DNA from: Puniceicoccaceae bacterium
Lineage (GTDB): Bacteria > Verrucomicrobiota > Verrucomicrobiia > Opitutales > JAFGAQ01
Assembly: GCA_028285755.1 (NCBI GenBank)
Contig: JANQOQ010000008.1
Span: forward strand, 319,399-383,398
DNA length: 64,000 bases
Direction: 5' to 3'
This document shows, one piece after another, positions 1 through 64,000 of the stretch. The notes beneath the pieces were generated by a model. That model was not told where the DNA came from. It made no database searches and worked only from the letters and a program-made list of their open reading frames with translations. Made by a program: the position numbers and the translations under genes. Position 1 is the stretch's first letter. Every line of letters begins with the position of its first letter.

Positions 1-1218
1 TCGATAGAAGAAAATCTCGAGTTGCTTAAGAAGATGCGGGCCGGGGGGTTTGGCGATGGAGAACGGGTGTTGCGCGCTAAAATCGACATGACGAGCCCCA
101 ATATGAATATGCGGGATCCGGTGCTCTATCGGGTGCTGCACGAAGACCATTTTCGCACCGGAGATGAGTGGCCGATCTACCCGATGTATGACTTTGCCCA
201 TGGGCAGTCGGACTCCATTGAGGGCGTTACGCATTCGTTGTGTTCTCTGGAGTTTGAGGATCACCGGCCGCTCTACGATTGGCTGTGTGAAAAGCTGAAA
301 ATCTTTCATCCCCGCCAGATCGAGTTTGCGCGATTTAATTTGAGCTACTCGATCATGAGTAAGCGTAAGCTTAAGCAACTTGTGGATGAAAATTATGTGG
401 AGGATTGGGATGATCCGCGCATGCCAACACTGAGCGGATTGCGCCGAAGGGGCTATACTCCGCAGTCGATCCGTAAGTTTTGTGATGATATCGGGGTGTC
501 CAAGCGTCCCCAATGGATCGATATTTCAAGGCTTGAGAATAGCCTGAGGAAAGACCTCGAGGATAAGGCGGAGCGTCGCATGGCGATTTTGAAACCGCTG
601 AAGGTTACGATTCAAAACTATCCCGAAAGCGAAGAAGAATGGTTGGACGCCTGGAATCACCCGACGGATGAGAGCTTTGGCAAGCGGCAAATCCCATTTT
701 CGAAGACTTTGTATATCGATCAGGATGACTTTATGGAGGATGCGCCAAAGAAATACTTCCGGTTGACAGTCGGTCGTGAAGTACGTCTACGCTACGGTTA
801 TTACATCACCTGTGATGAAGTTATCAAAGATGAAGCTGGCAATATCGTGGAACTGATATGCACTTACGATCCGGAAACCAAGGGTGGAACATCCGCTGAT
901 GGGCGTAAGGTGAAAGGGACGATTCACTGGGTATCTGCGCAGCATGCGATCGATGCGGAAATCCGACTCTATGATCGGCTGTTTAAAGTGGAAAACCCGG
1001 ATTCGTTGGATAATTATCTGGATGCTTACAACGAAGAATCACTGAAGGTTTTGAAAGACTGCAAGCTCGAGCCTGAGTTAGCGAAGGCGTCCTTAAAGGA
1101 TCACTATCAGTTTGAGCGGGTAGGCTATTTTATAACCGATACCAGATCCAAGTCGGACGCGCTAGTATTTAACCGTACGGCATCCCTGCGGGATTCCTGG
1201 GCGAAGAGGCAGGGTTAG
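1..1218 (+). CDS. glnS: Glutaminyl-tRNA synthetase, C-terminal part (5' end outside window)
   Basis: Charges tRNA-Gln with glutamine in the cytoplasm (class I aminoacyl-tRNA synthetase). The reading frame is open from base 1, so only the last 405 residues are here. Seen: the end of the catalytic domain with the PMYDFAH and DSIEGVTHS segments typical of GlnRS/GluRS, the KMSKS-type loop as IMSKRKL, the [13 protein letters not shown] helix, and the C-terminal beta-barrel anticodon-binding region ending with RVGYFITD. The presence of a dedicated GlnRS means that Gln-tRNA need not be made by the GatCAB route. Its stop codon overlaps the stop of the convergent downstream gene. Confidence 0.95.
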
Positions 1219-1658
1219 TTGTTTTGTCGCGCGCGAATTTCTGCGGCACGCATAGGCATACTGTCGATGCGACCAAAGATGGAGCTTAATTCTAAATCTT
1301 GGATTGGGTAGCTGGCTTTGCTTCCCCCGTCCAGGCCAATAAGTACAAGGGTATAGGGTTGTTGCTGTGTTTTCGCCTGAATCTCAGATTTAAGGGCGGT
1401 GCCCGGAGAGATTTTTTCATGAGAGTAAATGATATTCAGCTTGTCCTCATAAGTCGCTAAAACGACCAGCTTACGGTCAGCCAATTCATTTTCCTGCCCA
1501 GTTAGTTTCGATTTGAGGGCATCGAGCGCATCCTGGTTATCCAAATGCACAAGCAGCAGGCGATTTTCCCACTGGAAGTCGCGCAGGGTCTCTATATTTT
1601 TTGCACTCACGGAAGAGATTATGAACAGGAATAAGAGTATGTATACTGAAGACTTCAT
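1215..1658 (-). CDS. Secreted DUF4174-domain protein
   Basis: A 147-residue protein with an N-terminal Sec signal peptide (hydrophobic residues about 4-17, likely cleavage after VSA). The rest matches the DUF4174 pattern as I know it: an early W-x-N-R-LLLV strand, a central DRKLVVLA strand, [11 protein letters not shown], and the closing [11 protein letters not shown] signature. The family has a thioredoxin-like look but no CxxC is present here, and its function is not known. It is translationally coupled to dtd: the dtd stop and this start share one base (TAATG), so the two form an operon. It is probably periplasmic or outer-membrane associated. Confidence 0.75.
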
Positions 1659-2113
1659 TAAAAGTCCTTGTTTTCGGTATCAAGAATGAGCGTTACGGGT
1701 CCGTCATTGGTGAGTCTTACATCCATATGCGCGCCAAATGAGCCGGTTAGCACTATTGCGGGTGCGGCTTCGCGTGCTTTTGCAACAAATGTATCATATA
1801 AAGGGATGGCGATATCCGGCGGAGCTGAGTGGTTGAAGGATGGGCGGTTGCCTTTCTTCATATTACCGAAAAGGGTAAACTGGCTAACGATCATCAGGTC
1901 ACCTGAGATATCGATGAGGGATTGATTCATTTTGCCATCCGAGTCCTCAAAAATACGCAGGTTGAGTATTTTGCTTAGCAGCCAGTCGATGTCTTTTTCA
2001 GAATCGGATTGCCCGACTCCGAGAAGTAGCACGATGCCGCGCTGCATGGTGCCCGAGGGTTTGCCATCGATGGCGATGCTCGCTTCAGAAACACGCTGAA
2101 CAACGGCTCTCAT
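1658..2113 (-). CDS. dtd: D-aminoacyl-tRNA deacylase
   Basis: Removes D-amino acids (and glycine from tRNA-Ala) mischarged onto tRNA, a cytoplasmic proofreading step. The 151-residue length is normal. Seen: the N-terminus MRAVVQRVSEASI, the catalytic SQFTL motif in the middle, the KGNRPSF loop and the C-terminal GPVT motif (Gly-cisPro), here as NDGPVTLIL. The start ATG overlaps the stop of the upstream SDR-type gene by 4 bases (ATGA), and the DUF4174 gene follows with a 1-base overlap, so these three genes are one transcription unit. Confidence 0.95.
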   Translation of the reverse strand: MRAVVQRVSEASIAIDGKPSGTMQRGIVLLLGVGQSDSEKDIDWLLSKILNLRIFEDSDGKMNQSLIDISGDLMIVSQFTLFGNMKKGNRPSFNHSAPPDIAIPLYDTFVAKAREAAPAIVLTGSFGAHMDVRLTNDGPVTLILDTENKDF

Positions 2114-3486
2114 TTACTTTGGCTGGTGGTTCCGAGGAGCGTTCGCAATGCGTTGCTGATGTATTCGTCCTTAAAATGGAAGCCGGAGGACTCCAGAGCC
2201 TTGGGTTGCACATGTGCGCCACCGATCAAGATCTCCCTGGCCATATCATTGTAGAGCAGACTCAACATAAAGGGAGGCACAGGAAAGAGGGAAGGTCTGC
2301 CGATGGCTTTACCGATAAATCTGGAGTAGATTTTGTTATTCACATGATCCGGGCTGCAGACATTGAGGATGGCATCTTCTTCCAGCTTAAATAAGCTATG
2401 ATAAACGACGTGAAGCAGATCGTTGATGCTGATCCAGGGCATTCCCTGCTTTCCGCTTCCGATGGGGCCACCAAGACCTGTCTTGAAAATCGGCAAGACT
2501 TTTGCGAGCGCGCCCCCTTCAGGAGTAATGACTGCACCTAATCTTAGAATGATGCATTTACATGTCGTATCTTTAAGCGGGTCGGTTGCGTTTTCCCACT
2601 CCTGGCAAAGCTCGGCTAGGAAACCGGTGCCACGTGCGCTTGATTCATCCAGGTTTTCATAATTATAGTAGCCGTAATAGCCAGTTCCGGAAAACTGGAT
2701 GAAAGCTTCGGGTAGTGTTTCGAGTGTTTGGATTTTTTCGACGAGCAGCTTAGTAGCGTTTACCCGGCTATCCCAGATGCGTTGTTTGCTTTTTTTTGTC
2801 CAGCGCTGGGCAACCGTTTCACCGGTAAGATTAATGATAATATCCTGATCTTTGAGGTGCTCGATAGGGAGCTCCTTGTTATCGGGATTCCAAACAAGAT
2901 TCCCTGATTGTGCAGAACGACTTAAAATGGACACCTCATGACCTGCGGATTCGAGAAAGTGTTTGAGCGCTGTTCCTACAAGGCCGCTTCCGCCCGCTAA
3001 TAAAATGCGTTTGGGTTCTGAGGTGATACGGTTGAAAAGCTCCAGATCATCCAGGAGGACCTTTTGTTGGTACAGGAGACTTTCGCGGAAGGCTTGATCC
3101 ACTTTTGTGCTAAAGGAACCGTTTTTCAGTTTGTATTCGACACGGTCTTCCAGCACACACTGATTTTTGGTATTTGCCGGCAGGAATTGTTTCCAGTGGA
3201 CCCAATCTGCGAATTGGGGGTGGATCGCATGCTCACAAATGAGATATCCGGGCCGCAGTTGTTTGATTTCGGATTGCCAGATACCTTTTAATTTACCGTC
3301 AATGATCTCATATTCGATTTGAGAGCCGGTTTGAAGGGGGGACTCCATTTTGGTGATAGATGCGTGCCAGAAAGGGGGTAGTGAGTGTCTCCGTGTGGCT
3401 TCTTTAACCGCATGATTCCAAGCAACTTCCGGTGAGACGGGAAGCTCCGTTCGCTGTATTACGAAGTGATTTTTTTGCGATGCCAT
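2110..3486 (-). CDS. TIGR01777-type epimerase with N-terminal SRPBCC domain
   Basis: A 458-residue two-domain protein. Residues 1-150 form an SRPBCC (START-like) ligand-binding domain starting FVIQRTELPVSPEVAWN; residues 160-458 are an NAD(P)-binding SDR domain with GGSGLVG at 165-171, NLTGETVAQRW and the GTGYYGYY active-site-like segment. This domain order is known for TIGR01777 epimerase-family (YfcH-like) proteins; the substrate is unknown. The frame stays open 142 codons further upstream, but that part lies opposite the start of the divergent SDR gene and has no domain resemblance, so I chose the ATG at 3486, which directly precedes the SRPBCC domain. First gene of the operon with dtd and the DUF4174 gene. 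Confidence 0.85.
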   Translation of the reverse strand: MASQKNHFVIQRTELPVSPEVAWNHAVKEATRRHSLPPFWHASITKMESPLQTGSQIEYEIIDGKLKGIWQSEIKQLRPGYLICEHAIHPQFADWVHWKQFLPANTKNQCVLEDRVEYKLKNGSFSTKVDQAFRESLLYQQKVLLDDLELFNRITSEPKRILLAGGSGLVGTALKHFLESAGHEVSILSRSAQSGNLVWNPDNKELPIEHLKDQDIIINLTGETVAQRWTKKSKQRIWDSRVNATKLLVEKIQTLETLPEAFIQFSGTGYYGYYNYENLDESSARGTGFLAELCQEWENATDPLKDTTCKCIILRLGAVITPEGGALAKVLPIFKTGLGGPIGSGKQGMPWISINDLLHVVYHSLFKLEEDAILNVCSPDHVNNKIYSRFIGKAIGRPSLFPVPPFMLSLLYNDMAREILIGGAHVQPKALESSGFHFKDEYISNALRTLLGTTSQSK

Positions 3487-3570
3487 TCCTCTAAAAATGA
3501 ATGGAAATAGCTTTGTGTCAAAAAATCCTTTTAAAGATGGAGGAATTTCATTTAGGTCGTTTTCTATAAA

Positions 3571-4635
3571 GTGAAGATCCTGATCACAGGTATATGCGGA
3601 TTTGTGGGTTATAGTGTAGCCAAACAGTTGCGCGCACTTTCCGGGGACCTGAAAATCGTCGGTATAGATAATCTGATCCGCCCCGGCAGTGAGTTGAATC
3701 GTGCAAATCTTAAGGCTCTCGATGTGGATTTTTATCACGGAGATATTCGTAATGCGAGTGACTTTGATGTCTTGCCTGCGGTGGACTGGGTGATTGATGC
3801 GGCTGCAAATCCTTCGGTGCTCGCGGGTGTGGACGGTAAAACCAGTGGTCGCCAGCTGATGGAGCACAACCTCGCTGGGACGATCGAGATCCTTGAATAC
3901 TGCCGCAAACACAGTGCGGGGTTTTTGCTGCTGAGCACGAGTCGGGTGTATGGAGTGGAGCCTTTGGCGAATATCCCAGTTGAACCGAGTGGTGCGCGTT
4001 TTGAATTAAATCAAGCTGCAAATCCCATGGTAGGTCTTACAAAAGCGGGGATTTCGGAAGCTTTTTCCACCGAGCCCCCGTTGTCGCTGTATGGCACCAG
4101 TAAGCGTGCAGCTGAGCTCTTAGCGCTGGAATATGGCAGTGCCTTTGATTTGCCGGTGTGGATTAACCGCTGTGGAGTGCTTGCGGGGCCCGGGCAATTT
4201 GGCAAGGCGGATCAGGGGATCTTTTCCTTCTGGATCCACTCGCACCGGGCAAGAAGACCCTTGAAATACATAGGCTTTGGGGGCAATGGCTACCAGGTGC
4301 GTGATTTTTTCAGCCCGGATGATTTGGCGCACCTGATATTTCAGCAAATCCAGAATCCTGACAAACAAGTGCCGAAGATTCTTAATCTGGGCGGTGGTCG
4401 TGAGCTGAGCATGTCACTTGCGGAGCTTACGGAGTGGTGTGATGATCGCTTCGGTAAACATGAAGTGACACACACGGAGGAGATCCGCCCGTTTGATATT
4501 CCCTGGGTGATCATGGACAGCAACAAGGTTTTGGAATATTGGGGGTGGCACCCATCCTGGAGTAAGGAGGAACTGCTCGAATCGATCGCCCAACACGCGG
4601 AAGCGAATCCGAACTGGCTGGAGGTGGTTACATGA
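3571..4635 (+). CDS. NAD-dependent epimerase/dehydratase (extended SDR)
   Basis: A 354-residue extended short-chain dehydrogenase that most likely acts on a nucleotide sugar. Seen: the GTG start followed at once by KILITGICGFVG (cofactor-binding glycines at 7-13), LSTSRVYG around 122-128 and the catalytic Y174-x3-K178 (YGTSK). The long insert between them and the GQFGKADQGIFSFWI segment resemble CDP-paratose/CDP-tyvelose 2-epimerases. The next gene, a family 2 glycosyltransferase, overlaps its stop by 4 bases, so the pair probably makes and transfers a sugar for a cell-surface glycan. It is divergent from the TIGR01777 gene, and the shared promoters must sit in the 84-bp gap. Confidence 0.85.
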   Translation: MKILITGICGFVGYSVAKQLRALSGDLKIVGIDNLIRPGSELNRANLKALDVDFYHGDIRNASDFDVLPAVDWVIDAAANPSVLAGVDGKTSGRQLMEHNLAGTIEILEYCRKHSAGFLLLSTSRVYGVEPLANIPVEPSGARFELNQAANPMVGLTKAGISEAFSTEPPLSLYGTSKRAAELLALEYGSAFDLPVWINRCGVLAGPGQFGKADQGIFSFWIHSHRARRPLKYIGFGGNGYQVRDFFSPDDLAHLIFQQIQNPDKQVPKILNLGGGRELSMSLAELTEWCDDRFGKHEVTHTEEIRPFDIPWVIMDSNKVLEYWGWHPSWSKEELLESIAQHAEANPNWLEVVT

Positions 4636-5447
4636 GTGAGGAACAACCGCATGAAGAGCTGGATACGCTCTCGATCGTGATCCCCGCACGCAATGAGGAA
4701 GGCTCGATAGAGTCTACCCTGAGACATCTCCATAACACGCTCAATGAGCACATCATCGCTCATGAGATCGTGGTCGTGGATGATGGCAGTACGGATGGCA
4801 CCTGGGTATTGTTGCAGGATTTATCCGAGGAAATACCTGAGCTGAATCCTGTTCAGAATACAGGACTGAACGGTTTTGGGCGGGCAATTATTTTTGGGCT
4901 GAATCATGCCACCGGAGATGCGGTAGTGATCATGATGGCGGATGAATCGGACGATCCGCAGGATGCTGTGAAATACTGGCGCAAGCTGAATGAAGGCTAC
5001 GATTGTGTGTTTGGCAGTCGCTTTATGAAGGGCGGTGCGACTTATGACTACCCGCGGGTCAAATACATAATCAATCGTATGGCGAATAAGTTTCTCCAGT
5101 TTTTGTTCGGCATTAAACTGAACGATACCACCAATGCCTTTAAGGCGTATCGTATGGAAGTGATTGACGGATGCCGCCCGCTTATCGCCCCCCACTTTAA
5201 CCTCACGGTAGAGATACCGCTGAAGGCGATCGTGCGTGGGTACTCATGGGCAGTAGTACCTATTACCTGGCGCAACCGCAAGGCGGGGGTTGCCAAGCTG
5301 AAAATGAAAGAACAGGGTAGCCGCTACTTTTTCATCGTCATGTATATCTGGTTTGAGAAGTTTTTCAGTCGGGGTGACTACAACAAGCAGACCTACCGCA
5401 TGCAGATGGAGCGTGCCCGCACCAACCGAGAAATCAATTCCCAGTGA
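4632..5447 (+). CDS. Glycosyltransferase family 2 (dolichyl-phosphate-mannose synthase-like)
   Basis: A 271-residue inverting glycosyltransferase with a GT-A fold. Seen: SIVIPARNEEGSIES near the N-terminus, VVVDDGSTDGT (nucleotide-sugar site), and MMADESDDPQDA where the DXD-type aspartates sit. No clear transmembrane helix follows, so this is the soluble DPM1/GtrB-like catalytic form and probably uses a polyprenyl-phosphate or glycan acceptor at the membrane. Coupled to the upstream epimerase by an ATGA overlap and to the next small gene by a 1-base TGATG overlap. Confidence 0.85.
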   Translation: MSEEQPHEELDTLSIVIPARNEEGSIESTLRHLHNTLNEHIIAHEIVVVDDGSTDGTWVLLQDLSEEIPELNPVQNTGLNGFGRAIIFGLNHATGDAVVIMMADESDDPQDAVKYWRKLNEGYDCVFGSRFMKGGATYDYPRVKYIINRMANKFLQFLFGIKLNDTTNAFKAYRMEVIDGCRPLIAPHFNLTVEIPLKAIVRGYSWAVVPITWRNRKAGVAKLKMKEQGSRYFFIVMYIWFEKFFSRGDYNKQTYRMQMERARTNREINSQ

Positions 5448-5749
5448 TGCCCCCGAGTTATCTTTATCAGGTGGTTCATACGGATGGATCGGAAGGGGAG
5501 GTGATTGAGTTTGTCCACCCCATGGATGAGCCCCTTGAGTATCATCCTGAAACCGGAGAGAAGCTGAAGCGTATCTACACCTCACCGAATCTCGCTACCC
5601 GCTACACGCCGGGTAATACGGAGGCGATCCTCTCCAACGATAACCTGGCAGATAAAGGTTTTACGAAGTATGAGAAGGATAAGCTCACCGGTAAGTATAA
5701 CAAGATCGTGGGGGACGGACCGAGCACGATAGACCGTCCATCTGAATAA
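5447..5749 (+). CDS. Small FmdB-like protein lacking zinc-ribbon cysteines
   Basis: A 100-residue protein. The N-terminal half (SYLYQVVHTDGSEGEVIEF, then EPLEYHPETGEKLKRIY) has the spacing of the FmdB-type zinc-ribbon family, and the C-terminal half (NLADKGFTKYEKDKLTGKY) resembles the tail that I know from PVC members of that group. There is not one cysteine in the protein, so it cannot bind zinc the usual way. Start chosen at the ATG that overlaps the upstream stop by one base (TGATG); a GTG one codon earlier is possible. Role unknown. Confidence 0.7.
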   Translation: MPPSYLYQVVHTDGSEGEVIEFVHPMDEPLEYHPETGEKLKRIYTSPNLATRYTPGNTEAILSNDNLADKGFTKYEKDKLTGKYNKIVGDGPSTIDRPSE

Positions 5750-5751
5750 GA

Positions 5752-6561
5752 ATGCTAAGCTACCGTCATTCGTTTCATGCCGGCAATTATGCAGACGTGC
5801 TCAAGCATATCATCCTCGTAGAGTGTCTTAAAGAATTGCGCAAGGACGGGCGCGCGTTTCACTATATTGATACGCATGCGGGTGTGGGCACTTACGATCT
5901 ACATTCCGGCCATGCCGAGAAAACCGGTGAGTATCTTAATGGGATCGCTCGCCTGAAGCGTCAAGATTGGCCGGAGCTGAAGGATTATCTCGATACGGTC
6001 TATCAGTTTAATAAAAAGGGCGATATACGTTTTTATCCGGGATCCCCTTTGATCGCACAGCAATTTATGCGACCACTGGATAAGGCGACGCTTTTTGAGT
6101 TGCATAGCACGGATGTGAAGCGTCTAAAGCGGCAATTTGTAAGTGATCAGCGCATAGAAGTGCGGCACAAGGATGGGTTTACTGGGTTGCTCAAGCTATT
6201 GTCACAGCCGATTCAGCGGGGTCTGGTATTGATTGATCCTCCTTACGAGATCAAGAGCGACTACGAACGTGTTGTTCAAATCCTCACCGAGGCTTATGAA
6301 CAGTTTTCTCAGGGCACCTATTTACTCTGGTATCCGGTAGTCGAGCGCTCGCGAATTGATAAAATGGCGGCAGACTTGGGAGCTACAAATTTTCGGAGAC
6401 TTGATCGGTATGAACTTGCGGTCGCACCTGATACTGAAGGCCGCGGAATGACCGCTGCAGGCGTGTTTGTGATAAATGGGAGTAATCAAATGAAAGCTCA
6501 ATTCGAACCGAATCTACTCAAATTGAGAGCAACCCTGGGGGATCAAAGTTCGGAAAAGTAG
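5752..6561 (+). CDS. rlmJ: 23S rRNA (adenine(2030)-N6)-methyltransferase
   Basis: SAM-dependent methylation of A2030 (E. coli numbering) in 23S rRNA. 269 residues, close to the family norm. Seen: the N-terminus MLSYRHSFHAGNYADVLKH, the YIDTHAGVGTYDL SAM-binding segment, the catalytic DPPYE motif in LVLIDPPYEIKSDYE and the YLLWYPV strand. It starts 3 bases after the FmdB-like gene, so it probably shares its transcript, and its 3' end overlaps the convergent AEC transporter gene by 19 bases. Confidence 0.93.
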   Translation: MLSYRHSFHAGNYADVLKHIILVECLKELRKDGRAFHYIDTHAGVGTYDLHSGHAEKTGEYLNGIARLKRQDWPELKDYLDTVYQFNKKGDIRFYPGSPLIAQQFMRPLDKATLFELHSTDVKRLKRQFVSDQRIEVRHKDGFTGLLKLLSQPIQRGLVLIDPPYEIKSDYERVVQILTEAYEQFSQGTYLLWYPVVERSRIDKMAADLGATNFRRLDRYELAVAPDTEGRGMTAAGVFVINGSNQMKAQFEPNLLKLRATLGDQSSEK

Positions 6562-7490
6562 GTCTTTATCATGTATAAAACCACAGGTATGGTAATGAGC
6601 GCAAAGAATGTGGAGATGATAATGCCACTGCTTACAGCATTCTCGTAAGTTTCATATTTCTTGGCAAAGACATAGCTGTTAATAGCCATTGGCATCGCAC
6701 TTACTAAAACGGCTGTAGCAGCCCATAGGAAAACAATATCAAACACAAAGAAACTAAAAAAGGCGACTAGTATCGGGAGTGCGATTAGTTTGAACATAGC
6801 CATTGTCATTGCCGGTAGTATGGCTCCCTGGATTTTGTACTTTTTAAAACTGGCACCCAAAACCAGCAATGCAGCCGGTATTGCAGCCTGGCTTATTATG
6901 TCGATCGGGGCATGAATAAAGAATGGGAGCTGAATGCCTGAAAGATTAACCAGGCCCCCCAGGATCAAACTAAGTGTAATCGGGTATAGCAAAAAACGGC
7001 GTAGCGAGCTCTGCAATTTTTTGAAGAGCGTATTTATGCTCGTTGTATTTAATTCTGCAAACACCATACCCACAAAAAACAAGGTCAGGTTATGTATGGA
7101 TACGATTACAAATAGAGGTACGAGGGCCGCTTCGCCTAGCCCGTATAGAGTAATCGGCAGTCCGATGATAGTCGCATTTGTATAGGATGCGCCTATCGCA
7201 AATACGCTGCCCTTTTTAGTATCACTTTTGAGCAAGTGCCTGGACAGCAGGTAGGCCAGGCAGAATACGATGAATACCGGTATATAATATGCGGCCAGAA
7301 ATTCGATACCGATGCCAGCGGGTATTTTCGCAGTTGCTGTATTTATAAACAATAAGGCCGGGATAAGCAATTTCAGCATGATATCGCTGAGGCCATCCAT
7401 ATCCTTGATATCAAGCAAACGTAGATGTACGCAAAAATAGCCAATGACGGGGAGCAGTATGGCGGGTAAGATAGGCTCTACGATTGCCAT
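6543..7490 (-). CDS. AEC-family (auxin efflux carrier-like) transporter
   Basis: A 315-residue inner-membrane protein with about ten hydrophobic helices over its full length. It starts MAIVEPILPAILLPVIGYF and has the family's broken-helix regions around GASYTNATIIGLPI (first half) and the C-terminal SAMPMAINSYVFA and VSSGIIIST segments. Bacterial members export or take up organic anions such as malate; the substrate cannot be read from sequence. The gene start overlaps the upstream glycosyltransferase by 13 bases, so the two are probably cotranscribed although their functions look unrelated. Confidence 0.85.
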   Translation of the reverse strand: MAIVEPILPAILLPVIGYFCVHLRLLDIKDMDGLSDIMLKLLIPALLFINTATAKIPAGIGIEFLAAYYIPVFIVFCLAYLLSRHLLKSDTKKGSVFAIGASYTNATIIGLPITLYGLGEAALVPLFVIVSIHNLTLFFVGMVFAELNTTSINTLFKKLQSSLRRFLLYPITLSLILGGLVNLSGIQLPFFIHAPIDIISQAAIPAALLVLGASFKKYKIQGAILPAMTMAMFKLIALPILVAFFSFFVFDIVFLWAATAVLVSAMPMAINSYVFAKKYETYENAVSSGIIISTFFALITIPVVLYMIKTYFSEL

Positions 7491-8548
7491 ATGATTTTGC
7501 TTACTGCGCTTACTGTGTCGTCCCAGGTGGGGAGCTTATGCTCAAATGCTTTCTGCTGGGCGTCGGTGTATTCACGGCGGTCGCTGATGAGGCAGCTGAT
7601 TTTGCCCGCAAGGTTTTCGGGCGTCATAGGGTCGATCAGTGTGATGCCTTCACCACGAGCAGCATGCTCGCGATGGCACGCAAGTGGGCTACATATGACC
7701 GGCTTACCCAGCCAGAGGGATTCCATCACTGGTAGGCCGTTCCCTTCTGCAAGAGAGGGGAATACCGTAATGTCTGCAGTGTCGTAGAGACCCATGAGTT
7801 CCGAATCCGGAGGTTGATTGAAGAAAGAAACCGGCAGGCCCCGCCGGCGAAGCTTCTGAATACGTTCCTGAATGGGCTTGCCAAAGTGAGGGTTGATACG
7901 ACCCACGAAGCTGATTTGAAAGTTGATCTCACGCTCTTTGAGGATGAGTGCGGCGTCGAGCAGCAGAGACTGATTTTTGCGGGGTTCCAGGATGCCTGTC
8001 ATGAGGATGTGAGGGCTCTCACTCAGCGTACGGGGAGTCGTGATGCGCTGGGGCACAAGCCCGTCAGCACCGAGGGGTATGGTTTCAACAGAAGGAATGT
8101 TGGTAACGCCGGCCCATTGCCAGTAATCCAGCAGCTCTTGCTTACTGGCTTCGGAGTTTGCAAGGATTTGATCAAACTGCAGGATGAGCTTCATGTAGTG
8201 GGGATGGCGGGACACACTCTTCGGCCAGGTGAATTCGGGATACTTTAAAGGGATGGCATCGTGATAAATGACCACTGTGCGTGCTTCTTTGCGATGGAGC
8301 CAATTTTCGAAGCCCGGTCGGTCGATCTCAGCAAATACTTCGGGGGTGATCCATGTATCGCCTGGTTGAAAGTCGATGCGCTTTCCATTTTCGCGTAATT
8401 CCACGAAACTATAGCGCCTGAATGACCATCGGCAGGGTTGCACCTCAATACCCCGCGCTTTCATGCGTTCAAGCAGGCAACGGGATACCCGGTTAAGCCC
8501 GGAATGCGCCTTATTTTTATTGGTTTTGGTGAAGTCCCAGTAGATCAT
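7478..8548 (-). CDS. Glycosyltransferase family 4 (group 1)
   Basis: A 356-residue retaining GT-B glycosyltransferase. The N-terminal half holds the acceptor domain. The donor domain starts near HILMTGILEPRKNQSLLLDA, with the G-x2-EPRKN loop, and has the E-x7-E pair in EGNGLPVMESLWLGKPVIC. The VVIYHDAIPLKYPE segment resembles mannosyl- or fucosyl-transferases that build surface polysaccharides. It is divergent from prfB; the 96-bp gap carries both promoters. Confidence 0.85.
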   Translation of the reverse strand: MIYWDFTKTNKNKAHSGLNRVSRCLLERMKARGIEVQPCRWSFRRYSFVELRENGKRIDFQPGDTWITPEVFAEIDRPGFENWLHRKEARTVVIYHDAIPLKYPEFTWPKSVSRHPHYMKLILQFDQILANSEASKQELLDYWQWAGVTNIPSVETIPLGADGLVPQRITTPRTLSESPHILMTGILEPRKNQSLLLDAALILKEREINFQISFVGRINPHFGKPIQERIQKLRRRGLPVSFFNQPPDSELMGLYDTADITVFPSLAEGNGLPVMESLWLGKPVICSPLACHREHAARGEGITLIDPMTPENLAGKISCLISDRREYTDAQQKAFEHKLPTWDDTVSAVSKIIWQS

Positions 8549-8644
8549 TTATGGTGTAACCTTACTATTTATGAGAAACTCGGGCAGGAAACCAAGCGCA
8601 ATAATACTTGAAATTACCCTCAAAACACGTGAATTTAAACCTTT

Positions 8645-9785
8645 ATGATCGCACCAGAGACCCTTTCCCAAATCGAAGAGATTAATAAACGAGCTGGCTA
8701 TTTATGGAGGTATCTTTGACCTCGATAGCAAGGTAAAGCGCGTTGAAGCGATAGAGGGGCTCATGTCGGAGCCCAATTTTTGGGACAATCAGGAAACTGC
8801 CCAACAGATAACCGGGGAGCTCAGCGGGCTCAAGCAGACTCTCAAGGAAACGAACGAATTTAAAGGCCAGCTCGAGGACTTGGAAACGCTTGCAGAGCTT
8901 GTAAAAGAATCAGATCCCGAGGAGGCCGCGCTCTATCAGGAAGAAATCGAGGCGAACCTTGAAACGATTTCCAAGCGCATTGATTCTTTGGAGCTGCAGT
9001 CGTTTCTATCGGAGCCCGTTGATAAATACAATGCACTGCTGACAATCCATGCCGGTGCGGGTGGCACGGAGTCCTGCGATTGGGCGGATATGCTCTTTCG
9101 CATGTATAGCCGCTGGGTAGAACGCTCCGGATACACTGCCGAGGTGCAGGATGTGCAGGTGGGTGAAGAAGCAGGTATCTCCAGTGCAACAATCCGTGTG
9201 GTGGGCCTTAATGCATACGGCTTTGCGAAGGCGGAGCGGGGAGTGCATCGGCTCGTGCGCATCAGTCCTTTTGATTCGAATAAACGCCGACATACTTCCT
9301 TTTGCTCAGTAGACGTGATTGCGGAGGTGGAAGACGATATCGACATCGAGATTAAGGATGAGGACATCCGTATCGATACCTTTCGTGCAAGTGGCAAGGG
9401 CGGTCAGCATGTCAATAAGACGGACTCTGCGGTGCGCATTACGCACTTCCCTTCGGGGATTGTTGTGAGCTGCCAGGCCGAACGTTCACAGATGAAGAAC
9501 CGGGCGACTGCGATGAAGACCCTGAAGTCACGCTTGTATGAGAAAATTCAGGATGAGAAACGTTCGGAAATGGAAAAATACTATGGGGATAAGGGTGAAA
9601 TTGGCTGGGGGAATCAGATACGCTCTTATGTGTTTCAGCCTTATCAGATGGTGAAGGATCTGCGGACGGGTGTGGAAACATCCAATGTTCAAGGGGTGAT
9701 GGATGGTGAGATCGATCTTTTTATCCATGCATGGTTGCGTGCGGGTGGCCCGCGTGCACGTTCAGATAGTAAACTGGATGATTAA
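8645..9785 (+). CDS. prfB: Peptide chain release factor 2 (programmed +1 frameshift)
   Basis: Recognises UGA/UAA stop codons and triggers peptide release. The gene is in two frames: codons from ATG 8645 run through CTT (8714-8716) to an in-frame TGA (8717-8719). A +1 shift that skips the T at 8717 continues with GAC at 8718, giving 379 residues. In full numbering the SPF stop-recognition tripeptide is at 207-209 and the GGQ peptidyl-hydrolysis motif at 252-254 (GKGGQHVN), nearly the same as in E. coli RF2. The open frame starting at ATG 8763 alone would lack about 39 N-terminal residues, so the frameshifted model is the right one. Confidence 0.97.
8705..8720 (+). promoter_or_regulatory. prfB autoregulatory +1 frameshift site
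   Basis: Reads TGG AGG TAT CTT TGA C. An internal Shine-Dalgarno-like GGAGG lies just upstream of the CTT-TGA-C slip codon, with the spacing known for RF2 genes. Low RF2 slows termination at TGA and lets the ribosome slip from CTT to TTT, so the protein controls its own level. Confidence 0.95.
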
Positions 9786-9838
9786 AACAGTTATCTGGGA
9801 TTGAAGTATCCCCGGAATTCGCCCTAACTATTGCAAAC

Positions 9839-11233
9839 ATGCTTGATTATGCATCATTAAAACAGGCTTTTGAGGAGACCTCACTCTTTGAGTCGAAAAC
9901 CTGGAGGCTTTCCCCTGAGGCTTGGCCGATATCACCGCAGGATTTGGAGACTATTCAACAAATAGGTGAAGCTTGTTTTGCATTTCAAGTCGCATTGGAA
10001 AACCTGTATACCCGCTCGTGGCAGGATAAAAATCTTTTAAGAAATACCCCGCTCAAGGCACCCTGGGTGGCCGAATATTTGGATCGTAATAAACCGCCGC
10101 CGCTTATTGAGCATGCGCGCAGTAAACGCTTGCGAGGTCGGACACCGCTGATCCTCAGACCAGATCTATTGATGACTGAGGATGGGTTTGCGCTTACGGA
10201 GATGGACTCAGTTCCGGGAGGTATCGGGCTTACCGCCTTTTTGAATGACCTTTATAATGTGGGGGCTGAGGTATCGATTATCGGCTCTCGCGAAGGGATG
10301 GAGGATGCGTTTTACGAGTGTCTCGCGTCAACGGTTGCAGAGCGGACTTTTCCGTTTGTGGCCATTTTGGTCAGCGATGAGGCTGCGACTTACCGGCCTG
10401 AGATGGAGTGGCTGGCTGCGAACTTGCAGCGTAAAGGCAAGCGGGTATTTGTATTTCATACCAATGAGGTGATGCCGCTGGGCAATGCGTTATGCGTGGG
10501 GATCGATGGGGACCCGCAGAAGATCGATATTGTTTACCGTTTTTGGGAGTTGTTTGATCAGGCAAACGTCGCGCCGATGGATCACATGTTGCAAATCTGG
10601 GATGAGGGCGAAGTGGATGTCACGCCACCTATGAAGCCCTATCAGGAAGAGAAGATGGCACTTGGTCTTTTTCACCACCCGCGATTGGAGCCTTACTGGA
10701 GGGAAAATCTTTCGAAACGTGCCTTTAAGCTCCTGAAGCAGATCATACCACAGACCTGGATTGTCGATCCCGCGCCTGTGCCTCCGTTTGCGGTGCTGGA
10801 TGCCCCGTTTATCGATGGCCGCCCTATTCACGACTGGCGGCAACTGGCAGATGCTTCGAAAAAAGAAAGGGAGCTGATACTCAAAATCAGTGGCTTCCAC
10901 GAGACGGCCTGGGGTGCGCGGAGCGTGGTATATGGGGCGGATGTCTCTAAAGAGGAATGGACTCAGGCGATCGATAACGCACTGAACCATCCGCAGAACA
11001 TGTTGCATATTTTGCAGGAATACCGCAAACCGAAGCGCATTGAGCACCCCGTTTACAATGACGCGGGAGAGATCTACAGCATGCAGGGGCGTGTGAGGCT
11101 GTGCCCTTATTATTTTGTTCAGGATGATACTGTTAAACTGGAAGGAATCCTCTCAACATTTTGTCCGGCAGACAAAAAAATTATCCATGGTATGAAAGAT
11201 GCCGCTTTGATCCCGTGCCGACTACAATCTTAA
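9839..11233 (+). CDS. ATP-grasp-like protein of unknown function
   Basis: A 464-residue soluble protein that I do not recognise as a named enzyme. Several segments look like circularly permuted ATP-grasp or glutathionylspermidine-synthase-type ligases: LILRPDLLMTEDGFALTEMD followed by VPGGIGLTAFL (about 102-135), KISGFHETAWGARSVVYG (about 346-365, a possible ATP-binding lysine), RVRLCPYYFV and the C-terminal HGMKDAALIPC. A peptide or amine ligase activity is possible but unproven. It heads an operon with the phosphatase (15-bp gap) and the M42 peptidase, so amino-acid or peptide metabolism is a reasonable context guess. No Shine-Dalgarno precedes the ATG. Confidence 0.55.
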   Translation: MLDYASLKQAFEETSLFESKTWRLSPEAWPISPQDLETIQQIGEACFAFQVALENLYTRSWQDKNLLRNTPLKAPWVAEYLDRNKPPPLIEHARSKRLRGRTPLILRPDLLMTEDGFALTEMDSVPGGIGLTAFLNDLYNVGAEVSIIGSREGMEDAFYECLASTVAERTFPFVAILVSDEAATYRPEMEWLAANLQRKGKRVFVFHTNEVMPLGNALCVGIDGDPQKIDIVYRFWELFDQANVAPMDHMLQIWDEGEVDVTPPMKPYQEEKMALGLFHHPRLEPYWRENLSKRAFKLLKQIIPQTWIVDPAPVPPFAVLDAPFIDGRPIHDWRQLADASKKERELILKISGFHETAWGARSVVYGADVSKEEWTQAIDNALNHPQNMLHILQEYRKPKRIEHPVYNDAGEIYSMQGRVRLCPYYFVQDDTVKLEGILSTFCPADKKIIHGMKDAALIPCRLQS

Positions 11234-11248
11234 CCTCCACACAAAACT

Positions 11249-12016
11249 ATGAGTAAATACGCAGACTATATCGAATTTATGAAGCTGCTCGCTGTGAAGA
11301 GCGGGGCAACGATTCTAAAATATTACGGGGATACCGCGCTTGAGACGGAGCTCAAGGAGGACATGACTCCTGTCACTGCAGCGGACCGCGAAGCTGAGCA
11401 GATGATCCGTAAGTTGATAAAAAACCGGTTCCCGGATCACGGAATTATTGGTGAAGAGTATGGAACCGAAAATGAAAATGCAGACTTTGTATGGTTGATT
11501 GACCCCATCGACGGCACCAAATCTTTCACGGTGGCGGTACCGCTCTATGGGACTGTAGTTTGCCTGAGATACAAAGGACTGCCTGTTGTTGGGATGATTC
11601 ACCAGCCGAACCTGAATCTGTTGATGATTGGAGATGGTTCAACTACATGGCTGAATGATGTTGAGGTGAAAGTGCGCAAATGTGCGAAACTGGAGGACGC
11701 CATTCTCCTGACCTCTGACCCTCTGAACCCCGCTCGCTACAAGGGTGAGCTGAAATGGAATAAACTGATTCAGAAGGTAAAGACCTACCGCACCTGGGGA
11801 GACTGCTTTGGCTATTTACGCCTTGCGAGTGGATGGGCGGATATCATGGTAGACCCCATCGTGGAGCCCTGGGATTTCCAGGCGATGATCCCCATTATTA
11901 AAGGGGCGGGAGGCTCAATTACGAATTGGGAGGGCAGTGATCCGCTCAATGGAAACTCGGTGGTCGCATCGAACAAAGTGCTGCATCGCAAGGTAATCGA
12001 ATTATTGAACGACTAA
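11249..12016 (+). CDS. Inositol-monophosphatase-family phosphatase (possible histidinol phosphatase)
   Basis: A 255-residue Mg2+-dependent, lithium-sensitive-type phosphatase. Seen in order: TPVTAADREAE (about 40-50), the GEE motif at 68-70, the metal-binding DPIDGT at 85-90 followed by KSF, and the closing EPWDFQAMIPIIKGAGG. The IDGTKSF (rather than IDGTxNF) form and the overall resemblance point to the HisN/histidinol-phosphatase branch, but inositol-1-phosphatase or 3'-phosphoadenosine phosphatase activity cannot be excluded. The gene lies 3 bases before the M42 peptidase gene in the same operon. Confidence 0.85.
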   Translation: MSKYADYIEFMKLLAVKSGATILKYYGDTALETELKEDMTPVTAADREAEQMIRKLIKNRFPDHGIIGEEYGTENENADFVWLIDPIDGTKSFTVAVPLYGTVVCLRYKGLPVVGMIHQPNLNLLMIGDGSTTWLNDVEVKVRKCAKLEDAILLTSDPLNPARYKGELKWNKLIQKVKTYRTWGDCFGYLRLASGWADIMVDPIVEPWDFQAMIPIIKGAGGSITNWEGSDPLNGNSVVASNKVLHRKVIELLND

Positions 12017-12019
12017 ACC

Positions 12020-13099
12020 ATGGATGGTAAGCATCAGGCATTTTTAACGGAGCTATTAAACACACCGAGCCCAACGGGGCAGGAGATGGCCGGTCAGCGC
12101 AAATGGGCGAGCTACATCGAGAACTTTGCGGATAGTTTAGAGTGCGATGCCTATGGAAACACATGGGCAACGCTCAATGGAAGGGTTGAGGATGGGCTCA
12201 AAATCATGCTGGAAGCGCATGCGGATGAGATTGGTTTCATGATCAATTATATCAGCGACGAGGGGTTTCTTTCGATTGTGCCGGTGGGCGGATCGGATGC
12301 AGCGATCACCCGGGGCAAGCGTGTAATATTTTATGGAGATGACGGTGCTGAGGTAAAAGGTGTAATTGCGAATACAGCAATTCACCTGCGCAAGGATTTG
12401 GGCAGTGAAAAGGCGCCGAAGTGGTCCGAAGTGTTTGTAGATATCGGGGCGAAGGACAAAAAGGCAGTCGAAGCACGGGGGTTGCGGGTAGGGCACTTCG
12501 GAGTGTATGATTATGAGCCGCTGGAACTCTCAGAGAATCGCCTGACAAGCCGGGCGATCGATAATCGCATTTCCGGGTATATCCTGGCGCGTGTATTTGA
12601 AAATTTGAAGCAAGGAGAGCAACCACAAGTAAGCACCTACGTAGTAAATGCCATCCAGGAGGAAATTGGCGGACATGGGGCGACGATGGTCTCGTATCGG
12701 TTGTTTCCGGATGTGGCGATCTGCTTTGACGTGACGCACGCTACCGATACGCCTGGCATCGACAAAAAGAAACACGGAGAGGTGAAGCTGGGCAAAGGTC
12801 CTACGGTTACACATGGAACCGCGAACCATCCTTTACTGGTGCAACGAATTGTGGATATTGCCAAGCGTGAGCAAATCCCCCTGCAGCATGAGGCAAGCAG
12901 TCGGTATACGGGAACGGATACGGATAGCATTTACACCGCAAAGACGGGCATTCCGTCAGCGTTGATTTCCATACCCTTGCGCTATATGCACTCGCCCGTT
13001 GAGATTGTGGATCTCGAGGATGTGGAAAATACCATTAAGCTCGTGACCGCCTTAATCCTCGACCTTAAACCAGACGAAGTGTTTGAGCAGGCGCTTTAA
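12020..13099 (+). CDS. M42-family metallo-aminopeptidase (glutamyl aminopeptidase/endoglucanase-like)
   Basis: A 359-residue dinuclear-metal aminopeptidase of the FrvX/PepA-like M42 family, which forms large tetrahedral cytosolic complexes that trim peptides. Seen: TPSPTGQE at the N-terminus, the metal ligand region AHADEIGFMI, SRAIDNRISGYI, the catalytic glutamates in IQEEIGGHGA, the FDVTHATDTPG metal site, and the C-terminal RYMHSPVE histidine. All expected ligands are present, so it should be active. Its last 4 bases overlap the convergent vapC stop. Confidence 0.9.
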   Translation: MDGKHQAFLTELLNTPSPTGQEMAGQRKWASYIENFADSLECDAYGNTWATLNGRVEDGLKIMLEAHADEIGFMINYISDEGFLSIVPVGGSDAAITRGKRVIFYGDDGAEVKGVIANTAIHLRKDLGSEKAPKWSEVFVDIGAKDKKAVEARGLRVGHFGVYDYEPLELSENRLTSRAIDNRISGYILARVFENLKQGEQPQVSTYVVNAIQEEIGGHGATMVSYRLFPDVAICFDVTHATDTPGIDKKKHGEVKLGKGPTVTHGTANHPLLVQRIVDIAKREQIPLQHEASSRYTGTDTDSIYTAKTGIPSALISIPLRYMHSPVEIVDLEDVENTIKLVTALILDLKPDEVFEQAL

Positions 13100-13497
13100 C
13101 GAGCTGCCCAGTTCTCTATTTTCAGACCTTCGATTCTGGAGAATTCACGGGTATTGCTGCTCACGAGTGTGAGGCCATGTTCAATGGCACTTGCTGCGAT
13201 TAGGATATCATAAGGGCCTATTTTCAGGCCTTTTTCTTCTAATCGAAATCGAATATCGGCTGCAATTTGAGTGGTTTGCGATTGAAAGGGTAGGATTTCA
13301 AGAGGCTTTAGGAAGTGATTTACGCGATTTTGCTCTTTATCCGGGTTTTTGCTTTTAGCTGCCCCGGTTCGCAACTCATATTCTGAGATTGCTGATACAA
13401 ATATGCGGCTAGGTGGGAGTTGTTTGAGGTTTTCGACGACTTGCGGGTGGTTTCTTAAAATATGTATGCAAGTATCGGTATCGAGTAGGTAACTCAC
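13096..13497 (-). CDS. vapC: VapC-type PIN-domain toxin ribonuclease
   Basis: A 133-residue PIN-domain endoribonuclease, the toxin of a type II toxin-antitoxin pair that typically cleaves initiator tRNA or rRNA. The acidic site is complete: D6 (YLLDTDT), E41 (SEYEL) and D97 (YDILIAA), plus the SSNTREF loop near 113-119. It overlaps the antitoxin gene by 4 bases, the usual antitoxin-toxin coupling. The pair sits at the left edge of a small accessory patch together with a broken gene and an orphan endonuclease. Confidence 0.9.
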   Translation of the reverse strand: MSYLLDTDTCIHILRNHPQVVENLKQLPPSRIFVSAISEYELRTGAAKSKNPDKEQNRVNHFLKPLEILPFQSQTTQIAADIRFRLEEKGLKIGPYDILIAASAIEHGLTLVSSNTREFSRIEGLKIENWAAR

Positions 13498-13718
13498 AAA
13501 TTGATCTCCCGGATCTCGCCCTGTTCGGGTCGTTCGATATTCGATGGACTGACGGATAGTTTATCGAAGTAGTCTGCGGGCCAGTCCAGTTCCTGTTCGG
13601 GTTTTATAATGAATGTATTGTCTTTAAAATCGATGTTTGCATCACCCGGCTTAATACTGAATTGACTGGGAATCCTGACCGCGTAGGAATTCCCAGACTT
13701 AAAGATTTTTGTTTTCAC
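13494..13718 (-). CDS. vapB: VapB-type antitoxin with AbrB/SpoVT DNA-binding domain
   Basis: A 74-residue antitoxin: an N-terminal swapped-hairpin AbrB domain (KTKIFKSGNSYAVRIPSQF) that binds the operon's own promoter, and an acidic C-terminal tail that should wrap the toxin. I chose the GTG at 13718. The longer frame from TTG 13754 begins inside what looks like the -35 box (TTGACA), so its extra residues are unlikely. No Shine-Dalgarno is visible before the GTG. Confidence 0.85.
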   Translation of the reverse strand: MKTKIFKSGNSYAVRIPSQFSIKPGDANIDFKDNTFIIKPEQELDWPADYFDKLSVSPSNIERPEQGEIREINL

Positions 13719-13756
13719 GTGTATATACTGTAAATACGCATAAGTTTTTGTCAATT
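13719..13756 (-). promoter_or_regulatory. vapBC promoter/operator
   Basis: On the minus strand a perfect TTGACA (13749-13754) is followed by GTATTTACAGTATATAC, which ends 2 bases before the GTG start. GTATATAC is an 8-bp perfect palindrome, and GTATTTAC repeats it imperfectly just upstream, as expected for an AbrB-type antitoxin operator. A -10 of the form CAGTAT at 18-bp spacing would put the transcript start almost on the GTG, so the message may be leaderless. Confidence 0.5.
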
Positions 13757-13760
13757 TTTA

Positions 13761-14486
13761 TCAACCGCGGATTTCCATTTCGAGCTTTACGGTGATTTTG
13801 GCGACTTTGTGGATGGTTTGGGTATCGTATATGCCCCAGTCGCTGGTATCCGTGGAGTTGGGCTGGGTGATCTGGATGACTCCCTGCCTTGCAGCGACAA
13901 GCTTGCCAAGGCTGGCATCCGCATTCTGTGCGATGGTCTGGCCGCGTTCCATGGCGTTCTGGGTAGCGGCTTCGACAAGCTCAAGCTTGAGCGTACCCAG
14001 ATCCGAAACATAGTAGCGGGGGCCGGACACATGGATGCGCAGGCCTTCGGCATTCAGGTCGTAGATTTGCCGCGCGAGATTGCGGATAAACTCGACGTTA
14101 GCGCTCTCGATTTTAAGGCGGCGTTTGACCGCTTAGTAGTCGATCTGATTCATGCGTTTGCCCTGGTCGTTGAGCTTGAGTACCTCCTCGATCGAGGTGG
14201 AAAGCTCGGTAACGGTGCAGCCGGATTCACAATCGAGCGTGAGGTTGCGAATGCGATCCAGGTTTTGACCGCAGGTCTCGTAGGCGACCTTACGGCTGCC
14301 ATTGGTATAGGTGAGTGTAGCCTCGAGCACGCCGTGATCGGCTGTGACCGGTAACTCGGCATAACCAGTGACGCTCAAGGGTTTAACGGTGCGGAACGCC
14401 ACCCATGGGCGTGATAGAATAAGGGATGCAACGATCCCGGTAGCCGCAAGCAATACGGCTACGAATACAACGGATTTTATCTTCAT
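13761..14486 (-). pseudogene. SIMPL-domain (DUF541) protein interrupted by an in-frame TAA
   Basis: Read through one stop, this frame encodes about 241 residues, the usual size of single-domain SIMPL proteins. The first 117 residues have an N-terminal membrane anchor or signal (about 5-27) and the start of the domain (VTGYAELPVTADHGVLEATL). After the TAA at 14133-14135 the same frame continues for 123 residues with AVKRRLKIESANVEFI, then LKLELVEAATQNAMERGQ and the conserved C-terminal KVAKITVKLEMEI. There is no frame change, so a single CAA-to-TAA substitution explains the break. SIMPL proteins are periplasmic and of unclear function. It could be a recent pseudogene, a readthrough gene or a sequence error. 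Confidence 0.8.
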
Positions 14487-14539
14487 AGCGGAAAGAACAA
14501 TAAGGTTACTAATCAGCCTTGAGACTGACGCATTCCGCT

Positions 14540-15100
14540 ATGAATGGCAATGATATTAATATTGTGGAAAGTAACAAACTGCTTAACAATATGATTATGA
14601 TTAGGTTAAGAACGTTCTCTTATCGTTTTGCTGAACAAGTTCTGAATTCACGTTTATCAATTAAGCAAGAAATTGAAGAAGTTCTTACTGATCCTAAAAT
14701 AAAGGTAAATGAGTTAACTAGACCTTATTTTAATAAGATTCTGGATGGATTATTTGTGACAAAAGGTTGGACTCCACAACCTCAAGTTTTTCCCGAGCCC
14801 AATGATCCTTCAGCAAAGATGGATTTTATAAAAGATAGGGTGGGTGTAGAGGTTGGTTTTGGGCATGGTTCATTTATAGGTATAGACCTCTTAAAATTTC
14901 AAGTATCGTCATATTCAGCTCTAGATCAGATAGATGTAGGTGTGTATATTGTAACCACAAAATCTTTCCAGAAGTACGTTACAAAGAATTATGATTTAAA
15001 ATGGGAAGGTAGTCTTACATATGAAAAAGTATCTAAATACCTTCCCCATTTTAAAAGTGCTATCCAAGTTCCTATATATTTAATAGGGATAGATATATAG
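14540..15100 (+). CDS. BglII/BstYI-like type II restriction endonuclease, orphan
   Basis: About 186 residues. The fold markers of BglII/BstYI enzymes are present: an N-terminal helix FSYRFAEQVLN followed by IKQEIEEVL, then the catalytic segment with D95, E104 and the strand VGVEVGFGHG, the DLLKFQ helix, IDVGVYIVTT and a C-terminal VPIYLIGID. In BglII the site is D-x9-E-x-Q; here the last position is glycine (E-V-G), which may reduce or abolish cleavage. No methyltransferase gene lies nearby. The gene is clearly more AT-rich than its neighbours, a sign of transfer. The start is uncertain: ATG 14540 or ATG 14591/14597; no good Shine-Dalgarno supports any of them. Confidence 0.65.
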   Translation: MNGNDINIVESNKLLNNMIMIRLRTFSYRFAEQVLNSRLSIKQEIEEVLTDPKIKVNELTRPYFNKILDGLFVTKGWTPQPQVFPEPNDPSAKMDFIKDRVGVEVGFGHGSFIGIDLLKFQVSSYSALDQIDVGVYIVTTKSFQKYVTKNYDLKWEGSLTYEKVSKYLPHFKSAIQVPIYLIGIDI

Positions 15101-15102
15101 TT

Positions 15103-16059
15103 CTACCCCTCGGGGTCGATGATGTTGGATGAGTCAGCATCCGGATCGGTGTAGGAACCGGTGAAAGGTTCGCCTGTGCTGATGGGCTCAGGCTCCATGG
15201 CTTCCTCCGGGATACGGGCAATGGTTTCGAGCACAATGGGGATCGCCTGCGCAGCGATGCGCTGCACACTGTTTTGCATATCCACAAAGCTGAAGGGACG
15301 CACCCCTACCGCAGGATTCGCGATCGAGCATAGAGCTGCCCAGCGTATGCCGAGCTGGCGGGCGTATATGGTGCAGGTGCCGATATTCTCGGATGTCAAA
15401 TCAGCCCCCAGGATACGCATCGCGCGGATCTCCGCTGCGGTCTCGAAGCGACCGGGATTGTGCTGCACAAAGGTGGCAGTCTCCCACAGCTTGCCGGTAT
15501 AGCCGGGTTGTGCCTTGCGCGACTCATCGATGAGGATCTCGCGTAATTTTGGGCTGAACGGGGTTGCGAAGCTGGGAAAGATTCCCGGGCGCTCTATACC
15601 CGTGTAGTCCAGGATGCTCTGCGGTCTTTGACTTTCCATGATCATGACATCATCAATGATCACCAGGTCATCGTAGTTATAATCGGTGCGGATGGCCCCG
15701 GAACTCGCACCCCCGAGCACATGGGTCACCCCTTTTTCATAAAGAGAATACCAGGTGCGTATGTGAACATTGCCTTCGAATTCCCCTTTCTTGTAGGTTT
15801 CGAAGCCGTACATGCGCACGTAATAGAAATGAACACCCTTGTAGCTCATTTTGTAGAGCTTAGGTCCCATGCCAAATGGGGTTTCAACCTGCTCGAAACC
15901 GTGCTCCACGACGAGACCCTGTCCAAATTTTTCGGGGGCTCCGAATGAAGTGCCGCCAACGACAGCGATAAAGATGTCCTCTTTGTGGGCATCTGCATGA
16001 ACGGAATACGAAATCAGCAAGGTGCTGATGCTAAGAATGATAGTGTGGAAAATTTTCAT
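15103..16059 (-). CDS. Secreted purine-nucleoside/methylthioadenosine phosphorylase-family protein
   Basis: A 318-residue protein with a clear Sec signal peptide (MKIFHTIILSISTLLISYSV, likely cleavage after VHA) and a PNP/UDP-family phosphorylase domain: IAVVGGTSFG at the mature N-terminus, GGASSGAIR, the VQHNPGRFETAAEIRAMR substrate-binding segment (compare EGPRFST-AE in MTAP) and the IGTCTIYARQLGIRWAALC region. The C-terminal 35 residues are acidic and probably unstructured. I start at the ATG at 16059 because it begins the signal peptide. An extracytoplasmic location is unusual, because these enzymes need phosphate and normally recycle cytosolic nucleosides; here it may salvage or bind environmental nucleosides. 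Confidence 0.75.
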   Translation of the reverse strand: MKIFHTIILSISTLLISYSVHADAHKEDIFIAVVGGTSFGAPEKFGQGLVVEHGFEQVETPFGMGPKLYKMSYKGVHFYYVRMYGFETYKKGEFEGNVHIRTWYSLYEKGVTHVLGGASSGAIRTDYNYDDLVIIDDVMIMESQRPQSILDYTGIERPGIFPSFATPFSPKLREILIDESRKAQPGYTGKLWETATFVQHNPGRFETAAEIRAMRILGADLTSENIGTCTIYARQLGIRWAALCSIANPAVGVRPFSFVDMQNSVQRIAAQAIPIVLETIARIPEEAMEPEPISTGEPFTGSYTDPDADSSNIIDPEG

Positions 16060-16205
16060 TGCGGAGTAGCAGCAGCCTTTATACCAGCGCAGTCTATTGG
16101 CAAGAATCCAAAAAAATTCCATTGATGCGGTAACAATTTGATCGTAGCGTGCGTCCTACCTATATCACACTTCTATTACTAACACTTTAACGGGGGGATA
16201 AATAT

Positions 16206-17585
16206 ATGAAAGATACCTATATCCTACGGGCGGTCGGAGCACTTATTTTAATCGCGGCCTTAATCTTTATATTGAACAATCGGGAAACTGCGGTGGCAGA
16301 ACAAATTGCTGTCGTGGAGAAAACGCCTGAGCAGCTGCAAGCCGATGCGATGCTCACTCAGTTTAATCTGGGCTTGGAGCAGCAGCGTGCGGATGCACTG
16401 GTCGGGGCTTTGCCGGTTGAGGAAGTACTCGGCTCGTTAGCGCCGATCGCACTCTCCCCGTTTTTCGCGCTGACCTGTTTATCGGGGGTCTCACTGCTCG
16501 GGAGTACGGGCATTTTACCTGATGGTATCGCTAATAATTATATCATGGGTGCAGATAGCCCACTCAATAATGAGGCGGTTTTCTTTGGCATGCTGATTCT
16601 GACTTTACTGACCGCTGCGCCGAAACTTACCAAAGTGAGTAAGCCCTTTGCGGAGGCAGTAGATATTGTTGAGGCATATTCAGGAATCGTTGCTGCAGTT
16701 GCAGTACAATTTCTATATGGTCTGAACCTGGAGCCGACTGTTGAGCCTACCCAGGTGGCAATTATCTATGAGGCCGGATTTTTCAGTGGGGTTATCAATA
16801 CCGGTTGGACGACACTCTTGATGGTTTTCTCCGTGATTAATATTTTTGTAATCAACACTGTTAAGTTTTTCTTCGAGGTGATGATCATGATCTCGCCGTT
16901 CCCGACGGTGGACGCGATCTTTGAAGCGGCGAACAAGGGATTTGCGGCATTCCTGGTGGGCCTCTATGTGTTCAGCCCCTGGGCGGCGACCTTCCTGAAC
17001 ATCCTGATGTTCCTGATTTCGCTGGTGATCTTTACCTGGGCATATCGCCGGGTAGTATTCATGCGTAGCGTATTGGGGGATCCATTGTTCGGATGGTTGG
17101 CGGAAAGCCTGTTCTTCCAAAAGCCAGTTACCATTACCTCGAAGCGGCTTGCGAGTTCGCTGGAAGACGAATTGCCGAACCCAACGCTGGTCATCAAGGC
17201 ATTTGCCACGCGCCGCTCAAAAGGAATTAAGCGCAAGTCCAAGGGTTATCTCGTGAAGTCGGAGGGCAATACCTACTTTGTGCGCTACCGCTTCCTGCAA
17301 AAGCCGATTGTGAAGCAGCTCGCAATGGAGGGCATACGCCCTGAGATTGGTGGCGGCTTATTGGCTCATCATGTGCACTTCGTGAATTCCGTAGGGGACG
17401 ATGCAGAGAAATTTTATATTACCAAACGCTATAACCGCATCCTCACGGATATTCAGCGCGAGCTTGGGAACAATGCAACGCTTAAGGTTGTGGAAGATGA
17501 CGGCAACATCCCCGGCATCAACAGGAGCTTCGGCAAGAACCTCAAGTCTGCCAGTAAAGAGGATCTTCAGGCGGAATTTGCTTGA
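16206..17585 (+). CDS. Polytopic membrane protein of unknown function
   Basis: 459 residues. A helix at about 8-24 anchors the N-terminus; after a polar stretch to about residue 75 come several more helices (ALSPFFALTCLSGVSL, FFGMLILTLLTAA, then helices between about 155 and 290), followed by a C-terminal cytosolic domain of roughly 170 residues with a basic start (FATRRSKGIKRKSKGYLVK). The membrane part is faintly reminiscent of DUF4126 proteins, but I cannot assign it. Unlike most genes here it has a strong Shine-Dalgarno (GGGGGGA, 7 bases before the ATG), which suggests high expression. Confidence 0.75.
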   Translation: MKDTYILRAVGALILIAALIFILNNRETAVAEQIAVVEKTPEQLQADAMLTQFNLGLEQQRADALVGALPVEEVLGSLAPIALSPFFALTCLSGVSLLGSTGILPDGIANNYIMGADSPLNNEAVFFGMLILTLLTAAPKLTKVSKPFAEAVDIVEAYSGIVAAVAVQFLYGLNLEPTVEPTQVAIIYEAGFFSGVINTGWTTLLMVFSVINIFVINTVKFFFEVMIMISPFPTVDAIFEAANKGFAAFLVGLYVFSPWAATFLNILMFLISLVIFTWAYRRVVFMRSVLGDPLFGWLAESLFFQKPVTITSKRLASSLEDELPNPTLVIKAFATRRSKGIKRKSKGYLVKSEGNTYFVRYRFLQKPIVKQLAMEGIRPEIGGGLLAHHVHFVNSVGDDAEKFYITKRYNRILTDIQRELGNNATLKVVEDDGNIPGINRSFGKNLKSASKEDLQAEFA

Positions 17586-17611
17586 TAATTCTTAGCTTTT
17601 TCAAACGTTCT

Positions 17612-17631
17612 CCCCTTATATGTTTAAGGGG
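17612..17631 (+). promoter_or_regulatory. 7-bp stem hairpin over the DUF3817 start
   Basis: CCCCTTA (17612-17618) pairs with TAAGGGG (17625-17631) around a 6-base loop. The right arm is the only Shine-Dalgarno-like sequence for ATG 17632. It could end the upstream transcript, although it has no T tract, or sequester the ribosome site. Confidence 0.4.
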
Positions 17632-17949
17632 ATGAACGTAAAAACGACTCTGGGACAGCTGCGCATAACTGCGATACTTGAAGGGTTGTCTTACTTGATT
17701 TTGGTCTTCATCGCGATGCCATTGAAATATGGCCTGGGTATGCCGGAGATGGTGAGCGTGGTCGGAATGATACACGGCATTTTGTTTGTGGTACTAGTTT
17801 TTGCCCTCGTGCGAGCCCACGCAGAGCTTCGCTTTTCAATGGGCATCAGTATGATGGTATTCGTGCTCGCGCTGGTGCCCTTTGGCGCATGGATAGCAGA
17901 TGCGCGTTATCTGAAGAATTATCAAGCCCCCGCAGAGGCAAGTGCTTAA
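17620..17949 (+). CDS. DUF3817-type small membrane protein
   Basis: Up to 109 residues with three hydrophobic helices. The core LGQLRITAILEGLSYLILVFIAMPLKY, with the conserved E-G-x-S-x2 pattern and a GMIHGILFVV second helix, fits the DUF3817 integral membrane family; function unknown. Two starts are possible: ATG 17620, which lies in the loop of a small hairpin, and ATG 17632, which sits directly after AAGGGG. The second gives 105 residues and leaves the domain intact. Confidence 0.75.
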   Translation: MFKGMNVKTTLGQLRITAILEGLSYLILVFIAMPLKYGLGMPEMVSVVGMIHGILFVVLVFALVRAHAELRFSMGISMMVFVLALVPFGAWIADARYLKNYQAPAEASA

Positions 17950-18734
17950 TCCGAGGGCTGAAATTCGCAGATTCGGTTGAGCCGGAGGAGATCATTCGTC
18001 AGCGGAGCTTCAAATTCAGTTTCGTATTCAACATCGCGAAATGTTAGCCGCTGGGCATGAAGAGCCTGGCGTGGAAACTCCAGCTTTTCTGCGAGTTCCG
18101 GTCCCCATCCGTTTTCTACAAAGTTAAGGTAGCACTGCTCATCGACACCATAGAGTTTGTCCCCATAAACCGGGTAGCCCATCCACTGGGTATGTGCGCG
18201 GATCTGGTGTTTTCGACCGGTGATGGGGGTGACTTGAGTGAGTGTAATGTTTTGTGACTTTGAATATTCGAGTGCCTTAAAATGAGTTTCAGCAGATTGT
18301 GCCCAGGGGCGATCACTGATCGCCTGTTTGACATGCACTACACTTTCTGTGTCCCGATCCAGAGGTTGGTTAACGATAGTTTCTCCTGCAAAATGGCCGA
18401 CCAACCAGGTAAGGTATTGTTTATCAACTCTTCGGTCTTCAATGGCTTTTTGATATTGGCTTGCCGACCTGCGATGTTTTGCGATGACCACGATACCGCT
18501 GGTTTCCCGATCCAGCCGGCTTACTAAATGCAGGCGCTCGACATCCAGATAGACCTTGGCAGCACCAATCAGACTTGAGAGCGGACCTTTTTTGGAAGGG
18601 TGACAAACCAACCAGCCGGGCTTATTGAGGGCCATGACGTGGGAGTCTTCGTAGAGGATCCACTCCTGAAATTCATCAAGATCCACTAAAGGAGCTTCTT
18701 GCTGAAACATAGGGTCATGGAACTGGCTGGACAT
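17946..18734 (-). CDS. RluA-family RNA pseudouridine synthase
   Basis: A 262-residue pseudouridine synthase that isomerises uridine in rRNA or tRNA. Seen: NKPGWLVCHPS, the catalytic aspartate D75 in SRLDRETSG, the LTWLVGHF strand, PITGRKHQIRAHTQWMGYPVYGD and a C-terminal ALHAQRLTF. No S4 domain is present, as in the shorter TruC/RluA branch. The start is placed at ATG 18734; the frame is open upstream but would run across the divergent gene. Target position unknown. Confidence 0.88.
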   Translation of the reverse strand: MSSQFHDPMFQQEAPLVDLDEFQEWILYEDSHVMALNKPGWLVCHPSKKGPLSSLIGAAKVYLDVERLHLVSRLDRETSGIVVIAKHRRSASQYQKAIEDRRVDKQYLTWLVGHFAGETIVNQPLDRDTESVVHVKQAISDRPWAQSAETHFKALEYSKSQNITLTQVTPITGRKHQIRAHTQWMGYPVYGDKLYGVDEQCYLNFVENGWGPELAEKLEFPRQALHAQRLTFRDVEYETEFEAPLTNDLLRLNRICEFQPSD

Positions 18735-18801
18735 GTTCCCCCAATAAATTACAATATCCGGTTGACCGTCAACGTTTGCATAAATACGACAGGAAATGAC
18801 G

Positions 18802-20166
18802 ATGAGTGAGGCAAATGATGGAACCAGGGAGCCAATTCCCAAACATTGGTGGGTGATCCTTGTCATTATCGTTCTCTTTAGTGCGATCAGCTCATCGGTT
18901 ACCAAAGCATTTCATTTATTCTCGGAAGATGAGTATGAGCCCTTTATCCAGGGGGCCGATGATGCGCATTATTATATGTGGCTGCGTTCCTGGATCGTGG
19001 ATGGGGATATCGATTTTCAAAATGATTTTGAGGAGACCCCTTTTTTGGATGAAGTGGTTAAGGAACAGGCTCTCATCAATCCTAAAACCGAGACCGGGTT
19101 ATTGCCCAATAAATTTGCGGTGGGTTGGGCGGTTGTAAATATGCCCGTATTTTTAACTGCACATTTGCTTGGCCAAATGGGCCTTTGGGGAGCAGACGGT
19201 TATGGCCCGCCCTACCAATTGGCGGTCTGGGCATGGCAGTTAATGCTCTTTGGCCTGAGTGCACTTGCCATTGTGGATTTACTCAAGCGCTGGGTGAGTC
19301 GTGACAGTGCGTGGTTGGCGTATCTGTTGGTATGGCTCTCGAGCCCCCTGATCTATTATCAGGTATCCCGCATCAGCATGACGCACAATACGGTGTTTGC
19401 ACTGAGCGTGGGCCTTATTTGGCTGGCCTATCGATATCGCGATCAACTCAAAAGTCGCCAATATCTGATGAGTTACGCGCTCGCCATTGGCTGGGTGGCC
19501 GGCACTTTAGTCATTACCCGACCCTCTGGCCTGATCTACGGAATTTTTCCGGCTTTAGTGGTATTGAGTGGGTTGTTCGCTCATCGAAAGCAATTACTTG
19601 CGGATCGTAAATATGGATTATCTATAGCTTTAATTCTGGCTGGAGGATTGATTGGGGTATGGCCGCAAATGTTGGCCTGGAAGGTTTTATACGGGGATTG
19701 GATCTACTACAGCTATAGCGGTGAGGGTTTTAACTTTCTGGAACCCCAGATTTACATGAGTCTTCTATCGACTCATCACGGATTATTTAACTGGCATCCG
19801 CTTATTTTGATAGGGGTCACTGCGCTTTTGGTCTATAGTGTTTTGGGAAGATTCCCCCGGGCCTGGATCGTAACTTTCGTATTGATAATATGGATCAATG
19901 CTTCGTGGCATATGGTGTATTTTGGCAGTGCTTTCGGGGGGCGCGCCTACGAGCATGTTATTTTTTTTGCGATCGCCGGGGTGGCATTACTGATCAATGG
20001 GCTACGTGAGAATCGTATTTGGTTGCGGGCAATTTTTTATGGATCGCTTGTGTTGGCACTTTGGAATGTGCTGTTTTTAAAGCTGTTTATGCATGGCTAT
20101 GTATCGCGCGAGGAGCCCGTAAGCTGGCTGGAGCGATTCAGTGCAGCCGCCGAATATTTGTTTTAA
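18802..20166 (+). CDS. GT-C-type polytopic glycosyltransferase-like membrane protein
   Basis: About 454 residues with roughly ten transmembrane helices. After the first helix a periplasmic loop carries QGADDAHYYMWLRSW, with paired acidic residues near D-x-Y as in GT-C (ArnT/PMT-like) enzymes, followed by DFQNDFEETPF. Such proteins move sugars from polyprenyl-phosphate donors to acceptors on the outer face of the membrane. No named family could be fixed. The ATG at 18802 has AGGA at better spacing than the ATG at 18796. Its transcript diverges from the pseudouridine synthase gene. Confidence 0.6.
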   Translation: MSEANDGTREPIPKHWWVILVIIVLFSAISSSVTKAFHLFSEDEYEPFIQGADDAHYYMWLRSWIVDGDIDFQNDFEETPFLDEVVKEQALINPKTETGLLPNKFAVGWAVVNMPVFLTAHLLGQMGLWGADGYGPPYQLAVWAWQLMLFGLSALAIVDLLKRWVSRDSAWLAYLLVWLSSPLIYYQVSRISMTHNTVFALSVGLIWLAYRYRDQLKSRQYLMSYALAIGWVAGTLVITRPSGLIYGIFPALVVLSGLFAHRKQLLADRKYGLSIALILAGGLIGVWPQMLAWKVLYGDWIYYSYSGEGFNFLEPQIYMSLLSTHHGLFNWHPLILIGVTALLVYSVLGRFPRAWIVTFVLIIWINASWHMVYFGSAFGGRAYEHVIFFAIAGVALLINGLRENRIWLRAIFYGSLVLALWNVLFLKLFMHGYVSREEPVSWLERFSAAAEYLF

Positions 20167-20219
20167 ATAAGGGTAAGTATAATTGACGATCTGAGATTTA
20201 TTCTCATTTTGCATAATAT

Positions 20220-21092
20220 ATGAAAGTCATCAGAGCAAATAGTGCTGGGTTTTGCTGGGGGGTTGATCGCGCGATCAATATCGCCAGAGAGTATGCGCAA
20301 AAGGGCAACAAAGCGGTATATACCGATGGCCCGTTGATTCATAACCGGCAGATGATGGATGTGCTTGAGAAGGAAAAGATCAAGGAAGTGGGTGATTATC
20401 AGAGCAAATCCGAACTTCATATTGATGAACAGGAGAAGGAAGATTCCGTGATGGTTGTGCGTGCCCATGGTATTTCTCCAGAGCGTCGTAAGTATTTAAA
20501 ATCCCTCGGTATGCAGTTTCGCGATGCGACGTGCCCGGATGTGGGGATCATTGCAGGAAAGATAAAGCAGCATGCCCGCAAAGGTTATAAGACTGTGATT
20601 TTTGGGGATCCGAAACACCCAGAGGTGATCGGCCTAATGGGTTATGCCAATAACAACGGCCATGTGATTCAATCGAAGGAAGATATCGATGCGCTGCCGG
20701 ATTTAGGCAATGACGTGTGCATGGTATCGCAATCTACGATGTTTATGCATGAGTTTGAAGAGCTTGCAGCCTATTTGCAGGAGAGTTATCCAGAAACGCA
20801 GGTTTTTAATACCATTTGCGGAGCGACCCGGGACCGTCAGACGGATCTGGTGAAGCTCGTAGATGAAGGGGCTGAAGCGATCGTGGTTATTGGAGGCCAT
20901 CACTCTGCGAATACGCGTAAATTGGCGAAACTTGCGAAAATGCAAAACAAGCCCACCTTCCACATTGAAACGGCAGATGAGATCGATGCATTGGATTTGG
21001 ATGTTTTTGAGGTGGTGGGTGTGACTGCAGGTGCCTCTACGCCCGATTTTATTATCGATCAAGTGTGTAGCAAGCTTGAGGCTCGTGGTTAA
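20220..21092 (+). CDS. ispH: 4-hydroxy-3-methylbut-2-enyl diphosphate reductase
   Basis: Last step of the MEP isoprenoid pathway: reduces HMBPP to IPP and DMAPP with a [4Fe-4S] cluster. 290 residues. The three cluster cysteines are visible at C12 (GFCWGV), C105 (ATCPDVG) and C200 (TICGATRDRQ), and the catalytic glutamate in GDPKHPEVIG is at about 135. The window also contains ispD, so the MEP pathway is in use. There is no clear terminator between this gene and the large gene that follows 135 bases later. Confidence 0.96.
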   Translation: MKVIRANSAGFCWGVDRAINIAREYAQKGNKAVYTDGPLIHNRQMMDVLEKEKIKEVGDYQSKSELHIDEQEKEDSVMVVRAHGISPERRKYLKSLGMQFRDATCPDVGIIAGKIKQHARKGYKTVIFGDPKHPEVIGLMGYANNNGHVIQSKEDIDALPDLGNDVCMVSQSTMFMHEFEELAAYLQESYPETQVFNTICGATRDRQTDLVKLVDEGAEAIVVIGGHHSANTRKLAKLAKMQNKPTFHIETADEIDALDLDVFEVVGVTAGASTPDFIIDQVCSKLEARG

Positions 21093-21227
21093 AACGCGAG
21101 CTGGAATTGGTTTGAATGCTGCAATGTTTGCGGGTTGTCTGCATTAAATGTGTGATTTTCAGTGCTTTGTAATTAAAAACGAATTGATCCGAAACAATTC
21201 ACCCCTAAGCTGTTACCTAATTTTAGG

Positions 21228-24200
21228 ATGCCCAAACAGTTAATTTACACGAGCTCTCCTAATGGCTTAGAATCAGGACGTTCCGGATTTCAGATTGTTG
21301 CACAACATCATGGAATCAATCAACGGCTCCTGAGCCGACTGGAAAAGGAAAGCGTGTATGAGGTAGATGCCCTTAAATGGGGGAGCCCAACAGTTTCCAA
21401 GTTTTTTAAGATATCCCAGCAGGAGGAAGAGCATTATGTAGTGTCTAAACTACAGCCCTGTGGGGTTGACTTTACCGGGAGGCCCAACCATATCGCTCAC
21501 CATGTATTGTTTCAACCTGAAGAGCTGCCCCAATGCCCGCCTGCTGCCTTACACTTATTATGGAAGGGGTGGCGGAATAAGTGGGAGAACCGCCCGCGCT
21601 ATCTCGGGAACTGGGACCGTATCAATTACGAGGATCCGGAGCATCCCTTTTATTACCGGGAGTTTGCGATTCCTGCGAAGTTCTGGGATGAGCTGAGCGG
21701 GGATGCGGGAAATGCGGCGCTGCCGCTTGAATGGGAGACTGCTACGGTGTATCCCGTCCCGAAAGGCAACGAGGAAAAGTTGCTACGTCTCTTTTTTGAA
21801 AGTCAGGCGATTATACCACTATCGGAAGCTTGGGAAATTCCGTACATTGATTATCTGACGGATAGTGACAATCCACACCAGTATCAATGGATTGGTTATC
21901 CGGTGAGTGAAGATGGAGGAAAATCACCCCTCGGCAAGGATAGCAATGTTCTGGATTTATTTGGGGGTGAGGCGGCGCTTATGGCGCCTGCGAATGATTT
22001 GGCAGATATTGCCCGAGGCAAACGGACCAATGATGTAAGCCCGCCCGCCCATTTATTGCCCGTTGAGGACGAACCGAAGCAAACGGTTTCCTTAACGCCG
22101 ATCGATGAACCTGAATATCAGCAGGATGAACTCGGCTTACAGGCAGATGATTCGAAGGTTGATGAGTCGGTACCTGAAGATGTCGTCGAAACTACTGAAG
22201 ATGAGAAGGTATTCATCGATTTTGTTGAAACGCATCAGGAACCGGAAGGTGACAACACTGAGGATACCGACTTAGCCAGCTCGGAGGCGCATGACTCCAT
22301 CGAGTCCTTTATGAGTGGGGGTGAGCCGATATCCACCGAAAAGATAGAATTGCCGGATTTTAATCTGCATGAAGATGAAGAGGAACCGGAAGAGCGGCGT
22401 TCGCTGGTGAAGCCCATCCTCATTATCGGTTCCATTCTGGTGGCAGCCGGACTTATTTTCCTGCTCGTGCTTTTCTTCCCGTTCATTATTACCTGGATCA
22501 ACCAGTTGCAGGATCCATATGAAGCCGAGATTAGTGAAACAATGACTGAGGAAGCCGGAGTGGCTGACAGTATTGGAGCGATCGAAGAGCGACTTCAGAA
22601 TATAGACTATATTCTTGAAAGCGGACAGTTTCTGCTGGCCAGATCTTATCTAAGGAATCCTGAAAATCAGGCTAGCTCGGAGGCTGAAGAATACCAGCGA
22701 TTGAATCAATGGTATACGGAGCAGCAGGAGACACTAAGGGATGTGAATCGTGCGATCGATAGGCTTCAAAATCGCATTAACCGCAATGAACTCATTGATG
22801 AGTTTGAAAGTGATATCAATGAATTACGTGCCAGAAATGAGCAATTAGCCAGTGATTTGCAACCTACGGTTGCTTTATCCTTGGAGAATCTCGTCAATCA
22901 ATATGAAGCGCTCAATCTTCAGTATCGTTTGAAGCTGCCGAATGAGCCTGTTTTTCTGGTGATGTTGAATCCTGGTCAGCGAAGTCAAAATCTGGAGTAT
23001 ATCCAGATTTCTTCTGAAATTATCGAATGGGTAACGGCACTCGAGGGTCTAAGCCTTACCAGCTCGCTGGATAATATTGAGATCATGATTGCTCCGTATC
23101 AGAGTTTGAACCGTTTTGAATTGAATCCGGACAGCGGAAATAATTTGACGCTCTGGAAGAAGAGTAATGACAGCCTGGTAATCTATATTGAAAATAATTT
23201 TGAGCTCCTTGAGTTTAATCTGGATCGAGCGAATGCTACGGCGAATCTTTTGTGGATGTATGATGCGGACAACCAGGGGCTGAACACGGTATTGCCTGAT
23301 CCTCCGTTGATTCTGGCGCTTACAAATACGCTTACGCAGCAGGCTGTATACATGATTGTATCGAATCTGGATAATAGCCAGTTCATTACGTCGGAGACCG
23401 TGACCCGAGACTTTTTGGGTTATGATTTAAATAACCTCTCTTTTAGCATAAATGACCCGGTGCTGTCTCAAAAAATATCCAAGCTGGCATTGTCGGACAA
23501 TCATTTCCTTAAGCTCAGGTCAGAGAATGAGATTTATCAGTTTGCCTGGGATGCGAACACGGAGGCGTTTCATTTATTTGAAACCCGAAGCAGTGAGTCC
23601 GTCGAGGTCAAGCGGCTACAGAATGAGCTTGCAATGGCATTTGAGGAGCTCGCTGAGTATGATTCAATCCGGCAAGACATCTTGGCATTGAATTTCATGA
23701 GTCAAACGCCCTTGTGGACCTTAGGGGGTGAAGTGTTTGATCGATTACAACCTCCGACTGATTTGCTGGAGTTTAAGGCATTTCGCCTGCGGGACGATGC
23801 AAACTATGCGGACTATTTATCGGAATTGTTGCGGGTATTTGCCGCCGAATATACGGTGGTGCAGCCCCAAATACTGGAGGATTGGATATCGGGTGATACG
23901 GTTAATCTGGAAACCCCGGGTCGATCCGCTGAGGACGTACGCAATACATTGATCCGTACGTCGAAACGTTTTAGGACACTGCTTCGCGATGATTCTCCTC
24001 AGACAATTGAAAGCTGGAGGCATTTTATTACTACTTATGAATTTTGGCTTTTGGGAGAGTATACCAATGAGTTATTGGATATACTGGAGCTTAGTGGTGA
24101 GGATATTCGCAGAGCAGAGACGGGGTCTCTTGAATCCCTGGAAAGTAGTATTGATCAGGTAAATTCTCAAATCCAGCAACTGCAGAAGTCCCTTGAGACT

Positions 24201-24302
24201 GAAAAGGATCTCAGTGAGATCGACCAATCGAATCGCTGGGTATTGGAAATAACGAGCCTGGATAGCCCGTCTTACAGATTTCCCTTAATCCTTTTTGAAT
24301 GA
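21228..24302 (+). CDS. Large single-pass membrane protein with N-terminal GAP1-N2-like domain
   Basis: 1024 residues. Residues about 3-130 match what I know of the GAP1-N2 domain (GTPase-associated protein 1): QLIYTSSPNGLESGRSGFQIVA, a VVSKLQPCGVDFTGRPNHIAHH core and a following ELPQCPPAAL. An acidic, low-complexity linker (about 285-390) leads to one transmembrane helix (about 396-420, PILIIGSILVAAGLIFLLVL). After it come coiled-coil-prone helices (about 445-545, e.g. ERLQNIDYILESG, RLQNRINRNELIDEF) and a C-terminal region of about 450 residues with no domain I recognise. Topology by the positive-inside rule: N-terminus cytosolic, C-terminus periplasmic. It overlaps the next gene by 4 bases (ATGA). 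GAP1-N2 proteins are known from GTPase-centred conflict systems, but a soluble setting is usual; this membrane form is odd. Confidence 0.75.
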   Translation: MPKQLIYTSSPNGLESGRSGFQIVAQHHGINQRLLSRLEKESVYEVDALKWGSPTVSKFFKISQQEEEHYVVSKLQPCGVDFTGRPNHIAHHVLFQPEELPQCPPAALHLLWKGWRNKWENRPRYLGNWDRINYEDPEHPFYYREFAIPAKFWDELSGDAGNAALPLEWETATVYPVPKGNEEKLLRLFFESQAIIPLSEAWEIPYIDYLTDSDNPHQYQWIGYPVSEDGGKSPLGKDSNVLDLFGGEAALMAPANDLADIARGKRTNDVSPPAHLLPVEDEPKQTVSLTPIDEPEYQQDELGLQADDSKVDESVPEDVVETTEDEKVFIDFVETHQEPEGDNTEDTDLASSEAHDSIESFMSGGEPISTEKIELPDFNLHEDEEEPEERRSLVKPILIIGSILVAAGLIFLLVLFFPFIITWINQLQDPYEAEISETMTEEAGVADSIGAIEERLQNIDYILESGQFLLARSYLRNPENQASSEAEEYQRLNQWYTEQQETLRDVNRAIDRLQNRINRNELIDEFESDINELRARNEQLASDLQPTVALSLENLVNQYEALNLQYRLKLPNEPVFLVMLNPGQRSQNLEYIQISSEIIEWVTALEGLSLTSSLDNIEIMIAPYQSLNRFELNPDSGNNLTLWKKSNDSLVIYIENNFELLEFNLDRANATANLLWMYDADNQGLNTVLPDPPLILALTNTLTQQAVYMIVSNLDNSQFITSETVTRDFLGYDLNNLSFSINDPVLSQKISKLALSDNHFLKLRSENEIYQFAWDANTEAFHLFETRSSESVEVKRLQNELAMAFEELAEYDSIRQDILALNFMSQTPLWTLGGEVFDRLQPPTDLLEFKAFRLRDDANYADYLSELLRVFAAEYTVVQPQILEDWISGDTVNLETPGRSAEDVRNTLIRTSKRFRTLLRDDSPQTIESWRHFITTYEFWLLGEYTNELLDILELSGEDIRRAETGSLESLESSIDQVNSQIQQLQKSLETEKDLSEIDQSNRWVLEITSLDSPSYRFPLILFE

Positions 24303-27300
24303 CGCAGAACACTAAAGCGCTTATACTCAAAATCGTCCGCATATTGGATAATCGGGATGCAGATGGCCAGGCAGAGCTTCTCGCTGAGCAATATGTGGGT
24401 GCCTGCACACGTGTCAATGAGCGGTTAGAGCACTTTATTTCCCAGTTAAATGCGGGGCATTATTACGCAGCGATTGAAGTGGCTCAGGTGGTGCCCTCGC
24501 TCAATCAGCAGCTGGATGGCATCCGTTTCCCGCGTGAAAGTGAGTGGAATCAATATTGCGAACGAGCAGGCTATAGAACCTTCGATGGGTTTAATACTGA
24601 GCATTTGCGGAAATTCAAAGAAGTGACCGCTGATATGGATGCGGGGCAACCTGAAGAATACCGGGAATACCGTAAATCGATCATTTTAAAGGATGATAAG
24701 GCAGCGCTTAATGCGCTTAGGGAGCTCAACCGTAATCACCCTTCGGATAAAACAGCCTACAATGAGCTTACCACACTCGAAAGTCGTGAATTTGCCCGTA
24801 TTGAGAAAGGTTTGGAAAATCTCCTGGCCCAAGGAGATGAGAAAGCGATCGTTAAGCAGGTAAAACTGGTTAAGGCAGAGTCATGGGTAATACCCATGGA
24901 ATCTACACTTTGGCAGCAGAGTGAGGATATTTACAATAAGCATACCCTAAATCAGAAAACCGAGCTAATTGACAGCCTCTTGCAGCAGCTGACCGTGATC
25001 CGGCGTTTGGGTAGCTGGCGGGATGCCAGTAAATTGATAAAAAATCTGGAGCAGCTGAAGGGTTCCTCCGAATATAAATCTCAGCCCACGGAAATTCAAG
25101 CGACCGTGCAGGATAATATCGACTGGTATTACACCCAGTCGGAGCAATCCCAGCCGCGTGCGGAAGACCCGGGGAAGGCACTGGCTGCCGCATTTGCAAA
25201 AAAGCTGGATCGAAGCAGCCTGGAGAAAAAAGTGAAACAGGCTGATAGTGAGGCGCTTCGTCAAATGCAGTCTGAGCTCAAGCATGATTGGGATGAATTG
25301 GGGCGCAAAAGCCCTGAGTCAGCGACTAAGCTCGAATTGGAATATCGGGATGCTCAACAACTGCTCGCTTCCAAGCGAAAAAGCAAAGTTAAGAAGAAAC
25401 GAAAACCACTGGAAAAGGAGCTTCAGAAGAGCACAAATCCGTGGATTTTGCCGCTTATTGCACTATTAATGCTTTCAGCTTCTTTGCTCATTTTTATACA
25501 TCAGCGAGAAGGTTCGATCGCCTCTGAAGTCGATCTTTTGTATTCTGCTAACAAGATTGAGAGTACGCGAAAAGCTCTGGTTAAGTGGGATCGTTTCACA
25601 TTTTCCTTCTTTAGCCGCTATAATCCGTTTCGCAATCATCGTGCGAATGAAGCTGTGGAAAATATTCGATTGTGGATTGTAGACTTAGACACACGAAATG
25701 AGCGGATCCATCAATTCCTGGATGAAATCCGAACATCTATAGAACAACCCTTGAGTATCGCTGAGATTAATCGACTCAGGACGAATCTGGAGACTGCGGA
25801 GCTGCTTGCAGGTGAAGTCCCGGCTGAATGGAAAGTAGAGTTTTCCAGGCAAATCCCTGAGCTAGAAAGTAAACTGGATCGTGCCTTCAACGAAGGTTTT
25901 GCTAAGATCCGTAACGAAATAGAGGCTGAAATTGCTGAAATCAGAAGCATAGTAGACGAGCGTCTCGCTTTTGATCAAGTGAAGATACCTGTAAATATTG
26001 AGGGCACTTTGAATGCCCTAAAGTCCCGGGTAGACGATTTAAAACCCAAGTTGTTGGCGTGGCGGGATAATGAAGGACTCGCCGACCAAATGGAGGCTCT
26101 AGGAATTCTGGAGGCTCATATTGAGCGTTTTCATGAGGGAGTTGACGGATTCGAGAATTTAAGCCTGTCGCTCAATGAGAGTTTATCGCTGGATGAGTAT
26201 TTGGATAATATTGAACAGTTGCATGAAAATCCACTGGTTGCTCAACCCACTGTGATAGCATCGAATGAAATCCATACGCATGCCAACCAGTTAAGAAATC
26301 TGCAGCAAAGTTTACTGATGCCTAATAACGAATTGGCGTGGAGAGAATTCATCCGTAATCTTGATCGACCACTGGTACCCGCTGACTCAGATGCCAAGGA
26401 ACTTGCGGCTTTTCGTGCCTGGGTGAATCATGCCTGGTTGGGCGATATTCATCAATATCAGGTAGTCAATTATCGTAATGGACAGAAAGTGGATGATGGG
26501 GAGATGATCTACACGTTTGGGCAGATCGAGGTGGAATCCCGCGGGAACGGGGCACAGGTGTTGCTCATTCAAAATGCCCGGATATTTGCGGATAATCGGG
26601 TAGGTACCGACACTCCTTTTAATGATACCATCTTTGAGTGTATGACTGCAAGCTCAGGTGCACCCATAAATGGTGTCTTTCTTGTCTATCAGCGGATTAC
26701 GCCGGAGTCCTCTTTTTACCAGCAACTGCCAGTGTTAAGTGGATTTGAGGAAAGCTCAGAGCGGATTACCATACCTCTGCTTGAAGTGCTGGATATCATC
26801 AGGGAAGACCGATTTATTCATCCTCTGTTCAAGGCGTATCTAACTCAGGGATTGATCCAGGTGATGATTGTTCGGGCCTATGACTGGGGTTTAAATTTTT
26901 CACCGGATGCGCAAATTGATTATAAAATATTGATGGATATTCAGTCCCGCTTCTTTCCGTATGATTGGCTGAGACCCTCCATACGCAACCAATATACGCA
27001 GGCGCTCGTTAACTTTTATGATCGACGCCAATCGTGGACGTATATGGAACAGGCCATTGCCGGTCGTGAATTGTTTAAGGTGCTCGAAGATCAGCGGATA
27101 CGATATGCCGGTTATATTGATTTGGACGGGTTGCCGTTTATTATTAAGAACACCCCTCAGGATCGAAAGCTATTTGGCCTGAACGAAAAAGGCGAAGTGG
27201 TGACTTTGCGCAATTTTGATGAGGAGAATGGTCGCAACGATTGGATTGAGGACGGCATGCGGCTGACACCGTTGCTCTATTTTAATGATCGACCCGAATT

Positions 27301-27385
27301 AATTTTGCAACGGGTAGGCAGAAACTCCGGAGTGGATGTATTATCCGAGGAATATAAGCGTTATCTACCTCCGATCTTTTTATAG
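24299..27385 (+). CDS. Large single-pass membrane protein, partner of the GAP1-N2-like protein
   Basis: 1028 residues, unrecognised family. Residues 1-350 are cytosolic and mostly helical, with repeated 40-70 residue blocks (for example LEHFISQLNAGHYYAAIEVAQ, LLQQLTVIRRLGSWRDASK). A strongly basic stretch (about 355-378, KRKSKVKKKRKPLEKE) precedes one transmembrane helix (about 381-401). The periplasmic part has long coiled-coil segments (about 430-640) and a C-terminal domain (about 700-1028) rich in aromatic residues, with YEMIYTFGQIEV-like strands. Length, helix position and topology mirror the upstream gene, and the ATGA overlap means the two are made together. They are probably subunits of one envelope-spanning complex. 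No enzyme motif was found. Confidence 0.7.
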   Translation: MTQNTKALILKIVRILDNRDADGQAELLAEQYVGACTRVNERLEHFISQLNAGHYYAAIEVAQVVPSLNQQLDGIRFPRESEWNQYCERAGYRTFDGFNTEHLRKFKEVTADMDAGQPEEYREYRKSIILKDDKAALNALRELNRNHPSDKTAYNELTTLESREFARIEKGLENLLAQGDEKAIVKQVKLVKAESWVIPMESTLWQQSEDIYNKHTLNQKTELIDSLLQQLTVIRRLGSWRDASKLIKNLEQLKGSSEYKSQPTEIQATVQDNIDWYYTQSEQSQPRAEDPGKALAAAFAKKLDRSSLEKKVKQADSEALRQMQSELKHDWDELGRKSPESATKLELEYRDAQQLLASKRKSKVKKKRKPLEKELQKSTNPWILPLIALLMLSASLLIFIHQREGSIASEVDLLYSANKIESTRKALVKWDRFTFSFFSRYNPFRNHRANEAVENIRLWIVDLDTRNERIHQFLDEIRTSIEQPLSIAEINRLRTNLETAELLAGEVPAEWKVEFSRQIPELESKLDRAFNEGFAKIRNEIEAEIAEIRSIVDERLAFDQVKIPVNIEGTLNALKSRVDDLKPKLLAWRDNEGLADQMEALGILEAHIERFHEGVDGFENLSLSLNESLSLDEYLDNIEQLHENPLVAQPTVIASNEIHTHANQLRNLQQSLLMPNNELAWREFIRNLDRPLVPADSDAKELAAFRAWVNHAWLGDIHQYQVVNYRNGQKVDDGEMIYTFGQIEVESRGNGAQVLLIQNARIFADNRVGTDTPFNDTIFECMTASSGAPINGVFLVYQRITPESSFYQQLPVLSGFEESSERITIPLLEVLDIIREDRFIHPLFKAYLTQGLIQVMIVRAYDWGLNFSPDAQIDYKILMDIQSRFFPYDWLRPSIRNQYTQALVNFYDRRQSWTYMEQAIAGRELFKVLEDQRIRYAGYIDLDGLPFIIKNTPQDRKLFGLNEKGEVVTLRNFDEENGRNDWIEDGMRLTPLLYFNDRPELILQRVGRNSGVDVLSEEYKRYLPPIFL

Positions 27386-27391
27386 GGAGTA

Positions 27392-28285
27392 CTAGCTCTT
27401 GGCAAGTTCGGCAGCGTTATCGATGCCCAGTGATTTATAAATACGAAGAGTAGCGTCAGATTTATTGAGTGTGTAGAAATGCACCCCCCTGACTCCGTTG
27501 TCTACCAAATCGCTGACTTGCTCGGTCGCCCAATGGATACCGACTTCCTTGGCGTAATCGTCATCCTTGGCACGATCCATTGCACGCAAAAGCTTGGCGG
27601 GGAAGCGCGCTCCGAGGGCGAGTTCTGCCATGCGCTTCATGCCCTTTCGGGCTACAATAGGCATAATGCCTGCGATAATGGGCACATGGATGCCGGCAAG
27701 CTCACAACGTTCCTGGAAGTCATAAAAATCCCGATTGTCGAAAAAGAGTTGAGTGCAAATATAGTCTGCCCCCGCATCGACCTTGCGTTTAAGGTATTCG
27801 ATTTCGAGCAGGCGATTAGGGCAGCCGGGATGTCCTTCCGGAAAACCGGCTACACCGATACCCATTGCAGGGTAATGCTTTTTAATGTATGCTACGAGCT
27901 CACTGGCATAGGCGAAGCCCCCTTCGAAGGCGACGAACTCACTTTGGCCTTTGGGTGGGTCACCACGCAGGGCCATGATGTTTTGGACACCACTGTTATG
28001 GTAGTTCTTAAGGATATCGCCGATTTCATCCTGCGTGTGGCCGACCGTGGTCAGGTGGGATACCACAGTCAGGCCGCTTTCTTTGGTCAACTTGACGACC
28101 AGATCGTGGGTGAGCTCGCGGGTACCTCCACCGGCACCATAGGTAACGCTCACATAGCTGGGTTGCAGTGTATTCAACTCGCTGATGGCGTTGTAAAGAT
28201 TTTCTGAGGCTTCCTGTGTTTTGGGCGGAAAAAATTCAAAACTGAAGCTAGGTCGCTGGTTGTGTAGTACCTGTGCGATATTCAT
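27392..28285 (-). CDS. metF: 5,10-methylenetetrahydrofolate reductase
   Basis: FAD-dependent reduction of methylene-THF to methyl-THF for methionine synthesis. 297 residues, the normal bacterial length. Seen: SFEFFPPKTQEASENLY at the N-terminus (catalytic glutamate in the FEFFPP motif), YVSVTYGAGGGTRE, the IMALRGDPP folate-binding motif, IGVAGFPEGHP and a C-terminal GVRGVHFYTLN. The convergent stop lies 6 bases from the end of the large membrane protein gene, and I see no terminator there. Confidence 0.96.
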   Translation of the reverse strand: MNIAQVLHNQRPSFSFEFFPPKTQEASENLYNAISELNTLQPSYVSVTYGAGGGTRELTHDLVVKLTKESGLTVVSHLTTVGHTQDEIGDILKNYHNSGVQNIMALRGDPPKGQSEFVAFEGGFAYASELVAYIKKHYPAMGIGVAGFPEGHPGCPNRLLEIEYLKRKVDAGADYICTQLFFDNRDFYDFQERCELAGIHVPIIAGIMPIVARKGMKRMAELALGARFPAKLLRAMDRAKDDDYAKEVGIHWATEQVSDLVDNGVRGVHFYTLNKSDATLRIYKSLGIDNAAELAKS

Positions 28286-28322
28286 AATGGCAATTAAGGG
28301 GTTGTCGGCCTAATTTTCAATC

Positions 28323-29234
28323 TCATAACTCGCTGAGCCCAAAAACGGCACGGGAGTAGTCTTCGCGGTCAAAGGGTTTCAGGTCTTCGGGCTTTTCACC
28401 AAGGCCCACGTAGTAAACCGGTTTTTGCAATTCACGATAGATGGCCACGATAGCACCTCCCTTTGAAGTGCCATCGAGTTTGGTGACGATGAGGCCTGAG
28501 AGTGGAAAGCTATCGTTGAAGACTCTTGCTTGCTGAATGGAGTTGGAGCCTATGCTGCCATCTACAACAAGCCAGCTGCTGTGGGGGGCTTCGGAATCCT
28601 GCTTGGCGAGCACGCGCTTAATTTTGGCGAGCTCATCCATGAGGTTGCTTTTGGTATGGAGCCTGCCTGCTGTATCGATGATGAGGTAGTCTGCATTTCG
28701 TGCCCTTGCGGCTGCGTAGGCATCATAAGCTACTGCCGCGGCATCGGCGCCCTGTTGGCTGGCGATCAATGGGAGACCCAGGCGATCACACCATTCTTTC
28801 AGTTGCTCATTTGCAGCAGCGCGAAAGGTATCTGCCGCAGCGATGAGCACCGAGTGACCGGTATCCTGCAAATGTTTGCCGAGTTTGGCGCAGGAAGTGG
28901 TTTTTCCGGAGCCATTCACGCCGATCATGCAGATGACGTGGGGCTGATGCTCCCCTTTTTTCAATTGCCCCTCGGAGCCTTCAAGTTGACGGATCAGGAC
29001 TTCAGCACCGATTTCTCCGGCAGACTTTTCACGGAAGGATTTGTCTTTTTTGTAAGCTGAGCGAATGGTATCGATAACTTCCTCGGTAGTTTCAACGCCA
29101 AAGTCAGCGGTGTAGAGCATCTCCTCAAGCTCCTCAATACTGTCCTCATCCAGCTGAGCCTGACCAAATATCGTGGCGACGCGGTCTGCGGTTTTGGAAA
29201 ACCCTTTTTTAAAGAAGCCAAAAAAATTACTCAT
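28323..29234 (-). CDS. ftsY: Signal recognition particle receptor FtsY
   Basis: SRP GTPase receptor that docks ribosome-SRP complexes at the membrane. 303 residues: a short N domain without the acidic A domain, so it is the compact form. GTPase motifs: GVNGSGKTT at 105-113, DTAGR at 187-191 and TKLDG at 251-255. The usual DATTGQN loop reads VDGSIGSN here (224-231), a variation that should still bind GTP. It is 4 bases after nusB in a ribBA-like/ribH/nusB/ftsY cluster. Confidence 0.95.
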   Translation of the reverse strand: MSNFFGFFKKGFSKTADRVATIFGQAQLDEDSIEELEEMLYTADFGVETTEEVIDTIRSAYKKDKSFREKSAGEIGAEVLIRQLEGSEGQLKKGEHQPHVICMIGVNGSGKTTSCAKLGKHLQDTGHSVLIAAADTFRAAANEQLKEWCDRLGLPLIASQQGADAAAVAYDAYAAARARNADYLIIDTAGRLHTKSNLMDELAKIKRVLAKQDSEAPHSSWLVVDGSIGSNSIQQARVFNDSFPLSGLIVTKLDGTSKGGAIVAIYRELQKPVYYVGLGEKPEDLKPFDREDYSRAVFGLSEL

Positions 29235-29238
29235 GGTA

Positions 29239-29724
29239 TTAGTCTACTAGGCCGTCGAGGATATCGTCTGCGGATTCCGGCTGGCCTGCGGCCTGGCGCA
29301 GGGGTCGGTCGAGTTGGTTTTTATAGCGATCCAGAATACCGTTGATGAAGCGCTTGCTGTCTTCCTTGGAAAACGCTTTTCCCAGATTGACGGCTTCATT
29401 GATGGTGACAATAGGTGGAATGTCATCACAGTAAATGAGTTCGTAGAAGGCAAGGCGCAGGATGGAGAGGTCTACCTTGGCGATACGGTCAAAAGTCCAG
29501 TTTTTGGCCATGGACCGGATGTGATTATCGATTTCGTCGATATGCTCGATAACGCCGTAGATCAGCTTCTCTGCGAAGGTGTAATATGCGCGCTCCTTCT
29601 CCATGCTTTCGTAAAATGAGAGGAGGGCGTCCTGCACGATTTCGGGCCGGTTGATTTCCCATGCGTAGAGGAACTGCATAGCTGCCCGTCGATTCGCGCT
29701 TCGTTTGGAAATCTTGTCCTTCAT
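29239..29724 (-). CDS. nusB: Transcription antitermination factor NusB
   Basis: Binds boxA RNA with NusE and promotes rRNA antitermination. With the ATG at 29724 the protein has 161 residues: SKRSANRRAAMQFLYAWEIN, the central SMAKNWTFDRIAKVDLSILRLAFYEL signature and the C-terminal INEAVNLGKAFSKEDSKRFINGILD. The frame is open 43 codons upstream, but that part lies inside ribH and has no NusB resemblance. The ribH stop is 1 base upstream, the common ribH-nusB arrangement. Confidence 0.95.
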   Translation of the reverse strand: MKDKISKRSANRRAAMQFLYAWEINRPEIVQDALLSFYESMEKERAYYTFAEKLIYGVIEHIDEIDNHIRSMAKNWTFDRIAKVDLSILRLAFYELIYCDDIPPIVTINEAVNLGKAFSKEDSKRFINGILDRYKNQLDRPLRQAAGQPESADDILDGLVD

Positions 29725-29725
29725 C

Positions 29726-30190
29726 TTACTTCCAAAGTGCCATTTCCACAGCTGCGGACGCGAACTCTTTGCCGCGCGGGATGTCGCCGATGGTGCGGGC
29801 TTCCGCCTGCTCGCGATTTTCGCCGGTGATGACACCGTTAATAATGGGTACACTGTATTTTAGGCTAACGTCCTGTAGGCCCTTGGATACGGTTTGCGAG
29901 ATGAGTTCGTGGTGGTTGGTATCTCCCGCAACGATAACGCCCAAGGCGATGATTACGTGAAATTTATGCGATTTTGCGCGGAGCAGGCTTGCGTAGGCAA
30001 GCTCGGCTGAGCCAGGTACGCGCGAGATGTGGATATGGGAGTCTGTGGCTCCCAGCTCCTTCAAGTGATCCACGGACTGAGTCATGAGCCCTTCGATCAT
30101 CTCGCTATTGTAACGTGCAGCGATGATTGCCACGTGTATTTTACGAACCTTGTTTGGGTCGAAAGTTGTACTTCCACTGTCTAAACTCAT
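29726..30190 (-). CDS. ribH: 6,7-dimethyl-8-ribityllumazine synthase
   Basis: Penultimate riboflavin step: condenses the ribityl-diaminouracil with dihydroxybutanone phosphate. 154 residues. Seen: IAARYNSEMIEGLM, the HISRVPGSAELAYAS motif, ALGVIVAGDTNHHELI with the catalytic histidine pair, and the VPIINGVITGENREQAEAR segment. It lies between the RibB-type gene and nusB on one strand, so riboflavin synthesis and nusB are cotranscribed. Confidence 0.95.
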   Translation of the reverse strand: MSLDSGSTTFDPNKVRKIHVAIIAARYNSEMIEGLMTQSVDHLKELGATDSHIHISRVPGSAELAYASLLRAKSHKFHVIIALGVIVAGDTNHHELISQTVSKGLQDVSLKYSVPIINGVITGENREQAEARTIGDIPRGKEFASAAVEMALWK

Positions 30191-30224
30191 GTTTTTCTAA
30201 ATCTTTCAATGAACGACTACCGGA

Positions 30225-31337
30225 TTATTCTTCCAGCAGGCCGATTTGTTCTACAATTTCCAGGCCATAACCCCTTAAAGCGACTACTTTTTTGGGTTGG
30301 CTGGTTAAAAGCCTAATTTTTGCGATACCCAGGTCTGCCAGAATTTGAGCCCCGGTACCGTAGTCCTTGGCGTCCATCTTGGGTTCGAGGAGCTTGGATT
30401 TGCCTTTATCATCCTTACCAACCCGTATACCGCCATCTGGATTCTGGATATAGACAATAACCCCTTTGCCTTCTTTGGCAATCGCCTCCAGGGCTTTGTC
30501 TTGGCTCATTTTGTTTTTGGAATCGGTAGCTGCAAAAACATCCCCCAATACGTTTGAGCTTTGCACGCGCACGAGTGTGGGGCTATCATCGAGTGTGCCC
30601 TTTGTAAGCACAATGTGCTTACGGCCGCTGAGCTTGGCGTGGTATACAGTGAGCGTGAATTCGCCATATTCGGTATTTACAATATCTGTGGCAAGGCGCT
30701 CCACGAGTTTTTCGCGTTCGTGGCGATACTCGATCAACTCGGCAATACTGATCATTTTCAGTCCATGCTTTTCCTTAAATTTAATGAGGTCTGGCAATCG
30801 GGCGACGGTGCCATCGTCATTGACAATTTCGCAGAGCACGCCGCTGGGGTTGAGACCTGCAAGTATTGCGAGATCGACTGCCGCTTCGGTATGGCCGGCG
30901 CGCTCCAGTACGCCTCCGGCACGTGCACGCAAGGGGAAGATGTGGCCGGGCTGCACCAGCATATCCGGTGTGGACGAAGGATCCCCGACAATGCGGATAG
31001 TTTCGGTGCGATCATAGGCGCTAATGCCCGTGGTGATACCTTCGGAGGCATCTACGCTCACGGTGAAATCGGTACGAAAGGAGTCCTTATTATTGGCGAC
31101 CATGGGGTTGAGCCCCAATCGCTTGAGTTGATGTTCCGCAGTAGGAACGCATACGATGCCGCTGCAGTAACGAATCATCATATTGACTGTTTCAGGGGTC
31201 ACTTTGGAAGCAGCCATGATAAGATCACCCTCGTTTTCGCGGTTCTCATCGTCCGTAACGATCACGAGTTTACCCTCTGCAATATCGCTGATTGCAGACT
31301 CTATACTGTCGAAATACTTAGAAATGGGCTCTTCCAT
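30225..31337 (-). CDS. ribB: 3,4-dihydroxy-2-butanone 4-phosphate synthase fused to a degenerate GTP cyclohydrolase II domain
   Basis: 370 residues. The N-terminal domain (1-205) is a complete DHBP synthase: IVTDDENRENEGDLIMAA, PEHQ-like core, DASEGITTGISAYDR, HIFPLRARAGGVLERAGHTEA. The C-terminal domain has the GTP cyclohydrolase II outline (ending KVVALRGYGLEIVEQI) but not its site: where RibA has R-V-H-S-E-C-L and later C-D-C-G zinc ligands, this protein reads RVQSSNVLGDVFAATDSKNK, with no cysteine and no histidine, and the GTP-binding loop is replaced. It resembles the RibB-RibX fusions described in Proteobacteria. Riboflavin synthesis would need a separate RibA elsewhere. Confidence 0.88.
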   Translation of the reverse strand: MEEPISKYFDSIESAISDIAEGKLVIVTDDENRENEGDLIMAASKVTPETVNMMIRYCSGIVCVPTAEHQLKRLGLNPMVANNKDSFRTDFTVSVDASEGITTGISAYDRTETIRIVGDPSSTPDMLVQPGHIFPLRARAGGVLERAGHTEAAVDLAILAGLNPSGVLCEIVNDDGTVARLPDLIKFKEKHGLKMISIAELIEYRHEREKLVERLATDIVNTEYGEFTLTVYHAKLSGRKHIVLTKGTLDDSPTLVRVQSSNVLGDVFAATDSKNKMSQDKALEAIAKEGKGVIVYIQNPDGGIRVGKDDKGKSKLLEPKMDAKDYGTGAQILADLGIAKIRLLTSQPKKVVALRGYGLEIVEQIGLLEE

Positions 31338-31380
31338 TAAAAGCTTTTCAATTCATTTAAGACGTTTAGTCTAGGCGAAA

Positions 31381-32733
31381 ATGAAAGTGATCGTTGTTGG
31401 AGCCGGAGAGGTGGGGTACTACCTATCCGAAGTGATGAGCCAGGAAAAGTTCGATATCACCGTGATCGATCTGGATCCTGAGTCGGCTGCCAAGGTAGAT
31501 GAGGAGCTGGATGTGCATGTGATGATCGGCAATGGTAGCTCCGCGGCCATGCTCAATAAAGCAGGAGTGAGCACTGCGGATTTTGTGATTTCCGTAACCA
31601 GTGATGATCTGACGAATCTGGTATGCTGCTCACTCACAAAGGCGTTGAACGACCGGGCGATTACGATTGCGCGTATTCACGATGCTACGTATGCGGATCA
31701 CACCCTGGTGAATTATCAGCTGCATTTTGGCATTGATCACTTGCTGAACCCGGAGGCCCTTTGCGCAGTGGAAATTGCGAAGGAGATCCGTAATCCCGGG
31801 CGGGTGGCGATTGAGAATTTTGCTCGGGGAAAGATCGAGGTGCAACAGGTCAATGTCTCAAAATCTGCCAAGATTACAGACAAGCCCTTAAAGGAGATCA
31901 CGCTGCCCTCGGAAGTGCGCATTGCCTCCGTTATCCGTGAAGGAAAACTCGAAGTGGCAACAGCAAATACCGTGATACTACCCGATGATAAGGTGACGCT
32001 TTTTGGTTTGGCGGACCAGATCGGTAAAGTGAAAACCATGCTCGACCCCGCCAGTAGCATGGATCAGGTGCGGGTAGTACTCTTCGGGGGATCGGATATC
32101 GCAATCTCGTTGATACGCCTGCTGAATAATCCGCGATTTAAAATACGGGTGCTGGAGAAGGACAGCACAATTTGTAAGGACCTCGCCGCGCGTTTCCCGA
32201 ATGTTACGATTATTCGTGGAGATGCGACTTCGCGCCGTTTGCTCGAGGAGGAGCAAATCGGCAGCAGTGATTACTTTGTGGCCTGCACGAAGCGGGACGA
32301 ATATAACGTGATGACCGGTATCCAGGCCTCGAAGCTAGGTGTAAAGCACGTGCAGATCGTGATCAATAAACCCGACTATGAGCCCCTGCTCAACAACATG
32401 CAGGATACTCTGGGGGTTGAACTTCTGGTCTCACCCAGGCTCGCTACTGCCAATGAACTGCTTCGGCTGATATCCACCAAACCTTCACTTGAGCTTGCGC
32501 ACATACCGGATAGTGATGCCAAAATCATCCAGATTCGCGTAAGTAACCGAAGCGCTGCAGTTGGCAAGCGATTGAAGGATATCCAAAGACCGGATAATAC
32601 GATCGTGATCTCCATATTGCACAAATACAATGCACGTGTACCGACGGCGGATGATGTAATCCTCGCGGGCGATCGTATCGTAGCGCTCACCGACGATGAG
32701 CACGAGGCGGATCTGGTCGATATTTTTGCGTAA
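31381..32733 (+). CDS. trkA: Trk potassium uptake system peripheral protein TrkA
   Basis: NAD(H)-binding gating ring of the Trk K+ channel. 450 residues in two RCK repeats: first nucleotide-binding fold at VVGAGEVGYYLSE (5-17) and second at RVVLFGGSDIAISL (about 232-245), each followed by a TrkA-C domain. The acidic end of strand 2, VIDLDPESA, indicates NAD rather than NADP. trkH begins 6 bases downstream, so both are one operon divergent from the riboflavin genes. Confidence 0.95.
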   Translation: MKVIVVGAGEVGYYLSEVMSQEKFDITVIDLDPESAAKVDEELDVHVMIGNGSSAAMLNKAGVSTADFVISVTSDDLTNLVCCSLTKALNDRAITIARIHDATYADHTLVNYQLHFGIDHLLNPEALCAVEIAKEIRNPGRVAIENFARGKIEVQQVNVSKSAKITDKPLKEITLPSEVRIASVIREGKLEVATANTVILPDDKVTLFGLADQIGKVKTMLDPASSMDQVRVVLFGGSDIAISLIRLLNNPRFKIRVLEKDSTICKDLAARFPNVTIIRGDATSRRLLEEEQIGSSDYFVACTKRDEYNVMTGIQASKLGVKHVQIVINKPDYEPLLNNMQDTLGVELLVSPRLATANELLRLISTKPSLELAHIPDSDAKIIQIRVSNRSAAVGKRLKDIQRPDNTIVISILHKYNARVPTADDVILAGDRIVALTDDEHEADLVDIFA

Positions 32734-32739
32734 TTTCGG

Positions 32740-34215
32740 ATGAATTATCCCATCATATTTCGCCTGCTGAGTAACATTACGTATGTGCTTTGCAGTGCAT
32801 TTGTCATCTGTCTGGGGGTCGCCTTTATTTATCGACCCGAAGGAACCCTGACAGAAGCGATCAAGGGATTTGGCACCTGTTTATTAATCACGTTGTTCTT
32901 AGGGACGGTTTTTCGTTATCTGGGGCGTAATGCGACCAATAAAATCTTTCGCAAGGAGGCGCTAACGCTTATTGGTCTATCCTGGATTTTGGCGAGTTTG
33001 GTCAGTGCGTTGCCTTATTATGTAATTCTGGAGGACTGTCACTTTATAGATGCATGGTTTGAGTCGGTATCGGGAGTGACGACTACCGGGGCTACGGTTT
33101 TTGGGCAGGTGGAGCATTTCCCGAGGAGCCTGATGTTCTGGCGTTGCTTTACGCAGTGGATCGGTGGCCTGGGGGTTGTGGTCTTGTTTGTGGCGTTGCT
33201 GGCAAATCTGGGTTCCGGGGCAAAGTTTATCATCAGCAACGAATCTTCGAGCCAAAGCAATGATCTGGATGATAGCTCGATGGTGCAGGGAGCGAAGCGC
33301 ATCATGCTTTATTATATAGGTTTATCGGTTCTGTGCGTTTTAACTTATAAAATGCTGGGCCAGACGTGGTTTGATTCGGTGTGCCATATGTTTACGAGTG
33401 TGGCTTCCGGAGGATTCAGTACTATGGATGAGGGGGTTGCCGCTTATGAGGAACCTGCTCTGGAATGGGCAAAAATTATTTTCATGTATCTGGCGGGATT
33501 GAGCTTCTTATTTGTCATCAAGTTGATCCGACAGGGCAAACGCGCGTTTAGCAGTGGCCTGGAGTCTTTTTATTATACCGTAATTATACTCGGAGCGACG
33601 GCGATCATAGTGCTTTACAATGATCCGAGTATGGCAAACTACACACTGGAACACAAAATACGTGCAGCGATGTTTCAGGTGGTCTCGATCAGCACAACGA
33701 CCGGATATGCGACTGAGGACTTTGCGGCCTGGGCAAACCCGCTAAAGTGGATACTCATTTTCATCATGACGATCGGAGGCTGCTCGAGCTCTACAGCAGG
33801 AGGTATCAAGGTGATTCGCCTGGTAGCCATGTTTCGCGTCGTGCGCCAGAGTATTGAGAAGACTTATCGTGCTCGTGTGGTGCGTCCGCTTTATCTTAAT
33901 GGTAAAGCAGTGGATGAAACCATGCGGGATAACTTATATAACTATCTCATTATCAATGCGATCATTTGCCTGCTGAGTATTGGTATTTTTTCGTTCCTGC
34001 AGCCGGAGGCAGATTTTGAGACCAGTCTTTCTGCAGTGTTTGCAAGCCTTTTTAATATTGGCCCGGGTCTGGGTGAAGTGGGACCCACGAGTAACTTTGG
34101 TTTTTTGGAAACACCGACAAAATTCGGGCTATCTGTATTGATGATACTCGGGCGCCTGGAAATCTATGCGCTCATCGTGTTGTTCTCGCCTTCATTGTGG
34201 CGAAAGTTTAGTTAA
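32740..34215 (+). CDS. trkH: Trk potassium uptake system membrane protein TrkH
   Basis: Ion-conducting subunit of the Trk K+ transporter. 491 residues with four M1-P-M2 repeats; the selectivity-filter loops are visible as SGVTTTGATV, TSVASGGFST, SISTTTGYAT and FNIGPGLGEVG. The C-terminus ends on the last helix. The gene is coupled to trkA, and its stop is 2 bases from the convergent ferredoxin gene. Confidence 0.95.
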   Translation: MNYPIIFRLLSNITYVLCSAFVICLGVAFIYRPEGTLTEAIKGFGTCLLITLFLGTVFRYLGRNATNKIFRKEALTLIGLSWILASLVSALPYYVILEDCHFIDAWFESVSGVTTTGATVFGQVEHFPRSLMFWRCFTQWIGGLGVVVLFVALLANLGSGAKFIISNESSSQSNDLDDSSMVQGAKRIMLYYIGLSVLCVLTYKMLGQTWFDSVCHMFTSVASGGFSTMDEGVAAYEEPALEWAKIIFMYLAGLSFLFVIKLIRQGKRAFSSGLESFYYTVIILGATAIIVLYNDPSMANYTLEHKIRAAMFQVVSISTTTGYATEDFAAWANPLKWILIFIMTIGGCSSSTAGGIKVIRLVAMFRVVRQSIEKTYRARVVRPLYLNGKAVDETMRDNLYNYLIINAIICLLSIGIFSFLQPEADFETSLSAVFASLFNIGPGLGEVGPTSNFGFLETPTKFGLSVLMILGRLEIYALIVLFSPSLWRKFS

Positions 34216-34217
34216 TC

Positions 34218-34451
34218 CTACTTACCGTCATCGCCGATCGCTTCTACTGGGCAATCGTTGAGCGCTTCCACGCAGAGCTCATTATCCTCTTCTGACTCGG
34301 GTTGCTTGTAGACATAAGAATGTCCATCGTCGTCATTTCGTGTAAAGAAATCAGGCGCAATTTCGCGGCACAGATCGCAGTCGATACAGTTTTCATCGAC
34401 GTAGAATTTACCGTCTACGTTGATCTCATATTTTGCTTCTTTATCGGCCAT
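34218..34451 (-). CDS. Small [4Fe-4S] ferredoxin
   Basis: A 77-residue acidic electron carrier. Three cysteines come from ENCIDCDLC and the fourth from NDCPVEAI near the C-terminus, which is enough for one [4Fe-4S] cluster; the second cluster motif of 2[4Fe-4S] ferredoxins is reduced to a helix, as in Thermotoga-type monocluster ferredoxins. The partner is unknown. The start is divergent from mutL with a 77-bp gap to the mutL start chosen here. Confidence 0.9.
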   Translation of the reverse strand: MADKEAKYEINVDGKFYVDENCIDCDLCREIAPDFFTRNDDDGHSYVYKQPESEEDNELCVEALNDCPVEAIGDDGK

Positions 34452-34528
34452 AAATGATTAATTATAGAAAAACGTTTATAGATACACCTGCATTTTTCAA
34501 GCCGCAGACGAGTGTGATCGCAGATTTA

Positions 34529-36316
34529 ATGTCCAGAATACGCATATTACCCGATAATTTAGCCAACCGGATCGCAGCCGGGGAGGTGGTGGAGCGGCCT
34601 GTCTCCGTAGTGAAGGAGCTCGTGGAAAATAGTCTGGATGCACACGCGACCAAGATTTCGGTGACTATTCAAAAAGGTGGAAAATCCCAAATATTGGTAG
34701 AGGATAATGGCTCCGGGATGAGTAGTGATGACGCGATGCTCTCCATAGAGCGGCATGCCACGAGCAAGATCAGTCACAGCGATGATCTCTTTAATATCCG
34801 TACGTTGGGCTTCCGCGGGGAGGCGTTGCCCTCAATCGCAAGTGTTTCTCGATTCTTATTGCAGACGAAGGTCGCTGACCAGCTCGAAGGCACGGAGATT
34901 TTAATCAACGGCGGCAAGCTCATCCACAAGAAGGATGTGGGTATGCCCAATGGCACCCGGGTGGAGGTGACACACTTATTCTCCTCAGTGCCTGCACGGC
35001 GCAAATTCTTAAAAACGGATAACACCGAAGCCAATCACATAATCCAGCTGATACGTACACTGGCGATTGCCAATCCGGAGGTGAGTTTTCGCCTGAACTC
35101 CAATAATCGCCAACTGATCAACACCCATGGGGGTGAGAATACATTGGATCGTATTGCGCGGCTTTGGGGTGAAAAAATCTCGGAAGAGGTAATACCCATT
35201 GAATTTGCAGAGGGTATCCTGCGCGGGCAGGGATTTGTGAGCAAGGCGGGGCATTTTCGCCCCAGCCGTCAGGATATTGTGACGATTGTGAATGACCGTA
35301 TCGTGGAGTCACGCACACTCGGCTATGCATTGACTGAGGCCTACCACACCTATATTCCCAAGGGGAAATACCCGATTGCCTTCCTTTTTCTAACGATCGA
35401 CCCATCGCTGATCGATGTAAACATCCACCCTTCCAAGAAAGAGGTGAAGTTTAAGAATGAGGCAGCGGTGCGCAATGCCATGATCAATACTTTATGGGAC
35501 GCTCTGGGTAAGAATCGTGAGCAGATAGTCTCGGTACCGGTAAGGCATGATCAGCCTATCGTTAAGCCTACTCCACGTGAGCCGGTTGAAGCGACACCTG
35601 TAAATGTGGAGAAAGTTGCGAAACCTGAAATGCCACAAGTTGTTCATAAAGAGAAAGCTACCCTTAAGTCTAAGGTTTTTGAAGAAACTTATGCTTCGGC
35701 TAATGAGGTTGCCAAGCCTGTGCATTCTTCACCTGCCAGCCCAGCAAAACTCGAGCGGGAGTGGCGCTTTATTGGCCACTTTGACCGGGTCTATACTCTT
35801 TTTGAGCGGGACAGCGGACTTACGATGGTGCATGGGAATCGGGCGTTTTCACGGATCGCTTATGAGCGTGTGATGGACGAAATCAAAGCACAGCAGGTCG
35901 TTTCCCAAAGTTTAGCGATTCCTATTCCGTTGCAACTGGATATGCTTAATGGGGATGCACTCGAAAACATATGTGAGCTTTTGGCAGAGCGGGGTTTAGA
36001 GATTTCAGAGTTCGGGCGCTATTTTTATCGCATTGAGGCGCTTCCAACTTGGATACCCCCTGAGGAAGCAGAAGCCTTTATAAGGGAGCTGATTTCGATG
36101 TATGCAAAGTCACACTCAAAAGGTGAGTTCATGAAACAGTTGGATACAGCGATCGCCCAGAAGGTTGCTGAGCAGTTTCAACCACAACGGGAGTTCCCGC
36201 TCACCCGGGAAGCTTCGTTTCAGATGCTTAGTGAGCTGCTTACTTGCGAGAATCCTATGGCGGACGCTCTTGGCAGGCCCGTGATTAAGCAAATTAACCG
36301 GCGTGAAATTGAGTAG
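34529..36316 (+). CDS. mutL: DNA mismatch repair protein MutL without the endonuclease motif
   Basis: 595 residues. The GHKL ATPase part is intact: ELVENSLDAHAT (catalytic Glu and Asn), EDNGSGM, ATSKI, TLGFRGEALPSIASV, and the VNDRIVESR and DVNIHPSKKEVKF segments. A linker of about 90 residues with many lysines and prolines follows, then the C-terminal dimerisation domain. There the DQHA-x2-E-x4-E metal site is replaced by VHGNRAFSRIAYE, and the late C-P-H-G-R-P motif is reduced to DALGRPV, so latent endonuclease activity is unlikely. I chose ATG 34529, which starts the conserved MSRIRILPDNLANRIAAGE; an upstream ATG at 34454 would leave 2 bases to the divergent ferredoxin. Confidence 0.93.
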   Translation: MSRIRILPDNLANRIAAGEVVERPVSVVKELVENSLDAHATKISVTIQKGGKSQILVEDNGSGMSSDDAMLSIERHATSKISHSDDLFNIRTLGFRGEALPSIASVSRFLLQTKVADQLEGTEILINGGKLIHKKDVGMPNGTRVEVTHLFSSVPARRKFLKTDNTEANHIIQLIRTLAIANPEVSFRLNSNNRQLINTHGGENTLDRIARLWGEKISEEVIPIEFAEGILRGQGFVSKAGHFRPSRQDIVTIVNDRIVESRTLGYALTEAYHTYIPKGKYPIAFLFLTIDPSLIDVNIHPSKKEVKFKNEAAVRNAMINTLWDALGKNREQIVSVPVRHDQPIVKPTPREPVEATPVNVEKVAKPEMPQVVHKEKATLKSKVFEETYASANEVAKPVHSSPASPAKLEREWRFIGHFDRVYTLFERDSGLTMVHGNRAFSRIAYERVMDEIKAQQVVSQSLAIPIPLQLDMLNGDALENICELLAERGLEISEFGRYFYRIEALPTWIPPEEAEAFIRELISMYAKSHSKGEFMKQLDTAIAQKVAEQFQPQREFPLTREASFQMLSELLTCENPMADALGRPVIKQINRREIE

Positions 36317-36318
36317 CT

Positions 36319-37110
36319 TTATTTGGCTAGGTGTGCGTGTTCTTCGCAATAGCCTTTACCATTATGGTAGACAAATTCCATGTTCGGGTCATCCCGGTCG
36401 GTGATGCCACAGACTACACACTTGTGGAACGGTTCGTCCTCGGATACGGTATCGGCCTCATACTTGGCGCGGCGCGCCTTAACCTGTCGGCGATGTTTGA
36501 AGCCCGTTACGATTTCCTTACCGAAAAAGAGGATGAAGTTCCCGATGCCAGCCAGGATCATTACCTTTCCCAAAATGGTTCCCAATATGAATGAAAAGAG
36601 AAGGAGTGCCCAGGTAATGATCGCCAACCACTTAACCTTCACAGGCAAAATAAAAAATAGCATGAACTCATAATTGGGGTTCACGTATGCAAAGGCCAAA
36701 AAGATGGAAGTTGTTATGAATAAGTTGGTTAGAGGAGTGTATGGAGAAACGATAAAAGTGAATCCAGCAGCGACGATCGTTAGTAAAAGTCCGGTTAGCA
36801 GATAGAGTGTGTATCGAAAGCTCCCCCAGATTTGCTCCAGGGAGCTCCCCATCATCCAGAGTATGAACCAGGCGAAGATAAGAAATATGGGGTGCCAGAC
36901 CATCGGGGGATAGACTATAAAGGTGAGTAATCGCCAGACTTCACCTTCCGCGACTTTGGCGGGGATCAGCGCAATGGCCTCCATGGGGTAATTGGCAAAG
37001 GTCTGCAGAGTGAAAACGATCACCTGGCCTATAATTATGTATAAGGTGATATTGGGGATGGCAATCCAACCAAAACGTCGCTCCAACTGATTCAGGAAAC
37101 TCATAGTCAA
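36319..37110 (-). CDS. Rhomboid-like membrane protein with C-terminal zinc finger, catalytic serine missing
   Basis: About 261-263 residues. Six helices with the rhomboid order: an N-terminal IPNITLYIIIGQVIVF, an L1-loop-like VAEGEVWRLLTFIVYP (compare GQ-WRL-T), a helix ending EQIWGSFRYTLYLLTG, and then a region where the G-x-S-G serine should be; here it reads SPYTPLTNLFITTSIFLAF, with no GxSG. A late helix ILAGIGNFILF occupies the histidine position without histidine. The cytosolic tail carries C-V-V-C and GYCEEHAH, a likely zinc site. This is probably a pseudoprotease that binds membrane clients. Downstream of kdsA in a pyrG-kdsA-rhomboid operon. Confidence 0.75.
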   Translation of the reverse strand: MTMSFLNQLERRFGWIAIPNITLYIIIGQVIVFTLQTFANYPMEAIALIPAKVAEGEVWRLLTFIVYPPMVWHPIFLIFAWFILWMMGSSLEQIWGSFRYTLYLLTGLLLTIVAAGFTFIVSPYTPLTNLFITTSIFLAFAYVNPNYEFMLFFILPVKVKWLAIITWALLLFSFILGTILGKVMILAGIGNFILFFGKEIVTGFKHRRQVKARRAKYEADTVSEDEPFHKCVVCGITDRDDPNMEFVYHNGKGYCEEHAHLAK

Positions 37111-37134
37111 TCTTCTAGAATGGTCTAAATTGCT

Positions 37135-37947
37135 CTATAAATCAACCTGCGGCCTTTTTTTACTCAGTTCCCACAGCTTAATCCAGTGGGGGATGAGCGA
37201 CTCCAGCTTATCAAGGGGGATTTGGCTGGCAGCATCAGAGATGGCATTATTGGGGTCAGGGTGGGTCTCCATAAAGAGCCCGTCGACCCCCGCAGCGAGT
37301 GCCGCATTGGCAAGTGTAGGTATAAATTCCCGTTTACCACCGCTTATGCCACCACTTGCTCCGGGGAGCTGCACACTGTGAGTAGCATCGAGAATGACGG
37401 GGTGGTTAAATTTCTGCATGATGGGCACGTTGCGCATATCGACGACCAGGTTTTGATAGCCGAATGTCGTGCCACGATCCGTCAGCCAAATCTCGTGCGC
37501 ACCGGCTTGTTCGAGTTTGCTGACGACATACTCCATTTCAAATGGGGATAAAAATTGGCCTTTTTTGGTATTGATGGTCTTTCCGGTTTTGGCACCGGCC
37601 ATCAATAAATCTGTCTGTCGACATAAAAATGCGGGCACTTGCAGCACTTCGCATACTTCAGCCACGGGCTCCGCTTGTTCGGGCAGGTGGTAGTCAGTAG
37701 CGAGGTCGAATCCGGTTTCGGCCTTCACGTTGCGTAGAATCTCCAGTCCCTTCTTTAAGCCGGGACCACGATCACTCTCCAGTGAGGTGCGGTTGGCCTT
37801 ATCGAAAGATCCTTTGAAGATGATATTCAGCTCGGGGTAAACGTCCTGGATACTCAACAGTTCCCGGGCAACAGTCAGCGAAACCTCTTCAGTCTCCAGA
37901 GAACAGGGTCCCGCAATGATCAACAGCTTATCGGGATCGTAGAGCAT
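37135..37947 (-). CDS. kdsA: 3-deoxy-8-phosphooctulonate synthase
   Basis: Condenses arabinose-5-phosphate with PEP to KDO-8-phosphate for lipid A-core lipopolysaccharide. 270 residues. Seen: IIAGPCSLE at 9-17, [37 protein letters not shown], the [16 protein letters not shown]-like region (TDRGTTFGY here) and [10 protein letters not shown]. It lacks the metal-binding cysteine of the class II enzymes at the GPC(S) site only if C13 is not the ligand, so I leave the metal question open. It lies 2 bases after pyrG, the common Gram-negative order. Evidence that the cell makes LPS. Confidence 0.96.
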
Positions 37948-37949
37948 GA

Positions 37950-39542
37950 CTATTTGCGCTGGAGGCAGGCTGCGACCAAATCCCGAAAGAGTGGGTGGGC
38001 TGCGTTTGGCTTAGACTGAAATTCTGGGTGGAACTGTACACCGATCATATACGGATGTCCTTCAATTTCAGCAATTTCCACAAGGCCAGACGCCGGGTTC
38101 GTCCCCGCGACCTTTAGCCCCGCATCTGCAAGTTGTTGCGTATATTCGCTATTGTATTCGTAGCGGTGACGATGCCTTTCGGATACACTGGGCTGCTGGT
38201 AAGCTTTATGCGCGTTTGTGCCCTCCACAAGCTCACAGGTATAGGCCCCGAGCCGCATGGATGCCCCTTTTTCGGTCACTTCTTTCTGGTGCTCCATCAG
38301 ATAAATTACCGGGTGGGGCGTATTTTCATCAAACTCTTCGCTATTCGCACCTTCGAGGCCAAGCACATTTCTCGCATATTCGATCGTCATGATATGCAGG
38401 CCGAGGCACAAACCGAGGTAGGGAATCTGGTTCTCCCGGGCATACTTGGCAGCTTTGATCTTGCCCTCAATTCCACGGTTGCCGAACCCCCCGGGCACCA
38501 CCAGGCCGTCCAGCGACTTGAGTTGTTCCAGCCCATCCCCCACTTCGAGTGCTTCTGAGTCGATTCGCTCGATCTCGATCTCACAGTCATTCGCAATGCC
38601 CGCATGTGTAAGAGATTCATACACAGACTTATATGCATCCTGCAGCTCAATGTATTTGCCAACGACTCCAACAGTGATGCGATGTGCGGGAAACTTCAGT
38701 CGGCGCACGATATCGCGCCACTCATCCATGGGCTGTTGTTGGTTGTTAATATTAAAGTACTCGACTACCAGTGTATCGAGGTTCTCGCGCTGGAGCATCA
38801 GGGGGAGCTCGTAGATGGATGACTCCACATCCATTTCCTCTATAACCGCGCGTACCGGCACATTACAAAACAGGCTCAGTTTATTGCGGATAGACATATC
38901 CAGCGCTTGCTCCGTGCGGCATACCAGAATATCCGGCTGGATACCGATCTCCCGCATTTTCGCAACACTCTGCTGGCTCGGTTTGGACTTCAGCTCACCG
39001 GCGGCCTTAATAAAAGGGAGCAAGGTTACATGGATGAAGAGAACATTTTGCTTACCCACTTCCAGTGCAAACTGCCGCATTGCCTCCAGGAACGGTAGTC
39101 CCTCAATATCACCGATCGTGCCGCCGATCTCCGTGATCAAAATATCTACATCCTTGCCATTGCTGCGCAGACGTGCCTTGATCTCATCCGTCACATGCGG
39201 GATCACCTGCACCGTCTTTCCCAGATAGTCTCCCCGACGCTCCTTTTGCAGCACTGATTCATAGACCTGTCCAGAGGTCAGGTTGTTGCTGCGCGTGAGG
39301 TTGCAGTTTGTAAAGCGTTCATAGTGACCGAGATCCAAATCCGTCTCTGCCCCGTCGTTGAGCACATACACCTCACCATGCTGGAAGGGGTTCATCGTGC
39401 CGGGATCGACATTCAGGTAGGGGTCAAATTTTTGGATTTTGATGCGTTGCCCGCGTTGCTCAAGCAGCGCACCCAGAGCGGCTGCGGTCAATCCCTTACC
39501 AAGGGAGGAAACGACCCCGCCTGTAATAAATATATATTTCAT
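37950..39542 (-). CDS. pyrG: CTP synthase
   Basis: Glutamine-dependent amination of UTP to CTP. 530 residues. The N-terminal synthase domain starts [20 protein letters not shown], with [14 protein letters not shown], the LGHYERF segment and [11 protein letters not shown]. The C-terminal class I glutamine amidotransferase domain has the nucleophile in YLGLCLGLH (the usual G-x-C-x-G) and the histidine-glutamate pair in GVQFHPEF. First gene of a unit with kdsA and the rhomboid-like gene; the small membrane protein gene lies 26 bases upstream. Confidence 0.97.
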
Positions 39543-39568
39543 CCAGTAAATTTATAGCTCATACAACA

Positions 39569-39781
39569 CTACGTTAAAAAGTAACTCAACCCTACGATGA
39601 CAAGCACATAGATCAAAACAAAAATGAGCACCCACAGTACCACTTTGACGATTCGCGTTAATAAAAAATGGATAACACCCGTTATTAAAAGACTTCCGAG
39701 GATGATCCAGATAGTAGGGTAGGTTTGAAAAAGCAGAACAATATTAGCCCATATTTCTTCCAGTGAAATCACCATAATCAA
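39569..39781 (-). CDS. Small two-helix membrane protein, hypothetical
   Basis: 70 residues (68 if the second ATG at 39775 is used). Two hydrophobic helices, about 20-38 and 45-68, joined by a short RIVK turn; no motif is recognised. The reading frame lies just upstream of pyrG on the same strand and back-to-back with the ABC transporter operon. It is short, and only its hydrophobic pattern and position support it. Confidence 0.5.
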   Translation of the reverse strand: MIMVISLEEIWANIVLLFQTYPTIWIILGSLLITGVIHFLLTRIVKVVLWVLIFVLIYVLVIVGLSYFLT

Positions 39782-39860
39782 CGGGTTCCTGAAAATGCAT
39801 ATTGCGTCGGATTTGACAAGCCTGGCTTTCCCTGATCTTCTCAGTTTTTGTAAATTATCA

Positions 39861-40625
39861 ATGCAATCTCAGCGAATTGATCCCGATAACCCTCTTCTGC
39901 AGGTTCATAATCTGCAAATTGAATACAACCCGGATCGTTTACCTGCCATTGAGAATATTAATTTGCAGATTTCGAAGGGTGAAAAAGTGGCGGTCATTGG
40001 TAAAAGCGGTTGCGGGAAAACCACTCTATTAAAAGCGATCGCGGGCCTGCTTCCTTTGGGGAATAATGAACTCAGATGGCACTATCCGCAAACCCTGAAC
40101 AGCACTGCATATGTTTTTCAGGAACCCGCTCTCATGCCCTGGTTGTCCATTCAAAAAAACATTGAGCTGCCTCTTAAGATGCGGGGTGCTGGCACTGAAA
40201 AACGACAAAAAATATCGGATCAACTACTTCATGAAGTTTCCCTGGAGCATCGGGCAGATTCACTCCCAGGTGAGCTTTCCGTGGGCATGCAAATGCGTAT
40301 CTCTTTGGGACGTGCACTCTCAATAGAACCTGCGTTACTCCTTCTGGATGAACCCTTTGCGGCTTTGGATGCCATTACTCGGCAGCAAATGAACCGTCTG
40401 CTACTTAGACTGACAACGGATCATAGAATGACCGTAATCCTGGTAACCCACTCAATCCCGGAGGCCATCATGCTCGCTGATAGAATTGTAGTGATGACCG
40501 GCAGCCCGGGAACAGTTAGCCAGGTGGTGGAAATTAATGCCCCTCGTAACCGACTGCAAGCTTGGGTGAATTCACCACGTTTCATGCAATACTATCTAGA
40601 GCTCGAGGAGGCGATTGAGGCATGA
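39861..40625 (+). CDS. ABC transporter ATP-binding protein (nitrate/taurine/pyrimidine-precursor family)
   Basis: About 254 residues. Walker A GKSGCGKTTLLKAIAG, Q-loop FQEPALMPWLSIQKN, signature LSVGMQMRISLGRAL (a variant of LSGGM/Q), Walker B LLLLDEPFAALD and the switch histidine in VTHSIPEA are all present. The MPW after the Q-loop glutamate is typical of the TauB/SsuB/NrtD/ThiZ branch. The start is uncertain: ATG 39861 or ATG 39795 (22 residues longer, no similarity expected). It overlaps the permease gene by 4 bases. Confidence 0.9.
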   Translation: MQSQRIDPDNPLLQVHNLQIEYNPDRLPAIENINLQISKGEKVAVIGKSGCGKTTLLKAIAGLLPLGNNELRWHYPQTLNSTAYVFQEPALMPWLSIQKNIELPLKMRGAGTEKRQKISDQLLHEVSLEHRADSLPGELSVGMQMRISLGRALSIEPALLLLDEPFAALDAITRQQMNRLLLRLTTDHRMTVILVTHSIPEAIMLADRIVVMTGSPGTVSQVVEINAPRNRLQAWVNSPRFMQYYLELEEAIEA

Positions 40626-41410
40626 GGTTGAGCAAACGTATCATTTATCCTTTGGTTACGCTCATCGCATTTTTATTAGCGTGGTACTTGATTGTTTGGC
40701 TTTTTAAGATTCCATCCTATCTTCTCCCACAACCTCATATCATTTTGTCTGCCTTATGGGAGCAGCGCGTTACCCTCTTCAGTTCTTTGCTGATTACGCT
40801 TTTTTATAGTCTAAGTGGCTTCCTTATGGCGATTTTAATGGGTCTTGGTTTCGCATTATTGATGGGCTCTTCGCAGTGGATTCGGGAGTCCATGTATCCC
40901 TGGGTACTCGTGATTCAAATGACTCCGGTCATCATCCTTGCACCCATCATTGTGATTTGGTTTGATTACGGCCCGGTGAGTGTGATTGTGGTCACTTTTC
41001 TCACCAGTTTTTTCCCAATTGTAGCCAATGCAACTCATGGGCTCACATCCACTAAGAGTTCGCTGGTAGAATGCTTCCGGGTGTTTCGGGCGAAGCCCTT
41101 ACAAGAGCTCTTCTGGTTGCGTTTACCCTATGCAATACCGCAAATCATGATAGGCATACGCATTGCGGCAACTCTGGTAACTATCAGTGCCATTTTTGCA
41201 GAATTTTTTGTTGGCAGCTTTCAGGACGGTCGGGGAGGACTGGGCCTGATGGTATTTATCTACAATAAGGAACTGCGTATCCCTGAGCTCTTTGCTGCCG
41301 GGCTGCTTGCCTGTCTGATGGGGCTATCGATTGTTTTTATTGTGGGTAAGGTCAATAAATGGCTTATTCAGTCCTGGCATGATTCTTATAAAACTACCAA
41401 CACACGTTAA
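40622..41410 (+). CDS. ABC transporter permease (TauC/SsuC/ThiX type)
   Basis: A 262-residue inner-membrane subunit with six helices. The EAA-type cytoplasmic loop that contacts the ATPase is seen as ECFRVFRAKPLQELFWLRLPYAIPQIMIGIRIA, with G/A at the usual place. The ISAIFAEFFVGSFQDGRGGLGLMVF segment is typical of the nitrate/sulfonate/pyrimidine permeases. Coupled to the ATPase by an ATGA overlap and 4 bases before the binding-protein gene. Confidence 0.92.
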   Translation: MRLSKRIIYPLVTLIAFLLAWYLIVWLFKIPSYLLPQPHIILSALWEQRVTLFSSLLITLFYSLSGFLMAILMGLGFALLMGSSQWIRESMYPWVLVIQMTPVIILAPIIVIWFDYGPVSVIVVTFLTSFFPIVANATHGLTSTKSSLVECFRVFRAKPLQELFWLRLPYAIPQIMIGIRIAATLVTISAIFAEFFVGSFQDGRGGLGLMVFIYNKELRIPELFAAGLLACLMGLSIVFIVGKVNKWLIQSWHDSYKTTNTR

Positions 41411-41414
41411 TTGA

Positions 41415-42380
41415 ATGCGCTTTTCACTGATTACATTGATGTTAAGCTTAATCGTGGCATGCCAACGCGAAGAGCCTGAGTCTGAATCCTCTTCCAAAAC
41501 CTATATCCTACAGACGGATTGGTTCGCGCAACCGGAATATGCGGGTTTTTATCAGGCGCTTGCACTTGGGTATTATGAGGAGGCAGGAATTAACATAGAA
41601 ATCCAGGAAGGGGGGCCCAATACCGGACCGTTAAACCGATTGCTCACAGGGCGCGCCCATTTTATGAATGCGCGCTCGGAGAGTGCGATTGTTTCGGTTG
41701 CCCGCGGTCTGCCGGTTCGCTTCGTTGGAGTAACGCTCCAGCATAACCCTGAAGCTGTGCTCTCGCATGCAGAGCAGGCGATTACCGACTTCCGCCAACT
41801 CGACGGTAAATCTATCATGGCCGACCTGAGTGCACCCTGGATTCGCTATATTCAGCACAAATATGACATCTCAATTAATCTACTCCCTCATAATTTCGGA
41901 ATTTCGCATTATCTGAATGATCAATCCTTCATTATGGCCTGTTTTTTGACGAACGAACCCTACTTCGTACGGCAACAGGGGGCAAATCCTTCGGTTTTGC
42001 CTGTCTGGGAGTCCGGCTTTGATTCTTATCGGGGTATTTTGGTACATCAGGATTTACTGGATACGGAGCCTGAGATAGTGAAGAAATTTGTCGAGGCGAC
42101 TCACCGGGGCTGGTATTCTTATTTATATGAAAACCCCTCGCCGGCCCATGAACTCATTGCGCAGCGCAACGCGAATATGACTCCGGAATTTATGGATTTT
42201 ATCTATCAGCAAATCCAGGAATATGGCCTTGTAGATGGTCGGCCCAGGGCTGCTGAAAACATCGGCGTATTCGATGAATTGCGCATGCGTGAGCAGATCG
42301 AAATTCTGAAAAAAATCGAGTTAATCGACAAAAAGATTGAATTCGACGATGTTTTTTCAATGGTCATTCAGGACGACTAA
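41415..42380 (+). CDS. ABC transporter substrate-binding lipoprotein (NMT1/THI5-like)
   Basis: 321 residues. A lipoprotein signal peptide ends at C16 (LSLIVAC), so it is membrane anchored. The mature domain begins with YILQTDWFAQPEYAGFYQALALGYYEEAGINIEI, the layout of the NMT1/THI5-like pyrimidine-precursor (ThiY) proteins, and continues with RAHFMNARSESAIVSVARG. Possible ligands are formylaminopyrimidine/HMP, riboflavin or an aliphatic sulfonate; no TPP or FMN riboswitch is visible to decide. The stop codon touches the left end of the MITE-like element, beyond which lies a TonB receptor that may bring the same ligand across the outer membrane. Confidence 0.88.
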   Translation: MRFSLITLMLSLIVACQREEPESESSSKTYILQTDWFAQPEYAGFYQALALGYYEEAGINIEIQEGGPNTGPLNRLLTGRAHFMNARSESAIVSVARGLPVRFVGVTLQHNPEAVLSHAEQAITDFRQLDGKSIMADLSAPWIRYIQHKYDISINLLPHNFGISHYLNDQSFIMACFLTNEPYFVRQQGANPSVLPVWESGFDSYRGILVHQDLLDTEPEIVKKFVEATHRGWYSYLYENPSPAHELIAQRNANMTPEFMDFIYQQIQEYGLVDGRPRAAENIGVFDELRMREQIEILKKIELIDKKIEFDDVFSMVIQDD

Positions 42381-42400
42381 TTAGGTAGTGTTAACGATTT
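42381..42400 (+). repeat. Left terminal inverted repeat
   Basis: Perfect 20-bp match, inverted, to 42633-42652; it includes the 6-bp palindrome GTTAAC. Confidence 0.85.
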
Positions 42401-42632
42401 ATTAGAGAGAATGATCGAGAATGACAAGAAAGCAGTGCGTGGCGCTTGCAGACTCATGGACGAGCGTCCTTGCGTCTGCAAGAAACGCTGCAATCTTTTT
42501 TGCCAACTCGACCTCTCTGAGGCAGGATAATACGGCTCAATAGCGGTGTTTGAGCCAAATAGCAGGGTTTCAACCCAATTATTTGACTCCGCCTTGCTCT
42601 TGAGCCGCATTATACCCGTCATTCCACTAAGA

Positions 42633-42652
42633 AATCGTTAACACTACCTAAC
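42633..42652 (-). repeat. Right terminal inverted repeat
   Basis: Reverse complement of 42381-42400 without mismatch. It lies 60 bases before the TonB receptor start. Confidence 0.85.
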
Positions 42653-42712
42653 CAAAATTATAGACTGATCGAAGCGGATTTGGTGGCAGCATTTCCGTGG
42701 TAATTATCAATC

Positions 42713-45331
42713 ATGAATGCTCTAACATCACCCAATCGGGGGGTGTGGCTGAAGTTGATTACATGCTTAACTGCCACATCCTCAATTATTTATATAACGA
42801 ATCGTTCTTTGGCTCAATCGGAACGTATTTATGAGCTCGAGGCCTTTATAGCGGAGGAATCCGCAAGCTATATTCAGGGAGACTTCGACCCGACTTCCCG
42901 CACTGTGAATGGCCTGTTTAACGAATCGATGGACATTCTGGAAATTCCGCGTTCGGTTACTCTACTCACGCCCAAGCACCTGGAGTATTTGCAAATCGAT
43001 AACCTGCGTGCGCTCTCACGCTTCGGAGCAGGAACGCAGCTCATCAACCACTATGGGGTGACCGGAACTCCTATTATTCGGGGTGCCAAAGGGGCTACTC
43101 TATTGAACGGTATGGTGCGCTCCTTTAATTTGAATGAGATGCCACTTTCACTTGGCTCGACCGAAGCCCTGGATATCGTCAAAGGCCCCACTCCTCCTCA
43201 TTTTTCACCGACGCATGTAGGCGGCTTCGTTAATTTGATCCCGAAATCTCCCTTTTTTGACAAAAGCCGGGGAGCCATCGATTTAGTTATTGGGGATTAT
43301 GGGCTCTACCGGGGTACTTTTGACTATGGCGGGCCAATCCTGTTGGGGGATATTCCCAGTGCCTATCGCGTATCGGTTACGGTAAACCGGGAGGAGGGTT
43401 ACTATGACCGGGTGAAGAATGACTATGAATCCCTCTACTTTAGCGTGAAGTCCAAATTGGGTGATACTCTAAGATTGTTTGCCGGTTCTGAATTTTTTCA
43501 TTTCAATAGTAACGAAAACGCGGGCTGGAATCGCCCTACTCAGCAACTGATTGATGAGGGGCTCTATATTATAGGCGAGCCCATCAATATCACTGATCCC
43601 GGTTTTTCAAATACGGGTAATCGCGACTTGGCCTCTTTCCCGTTTGGCTTCGGATTTGCGAATGGGATTGAAGATTTTAATGCACTGGTAGTGCCCACAG
43701 AAATTGTGGATCGGGCGGTTCAAATGCGGCAGATTACCGCTGAAGCCAGAAATGCGATGCTCAATCTGCAGCATCCGGATGACCTAGCACGTGCCTATGG
43801 GCAACCACTCCCGAGCACCGGAATTACGGATCCGCGCTATTCTGCGGATCCCGCCGTTCGTGATACCTTGGCACGGTTGATGGCAAATCCCAATTCAGGC
43901 TATCGCTACACCCGGGAGTATTTTGATGCGGGAGGGATTGTTTTTACCACGCCCCTTTCAGCGAACCAGGTTTTGGCGGATGAGAATGATAAATCCGAAG
44001 CCTATAACTGGGTCGGCTTTATGGATTTGAACTGGATATCCAGCTCTAATTTGTTCTGGGAAAATAAGTTACTGGTCGATATTCTGACTACCGAGAAGCT
44101 TTCTTCCTACGGTTATGCAATCGAGACGGATCAATGGGTATTTGCGGATAATTTCCAAGGTTCACGGGATATCGCCTGGGGTGAGAAGACTTCGCTCTCC
44201 TTTGGGTTAAGCACGCGATACACTTTTGCGGAAATGCGTCAGGACTACTTTGCTGAGCCATTCTCACGTCGCGACATCAGTCTGCCTACCATCAGCCAAA
44301 ACTCCAAAATCCTCGCCGGTCCGCAAACCGGTCCGGATGGTCTGAATTACTGGTCGCCTGATATTGGCGCGAATGTCCGTTCTCATCTTTTTCAGTTGGG
44401 CACCTTCAGCCAACTCCAGTCACAGATCACCGAATCGCTGAGTGTTATCCTCTCGGCTCGCGTAGAGCGTGCCTGGTATAATGCGCAATTACCGGATGGA
44501 GTGGATCGCACAGACGATGCTTTCCGCCAATCACTGGACAATGAGGGCGATCGGGATCTTTACAGCCTCGGTGCCTACACAACTTATACGCTCTTTGATG
44601 GTTTTAATCTCTATGCGGCTGCCCAACAGAGCACTACGGTCGACCTTACTCAGGGCGGTGGCGTATTTGGTGAAGATAACTTTGCGGATGCAGAGCTTCT
44701 CGAAACCGGATTCAAAACGGCTCTGCTTGATGACCGACTTAAACTCACACTATCCGCATGGCAATGGGAGCAAAGCCGCTTCAACGACCGGGATGCCCAG
44801 TCCGAACCGCTTGAAGGTGAAGGCGTTGAGGCAGAGATGGCATTCACGTTACTTCCGGATAGCCTGTATTTGATCGCATCCGCTGAAAATCAACAGGTGC
44901 GCCGCAAAATAGGGTTAGGCTTTCGCGCACTCCCCCTTGATGAGCAGGGTTGGGCACTCAATGGAGGTGTCCTTAATGGGGGAGTGGATGCCTTTCCCGA
45001 AAATAATCCGGAGCTTTACTACCCCGGTTTCCCGGAGTCTACCGTCAAAGTCCATTTGATTTGGGATAGTAATCCCTGGTCCACGGCACTCAGCATGGTT
45101 TACAGTGAGGCTTACTGGCTCAACTTTGAGCGCACGCTGCGGCTTCCCGAGTCAACCCTATGGAATGCGAGAATTTCATACGCAAAAGATACCTGGAAAA
45201 TCAGTCTCAACTTTGAAAACCTGACAAACGAGGATTATTTTCTTGGAGCAGACCCGCTTTTTGCATCGAATACTTTGGTCACTAAAGGAGAACCCACTCG
45301 CGTTTCCCTCCAATTCAGAAAGTCATTTTAA
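42713..45331 (+). CDS. TonB-dependent outer-membrane receptor
   Basis: 872 residues. After a signal region (about 15-36, ending SLAQ) the mature N-terminus reads IYELEAFIAEE, a TonB-box-like stretch of the kind I know from Opitutae receptors. The plug domain follows (IPRSVTLLTPKHLEYL, TPIIRGAKGATLLNGM, LDIVKGPTPPHFS, GGFVNLIPKSP), then a 22-strand-type barrel ending TRVSLQFRKSF with a terminal aromatic residue. The plug lacks a strong siderophore-specific mark. It follows the ABC importer operon on the same strand across the MITE-like element, so it may serve the same substrate. Confidence 0.92.
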   Translation: MNALTSPNRGVWLKLITCLTATSSIIYITNRSLAQSERIYELEAFIAEESASYIQGDFDPTSRTVNGLFNESMDILEIPRSVTLLTPKHLEYLQIDNLRALSRFGAGTQLINHYGVTGTPIIRGAKGATLLNGMVRSFNLNEMPLSLGSTEALDIVKGPTPPHFSPTHVGGFVNLIPKSPFFDKSRGAIDLVIGDYGLYRGTFDYGGPILLGDIPSAYRVSVTVNREEGYYDRVKNDYESLYFSVKSKLGDTLRLFAGSEFFHFNSNENAGWNRPTQQLIDEGLYIIGEPINITDPGFSNTGNRDLASFPFGFGFANGIEDFNALVVPTEIVDRAVQMRQITAEARNAMLNLQHPDDLARAYGQPLPSTGITDPRYSADPAVRDTLARLMANPNSGYRYTREYFDAGGIVFTTPLSANQVLADENDKSEAYNWVGFMDLNWISSSNLFWENKLLVDILTTEKLSSYGYAIETDQWVFADNFQGSRDIAWGEKTSLSFGLSTRYTFAEMRQDYFAEPFSRRDISLPTISQNSKILAGPQTGPDGLNYWSPDIGANVRSHLFQLGTFSQLQSQITESLSVILSARVERAWYNAQLPDGVDRTDDAFRQSLDNEGDRDLYSLGAYTTYTLFDGFNLYAAAQQSTTVDLTQGGGVFGEDNFADAELLETGFKTALLDDRLKLTLSAWQWEQSRFNDRDAQSEPLEGEGVEAEMAFTLLPDSLYLIASAENQQVRRKIGLGFRALPLDEQGWALNGGVLNGGVDAFPENNPELYYPGFPESTVKVHLIWDSNPWSTALSMVYSEAYWLNFERTLRLPESTLWNARISYAKDTWKISLNFENLTNEDYFLGADPLFASNTLVTKGEPTRVSLQFRKSF

Positions 45332-45339
45332 AATACACT

Positions 45340-46041
45340 ATGCCATCACCCAAATCGGAAATCATCCTGCCACTGGACTTCGAAACTCAGGAAGAAGCGC
45401 TGCAAGTGCTCGATTCCATCGGTCCCGACCTGAAGTGGGTCAAGGTTGGCCTGCAGATGTATCTGAATTTCGGGCCTGACTGGGTGAAGGCGCTCGCTGA
45501 CAGGGGCTACTCGATTTTTCTCGATCTTAAGCTCCACGATATACCCAACACCGTAGCCGGCGCAGTGAAAAGCGTTGCTGATCTGCCTATCAAATTGCTC
45601 ACGCTCCACACCCTCGGCGGAGTCGCCATGATGCGTGCAGCAAGAAAAGCACGCGACGAGTCCGGCAGTGACCTTAAGCTCATCGGTGTCACGATGCTTA
45701 CTTCGATGGACAAGAGCGAGATGAATACCGTGGGCATCCCCGGTGAAGTCCCGGCCCAGGTCCTGCGTCTAGGCAAAGCAGCCAAAGAGGCCAAGCTCGA
45801 CGGCATCGTATCCTCGCCGCAGGAGCTTGTTTTGCTCAAAAATAATATCAAATCCGGCTTTGTGTTTATCACCCCCGGGGTTCGCCCCGCAGATGCGGCT
45901 CAAGGTGATCAATCGCGTGTCACCACACCTGCTGAAGCTGTTAAAAAAGGCTCCAATTACCTCGTCATCGGTCGCCCCATCTATCTGGCACCCGATCCCC
46001 AGGCAGCTTTTCAAAAAATACTCGAAGAGATTTCGGAGTAA
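45340..46041 (+). CDS. pyrF: Orotidine 5'-phosphate decarboxylase
   Basis: Final step of UMP synthesis. 233 residues, type 1 bacterial enzyme. Seen: IILPLDFETQEEALQ, WVKVGLQMYLNFG, the catalytic FLDLKLHDIPNTV (K and paired acidic residues), TLHTLGGVAMM, and the phosphate-binding end VTTPAEAVKKGSNYLVIGRPIY. It lies 2 bases before ispD. Confidence 0.96.
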   Translation: MPSPKSEIILPLDFETQEEALQVLDSIGPDLKWVKVGLQMYLNFGPDWVKALADRGYSIFLDLKLHDIPNTVAGAVKSVADLPIKLLTLHTLGGVAMMRAARKARDESGSDLKLIGVTMLTSMDKSEMNTVGIPGEVPAQVLRLGKAAKEAKLDGIVSSPQELVLLKNNIKSGFVFITPGVRPADAAQGDQSRVTTPAEAVKKGSNYLVIGRPIYLAPDPQAAFQKILEEISE

Positions 46042-46043
46042 CC

Positions 46044-46778
46044 ATGAAACGCGCAGCCATCATACTTGCCAGTGGCAGTGGACAGCGCCTCCAGACAGTT
46101 GTTCACGATAAGATGTTACTGCGTATCGGTCGTGCTCCGCTCATCAACTGGAGTCTCGGCGCATTTATTGAATCAGGTCTCTTCCAGCAAATCATACTGA
46201 CCTATCGCGATGATGAGCAAAAAAAGCTCCTAGAGGATTCCATCATCCTCAAACTACCTGACGACATCTCAATTAGCTGGGTTCAGGGCGGCACACTCCG
46301 GCAGGATTCCGTTTGGAATGCACTGCAAGTTGTTGAACCGGATTGCGACTGTGTGTACATTCATGACGGTGCCCGCCCATTCATCAGCCCTGAAGATATC
46401 TATGCGCTGGATGCCCACTTGCAAAACGGCACTGCGGCTGCAATGGCCCGCAAAGTCACCGATACCATAAAACTCGTTACCCCTGCCGCATCTGACTCCC
46501 TGGAACTCGAGGAACTCGATCGCTCCCGCCTGTACGCCATGCAGACCCCCCAGGCCTTCCCCTATCATAGGATTCTTCAAGCGTATCAATCGGCCATTTC
46601 TCAGGGTGAAATACTCACCGATTGTGTCGGCGCATATTCTTTTAAGGATTACAATACTCACCTTGTAGAACCTTCTCAGGATAATTTCAAAATTACACGG
46701 CCTGAGGATGTTACCTACGCGAATTATTTGCTCGAAACCGGCCAACTCAAAAAATGGTTTGAACTCCCCGATGAGTGA
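46044..46778 (+). CDS. ispD: 2-C-methyl-D-erythritol 4-phosphate cytidylyltransferase
   Basis: Couples MEP to CTP in the MEP isoprenoid pathway. 244 residues. The nucleotide-binding start is IILASGSGQRLQTVVHDKMLL (the usual G-x-G-x-R-x9-K-x2-L pattern), followed by VQGGTLRQDSVWNAL, VYIHDGARPFI, ARKVTDTIKLV and AMQTPQAFPY. The first glycines read ASGSGQR rather than AAGxGxR. Cotranscribed with pyrF and probably dnaX (18-bp gap). Together with ispH it confirms the MEP route. Confidence 0.93.
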   Translation: MKRAAIILASGSGQRLQTVVHDKMLLRIGRAPLINWSLGAFIESGLFQQIILTYRDDEQKKLLEDSIILKLPDDISISWVQGGTLRQDSVWNALQVVEPDCDCVYIHDGARPFISPEDIYALDAHLQNGTAAAMARKVTDTIKLVTPAASDSLELEELDRSRLYAMQTPQAFPYHRILQAYQSAISQGEILTDCVGAYSFKDYNTHLVEPSQDNFKITRPEDVTYANYLLETGQLKKWFELPDE

Positions 46779-46796
46779 GGCATTAATCTTTAGACG

Positions 46797-47918
46797 ATGG
46801 CGGATCAATATCAGGTAATCGCTCGCAGGTGGCGGCCCAAAACATTTAAGGAGCTCGTCGGGCAGGAGCACATTGTTCAGACGCTTAGAAATGCGATCGA
46901 CCGTAACCGCATTGCACACGCTTACCTTTTCGTTGGCCCACGGGGAACGGGGAAAACCAGTACCGCCCGCCTGTTCGCTGCGGCACTCAATGCGGAAGGC
47001 GGCCCCAATATTGAACCGGATGTGGATAGTGATATCAGCCAATCCATAATGGCCGGTCAGTCCATGGATGTCATCGAAATAGATGGTGCCTCCAATAACT
47101 CAGTAGACCAGATTCGCGATTTGCGGGATGACTGCATCTATGCCCCTACCCAGTGCCGCTATAAGATCTATATTATCGATGAGGTGCACATGCTCAGCAA
47201 TGCAGCCTTCAACGCTCTTCTGAAAACCCTCGAAGAGCCACCCGCACATGTAAAATTCATCTTTGCGACCACCGAGGCTCATAAGGTGCTCCCAACCATT
47301 ATTTCCCGTTGCCAACGTTTCGAATTTCGACCCATTGAAGATACAGTCATCATCGAAAAGCTCAATGAAATCGCCCAAGCGGAGAAAATCAAAATTACTT
47401 CGGAAGCACTCAATTCCATCGCCAAACTCGCCCATGGCGGTATGCGCGATGCCCAGTCGATCATGGATCAAATGATCGCGTTTTGCGGCGATAACATCAC
47501 CGAGGAAGATGTAACGAGTGTCTATGGCCTTTCACCGAGCGATGAACTTTCGCGGCTTGCCGATCAGATCGAATCCGCAAATGCGAGTGGTGTGATCGAT
47601 GAAGTGGACGCACTTGTAGATAAAGGAAGAGACCTCTATCGCATTCTGATCGATCTGGAAGCATTATTCCGGGATCGTATGCTCACCTCCATGCAACAAA
47701 ATAGTGATCAAGGTTTGGATATGCAGGCTTACGTTCGCGCTATTGATGTGCTTAAAAACAGTGAAGAGCTTGTAAAAAAAGGTCTCTCGGATCGTGTCAA
47801 TTTTGAGATCGCCATGCTCAAAACAGCGCGCGAAATGAATACACGCTCCATCGATTCTGTAATCGATGAACTCGTTGCGATTCAGGGTGAGATTCCGGAG
47901 CCTAAAAAAAAAAGTTAG
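46797..47918 (+). CDS. dnaX: DNA polymerase III subunit gamma (short product of dnaX)
   Basis: Clamp-loader ATPase. 373 residues covering AAA+ domains I-III: Walker A GPRGTGKT at 47-54, Walker B DEVHML at 128-133, sensor-1 ATTEAHK and the SRC arginine-finger motif at 170-172. The zinc module normally placed between the P-loop and [10 protein letters not shown] has lost all four cysteines (it reads [17 protein letters not shown]). The frame ends in A10-G-TTAG: the zero frame stops at TAG 47916-47918, whereas a -1 shift opens a 101-codon tail. So this is probably the gamma form, with a tau-like form made by slippage. Confidence 0.9.
47904..47913 (+). promoter_or_regulatory. A10 slippery tract in dnaX
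   Basis: Ten consecutive A bases precede GTTAG. DnaX genes of E. coli (ribosomal -1 shift) and Thermus (transcriptional slippage) use similar A runs, but there the zero frame is the long one; here it is the short one. Confidence 0.65.
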
Positions 47919-48217
47919 TCGCTGAGGCCGTAACTTATCCACAGCCGGAATCCGAAGCTTTTACACCCGCTGCAGAATTTGAGGTTGACCAGGAAGTTCC
48001 CATTGCTGAGGAGGATAGTTCGCCTGATATTCTGCTTCCAAATCTCTCTGAACCCAATGAGCCTGATGAACTTGAGAATGTTGAGGATATTTCACCATCT
48101 CCTCATTCTGAAGATCTGGAAAAGTACGTACAGCAGATACCTGCATCCACGCGCGAACTCTTAGAAAATGAATTTCGTGCTACATTTGTTAAAGTTATTC
48201 ACAAAAAAAGAGAATAA
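47912..48217 (+). other. dnaX: tau-like C-terminal extension of dnaX, reached by -1 slippage on A10
   Basis: Starting with the AAG at 47912-47914, this frame is open for 101 codons to TAA 48215-48217 and would give a 473-residue DnaX. The sequence is acidic and proline-rich (VTYPQPESEAF, DSSPDILLPNLSEPNEPDE), then ends in a helical, basic tail (STRELLENEFRATFVKVIHKKRE), the pattern expected of a flexible linker plus small C-terminal peptide. Its codon use matches that of dnaX. The slip site is A AAA AAA at 47906-47912, with SD-like AGGGTGA at 47884-47890 and GGAG at 47897-47900 upstream. Polymerase slippage on A10 (one added A) would do the same. Confidence 0.7.
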
Positions 48218-48410
48218 TTGTAAAATTAATGTAAAAAGAAAATCTGAACCCCTTCTGGGTTAACGAAGAGTTGCCAGCTATAACGTTTTCTTATGTATAT
48301 GGCTTTAGCCAATGGTTTATATGCCTTCGGCTACCTTTTACTGCTTAAGTTAGTCGGCTTTTTGCCGCCTATATTATAGTTAATATCAAGTATTTGTATC
48401 ACACTCCAGA
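48218..48410. other. Intergenic region before the HDOD gene
   Basis: 193 bases, AT-rich. It holds two short hairpins (AACCC-CTTCT-GGGTT near 48249 and CGGC-TTTTT-GCCG near 48357) and an AT-rich stretch (TATATTATAG near 48371) that may be a -10 region. No RNA family or terminator is recognised. Confidence 0.5.
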
Positions 48411-49256
48411 ATGGTAAAACCCACCGAACAAGATTTACTCAAGGCAATCTCAAAAATTGATAATTTACACGCTTGCGCAGAAGTGCTTGCGAAGGCATTC
48501 GATATATTAAATGACCCGGATTCTAATCAGATGGACCTTGTCGAAGTTATTAAAACCGACACAGGCTTGACCTCTGATATTTTACGCATCAGCAATAGTG
48601 CATTTTACGGTAGCAGTGCTGAAATTTCCAGCCTGGACGATGCCATTCATCGCCTCGGCTTTCGCGAAGTTCTAAAGCTCATCAGCATCAGCATGTCTAA
48701 GCAACTATTCCGCAATCGCCTCCATCACTACAATATGGAAGCGGTTGACCTCTGGGAAGAAAATGCTGCAGTAGCAGCTACCATGGAAAATTTCTCAGAT
48801 TTACTGGATGAGGATCGTTCCTATTTCTTTACACTCGGTATCCTTCATAGCATAGGCAAGCTTGTAATCGATCAAACCCTCATTGATCGCCAATCTCCCG
48901 TTTTCTGGGACAAGGAGGAAAGCATTGTTGAGTGGGAGACCAAGAATTTTGGATTTGACTATTCTGACGCCGGTCACGTGTTGCTGACTACCTGGAACTT
49001 CCCCCAAAAGATTCTGGCGGTTATCTTGAATCAACTTACTCCTGAACGGGTTTATAATCCGCCCAATTCGCTGATGTGTCTAAACTTCAGCATACGCTGG
49101 AGTGATCGACACAAAACCTTTAATCTGCCGGACGAGGAACCCCCTCCGCTTGAAAACTGGTTACGTGAGCTCGAGGTAACCGAACAAGACCTCAAGGAAG
49201 TGCAAATCAAGTCACAGGAGACTTTTGAGGACTTAAAAAAAATGGTCGCTTCATAA
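48411..49256 (+). CDS. HDOD-domain signalling protein
   Basis: 281 residues. The HDOD domain (a degenerate HD hydrolase fold used in signalling) spans about 15-210: VIKTDTGLTSDILRISNSAFYGSSAEISSLDDAIHRLGFREVLKL is the diagnostic stretch, read here in several pieces, followed by TLGILHSIGKLVIDQ, in which the HD pair is replaced by HS. The C-terminal 70 residues have no domain. Such proteins control motility, cell cycle or stress in other bacteria; no cognate kinase or chemotaxis gene is nearby. Confidence 0.88.
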   Translation: MVKPTEQDLLKAISKIDNLHACAEVLAKAFDILNDPDSNQMDLVEVIKTDTGLTSDILRISNSAFYGSSAEISSLDDAIHRLGFREVLKLISISMSKQLFRNRLHHYNMEAVDLWEENAAVAATMENFSDLLDEDRSYFFTLGILHSIGKLVIDQTLIDRQSPVFWDKEESIVEWETKNFGFDYSDAGHVLLTTWNFPQKILAVILNQLTPERVYNPPNSLMCLNFSIRWSDRHKTFNLPDEEPPPLENWLRELEVTEQDLKEVQIKSQETFEDLKKMVAS

Positions 49257-49303
49257 GGCGCGCACAGGTTAATTAATTGTAAAATTCTGGCCCAGGAGCC
49301 TGC

Positions 49304-50164
49304 TTATTGAAAGTAGTCATAAGGACTCTCGATGGGAACGTACTGAATAGGCATTTCGTCCAGAAATCCCTTCACCCATTCGGCACACCACTCCATCCCC
49401 GCCTGTTCAGTGGCTATATGCCCTAAAATGATTAATGCCTTGTTGCGTCCTTGCTGTACAGCATCCCGTGCGTATTCCATGGTTTCCCACTCGGGAGACT
49501 CTCCAATGATCAGGACATCGACTGCAGGGTGTTCCATGGTTGCAATTTGTCTGCGCGAACCGGGTGCACCGGCTACGAGTGATACATTTTCAAGTTCCAT
49601 ATCTAATCGCCCGATGTAGCGGATAGGGTCTTTCCCGTAGATGGCTTTCAGAGACTGTAACAACTCTGCAAGACTCTGTTTCGGCAGCTTGGCAATGCCT
49701 CTTTCGGTATCGATCAATTTATCCTTCCATCCTAACTCTCGGTGCATCCCCACATAAATACCATCAGGGGTATGCCTGTGAATGTGATCGTGAAAACGAA
49801 ATATCACCAGGTTATTATCCTCAATAAACTGCCTCTTTTGGAGGTAGACCGGGTTTTTGCTGAGAAAATCCGTTTCATCGCGATGGTTATAAAAAGTAGG
49901 TTCATGAGTAATAATAAGGTTATGCCCCGTTTTGGCTGCGGTCTGCAGCACTTCCCAGGTCGCAAACATACACGCAATGATGCCAGTTATCTCTGTATCC
50001 GCATCTCCCGCTTTGATCGTATCTACGGTATCTTCATTCCATGGAGTATTTACATTTGCACGTATTTGCTCGATCACCTCATCGGCTGTCATTGCCCAAA
50101 GAGCATTTCCAAGAGAGGCGATTAGGATGAGTGAAAGGGTAAGCTTAGAGGTAATCTTTAACAT
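49304..50164 (-). CDS. Secreted NIF3-like dinuclear-metal protein
   Basis: 286 residues. A Sec signal peptide (MLKITSKLTLSLILIASLGN, likely cleavage after LWA) is followed by a NIF3/YbgI-type domain: DTEITGIIACMFATWEVLQTAA, the metal-binding histidine in LIITHEPTFYNH, FRFHDHIHRH and the late ALIILGHIATEQAGM with H and E ligands. NIF3 proteins are normally cytosolic and of debated function (GTP cyclohydrolase I type 2-like). Export is unusual but agrees with other exported enzymes in this window. Single gene, convergent with the HDOD gene. Confidence 0.85.
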   Translation of the reverse strand: MLKITSKLTLSLILIASLGNALWAMTADEVIEQIRANVNTPWNEDTVDTIKAGDADTEITGIIACMFATWEVLQTAAKTGHNLIITHEPTFYNHRDETDFLSKNPVYLQKRQFIEDNNLVIFRFHDHIHRHTPDGIYVGMHRELGWKDKLIDTERGIAKLPKQSLAELLQSLKAIYGKDPIRYIGRLDMELENVSLVAGAPGSRRQIATMEHPAVDVLIIGESPEWETMEYARDAVQQGRNKALIILGHIATEQAGMEWCAEWVKGFLDEMPIQYVPIESPYDYFQ

Positions 50165-50268
50165 GGTTTCGTATCTTAACCAATTTCAGAAATATTGAGC
50201 CAGAAAAAATTGTGATATGACCGCATTCCAATACAATTATGGGTAAACACTTATTAATATACCCTTAT

Positions 50269-52227
50269 ATGAATCGACGAAATTTTCTTGGTAGCGTAGC
50301 AGGTATCACTGGCTACAGTCTTGCAATCAAAGCTCCTCAATCCCTCTCGGCAAACCCGGATGCCCTGCCGGAGACGGATCTGGAAATCGCCAATCGCATC
50401 AAAGATCTTGGAGTTTCCACAACCGATGCCACCATTGCGCTCGAGCCGAATATGCAGGTGGTCGAGCTGGAGGCAGACCTACTCGTAGCGGGCGGAGGGA
50501 TGGCAGGCATATCTGCGGCGATCGCGGCTGCTCGCGGTGGGTCGAAGGTCGTATTAATCCAGGATCGCAGCCGCCTGGGAGGTAACGCCAGTAGTGAGAT
50601 CAAGATGCACCCCCTGGGGATGGGTTCTTACCACCGATTACGGGATTGCGGAATCATCGAAGAAATTTGTCTCGAGAACGCATACCAGAATGAACAAAAC
50701 GTCTGGGAAATCTGGGATTTCATCCTATACGACAAAGTGATCCGCGAGCCGAATATCCGCCTGCTTTTGGATACTACGGTCTTTAAGGCTGAAGTGGAAG
50801 GGCGTACCATCACGCAGGTGATGACACGTTGTGATCGCACGGAGACACTCTACAAAATTAAAAGCCAATACTACCTGGATAGTACCGGGGACAGCCGTTT
50901 GGGACTGGAAGCGGGTGCAGAAATGATGGTGGGCCGCGAAGGGTCGGCCAAGTATGGGGAAGATCTGGCAGATTACGATGAGCTGGGAACGACCCAGGGC
51001 TCTTCCATTCTCTTTACATCGCGCGAACACAGTCGGCCGATGGCTTTTGAACCTCCCAGCTGGTCACGCCTGATCACCGCTGACGACCTTAAGCATCGCC
51101 GTCTCGGTCCGGAGACCTGGAACTATGGATATTGGTGGATTGAACTGGGCGGAGTCTACGATACCATTAAGGATAACGAGCGTTTGCGTTTTGAGCTCCT
51201 CGCCATCGTAATGGGAACATGGGATTACATCAAAAACAGCGGGCAATTCCCGGAAGCCGCAAACTGGGCCCTTGACAGTATTGGCATGATCCCTGGCAAG
51301 CGTGATTCACGCCGTATCCAGGGGGATTTCCTGTTTACCCAGCACCATGTTCAGGGCAAATGGGAGGAAATGCCTGACGGGGTTGCAACGGGCGGCTGGT
51401 CTTTGGATGACCACCCTGCGAAAGGTTTCAATGCGCCTGATCGTAGACCTGCCCAACAAATCCGAGTTGAGGTACCCTATAACATTCCCTTCGGGTCCAT
51501 GATCGCCAAGGACTTTGATAATCTGTTCATGGCGGGCCGTAATATCAGTGCAAGTCATGTGGCATTCACATCGACGCGTGTGATGAAGACCTGCGCCGTG
51601 ATTGGTCAGGCCGTCGGTACCGCTGTCAATATTTGCAGGCAACAAAGCATCAGTCCCCGCGAGCTTCGAAATCAAAAAATAGGCACTCTCCAGCAGGAGT
51701 TGCTCAAGCAGGGTCAACTCATCTTCAATATCAAAAACGAAGACCCCCTGGACCATGCGCGCAGGGCAAGCATTAAGGCAACGGGTACGGTGCAGGATTC
51801 AAAACCGGAGGCGGTAATCGATGGGATCACTCACGACAAACGGGATGAGCTTATACATCGTTGGGTGGCAAATACTGCAGGGGAGGGTGCCTCTCTGGAG
51901 CTGTCCTGGGATAAGCCCGTAAAAGTTTCCAAGGTAATGCTATATCACGATACAGGGCTCAGTCGTTTGCTCACGATGTCACCCAATAAGCGCGTGATCA
52001 GTCGTACGATCTATGGTCCCCAGCCGGAAACCTGTCGCAACTACCGTATACTGGGCATCAGGGCAGACGGTTCAGAAGTCGAACTCACGAGTATCTTCAA
52101 TAACTACCAACGCCTTCGCCAGCATAGTTTCGATAGCGTCGAAATCAAAGCGCTTAAAGTTCGCTTCGAAGCTTCAAACAGCGAAGACGGCACCTTCGGA
52201 CTCTACGAAATCAGGGCCTATTCGTAA
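50269..52227 (+). CDS. Tat-exported FAD-dependent oxidoreductase
   Basis: 652 residues from ATG 50269. A twin-arginine signal (MNRRNFLGSVAGITGYSLA) leads the exported protein. The FAD domain starts VVELEADLLVAGGGMAGISAAIAAARGG, with the dinucleotide-binding glycines, then RLGGNASSEIKMHP, and a later FMAGRNISASHVAFTSTRVM FAD-contact region. This is the FAD-oxidoreductase type found beside sulfatases and glycoside hydrolases in PVC bacteria. The C-terminal 150 residues (from about TGTVQDSKPEAVIDG) look like a jelly-roll carbohydrate-binding (F5/8-like) domain. Likely oxidises a sugar or polyphenol outside the cytoplasm. An ATG ten codons upstream would spoil the Tat signal. Confidence 0.88.
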   Translation: MNRRNFLGSVAGITGYSLAIKAPQSLSANPDALPETDLEIANRIKDLGVSTTDATIALEPNMQVVELEADLLVAGGGMAGISAAIAAARGGSKVVLIQDRSRLGGNASSEIKMHPLGMGSYHRLRDCGIIEEICLENAYQNEQNVWEIWDFILYDKVIREPNIRLLLDTTVFKAEVEGRTITQVMTRCDRTETLYKIKSQYYLDSTGDSRLGLEAGAEMMVGREGSAKYGEDLADYDELGTTQGSSILFTSREHSRPMAFEPPSWSRLITADDLKHRRLGPETWNYGYWWIELGGVYDTIKDNERLRFELLAIVMGTWDYIKNSGQFPEAANWALDSIGMIPGKRDSRRIQGDFLFTQHHVQGKWEEMPDGVATGGWSLDDHPAKGFNAPDRRPAQQIRVEVPYNIPFGSMIAKDFDNLFMAGRNISASHVAFTSTRVMKTCAVIGQAVGTAVNICRQQSISPRELRNQKIGTLQQELLKQGQLIFNIKNEDPLDHARRASIKATGTVQDSKPEAVIDGITHDKRDELIHRWVANTAGEGASLELSWDKPVKVSKVMLYHDTGLSRLLTMSPNKRVISRTIYGPQPETCRNYRILGIRADGSEVELTSIFNNYQRLRQHSFDSVEIKALKVRFEASNSEDGTFGLYEIRAYS

Positions 52228-52239
52228 ATTGTCCCTCAA

Positions 52240-54363
52240 TCAGCTTCCATTTAGAACGGGCGGGTAAGTTTCTAATGGTGCTTGAGTATGTTCGTTGAGT
52301 TGAATGATTTTGAAAATCAAAGATTCAACTGATTGAGGGACAATCAGGTATCCCCAGTTCCATCTATCCTGAGTGGCTCTGGGCTTTACCCTTATGAGGG
52401 TTTGTCCGGTAAGTGCATTGGCTAATTCTATACGATAAGCGTCACTTTCTGCACCTGTGTGGTAAAGAAAGTAGAGAATATCATCATTATTAGCATCTTC
52501 AAAATAATATTCAATGGAGGGCTGTGTATCATCTATTTTTATTGGGTTCTTTCCGTGATTGAGACTGTTTGGAGGAGCGGGTATATCGATTGCCCAAGCC
52601 GAATTTTCATCAAAAAACTGAATATAGGGTTTGGGCATAGTCTCTAAAAATACCGAGGTTCCATTTTCAATTGCATATAAACGGAAGCTGGCATCGTAGC
52701 CCGTCTGATTCCGGCTATTGCCGCGGTAATAACCAATTTGCCGATCTTTTTGACTACTATCGACATGAAAGAGTTCAACGTAACCGGTTACACGATCTGT
52801 ATCTCCGGCTATAATCAGTTTTTTAGGTAATGAGTTCGAACGAGCTGTTTCTAAACTCAACTGAATCGCTACCCCATCTTCAAAGAACTCACCATACGGA
52901 AGGGTGGGTTGTAGCTGGTAATATGCTGATTTGTATTTCGGCTCTATGCTTTCTTGTTCAAATAAGTGATCAATGGGTTTTCCCAACCATTGATAAGCAT
53001 CACTCGAGTAAACTGAGATACCTGCATTTTTGAACTGCGTTAGCTTTTCCTGTATAAATGCACCCGGCCTAGGGTGGAGGATGCTTATGTTTACAATATC
53101 CAGTGTACCGGTCGTTACTGCAGGTGTAATCGATTTTCTTAAATCTACTTCTCCTTTAATCCATTTATAGTAATCCCCAGACATTACCCACATATTGGTC
53201 GATATGAGCAAAAGAATAGTGCTTGCCATAGTGCTGCGGATGAAGCGAAAGGACTTCCGGGTAGTGGAGCCAGACCAAAGCAAAACGCATAAACATATCC
53301 ATAACAATAATGAGGCACTGGTATAACGGCTTGAAAATGCTATGAAATCTCCATGGGAGTGTCTTGCGTATGCAATCAGGAGTTGGCTACCAAACAGAAA
53401 AACCAGAATTAAAGGAATCGGGCTATGCAATGACTTCCTGAAAATCCCGGTTACAGCAAGCATTGCAAAGATAAAACCTATAATAATCCCTAACGAACCG
53501 ATTAATCTACATACCCAAACCGGTAAGAACTGAAAGCAATTACCGATAATCTCAGTAAACGTTATGAGAACACCTAGCCAATCGATTTCCCTGGGCTGGT
53601 TATGTTCAAAGAAAGTATAGCCGGTGAAATAAATACCATAAAGCAGTGCCGTCATTATTATGATATTTAGTCTCAGAGTAACCGATGTTTGGGCCATCCA
53701 GGTAATGGCAATCGCCAATAGAGGGTATAATAATCCATGCCCCGTTGAAAATACAGCAATACAGAGACTAAGATAGAAAACTCCGTAATCCCATCGTGAG
53801 TGACCTTCGCAAAAAACCAGCTTCCAAAGCGACACACTGGCTAAAATCACACTTAGATACAAGCTATACCAGGATATCCCCCATGCATATTGCTGGGATT
53901 CTATTTGCATGAGTGCGAGAGCAGCGATTAATGCCAATGCAATTCTGCGGTATCTAGGTATCTGTAGTGTTTCGCTCGTTTGGGACAAGAGATAATAAAC
54001 GGAACCTCCATAACCAAGGATCACTAAGGCCTGAACCACTAAGCGAAATACATATTGAGCCTCAAAAAAGTGAATGTCCAGCATGAGGATAAGATTTGTG
54101 GTCACATGGCGATGCTCATTGTTTTGGAATAGCAAACCGTCCCAGAGTGCGCTCCAGGAAAATTCTTTCATGTACAAATTGCCGACCCAGCCCCACAAAT
54201 CCTGCTGAGGTAGCAGAGTGTATAGCTCAAACTGGCTATAGAAAAAATAAATCAAGGCGTAGAAAGAGCTCAACAAAAGGGTGATATCGAAAATCCAAAC
54301 GAACGAACTAGTTCGTTTCCGCAAAAGAGGATATACTGACGCACTTAAGGCCTTTTCGGTCAT
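52240..54363 (-). CDS. Large polytopic membrane protein, GT-C-like, unknown
   Basis: 707 residues. About nine to eleven helices occupy residues 20-400. The first periplasmic loop carries DLWGWVGNLYMKEFSW and FQNNEHRHVTTNL, a position where GT-C glycosyltransferases and polysaccharide membrane proteins have acidic and histidine residues. The C-terminal 300 residues are extracytoplasmic, beta-rich, with paired tyrosines and a GYYRGNSRNQTGYD segment. No family is assigned. It is convergent with the FAD oxidoreductase gene (12-bp gap). Base composition is more AT-rich than the flanking housekeeping genes. Confidence 0.7.
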   Translation of the reverse strand: MTEKALSASVYPLLRKRTSSFVWIFDITLLLSSFYALIYFFYSQFELYTLLPQQDLWGWVGNLYMKEFSWSALWDGLLFQNNEHRHVTTNLILMLDIHFFEAQYVFRLVVQALVILGYGGSVYYLLSQTSETLQIPRYRRIALALIAALALMQIESQQYAWGISWYSLYLSVILASVSLWKLVFCEGHSRWDYGVFYLSLCIAVFSTGHGLLYPLLAIAITWMAQTSVTLRLNIIIMTALLYGIYFTGYTFFEHNQPREIDWLGVLITFTEIIGNCFQFLPVWVCRLIGSLGIIIGFIFAMLAVTGIFRKSLHSPIPLILVFLFGSQLLIAYARHSHGDFIAFSSRYTSASLLLWICLCVLLWSGSTTRKSFRFIRSTMASTILLLISTNMWVMSGDYYKWIKGEVDLRKSITPAVTTGTLDIVNISILHPRPGAFIQEKLTQFKNAGISVYSSDAYQWLGKPIDHLFEQESIEPKYKSAYYQLQPTLPYGEFFEDGVAIQLSLETARSNSLPKKLIIAGDTDRVTGYVELFHVDSSQKDRQIGYYRGNSRNQTGYDASFRLYAIENGTSVFLETMPKPYIQFFDENSAWAIDIPAPPNSLNHGKNPIKIDDTQPSIEYYFEDANNDDILYFLYHTGAESDAYRIELANALTGQTLIRVKPRATQDRWNWGYLIVPQSVESLIFKIIQLNEHTQAPLETYPPVLNGS

Positions 54364-54627
54364 TGAGGAAATGGATGAAAAAACTAAGGGAATTATACTT
54401 TATAGTATTCGCTTGGGCGCAAAAAGTATTTCTCTGGTTTATAAAGATATAAGTCGAATTAAGGCATTACATAAGTTAACCATTTGTGCGTCGATTTAAT
54501 GGGTTACTGATAGATCCTTTGGAATCGAATGGATGGTTGGTTTTAGTCTGAATCTACTAGAATGTGCGTATTAAGTGTCTATAGGTGTAGATCGTATTTA
54601 TTATGAATACGCTTCTACGCACACACT
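54364..54627. other. Intergenic region between the membrane protein and GH43-like genes
   Basis: 264 bases. The left part contains a short plus-strand frame (54281-54499) that overlaps the membrane protein start and looks fortuitous. The right part contains the nested inverted repeat described separately. Nothing else recognised. Confidence 0.5.
54563..54623. promoter_or_regulatory. Nested inverted repeat before the GH43-like gene
   Basis: TGTGCGTA (54563-54570) pairs with TACGCACA (54616-54623); inside, CGTATT (54593-54598) pairs with AATACG (54606-54611). The outer right arm ends 4 bases before the ATG at 54628, so it may be a leader structure or a paired operator. Confidence 0.45.
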
Positions 54628-55686
54628 ATGTACAATTCATACCGAATGCTCGTAATTTCACTGTTTCTTGCCGTATTGACTATGGCAAATGATACGGATG
54701 ACTTCAATCTCACGGAGCTCTTACAGGGAGTCTCTGAAGACAATATCTTCTACAATGAGGATTATTATAACTGGGGTTCATCCATTGTAAAAGCCGAGGA
54801 TGGTAAATACCATATATTCTACTCACAGATGCCCAAGGATAAGGGTTTCAGGTCCTGGTTAACCGATGGTATCATATCCCGTGCAGTTGCGGATCATCCG
54901 GCGGGGCCCTACAAGCATGTGGAAGTAGTATTGGAAGGCAGAGGCCCCGGGTATTGGGATGCTTACACTGCACATTTGCCCAAGATTTATAAATTTGAGG
55001 GTAAATACTATCTCTACTACATGTCCACAAACACCGGGGATCGTACGTTGACAGCCGAAGAGTTTGACGAAGCCCGTCGTGCCCAATACACCGTAAGCAA
55101 ACTGCGCGCGTTTATGCGTGAAAATCAACGCATCGGTGTTGCAGTTGCAGATAGCGTGGAAGGCCCCTGGAAGCGGTTTGATAAGCCCATTGTGGAACCG
55201 GACCACCCGGTGGCAGTTATGGTCAATAATTCCACGGTTACGCAACGTCCGGAAGGGGATTATCTTATGGTCGTTCGCGGAGACCAGCCTGACCAACCCA
55301 AGCTGGTGCGCATGATGGCCGTTGCCTTGGCGGACGATCCCGCGGGCCCCTGGGTGATGCAACCTGATCCGGTTACCTTCAACTACAACTCGGAGGACCC
55401 GGAAGTCTGGTATGATCCCCATCGCAAACGCTATTACAATCTGTATCACGCCTTTGGATACATGGGCATGCTGACCTCTACCGACGGCCTGAAATGGGAA
55501 AAAGCAAAACATAATCGCGTATCGGATAAATCCTTTACCCGCGCCAACGGGGAAGTCGTAGAAGTGCATCGCTACGAGCGACCGTTCATTTATATGGAGG
55601 ACGGTAAACCCATTGTAATGACTGCTGGCATACGTCTTAAAGACGGAGACACTTTCTCCCTGTTTATCCCGCTAAAGGTAGACTAA
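54628..55686 (+). CDS. Secreted GH43/GH117-like beta-propeller glycosidase
   Basis: 352 residues. A signal peptide (MLVISLFLAVLTMA after the start) indicates export. The mature protein is a five-bladed beta-propeller: YNWGSSIVKAEDGKYHIFYS with a first-blade acidic site, then ISRAVADHPAGPYKH, GYWDAYTAHLPKIYKFEGKYYLYYMSTNTGD, DSVEGPWKRFDKP and YNSEDPEVWYDPHRKRYY, the repeated D/E-G-P-W/Y blades of the GH43/62/32/68 clan and GH117. Acts on an unknown polysaccharide or oligosaccharide. The second ATG at 54646 is an equally good start. No Shine-Dalgarno is seen. Confidence 0.78.
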   Translation: MYNSYRMLVISLFLAVLTMANDTDDFNLTELLQGVSEDNIFYNEDYYNWGSSIVKAEDGKYHIFYSQMPKDKGFRSWLTDGIISRAVADHPAGPYKHVEVVLEGRGPGYWDAYTAHLPKIYKFEGKYYLYYMSTNTGDRTLTAEEFDEARRAQYTVSKLRAFMRENQRIGVAVADSVEGPWKRFDKPIVEPDHPVAVMVNNSTVTQRPEGDYLMVVRGDQPDQPKLVRMMAVALADDPAGPWVMQPDPVTFNYNSEDPEVWYDPHRKRYYNLYHAFGYMGMLTSTDGLKWEKAKHNRVSDKSFTRANGEVVEVHRYERPFIYMEDGKPIVMTAGIRLKDGDTFSLFIPLKVD

Positions 55687-55710
55687 ACCAAAACAGTTTC
55701 GTGTTTTGGT
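55687..55710 (+). terminator. Terminator-like hairpin after the GH43-like gene
   Basis: ACCAAAAC (55687-55694) pairs with GTTTTGGT (55703-55710) around an 8-base loop. There is no T tract, so if it terminates it does so weakly or with a factor. Confidence 0.4.
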
Positions 55711-55733
55711 GGGCTGTCAGGGAATTGAACCGA
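55707..55733 (-). pseudogene. Degenerate tRNA 3'-end fragment
   Basis: TGGTGGGCTGTCAGGGAATTGAACC (minus-strand 3' CCA end, acceptor and T-arm) matches the 3' end of the intact tRNA-Ile(CAU) at 62541 in 21 of its first 25 positions, including nine identical bases at the CCA end; the T-loop TTCGAAC has become AATTGAAC. The similarity stops after the T arm. It may be a remnant of a tRNA copy or an attachment-site repeat. Confidence 0.45.
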
Positions 55734-55838
55734 GTCCGATAAAACGTATTCGATCGCCGAGATGAATACTGCCAAATTTGGCATTCCAAAAGGATCATTA
55801 TTCCATCTCAGACCCGCCTTAAATAAACCCCTTTAAAC

Positions 55839-55850
55839 AAGAATATTCTT
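55839..55850. promoter_or_regulatory. 12-bp palindrome upstream of the RND operon
   Basis: AAGAATATTCTT, perfect. About 18 bp upstream of the larger inverted repeat; possibly a second regulator site. Confidence 0.3.
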
Positions 55851-55868
55851 TTGTGTAAGGTTTTTTTA

Positions 55869-55901
55869 AAACAAACGTTTGATTTAATCAAATGTATGTT
55901 T
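55869..55901. promoter_or_regulatory. Probable TetR-family operator of the RND operon
   Basis: AAACAAACGTTTGA (55869-55882) and TCAAATGTATGTTT (55888-55901) form a 33-bp inverted repeat with 12 of 14 matching arm positions and a TTTAA centre. It ends 17 bases before the first gene of the operon, where a TetR repressor would block initiation. The regulator is encoded at the operon end. Confidence 0.65.
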
Positions 55902-55918
55902 ATGAGAAGAGGACTTAA

Positions 55919-57370
55919 ATGATAGTGAGAATTAGCAGCATATTGTTGAGGGTAGTATTGCTCGGTCTTTTATCGAGTTGTGCAGTAGGGCCAGATTATG
56001 AAAGGCAGCAGGGGGTGGTTGCGACTTCGACGGGTTTTATCAATCAATCTTTAGAGAATGCTGACAGCGAAGTAAATGTTACTCAATGGTGGCAGCGCCT
56101 CGAAGATCCCCTCCTGGATGAATATGTAAACACTTTACTTAAGCAGAACCTGGCGCTGGATGAAGCGGCAGCTCGTGTTTTGCAGGCTCAAGAACGATTT
56201 CGAATTCAAACCGGCAATGAATATCCCAGCCTGAATTTAAACACCTCTGCAACGCGCAATTTCGCACCCTTGCAAATACCTGGTTTGGGTACCGATGGCG
56301 AACGGTTTTATGCAACGTCCTTAACGACCGAACTTGCAGTTTCGTGGCAGCTGGATCTTTTTGGCCGTATCAGGCGTAGTGTAGAATCAAGTGCCAGTCA
56401 GTTAGAAGCTGCGCAGTATGACTATGAATCCTTGACTCAAATTCTCATTGCAGAGCTTTTGAACCGAAGGGTTGCAATTGCGACAAACCAGAAGCTTTTA
56501 GAGTTAGCGGAGCTTAATGGAATTAACCGCAAACGGCTTTATGATTTACTGCAACAGCGCTACGATTTAGGCACAGCAGGGGTTCGGTTGGACGATCTGT
56601 TGCTTACCGAAGAAAACTATACCACAGTGCTTGCCGATATTCGCTCTTTTGAGCGCTTATTGGCTGAAGAGAGTTACCGGTTGGATGTTCTGCTGGGTCA
56701 ATTACCCGGAACTACTGATTTTCGTAATACAGAATTTCCGCTCATGCCCACTCCAATTCGGCTACCAAACGTGCTTCCTGTAAGTTTACTAGACAGGAGG
56801 CCGGATTTAAAGGCATCTGAAGCGAGGCTGCGTGCGGCTACGGCAGATGTGGGTGTGGCTTTGGCAGATCTTTACCCCCATTTGAGTTTGGGGGCAAGTA
56901 TTGGCTACACGGGTGAAAGGCTCAATGATTTTATAGGGCCTGATCGTTTAACGGGTGCAATCCTTGGCAATCTCACTACTCGTCTTTTTGAGGGGGGCGC
57001 TCTTCGTGCAAACATAAGACTTCAGGAAGCAGAGGTTGAGGAAATTACGAAACGTTATGCGAGTGAAATTTTGGACGCGGTACGTGAAGTGGAGACTGCC
57101 CTTATGGCAGAAAAGGAGCTTAAGGAGGAAGTCGCATATTTAGAGCGCTCTATTTTGGCATTAAGGCAGGCAGAAACGATTTCAGAAGATCGCTACCGAC
57201 AGGGCATCCAGAGTTTGCGTGAATTTCTGGACGTGCAGCAAAGGCGTTACGTCGTGGAACAAAATTTTGTTCGTCGCCAACAACAAATGTGGAACAACCG
57301 TATCTCGCTGTATCTTGCGTTGGGAGGAGATTGGTTGGGTGACGAAGCGAATCAGGATCAAAACATTTAG
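55919..57370 (+). CDS. Outer-membrane efflux lipoprotein (TolC/NodT family)
   Basis: 483 residues. A lipoprotein signal ends at C21 (LLSSCAVGPDYE). Two homologous outer-membrane-factor repeats follow: WQLDLFGRIRRSVESS in the first half and LLDRRPDLKASEARLRAA, then YPHLSLGASIGYTG, in the second, as in NodT/OprM proteins. It forms the outer-membrane channel of the tripartite pump encoded by the next two genes. Good Shine-Dalgarno (AGAGGA) and first position in the operon. Confidence 0.93.
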   Translation: MIVRISSILLRVVLLGLLSSCAVGPDYERQQGVVATSTGFINQSLENADSEVNVTQWWQRLEDPLLDEYVNTLLKQNLALDEAAARVLQAQERFRIQTGNEYPSLNLNTSATRNFAPLQIPGLGTDGERFYATSLTTELAVSWQLDLFGRIRRSVESSASQLEAAQYDYESLTQILIAELLNRRVAIATNQKLLELAELNGINRKRLYDLLQQRYDLGTAGVRLDDLLLTEENYTTVLADIRSFERLLAEESYRLDVLLGQLPGTTDFRNTEFPLMPTPIRLPNVLPVSLLDRRPDLKASEARLRAATADVGVALADLYPHLSLGASIGYTGERLNDFIGPDRLTGAILGNLTTRLFEGGALRANIRLQEAEVEEITKRYASEILDAVREVETALMAEKELKEEVAYLERSILALRQAETISEDRYRQGIQSLREFLDVQQRRYVVEQNFVRRQQQMWNNRISLYLALGGDWLGDEANQDQNI

Positions 57371-57381
57371 AAAAGGTAGAT

Positions 57382-58533
57382 ATGCGAAAAATAAATATAT
57401 CCGGACAGGCACTTAAAGGGTTTATCCAACTGGTTTTAATTATTGTTTTTATAGTTACTTCGGTTGGCATATCCAGATCATTACAGTCGAAGAGACCTGA
57501 ACCGTCGGGTGATTTGGATCAGGATCGGGCACTTTCGGTCCACTCTGAAGTATTTAAAAAGGAAAACCATCGAGTAGGATTCACGACTACAGGCACAATC
57601 AATGCATTGGCACAAATTGATATCGTGCCCCAGGTAAGCGGGCAAATAATCTTCATAAATAGTGAATTGTACGAGGGAGGTGAATTTGATGCGGATGAGC
57701 TATTATTTAAAGTAGATCCCCGTGATTTTGAAGTAGAGGTGGCACGGCTTTCCGCTGAAGTTGCGCGGGCGCAAACATCGCTGGACATAGAGAAGGCTGA
57801 GGCGGATGCAGCAGTCAAAGAATGGACTATGGTAAATCCAGACCTGCCTATCCCTGAATTGGTAGCTCGCGAACCCCAGCTCGCGCAGGCTGAGGCACAG
57901 CTAAAATCCGCACAGGCGCTATTAGCTAAGGCTGAACTGGATTTATCGCGAACCGAATTTACGCTACCCTTCTCGGGTCGCGTGGTTTCGAGTAATCTGG
58001 GTATTGGACGTTATGTTATCGCTGGCCAGGCTTATGGGCAGGTATTTGATATTGCGGGCCTTGAAGTACGGGCGTCACTCGAAAATCAGCAACTTGAGTG
58101 GCTTTTGGAAGCTGAGAAACCCATCATTCGCATAAACGTAGACTATTTGGGCCAATCTTCTGAATTTGAAGGTCTGCTTAAGCGTAGTGCTTCGGTTCTG
58201 GATGAGCGGACACGTTTCGGAAGGGTAAGCTTTGGCTTTCAATCAAAGGATCTTGAGGCCCGAAGCCGTTTATTGCCAGGTGTTTTCGTGAATATTGAGA
58301 TTCAGGGAAAAATGATGGATGATATCATGCGTATCCCGAATACGGCCATACAGAATGGTGGGAGTGTATGGACAATCGATAAGCAGGAACGCTTACGTCA
58401 AAAAATGCCAAGCGTGGTCTACATCAATGATAGCTATATTGCGGTACGGGGGATTACTGATGGTGCACGATTGGTGACACAACGGCTAACGGAAGCTACC
58501 GAGGGCATGCGGGTAAATCTTGTTAAGCAATAG
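57382..58533 (+). CDS. RND efflux periplasmic adaptor (membrane-fusion protein)
   Basis: 383 residues. One N-terminal helix (about 10-32) anchors it in the inner membrane. The lipoyl-barrel-hairpin order is visible: INALAQIDIVPQVSGQIIF, then a coiled-coil hairpin with VARLSAEVARAQTSLDIEKAEAD and AEAQLKSAQALLAKAEL, then DLSRTEFTLPFSGRVVSSNLGIGRYV. Links the OMF channel to the RND pump. Located 11 bases after the OMF gene and 9 before the pump. Confidence 0.92.
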   Translation: MRKINISGQALKGFIQLVLIIVFIVTSVGISRSLQSKRPEPSGDLDQDRALSVHSEVFKKENHRVGFTTTGTINALAQIDIVPQVSGQIIFINSELYEGGEFDADELLFKVDPRDFEVEVARLSAEVARAQTSLDIEKAEADAAVKEWTMVNPDLPIPELVAREPQLAQAEAQLKSAQALLAKAELDLSRTEFTLPFSGRVVSSNLGIGRYVIAGQAYGQVFDIAGLEVRASLENQQLEWLLEAEKPIIRINVDYLGQSSEFEGLLKRSASVLDERTRFGRVSFGFQSKDLEARSRLLPGVFVNIEIQGKMMDDIMRIPNTAIQNGGSVWTIDKQERLRQKMPSVVYINDSYIAVRGITDGARLVTQRLTEATEGMRVNLVKQ

Positions 58534-58542
58534 CAGATAATT

Positions 58543-61500
58543 ATGAAAGAAGCTCCGGATTCACGAAGTCATAGTCCCGAAAGCAGGGGTTTGTTAGGTT
58601 GGTTTGCTGAGAATCATGTAGCGGCCAATATTTTGATGTTACTTTTTATTTTGGGAGGTTTGTTAAGTGCATTTTCAATGAGGACCGAAACTTTCCCTTC
58701 GATTGATCCTAACCTGATTACAGTTTCAGTGGCATATCCCGGGGCAACTCCTTATGAAGTTGCGGATTCGATCACGAATCGTATTGAAGAAGCCCTCATT
58801 GGGATCGACGGTGTAAAAAGAATTTCATCGGTTGCGAGTGAGGGAAGTGGGATTGTAAATGTTGAGCTGGAAGACTTTGCCAATGCGGATGATGCGTACA
58901 ATGATGTGGACACTGCAGTGAATGCTTTGGTGGATTTTCCGCCTGAAGATGCGGAACGACCGATTGTAACTAAGGTAAAAGTAACGCCCAATGTAATGAG
59001 CCTGGCTATACACGGGAACGTTGAGGAGGGTACGCTCAAGTATTGGGCAGAAGCGATCGAGGATGATTTGAGACTTTTGCCGGGTGTGGCACTCACAAGT
59101 CTGCGCGGCATACGTGACTACCAAATCTCGGTAGAGGTGCCTGAGCAGAGTCTGCGGGAGCATGGTCTGTCGCTTGAGGATGTTGGCAACGCTATTAATC
59201 GCTTTTCGATCGATACTCCTGCAGGTACGGTAGAAGCCAATGAAGGAGATATCGTGCTTCGCATACAGGAGAACCGCTATACAGGTGCTGAGTATGAACA
59301 AATTGTAATTCGAAGTTTGCCGGATGGCTCAGTGCTGAGATTGGCTGATATTGGGGTGGTTATTGATGGATTTGAAGATGTAAACATCGTCAGTAAATTT
59401 AATGGAGAAAGAGCCGCATTCATTGATATCTCCCGTAGTGAAACCGACGATACACTGGCTGTAGCCAATGTGGTTAACGCGTATTTGGACGAAGTTGAGT
59501 TGCCCAGAGGTTTACAGCTTTCAATGCAAAAGGATGAGACTGTAAATTTACGGGATCGTATAAGCCTCATGCTGCGCAACGCAGTATTGGGTTTTATGCT
59601 GGTTTTTTTGGTACTCATGCTGTTTCTGGACCTTAAATTGGCATTTTGGACGAGTATCGCGATACCGATCTCCTTTTTGGGCGGTCTCATGTTTATTAAT
59701 GCCATGGGATACAGCCTCAATATGATAACTCTTTTTGCGCTTATCATCGTATTGGGGATTGTTGTGGATGATGCCATTGTGATTGGCGAAAGCATATTCG
59801 ATGGTCAGGAAAGGGCATCCAAATCATCGCTCAGAAAAAGTAAGTACAACGTATTACTCTCTTCAGTGAAGGATGTAATCTCACCGGTAACTATTGGCGT
59901 CCTAACAACTATTGCCGCATTTGCACCTCTGATATTTAGTACGGGTACACTCGGCCAGATTATTCGGGTGATCCCTGTGGTGGTAATTCCTATTTTGGTA
60001 GTGTCGCTTATTGAAGCCTTTTTTATCCTACCTTCGCATCTGTCCAATCCGGTTAGATGGAGTCGGGGAATTGTGAAAAACGTCCAGCAGATATTCTCAC
60101 GAGGGTTAGCCCGTTTTGTGGAGAAGATATTTATGCCGTTAGCCCGTTTTGCGATTCAGTGGCGTTATGCATGTGTGGCGGCATTTCTATCAATTGCCAT
60201 TATTACTGTAGGCATGATGAGTGGAGGAGTGATTCGTTTTATCTTTTTTCCTCAGATAGAAAGCGATGAGATCACCATTACACTCAATATGCCTCAGGGA
60301 ACTTCCTTTAGTGACACTGAGCAGGCTATGCTTAGTCTTGAGGAAGATGTACTAGAGGTTCGTCGCGAAGTTGAGCAGGAATACGGCCAAGACTATTTCC
60401 AGAGTGTGTCGGTAAGTATTGGTCAAACCAATGCGCAGCAAGCCGGACCCCGGCCTACCAGTGGGAGTAATGGCAATCATTTGGGGCAAATCATTATACA
60501 GCTGCTGCCTTCCGATTTTAGAAGTGTATCTTCTTCTGAGGTTGAATCCATGATTCGTAATCAAATGCGCCCTATTCCCAATGCTGAAACACTCCAATTC
60601 ACCAGCACCCTGGTAGGGGGTGAGGCAGATATTGAGATCGAGTTGGCACATCCTGACGAGGCTATTCTCAATAGCGCGGCAGAAACACTTAAAGAGCGTC
60701 TTACTGCGATCCCGGGGGCAATAGATATTCAGGATAGTTTCGAATACGGAAAAACCGAATATATCTTTAAATTGAATAAGGAAGGCCTGGCGGTGGGGCT
60801 TAGCCCTGCTGAATTAGGGCGACAACTGAGAGCAGCCTTTTTTGGACTTGAAGTGGAACGCTTTCAACGGGGACGCTCGGAGGTTCTCGTATATGTGCGC
60901 TACCCCAAGGACGAACGCGAAAGCTTATCTGCCATTGCGGATACGCGCATTCGCTTACCCAATGGTGCGGAGGTTCCCCTAGCGAGTGTGGCAGATATTG
61001 AGCAATCAATCGGCTTCTCGCAAATTCAGACCGTTAACGGGCGACGCATTGTGAGTATTACCGCAGATGCGGATACTGCGGTCACTACACCTAACGACAT
61101 AATGTCTGCACTCAATACGGGCGTATTAAAACAGCTCCAGGATCAGTATACAGGGCTTAGTTATAGTTTTGAAGGTGAGAGTAGGGAACAACAGGAGGAT
61201 TTGCGTAGCTTGGGGCAAAATATGCTTATAGCGATTATGTTGATTTATGTATTGTTGGGAGCTCAACTAAGGAGTTATACCCAGCCTTTCGTGATTATGT
61301 CAGCCATACCTTTTGGTCTTATCGGTGCGGTTTGGGGTCATTTTCTGCTGGGGCAGGATCTTACCTTTATTTCAATGTTTGGCATTGTGGCACTCACTGG
61401 GTTTGTTATTAACGCGAGTGTTGTACTACTGGATTACCTAAACAAACAAAGACTCGCGGGCATGGATGCGGAGGCCAGTTCGCTGGCAGCAATCAGGCGT

Positions 61501-61770
61501 CGCTTTCGTCCGATACTGCTGACCACGTTGACAACCAGTTTAGGGCTTTTACCCATGCTGATGGAGACGAGCATGCAGGCCCGCTTTTTGATACCCATGG
61601 TAATTTCACTGGCTGCGGGGATCGTTTTTGCCACCTTTATTATTTTATTGCTAGTGCCAGCGCTGATAATGATGATGGAAGATTGTAAGCAACTCGCTCG
61701 CAGGTTAGCCAATATTAACCCCTTTAAAGACCGAACTACGATTGAGCCAAAAGCCGCTAAAATCACTTGA
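58543..61770 (+). CDS. RND-family efflux pump, inner-membrane transporter
   Basis: 1075 residues, the normal size for AcrB/MexB-type transporters, with 12 helices and two large periplasmic loops. It starts with ENHVAANILMLLFILGG. The proton-relay aspartates in helix 4 are D409 and D410 (GIVVDDAIVIGE), and the first-helix TFPSIDPNLITVSVAYPGAT segment is typical of the HAE1/MmpL-like heavy and hydrophobic-drug group. It expels substrates through the adaptor and OMF in the same operon. The substrate cannot be read from sequence. The C-terminus overlaps the TetR regulator start by 29 bases. Confidence 0.94.
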   Translation: MKEAPDSRSHSPESRGLLGWFAENHVAANILMLLFILGGLLSAFSMRTETFPSIDPNLITVSVAYPGATPYEVADSITNRIEEALIGIDGVKRISSVASEGSGIVNVELEDFANADDAYNDVDTAVNALVDFPPEDAERPIVTKVKVTPNVMSLAIHGNVEEGTLKYWAEAIEDDLRLLPGVALTSLRGIRDYQISVEVPEQSLREHGLSLEDVGNAINRFSIDTPAGTVEANEGDIVLRIQENRYTGAEYEQIVIRSLPDGSVLRLADIGVVIDGFEDVNIVSKFNGERAAFIDISRSETDDTLAVANVVNAYLDEVELPRGLQLSMQKDETVNLRDRISLMLRNAVLGFMLVFLVLMLFLDLKLAFWTSIAIPISFLGGLMFINAMGYSLNMITLFALIIVLGIVVDDAIVIGESIFDGQERASKSSLRKSKYNVLLSSVKDVISPVTIGVLTTIAAFAPLIFSTGTLGQIIRVIPVVVIPILVVSLIEAFFILPSHLSNPVRWSRGIVKNVQQIFSRGLARFVEKIFMPLARFAIQWRYACVAAFLSIAIITVGMMSGGVIRFIFFPQIESDEITITLNMPQGTSFSDTEQAMLSLEEDVLEVRREVEQEYGQDYFQSVSVSIGQTNAQQAGPRPTSGSNGNHLGQIIIQLLPSDFRSVSSSEVESMIRNQMRPIPNAETLQFTSTLVGGEADIEIELAHPDEAILNSAAETLKERLTAIPGAIDIQDSFEYGKTEYIFKLNKEGLAVGLSPAELGRQLRAAFFGLEVERFQRGRSEVLVYVRYPKDERESLSAIADTRIRLPNGAEVPLASVADIEQSIGFSQIQTVNGRRIVSITADADTAVTTPNDIMSALNTGVLKQLQDQYTGLSYSFEGESREQQEDLRSLGQNMLIAIMLIYVLLGAQLRSYTQPFVIMSAIPFGLIGAVWGHFLLGQDLTFISMFGIVALTGFVINASVVLLDYLNKQRLAGMDAEASSLAAIRRRFRPILLTTLTTSLGLLPMLMETSMQARFLIPMVISLAAGIVFATFIILLLVPALIMMMEDCKQLARRLANINPFKDRTTIEPKAAKIT

Positions 61771-62446
61771 TAAACCAGATAAAACTCTCCTTGAAAAACG
61801 AGGAGAAGGTACTCGTTATGCGCTCATATTAGCAGGACTTGAGCTTTTCGGTGAGCATGGTTTGAAGTCTACAAGTACACGCATGCTCGCAGATGCGGCT
61901 GATTGTAATATTGCAGCGATCGCTTATTATTTTGGGAGTAAGGAAGGACTTTATGCGGCGGTTATGTCCTATATAGTCGAAAGGATTTCTCAGAATATGG
62001 GCAAAATTGCCTATGGCGTTGAAGACGCTATTAAAGAGGGTAATTTAACTCAGGATCAGGCCAGGAATGAGCTGCGGAAAATTTTATTGGGAGTCGCCAA
62101 GCTTTTTGTGGAATCAGAAGAGCCGAAGGCTTGGGCACGTATCGTAACGCGAGAACAAGCGCGCCCTACAGAGGCTTTTGATATTCTCTATGAGGGTAAC
62201 ATGAAGCGCAAACAATTCATATCCAGCCGTTTGGTAGGACTTAGCATCGGCATTGATCCTGACAGTATTGAGGCCAAAGTAAGAGCGCATGCACTTACTG
62301 GCCAGATATTCAGTTTTTTGGTTTCCCGAGAGAGCCTCTTAAGAAACTTACAAACAGACAAATTTAAACCGGAACATATCGCAGTGATTCACCGGGTTAT
62401 TGAGTCTCACATTGAAGCTTGCCTGCAATTACCACCTCTGGACTGA
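61742..62446 (+). CDS. TetR/AcrR-family repressor with CerR-like C-terminal domain
   Basis: 234 residues. An N-terminal helix-turn-helix domain (TRYALILAGLELFGEHGLKSTSTRMLADAADCNIAAIAYYFGSKEGLYAAV) carries the TetR signature. The C-terminal ligand-binding domain, from about 75, has FVESEEPKAWARIVTREQARPTEAFDILYEG, the pattern of DUF1956/CerR regulators. The only plausible start is TTG 61742, inside the pump gene; no ATG precedes the HTH. It most likely represses this operon through the inverted repeat at 55869-55901 and releases it on binding a pump substrate. Confidence 0.88.
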   Translation: MSQKPLKSLDKPDKTLLEKRGEGTRYALILAGLELFGEHGLKSTSTRMLADAADCNIAAIAYYFGSKEGLYAAVMSYIVERISQNMGKIAYGVEDAIKEGNLTQDQARNELRKILLGVAKLFVESEEPKAWARIVTREQARPTEAFDILYEGNMKRKQFISSRLVGLSIGIDPDSIEAKVRAHALTGQIFSFLVSRESLLRNLQTDKFKPEHIAVIHRVIESHIEACLQLPPLD

Positions 62447-62540
62447 TTTGCAATTCCCCCAAAAATACAAATTGGCTCAAGATTGGATTAAACAGAGCAT
62501 CTTACCTGCTAGATATTATTCATAAGCCGTTGACCATCAA

Positions 62541-62616
<76 letters not shown>

Positions 62617-62683
62617 GCTAGAAGGTAAAGAATGATTGCTAGCCTTCGAGGCTGCAATCGTCAAGGAAGATCGCCAGAATAGA

Positions 62684-63220
62684 TTACCAATAGTCTGGGT
62701 TATTCAATGCTTCCACGCAGAAACTGGGTCCTTCAATGGCTTCGATTTCATTGCTGTTGAGTGATATTCCAAGCCAGGCTTCAGGTTGAGATAGTTTCAA
62801 GGGAGCCGGTACAACCGCTTCTTTAGTTTCATGAAAACCGACTTTTGAGTAAAATGCGATATCCCCATAGGTAGTCACTAGTTCTACCTGTTTTTGTTTA
62901 AGCACTTCCAGTCCATATTTGATTAGCGATTGTCCAATACCGCGCCCCTGATGTTCGAAATGAATGGCGACAGGAGCCAATATAAAAGCGTTTATGGCTT
63001 CTTTGAACCGTAGTCGGCTGAAGAATATGGATCCCACGATAATTTGCCCATCAACTGCGACAAAACCCAGAAGATCCTGTTCGGCAGTCTTATTCATCAA
63101 GTCCTTGGTAAGCTTTCCTACCAGTTGGCCTTCTTTTTCGTTCTCGGACTTTGAAAATACGTCAGTTACCAAGGAGACAATAGCTTGGGTATCGCGCCCT
63201 ATATAGTTTCTATACTCCAT
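62684..63220 (-). CDS. GNAT-family N-acetyltransferase
   Basis: 178 residues. The acetyl-CoA binding motif is in VAIHFEHQGRGIGQSLIKYGLE (the Q-x-x-G-x-G/A pattern, about 98-119), preceded by IVGSIFFSR and followed by VTTYGDIAFYSKVGF. The overall order resembles the YhbS group, which includes acetyltransferases of small amines or proteins. Substrate unknown. Single gene between the tRNA and the ATP synthase genes. Confidence 0.85.
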   Translation of the reverse strand: MEYRNYIGRDTQAIVSLVTDVFSKSENEKEGQLVGKLTKDLMNKTAEQDLLGFVAVDGQIIVGSIFFSRLRFKEAINAFILAPVAIHFEHQGRGIGQSLIKYGLEVLKQKQVELVTTYGDIAFYSKVGFHETKEAVVPAPLKLSQPEAWLGISLNSNEIEAIEGPSFCVEALNNPDYW

Positions 63221-63306
63221 ACCAGCGAAGTATAGTAGCGCTCCTTTAATGAAACGAGATTATAAGTAATCCCGAAGGGAAGAATTAAATTAGCTTAGGG
63301 GCTGGA

Positions 63307-63726
63307 TTAGTGCTTTTCCCCACCGCCTTTAACAAGCTCCTGCATGGTGAGGAACTGGAGCTTTTGGTCCAACTTAAGCAGCTCGTCCGGGTCGATTTCG
63401 TTGTCCTTGGCTTCTTCGTAAGCAGCTTGTGCACGTTTCTTAGCTTCTTCTACAGCCGAAAGGTCAATATCATCTACATCGATCGCATCCTCAGTAAGCA
63501 CCGCAATGTGATTCCCGATCACTTCCGCAAACCCGTCATCCACGGCAATCTGCTCTTCCTTACCATTGGTTTCGAGCACGAGCTGGCCCCGTTTCAGTTG
63601 CGTGATGAGCGGGATGTGCCCTTCCAGAATACCGGTATCTCCGTTGGCAGTCGGCAGCACGACGGTGTCTGCCTCTTTGTCGAGCAAAGTGCCTTCGGGA
63701 GTAACGATCTGTATGCGCAGTGCCAT
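63307..63726 (-). CDS. atpC: ATP synthase F1 epsilon subunit
   Basis: 139 residues. The N-terminal beta sandwich begins MALRIQIVTPEGTLLDKEADTVVLPTANGDTGILEGHIPLI, with the conserved G-x-x-G-I-L-x-x-H segment, and a C-terminal two-helix region (EEAKKRAQAAYEEAKDNEID) acts as the rotary inhibitor. It lies 4 bases after atpD as in the standard atp operon. Confidence 0.95.
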   Translation of the reverse strand: MALRIQIVTPEGTLLDKEADTVVLPTANGDTGILEGHIPLITQLKRGQLVLETNGKEEQIAVDDGFAEVIGNHIAVLTEDAIDVDDIDLSAVEEAKKRAQAAYEEAKDNEIDPDELLKLDQKLQFLTMQELVKGGGEKH

Positions 63727-63730
63727 TGGA

Positions 63731-64000
<270 letters not shown>

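Follow-up and report, generated by a model that had tools for sequence, protein, structure and literature searches.

Systems that pair a DO-GTPase with a GAP1 protein are so far predictions from genomics. The only literature on GAP1-N2 found in the open library searched is a genomics study from 2020, in which Burroughs et al. reported membrane-fused GAP1-N2 proteins as well as planctomycete GAP1-N2 systems with GYF proteins fused to a trypsin domain or to a TM-rich region (PMC7159879). Here we describe a two-gene locus of this kind in a Puniceicoccaceae bacterium (genome G000, order Opitutales), located in a stretch of 64,000 nucleotides (C2:319399-383398), which is referred to as the window.

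Two ORFs on the plus strand, at 21228..24302 and 24299..27385, were confirmed as originally predicted. They encode P0001, a GAP1-N2 membrane protein of 1024 aa, and P0002, a second membrane protein of 1028 aa, and they overlap by 4 bp (ATGA). Where this operon begins, no specific signal emerged from a scan for promoters and terminators. The original prediction had recognized a GAP1-N2 domain at the start of P0001 from conserved motifs. When the GAP1-N2, GAP1-M and GAP1-C models were applied to the protein, only GAP1-N2 was recovered: PF20013 matches residues 3-125 (21234..21602, plus strand; AF2 pLDDT ~90) with E 7.1e-19 and 68.7 bits, above the cut-off of 24, and the motifs at residues 7-21 and 79-92 are conserved across relatives. 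According to a genome-wide search this is the only GAP1-N2 domain of the genome. PF20014 (GAP1-M) gave no match to P0001 in the profile search, and none was obtained for GAP1-C with Pfam at E up to 1. However, AF2 and the PF20014 matches of relatives point to a divergent GAP1-M-like region at residues ~131-265 (21618..22022, plus strand), which forms a single confident AF2 unit with GAP1-N2 (residues 1-268, pLDDT ~90). PF20014 matches 9 of 34 P0001 relatives (best E 3.8e-5), and a whole-genome GAP1-M search, which returned sub-threshold matches only, placed one at the same position of the protein in G002. Because GAP1-M can be recognized in these 9 of 34 relatives, an N2-M core appears to be common to canonical GAP1 and the relatives of P0001.

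Where GAP1-C would stand, P0001 has a linker, a membrane helix and a large C-terminal region. The acidic linker (residues 266-393; 22023..22406, plus strand) is predicted to be disordered (pLDDT ~30), with D+E amounting to 33% over residues 266-390. The transmembrane helix at residues ~395-427 (22410..22508, plus strand), whose fusion to GAP1-N2 had been noticed before, is supported by an AF2 helix, hydropathy and a positive-inside flank. The remaining part (residues 428-1024; 22509..24299, plus strand) is predicted to be periplasmic and mostly helical at low to moderate AF2 confidence, and between genera it is 30-33% identical. A tblastn search of residues 1-261 against plasmids gave no match.

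For P0002 the AF2 prediction is good (mean pLDDT 84.7). Residues 1-380 (24299..25438, plus strand) form a predicted cytosolic TPR-like helical region with TPR/BamD-like matches, in which residues 1-160 are best conserved. A hydrophobic segment following a basic KKKRK flank marks a transmembrane helix at residues ~383-403 (25445..25507, plus strand); relatives show the same helix by hydropathy, and in the AF2 model it lies inside a low-confidence segment followed by long helices. The C-terminal helical/beta domain (residues 691-1028; 26369..27382, plus strand; pLDDT ~92) is predicted to be periplasmic and is 34-40% identical between genera. A fold search with P0002 found no specific relative, only generic helical/TPR matches such as BamD (Z 8.3), 14-3-3 and STAT, which barely covered the C-terminal domain. 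An fn3 domain was found neither in P0002 nor among the matches listed for its relatives. Since basic residues lie on the N-terminal flank of each membrane helix, an N-in/C-out topology is predicted for both proteins. P0002 is a new component of the core: it has no family model and was not described before.

We then consider the distribution of the genes. A locus survey with one genome per species yielded 80 loci. In 61 of the 73 loci that could be assessed, a GTPase gene is the immediate upstream neighbor of GAP1; a P0002 homologue comes immediately after GAP1 in 55 of 62. The original prediction regarded GAP1 proteins as usually soluble and the membrane fusion as a new architecture; neither view can be kept, given the fusions reported in 2020 and the membrane helix that is predicted for 73 of the 74 assessable GAP1-N2 homologues. 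Among 223 genomes of the order, with one weak partial GTPase match excluded from the count, 57 carry the GTPase, 61 GAP1 and 51 a P0002 homologue. All 51 genomes with a P0002 homologue also carry the other two genes (Fisher p < 1e-39), and pairwise distances correlate strongly among the three proteins (Mantel r of 0.96-0.97, 54 loci). Shared ancestry inflates both of these values and could by itself give rise to the correlation. GAP1 occurs alone in one genus (G040, G054, G102, G155, G213), GTPase and GAP1 occur without a P0002 call in G006, G034, G038, G064 and G110, and G197 has kept all three genes on separate contigs, with unrelated genes flanking GTPase and GAP1. All three genes are kept by each of the five genomes of the family to which G000 belongs. 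The partner gene therefore co-occurs with GAP1 and its homologues are not always alone, so that the two-gene unit first proposed is real; a chance association of the two genes was set aside in view of the adjacency and co-occurrence counts. Judged from these sequence comparisons, P0001 and P0002 supply two parts of the three-part core of an Opitutales GTPase system, whose genes make up a single operon in most families.

That the window contains no GTPase, as had been stated, is true for the cognate type, although the FtsY encoded at 28323-29234 is itself a GTPase. The notion of a system without a GTPase was not borne out: G000 contains a DO-GTPase homologue, the single match genome-wide, of a type encoded directly upstream of GAP1 in most relatives. 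Its full ORF spans C2:270933-272789 (matched segment C2:271572-272729) and lies 67.8 kb upstream of the GAP1 start, 46.6 kb beyond the window. The protein is 48% identical to the operon GTPase of G022 (E 7.6e-111) and has kept the P-loop GAPGSGKSN and a DNAGEHF motif, both conserved among relatives. All 12 sequences in the GTPase alignment are matched by PF19993 (DO-GTPase2), the best with 1.9e-7; the protein of G000 itself scores 26.6 bits, just under the 27-bit cut-off, which some relatives exceed. In nine genomes from other Opitutales families a P-loop protein matching DO-GTPase2, mostly of 400-600 residues and split into two ORFs in G034, is located immediately upstream of GAP1. The search for neighboring GTPases thus succeeded in relatives but not at the locus of G000, nor at that of G001-G004, where the GTPase is likewise absent. 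The zinc-ribbon cysteines differ as well: no CxxC precedes the P-loop in the GTPases of G000, G002, G003 and G004, and at least two do so in each GTPase of other families in which the P-loop pattern was found. It is a new finding that in this family the GTPase left the GAP1 operon and lost its zinc-ribbon cysteines, and for both reasons its contact with GAP1 may have changed. The gene is now part of a tight operon, behind those for a FabF-like ketosynthase and a GT4 glycosyltransferase (L058:6560-10790 on C2 of G000), and the order is the same in family relatives whose contig extends that far.

In about half of the loci a further gene follows the P0002 homologue. The fourth protein consists in several cases of a GYF or GYF-like N-terminal region and variable membrane parts (RDD, ABC-2 transporter, or a TM2 domain in L111); a trypsin-like gene is present in L111 as well. 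No fourth gene and no effector, GYF/TM-rich, trypsin or MotA/ExbB-like gene was found at the window locus; the one GYF_2 gene of G000 is located away from it. In some families a MotA/ExbB-like gene with weak similarity to ZorA is found together with single-TM proteins beside the GTPase-GAP1-P0002 genes (L039:15906-18921, L047:8441-11643, L098:14188-17350, L111:17076-20485), and one single-TM protein of L111 carries a trypsin domain. In three families (L041, L042, L044) a divergent sigma-factor gene, of the ECF type in L042 according to Pfam, and a gene for a small one-TM protein are located upstream of the GTPase; these conserved proteins could possibly regulate the GTPase operon. A gene pair for a DUF2868 protein and a DUF3482/MMR_HSR1 GTPase follows the P0002 homologue of G003 after ~15 bp (L037:9688-12647), and G038 encodes a giant GAP1 fusion with GAP1-N2 at its start (L046:3-11636), whose open frame comprises at least 3878 aa (13583 aa by another count). 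Within the window we further noted a BglII-type restriction endonuclease gene at 14519-15100 (plus strand; PF09195, E 1.1e-45), a 459-aa membrane protein without Pfam match at E 0.01 (16206-17585, plus strand), and two large proteins (872 aa at 42713-45331, plus strand, and 707 aa at 52240-54363, minus strand) to which no Pfam model matched at E 1e-5.

The predicted fold of GAP1-N2/M provides a lead to its function. The top Foldseek match of P0001 is TagF (9t0n, E 1.7e-4; 255 alignment columns at 13% identity), the runner-up having a value of 0.17. With a second structural aligner the matches were DENND10 (Z 7.3, 4.0 Å over 203 residues), DENND1A and DENND1B with Rab35 (6.9), TagF (6.3), a roadblock-longin protein (6.2), and FLCN-FNIP2 and GATOR1 (4-5.5), where Z 4-7 is a middling range by the aligner's own scale; Lst4, KICSTOR and TRAPP were also among the matches. 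For residues 1-140 most structural matches belong to the longin/DENN/TagF group. Known members of the longin/DENN fold class regulate GTPases. Profile searches gave no sequence match of GAP1-N2/M to TagF or longin proteins, and PDB sequence searches with family profiles gave coiled-coil or chance matches only. A TagF_N search in 289 genomes of the phylum was uninformative, since neither the search nor its control gave a match. Longin, DENN and TagF are nowhere mentioned in the 2020 paper (PMC7159879). The modeled fold thus resembles longin/DENN GTPase regulators and TagF. As a tentative extension, which we consider possible though rather doubtful, GAP1-N2/M might be a longin/DENN-type regulator of GTPases in bacteria, with TagF as a distant relative, that forms, with the DO-GTPase and P0002, a resident trans-envelope signalling machine of Opitutales, a bacterial analogue of the longin-GTPase modules that are familiar chiefly from eukaryotes and Asgard archaea.

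Conservation differs strongly between the parts of the system. Between genera of the family of G000 the G domain of the GTPase is 67-75% identical, next to 64-71% for MetF, FtsY and RibBA. Within P0001, conservation is highest in GAP1-N2 (48-59%), and the regions past the membrane helix of P0001 and P0002 reach 23-40%; linker and C-terminal parts taken together evolve fast, at 19-40% identity. The GTPase-GAP1-P0002 system is present in single copy. In G000 and G002 the P0001-P0002 pair stands between ispH, which it follows directly, and metF, and metF-ftsY-nusB adjoins it in G000, G002 and G004, which makes this a syntenic housekeeping locus. PADLOC gave no match for the P0001-P0002 system.

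We consider it probable that P0001 and P0002 belong, with the GTPase as third member, to the core of an Opitutales GAP1-N2-type DO-GTPase system that would act in resident envelope surveillance. The GTPase would be a cytosolic switch, read by P0001 and P0002 from the inner membrane, and their periplasmic domains would serve as sensors or scaffolds. The cytosolic, longin/DENN-like GAP1-N2/M would bind and control the GTPase, or be read by it, and the cytosolic TPR-like part of P0002 would scaffold the complex. The large periplasmic C-terminal domains of both proteins would sense the state of the envelope or cell wall, so that a change outside would shift the state of the GTPase inside the cell; in many relatives this state may be passed on to the product of the fourth, GYF/TM-rich or trypsin-like gene. 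Stable, single-copy vertical inheritance favors such a resident switch over a mobile anti-phage cassette. A conflict system directed against phages or other invaders, whose periplasmic domains sense the invader and whose GTPase triggers membrane-damaging effectors, was proposed in 2020 at the family level for all GAP1 systems (PMC7159879). The effector-like GYF/TM and trypsin genes of relatives would suit this proposal, as would the fast evolution of the linker and C-terminal parts in comparison to MetF, FtsY and RibBA. We nevertheless regard it as unlikely for this locus, which is fixed by metF-ftsY-nusB and its place after ispH, occurs in single copy without an effector gene or a PADLOC match, and belongs to a GTPase evolving at housekeeping speed. 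A conserved switch at a stable locus, with outer parts that evolve fast, would suit a resident envelope sensor no less than a defence cassette.

The relocation of the GTPase invites a different explanation, namely that in the family of G000 the pair was freed from GTPase control and became a structural membrane complex, while the GTPase took another job with the ketosynthase-glycosyltransferase operon. The new operon, the lost zinc ribbon and the genomes with solo GAP1 are in line with this, but all five family genomes keep the three genes, GAP1-N2 is still the most conserved part of P0001, and G197 retains the complete set though scattered; we judge such a separation quite improbable. Least credible, with a very small chance of being correct, is that the TagF-like fold marks a remnant or a component of a type VI secretion apparatus. 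TagF is indeed the top Foldseek match, and P0001 and P0002 resemble TssM in having a single membrane pass and a large C-terminal domain. On the other hand, neither G000 nor seven relatives have TssB/VipA, with a positive control, profile searches gave no sequence match to TagF, and the searches made with P0002, in which the C-terminal domain was barely covered, gave no match to TssM. A type VI relic was set aside on the basis of the missing VipA/TssB in the eight genomes.

The analysis describes a compact version of the DO-GTPase/GAP1 systems with three genes, defines its third component and suggests, as a structural hypothesis, how GAP1 and the GTPase come into contact. Because natural genomes exist in which the GTPase is located outside the operon and all parts are kept, the functional link is testable. 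They also serve as a warning that the absence of a nearby GTPase gene does not mean that the genome is without one. Compared with TagF, a T6SS regulator, P0001 shares a likeness in its best Foldseek match, but the identity is 13%, no profile matches, and G000 and seven relatives have no T6SS. DENN/longin regulators (DENND1/10, FLCN-FNIP, GATOR1) resemble GAP1-N2/M in predicted fold (Z 4-7.3) and in having a GTPase partner; they are, however, eukaryotic Rab/Rag regulators without sequence match, and a GEF or GAP activity of GAP1-N2/M is only putative. The closest systems are the GAP1-N2 systems of 2020 (PMC7159879), already known in verrucomicrobiae. The locus shares with them the GAP1-N2 domain, a DO-GTPase2-type partner and the fusion of GAP1 to C-terminal membrane helices; its relatives further share a divergent GAP1-M, and related operons hold GYF plus TM-rich/trypsin genes. 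It differs from them in that no GAP1-C is detectable and no FNIII component was found in the operon genes scanned, in the GTPase of the G000 family, which is encoded in trans and lacks the zinc-ribbon cysteines, and in its third core gene, which encodes a 1000-residue TPR-TM protein of the P0002 family.
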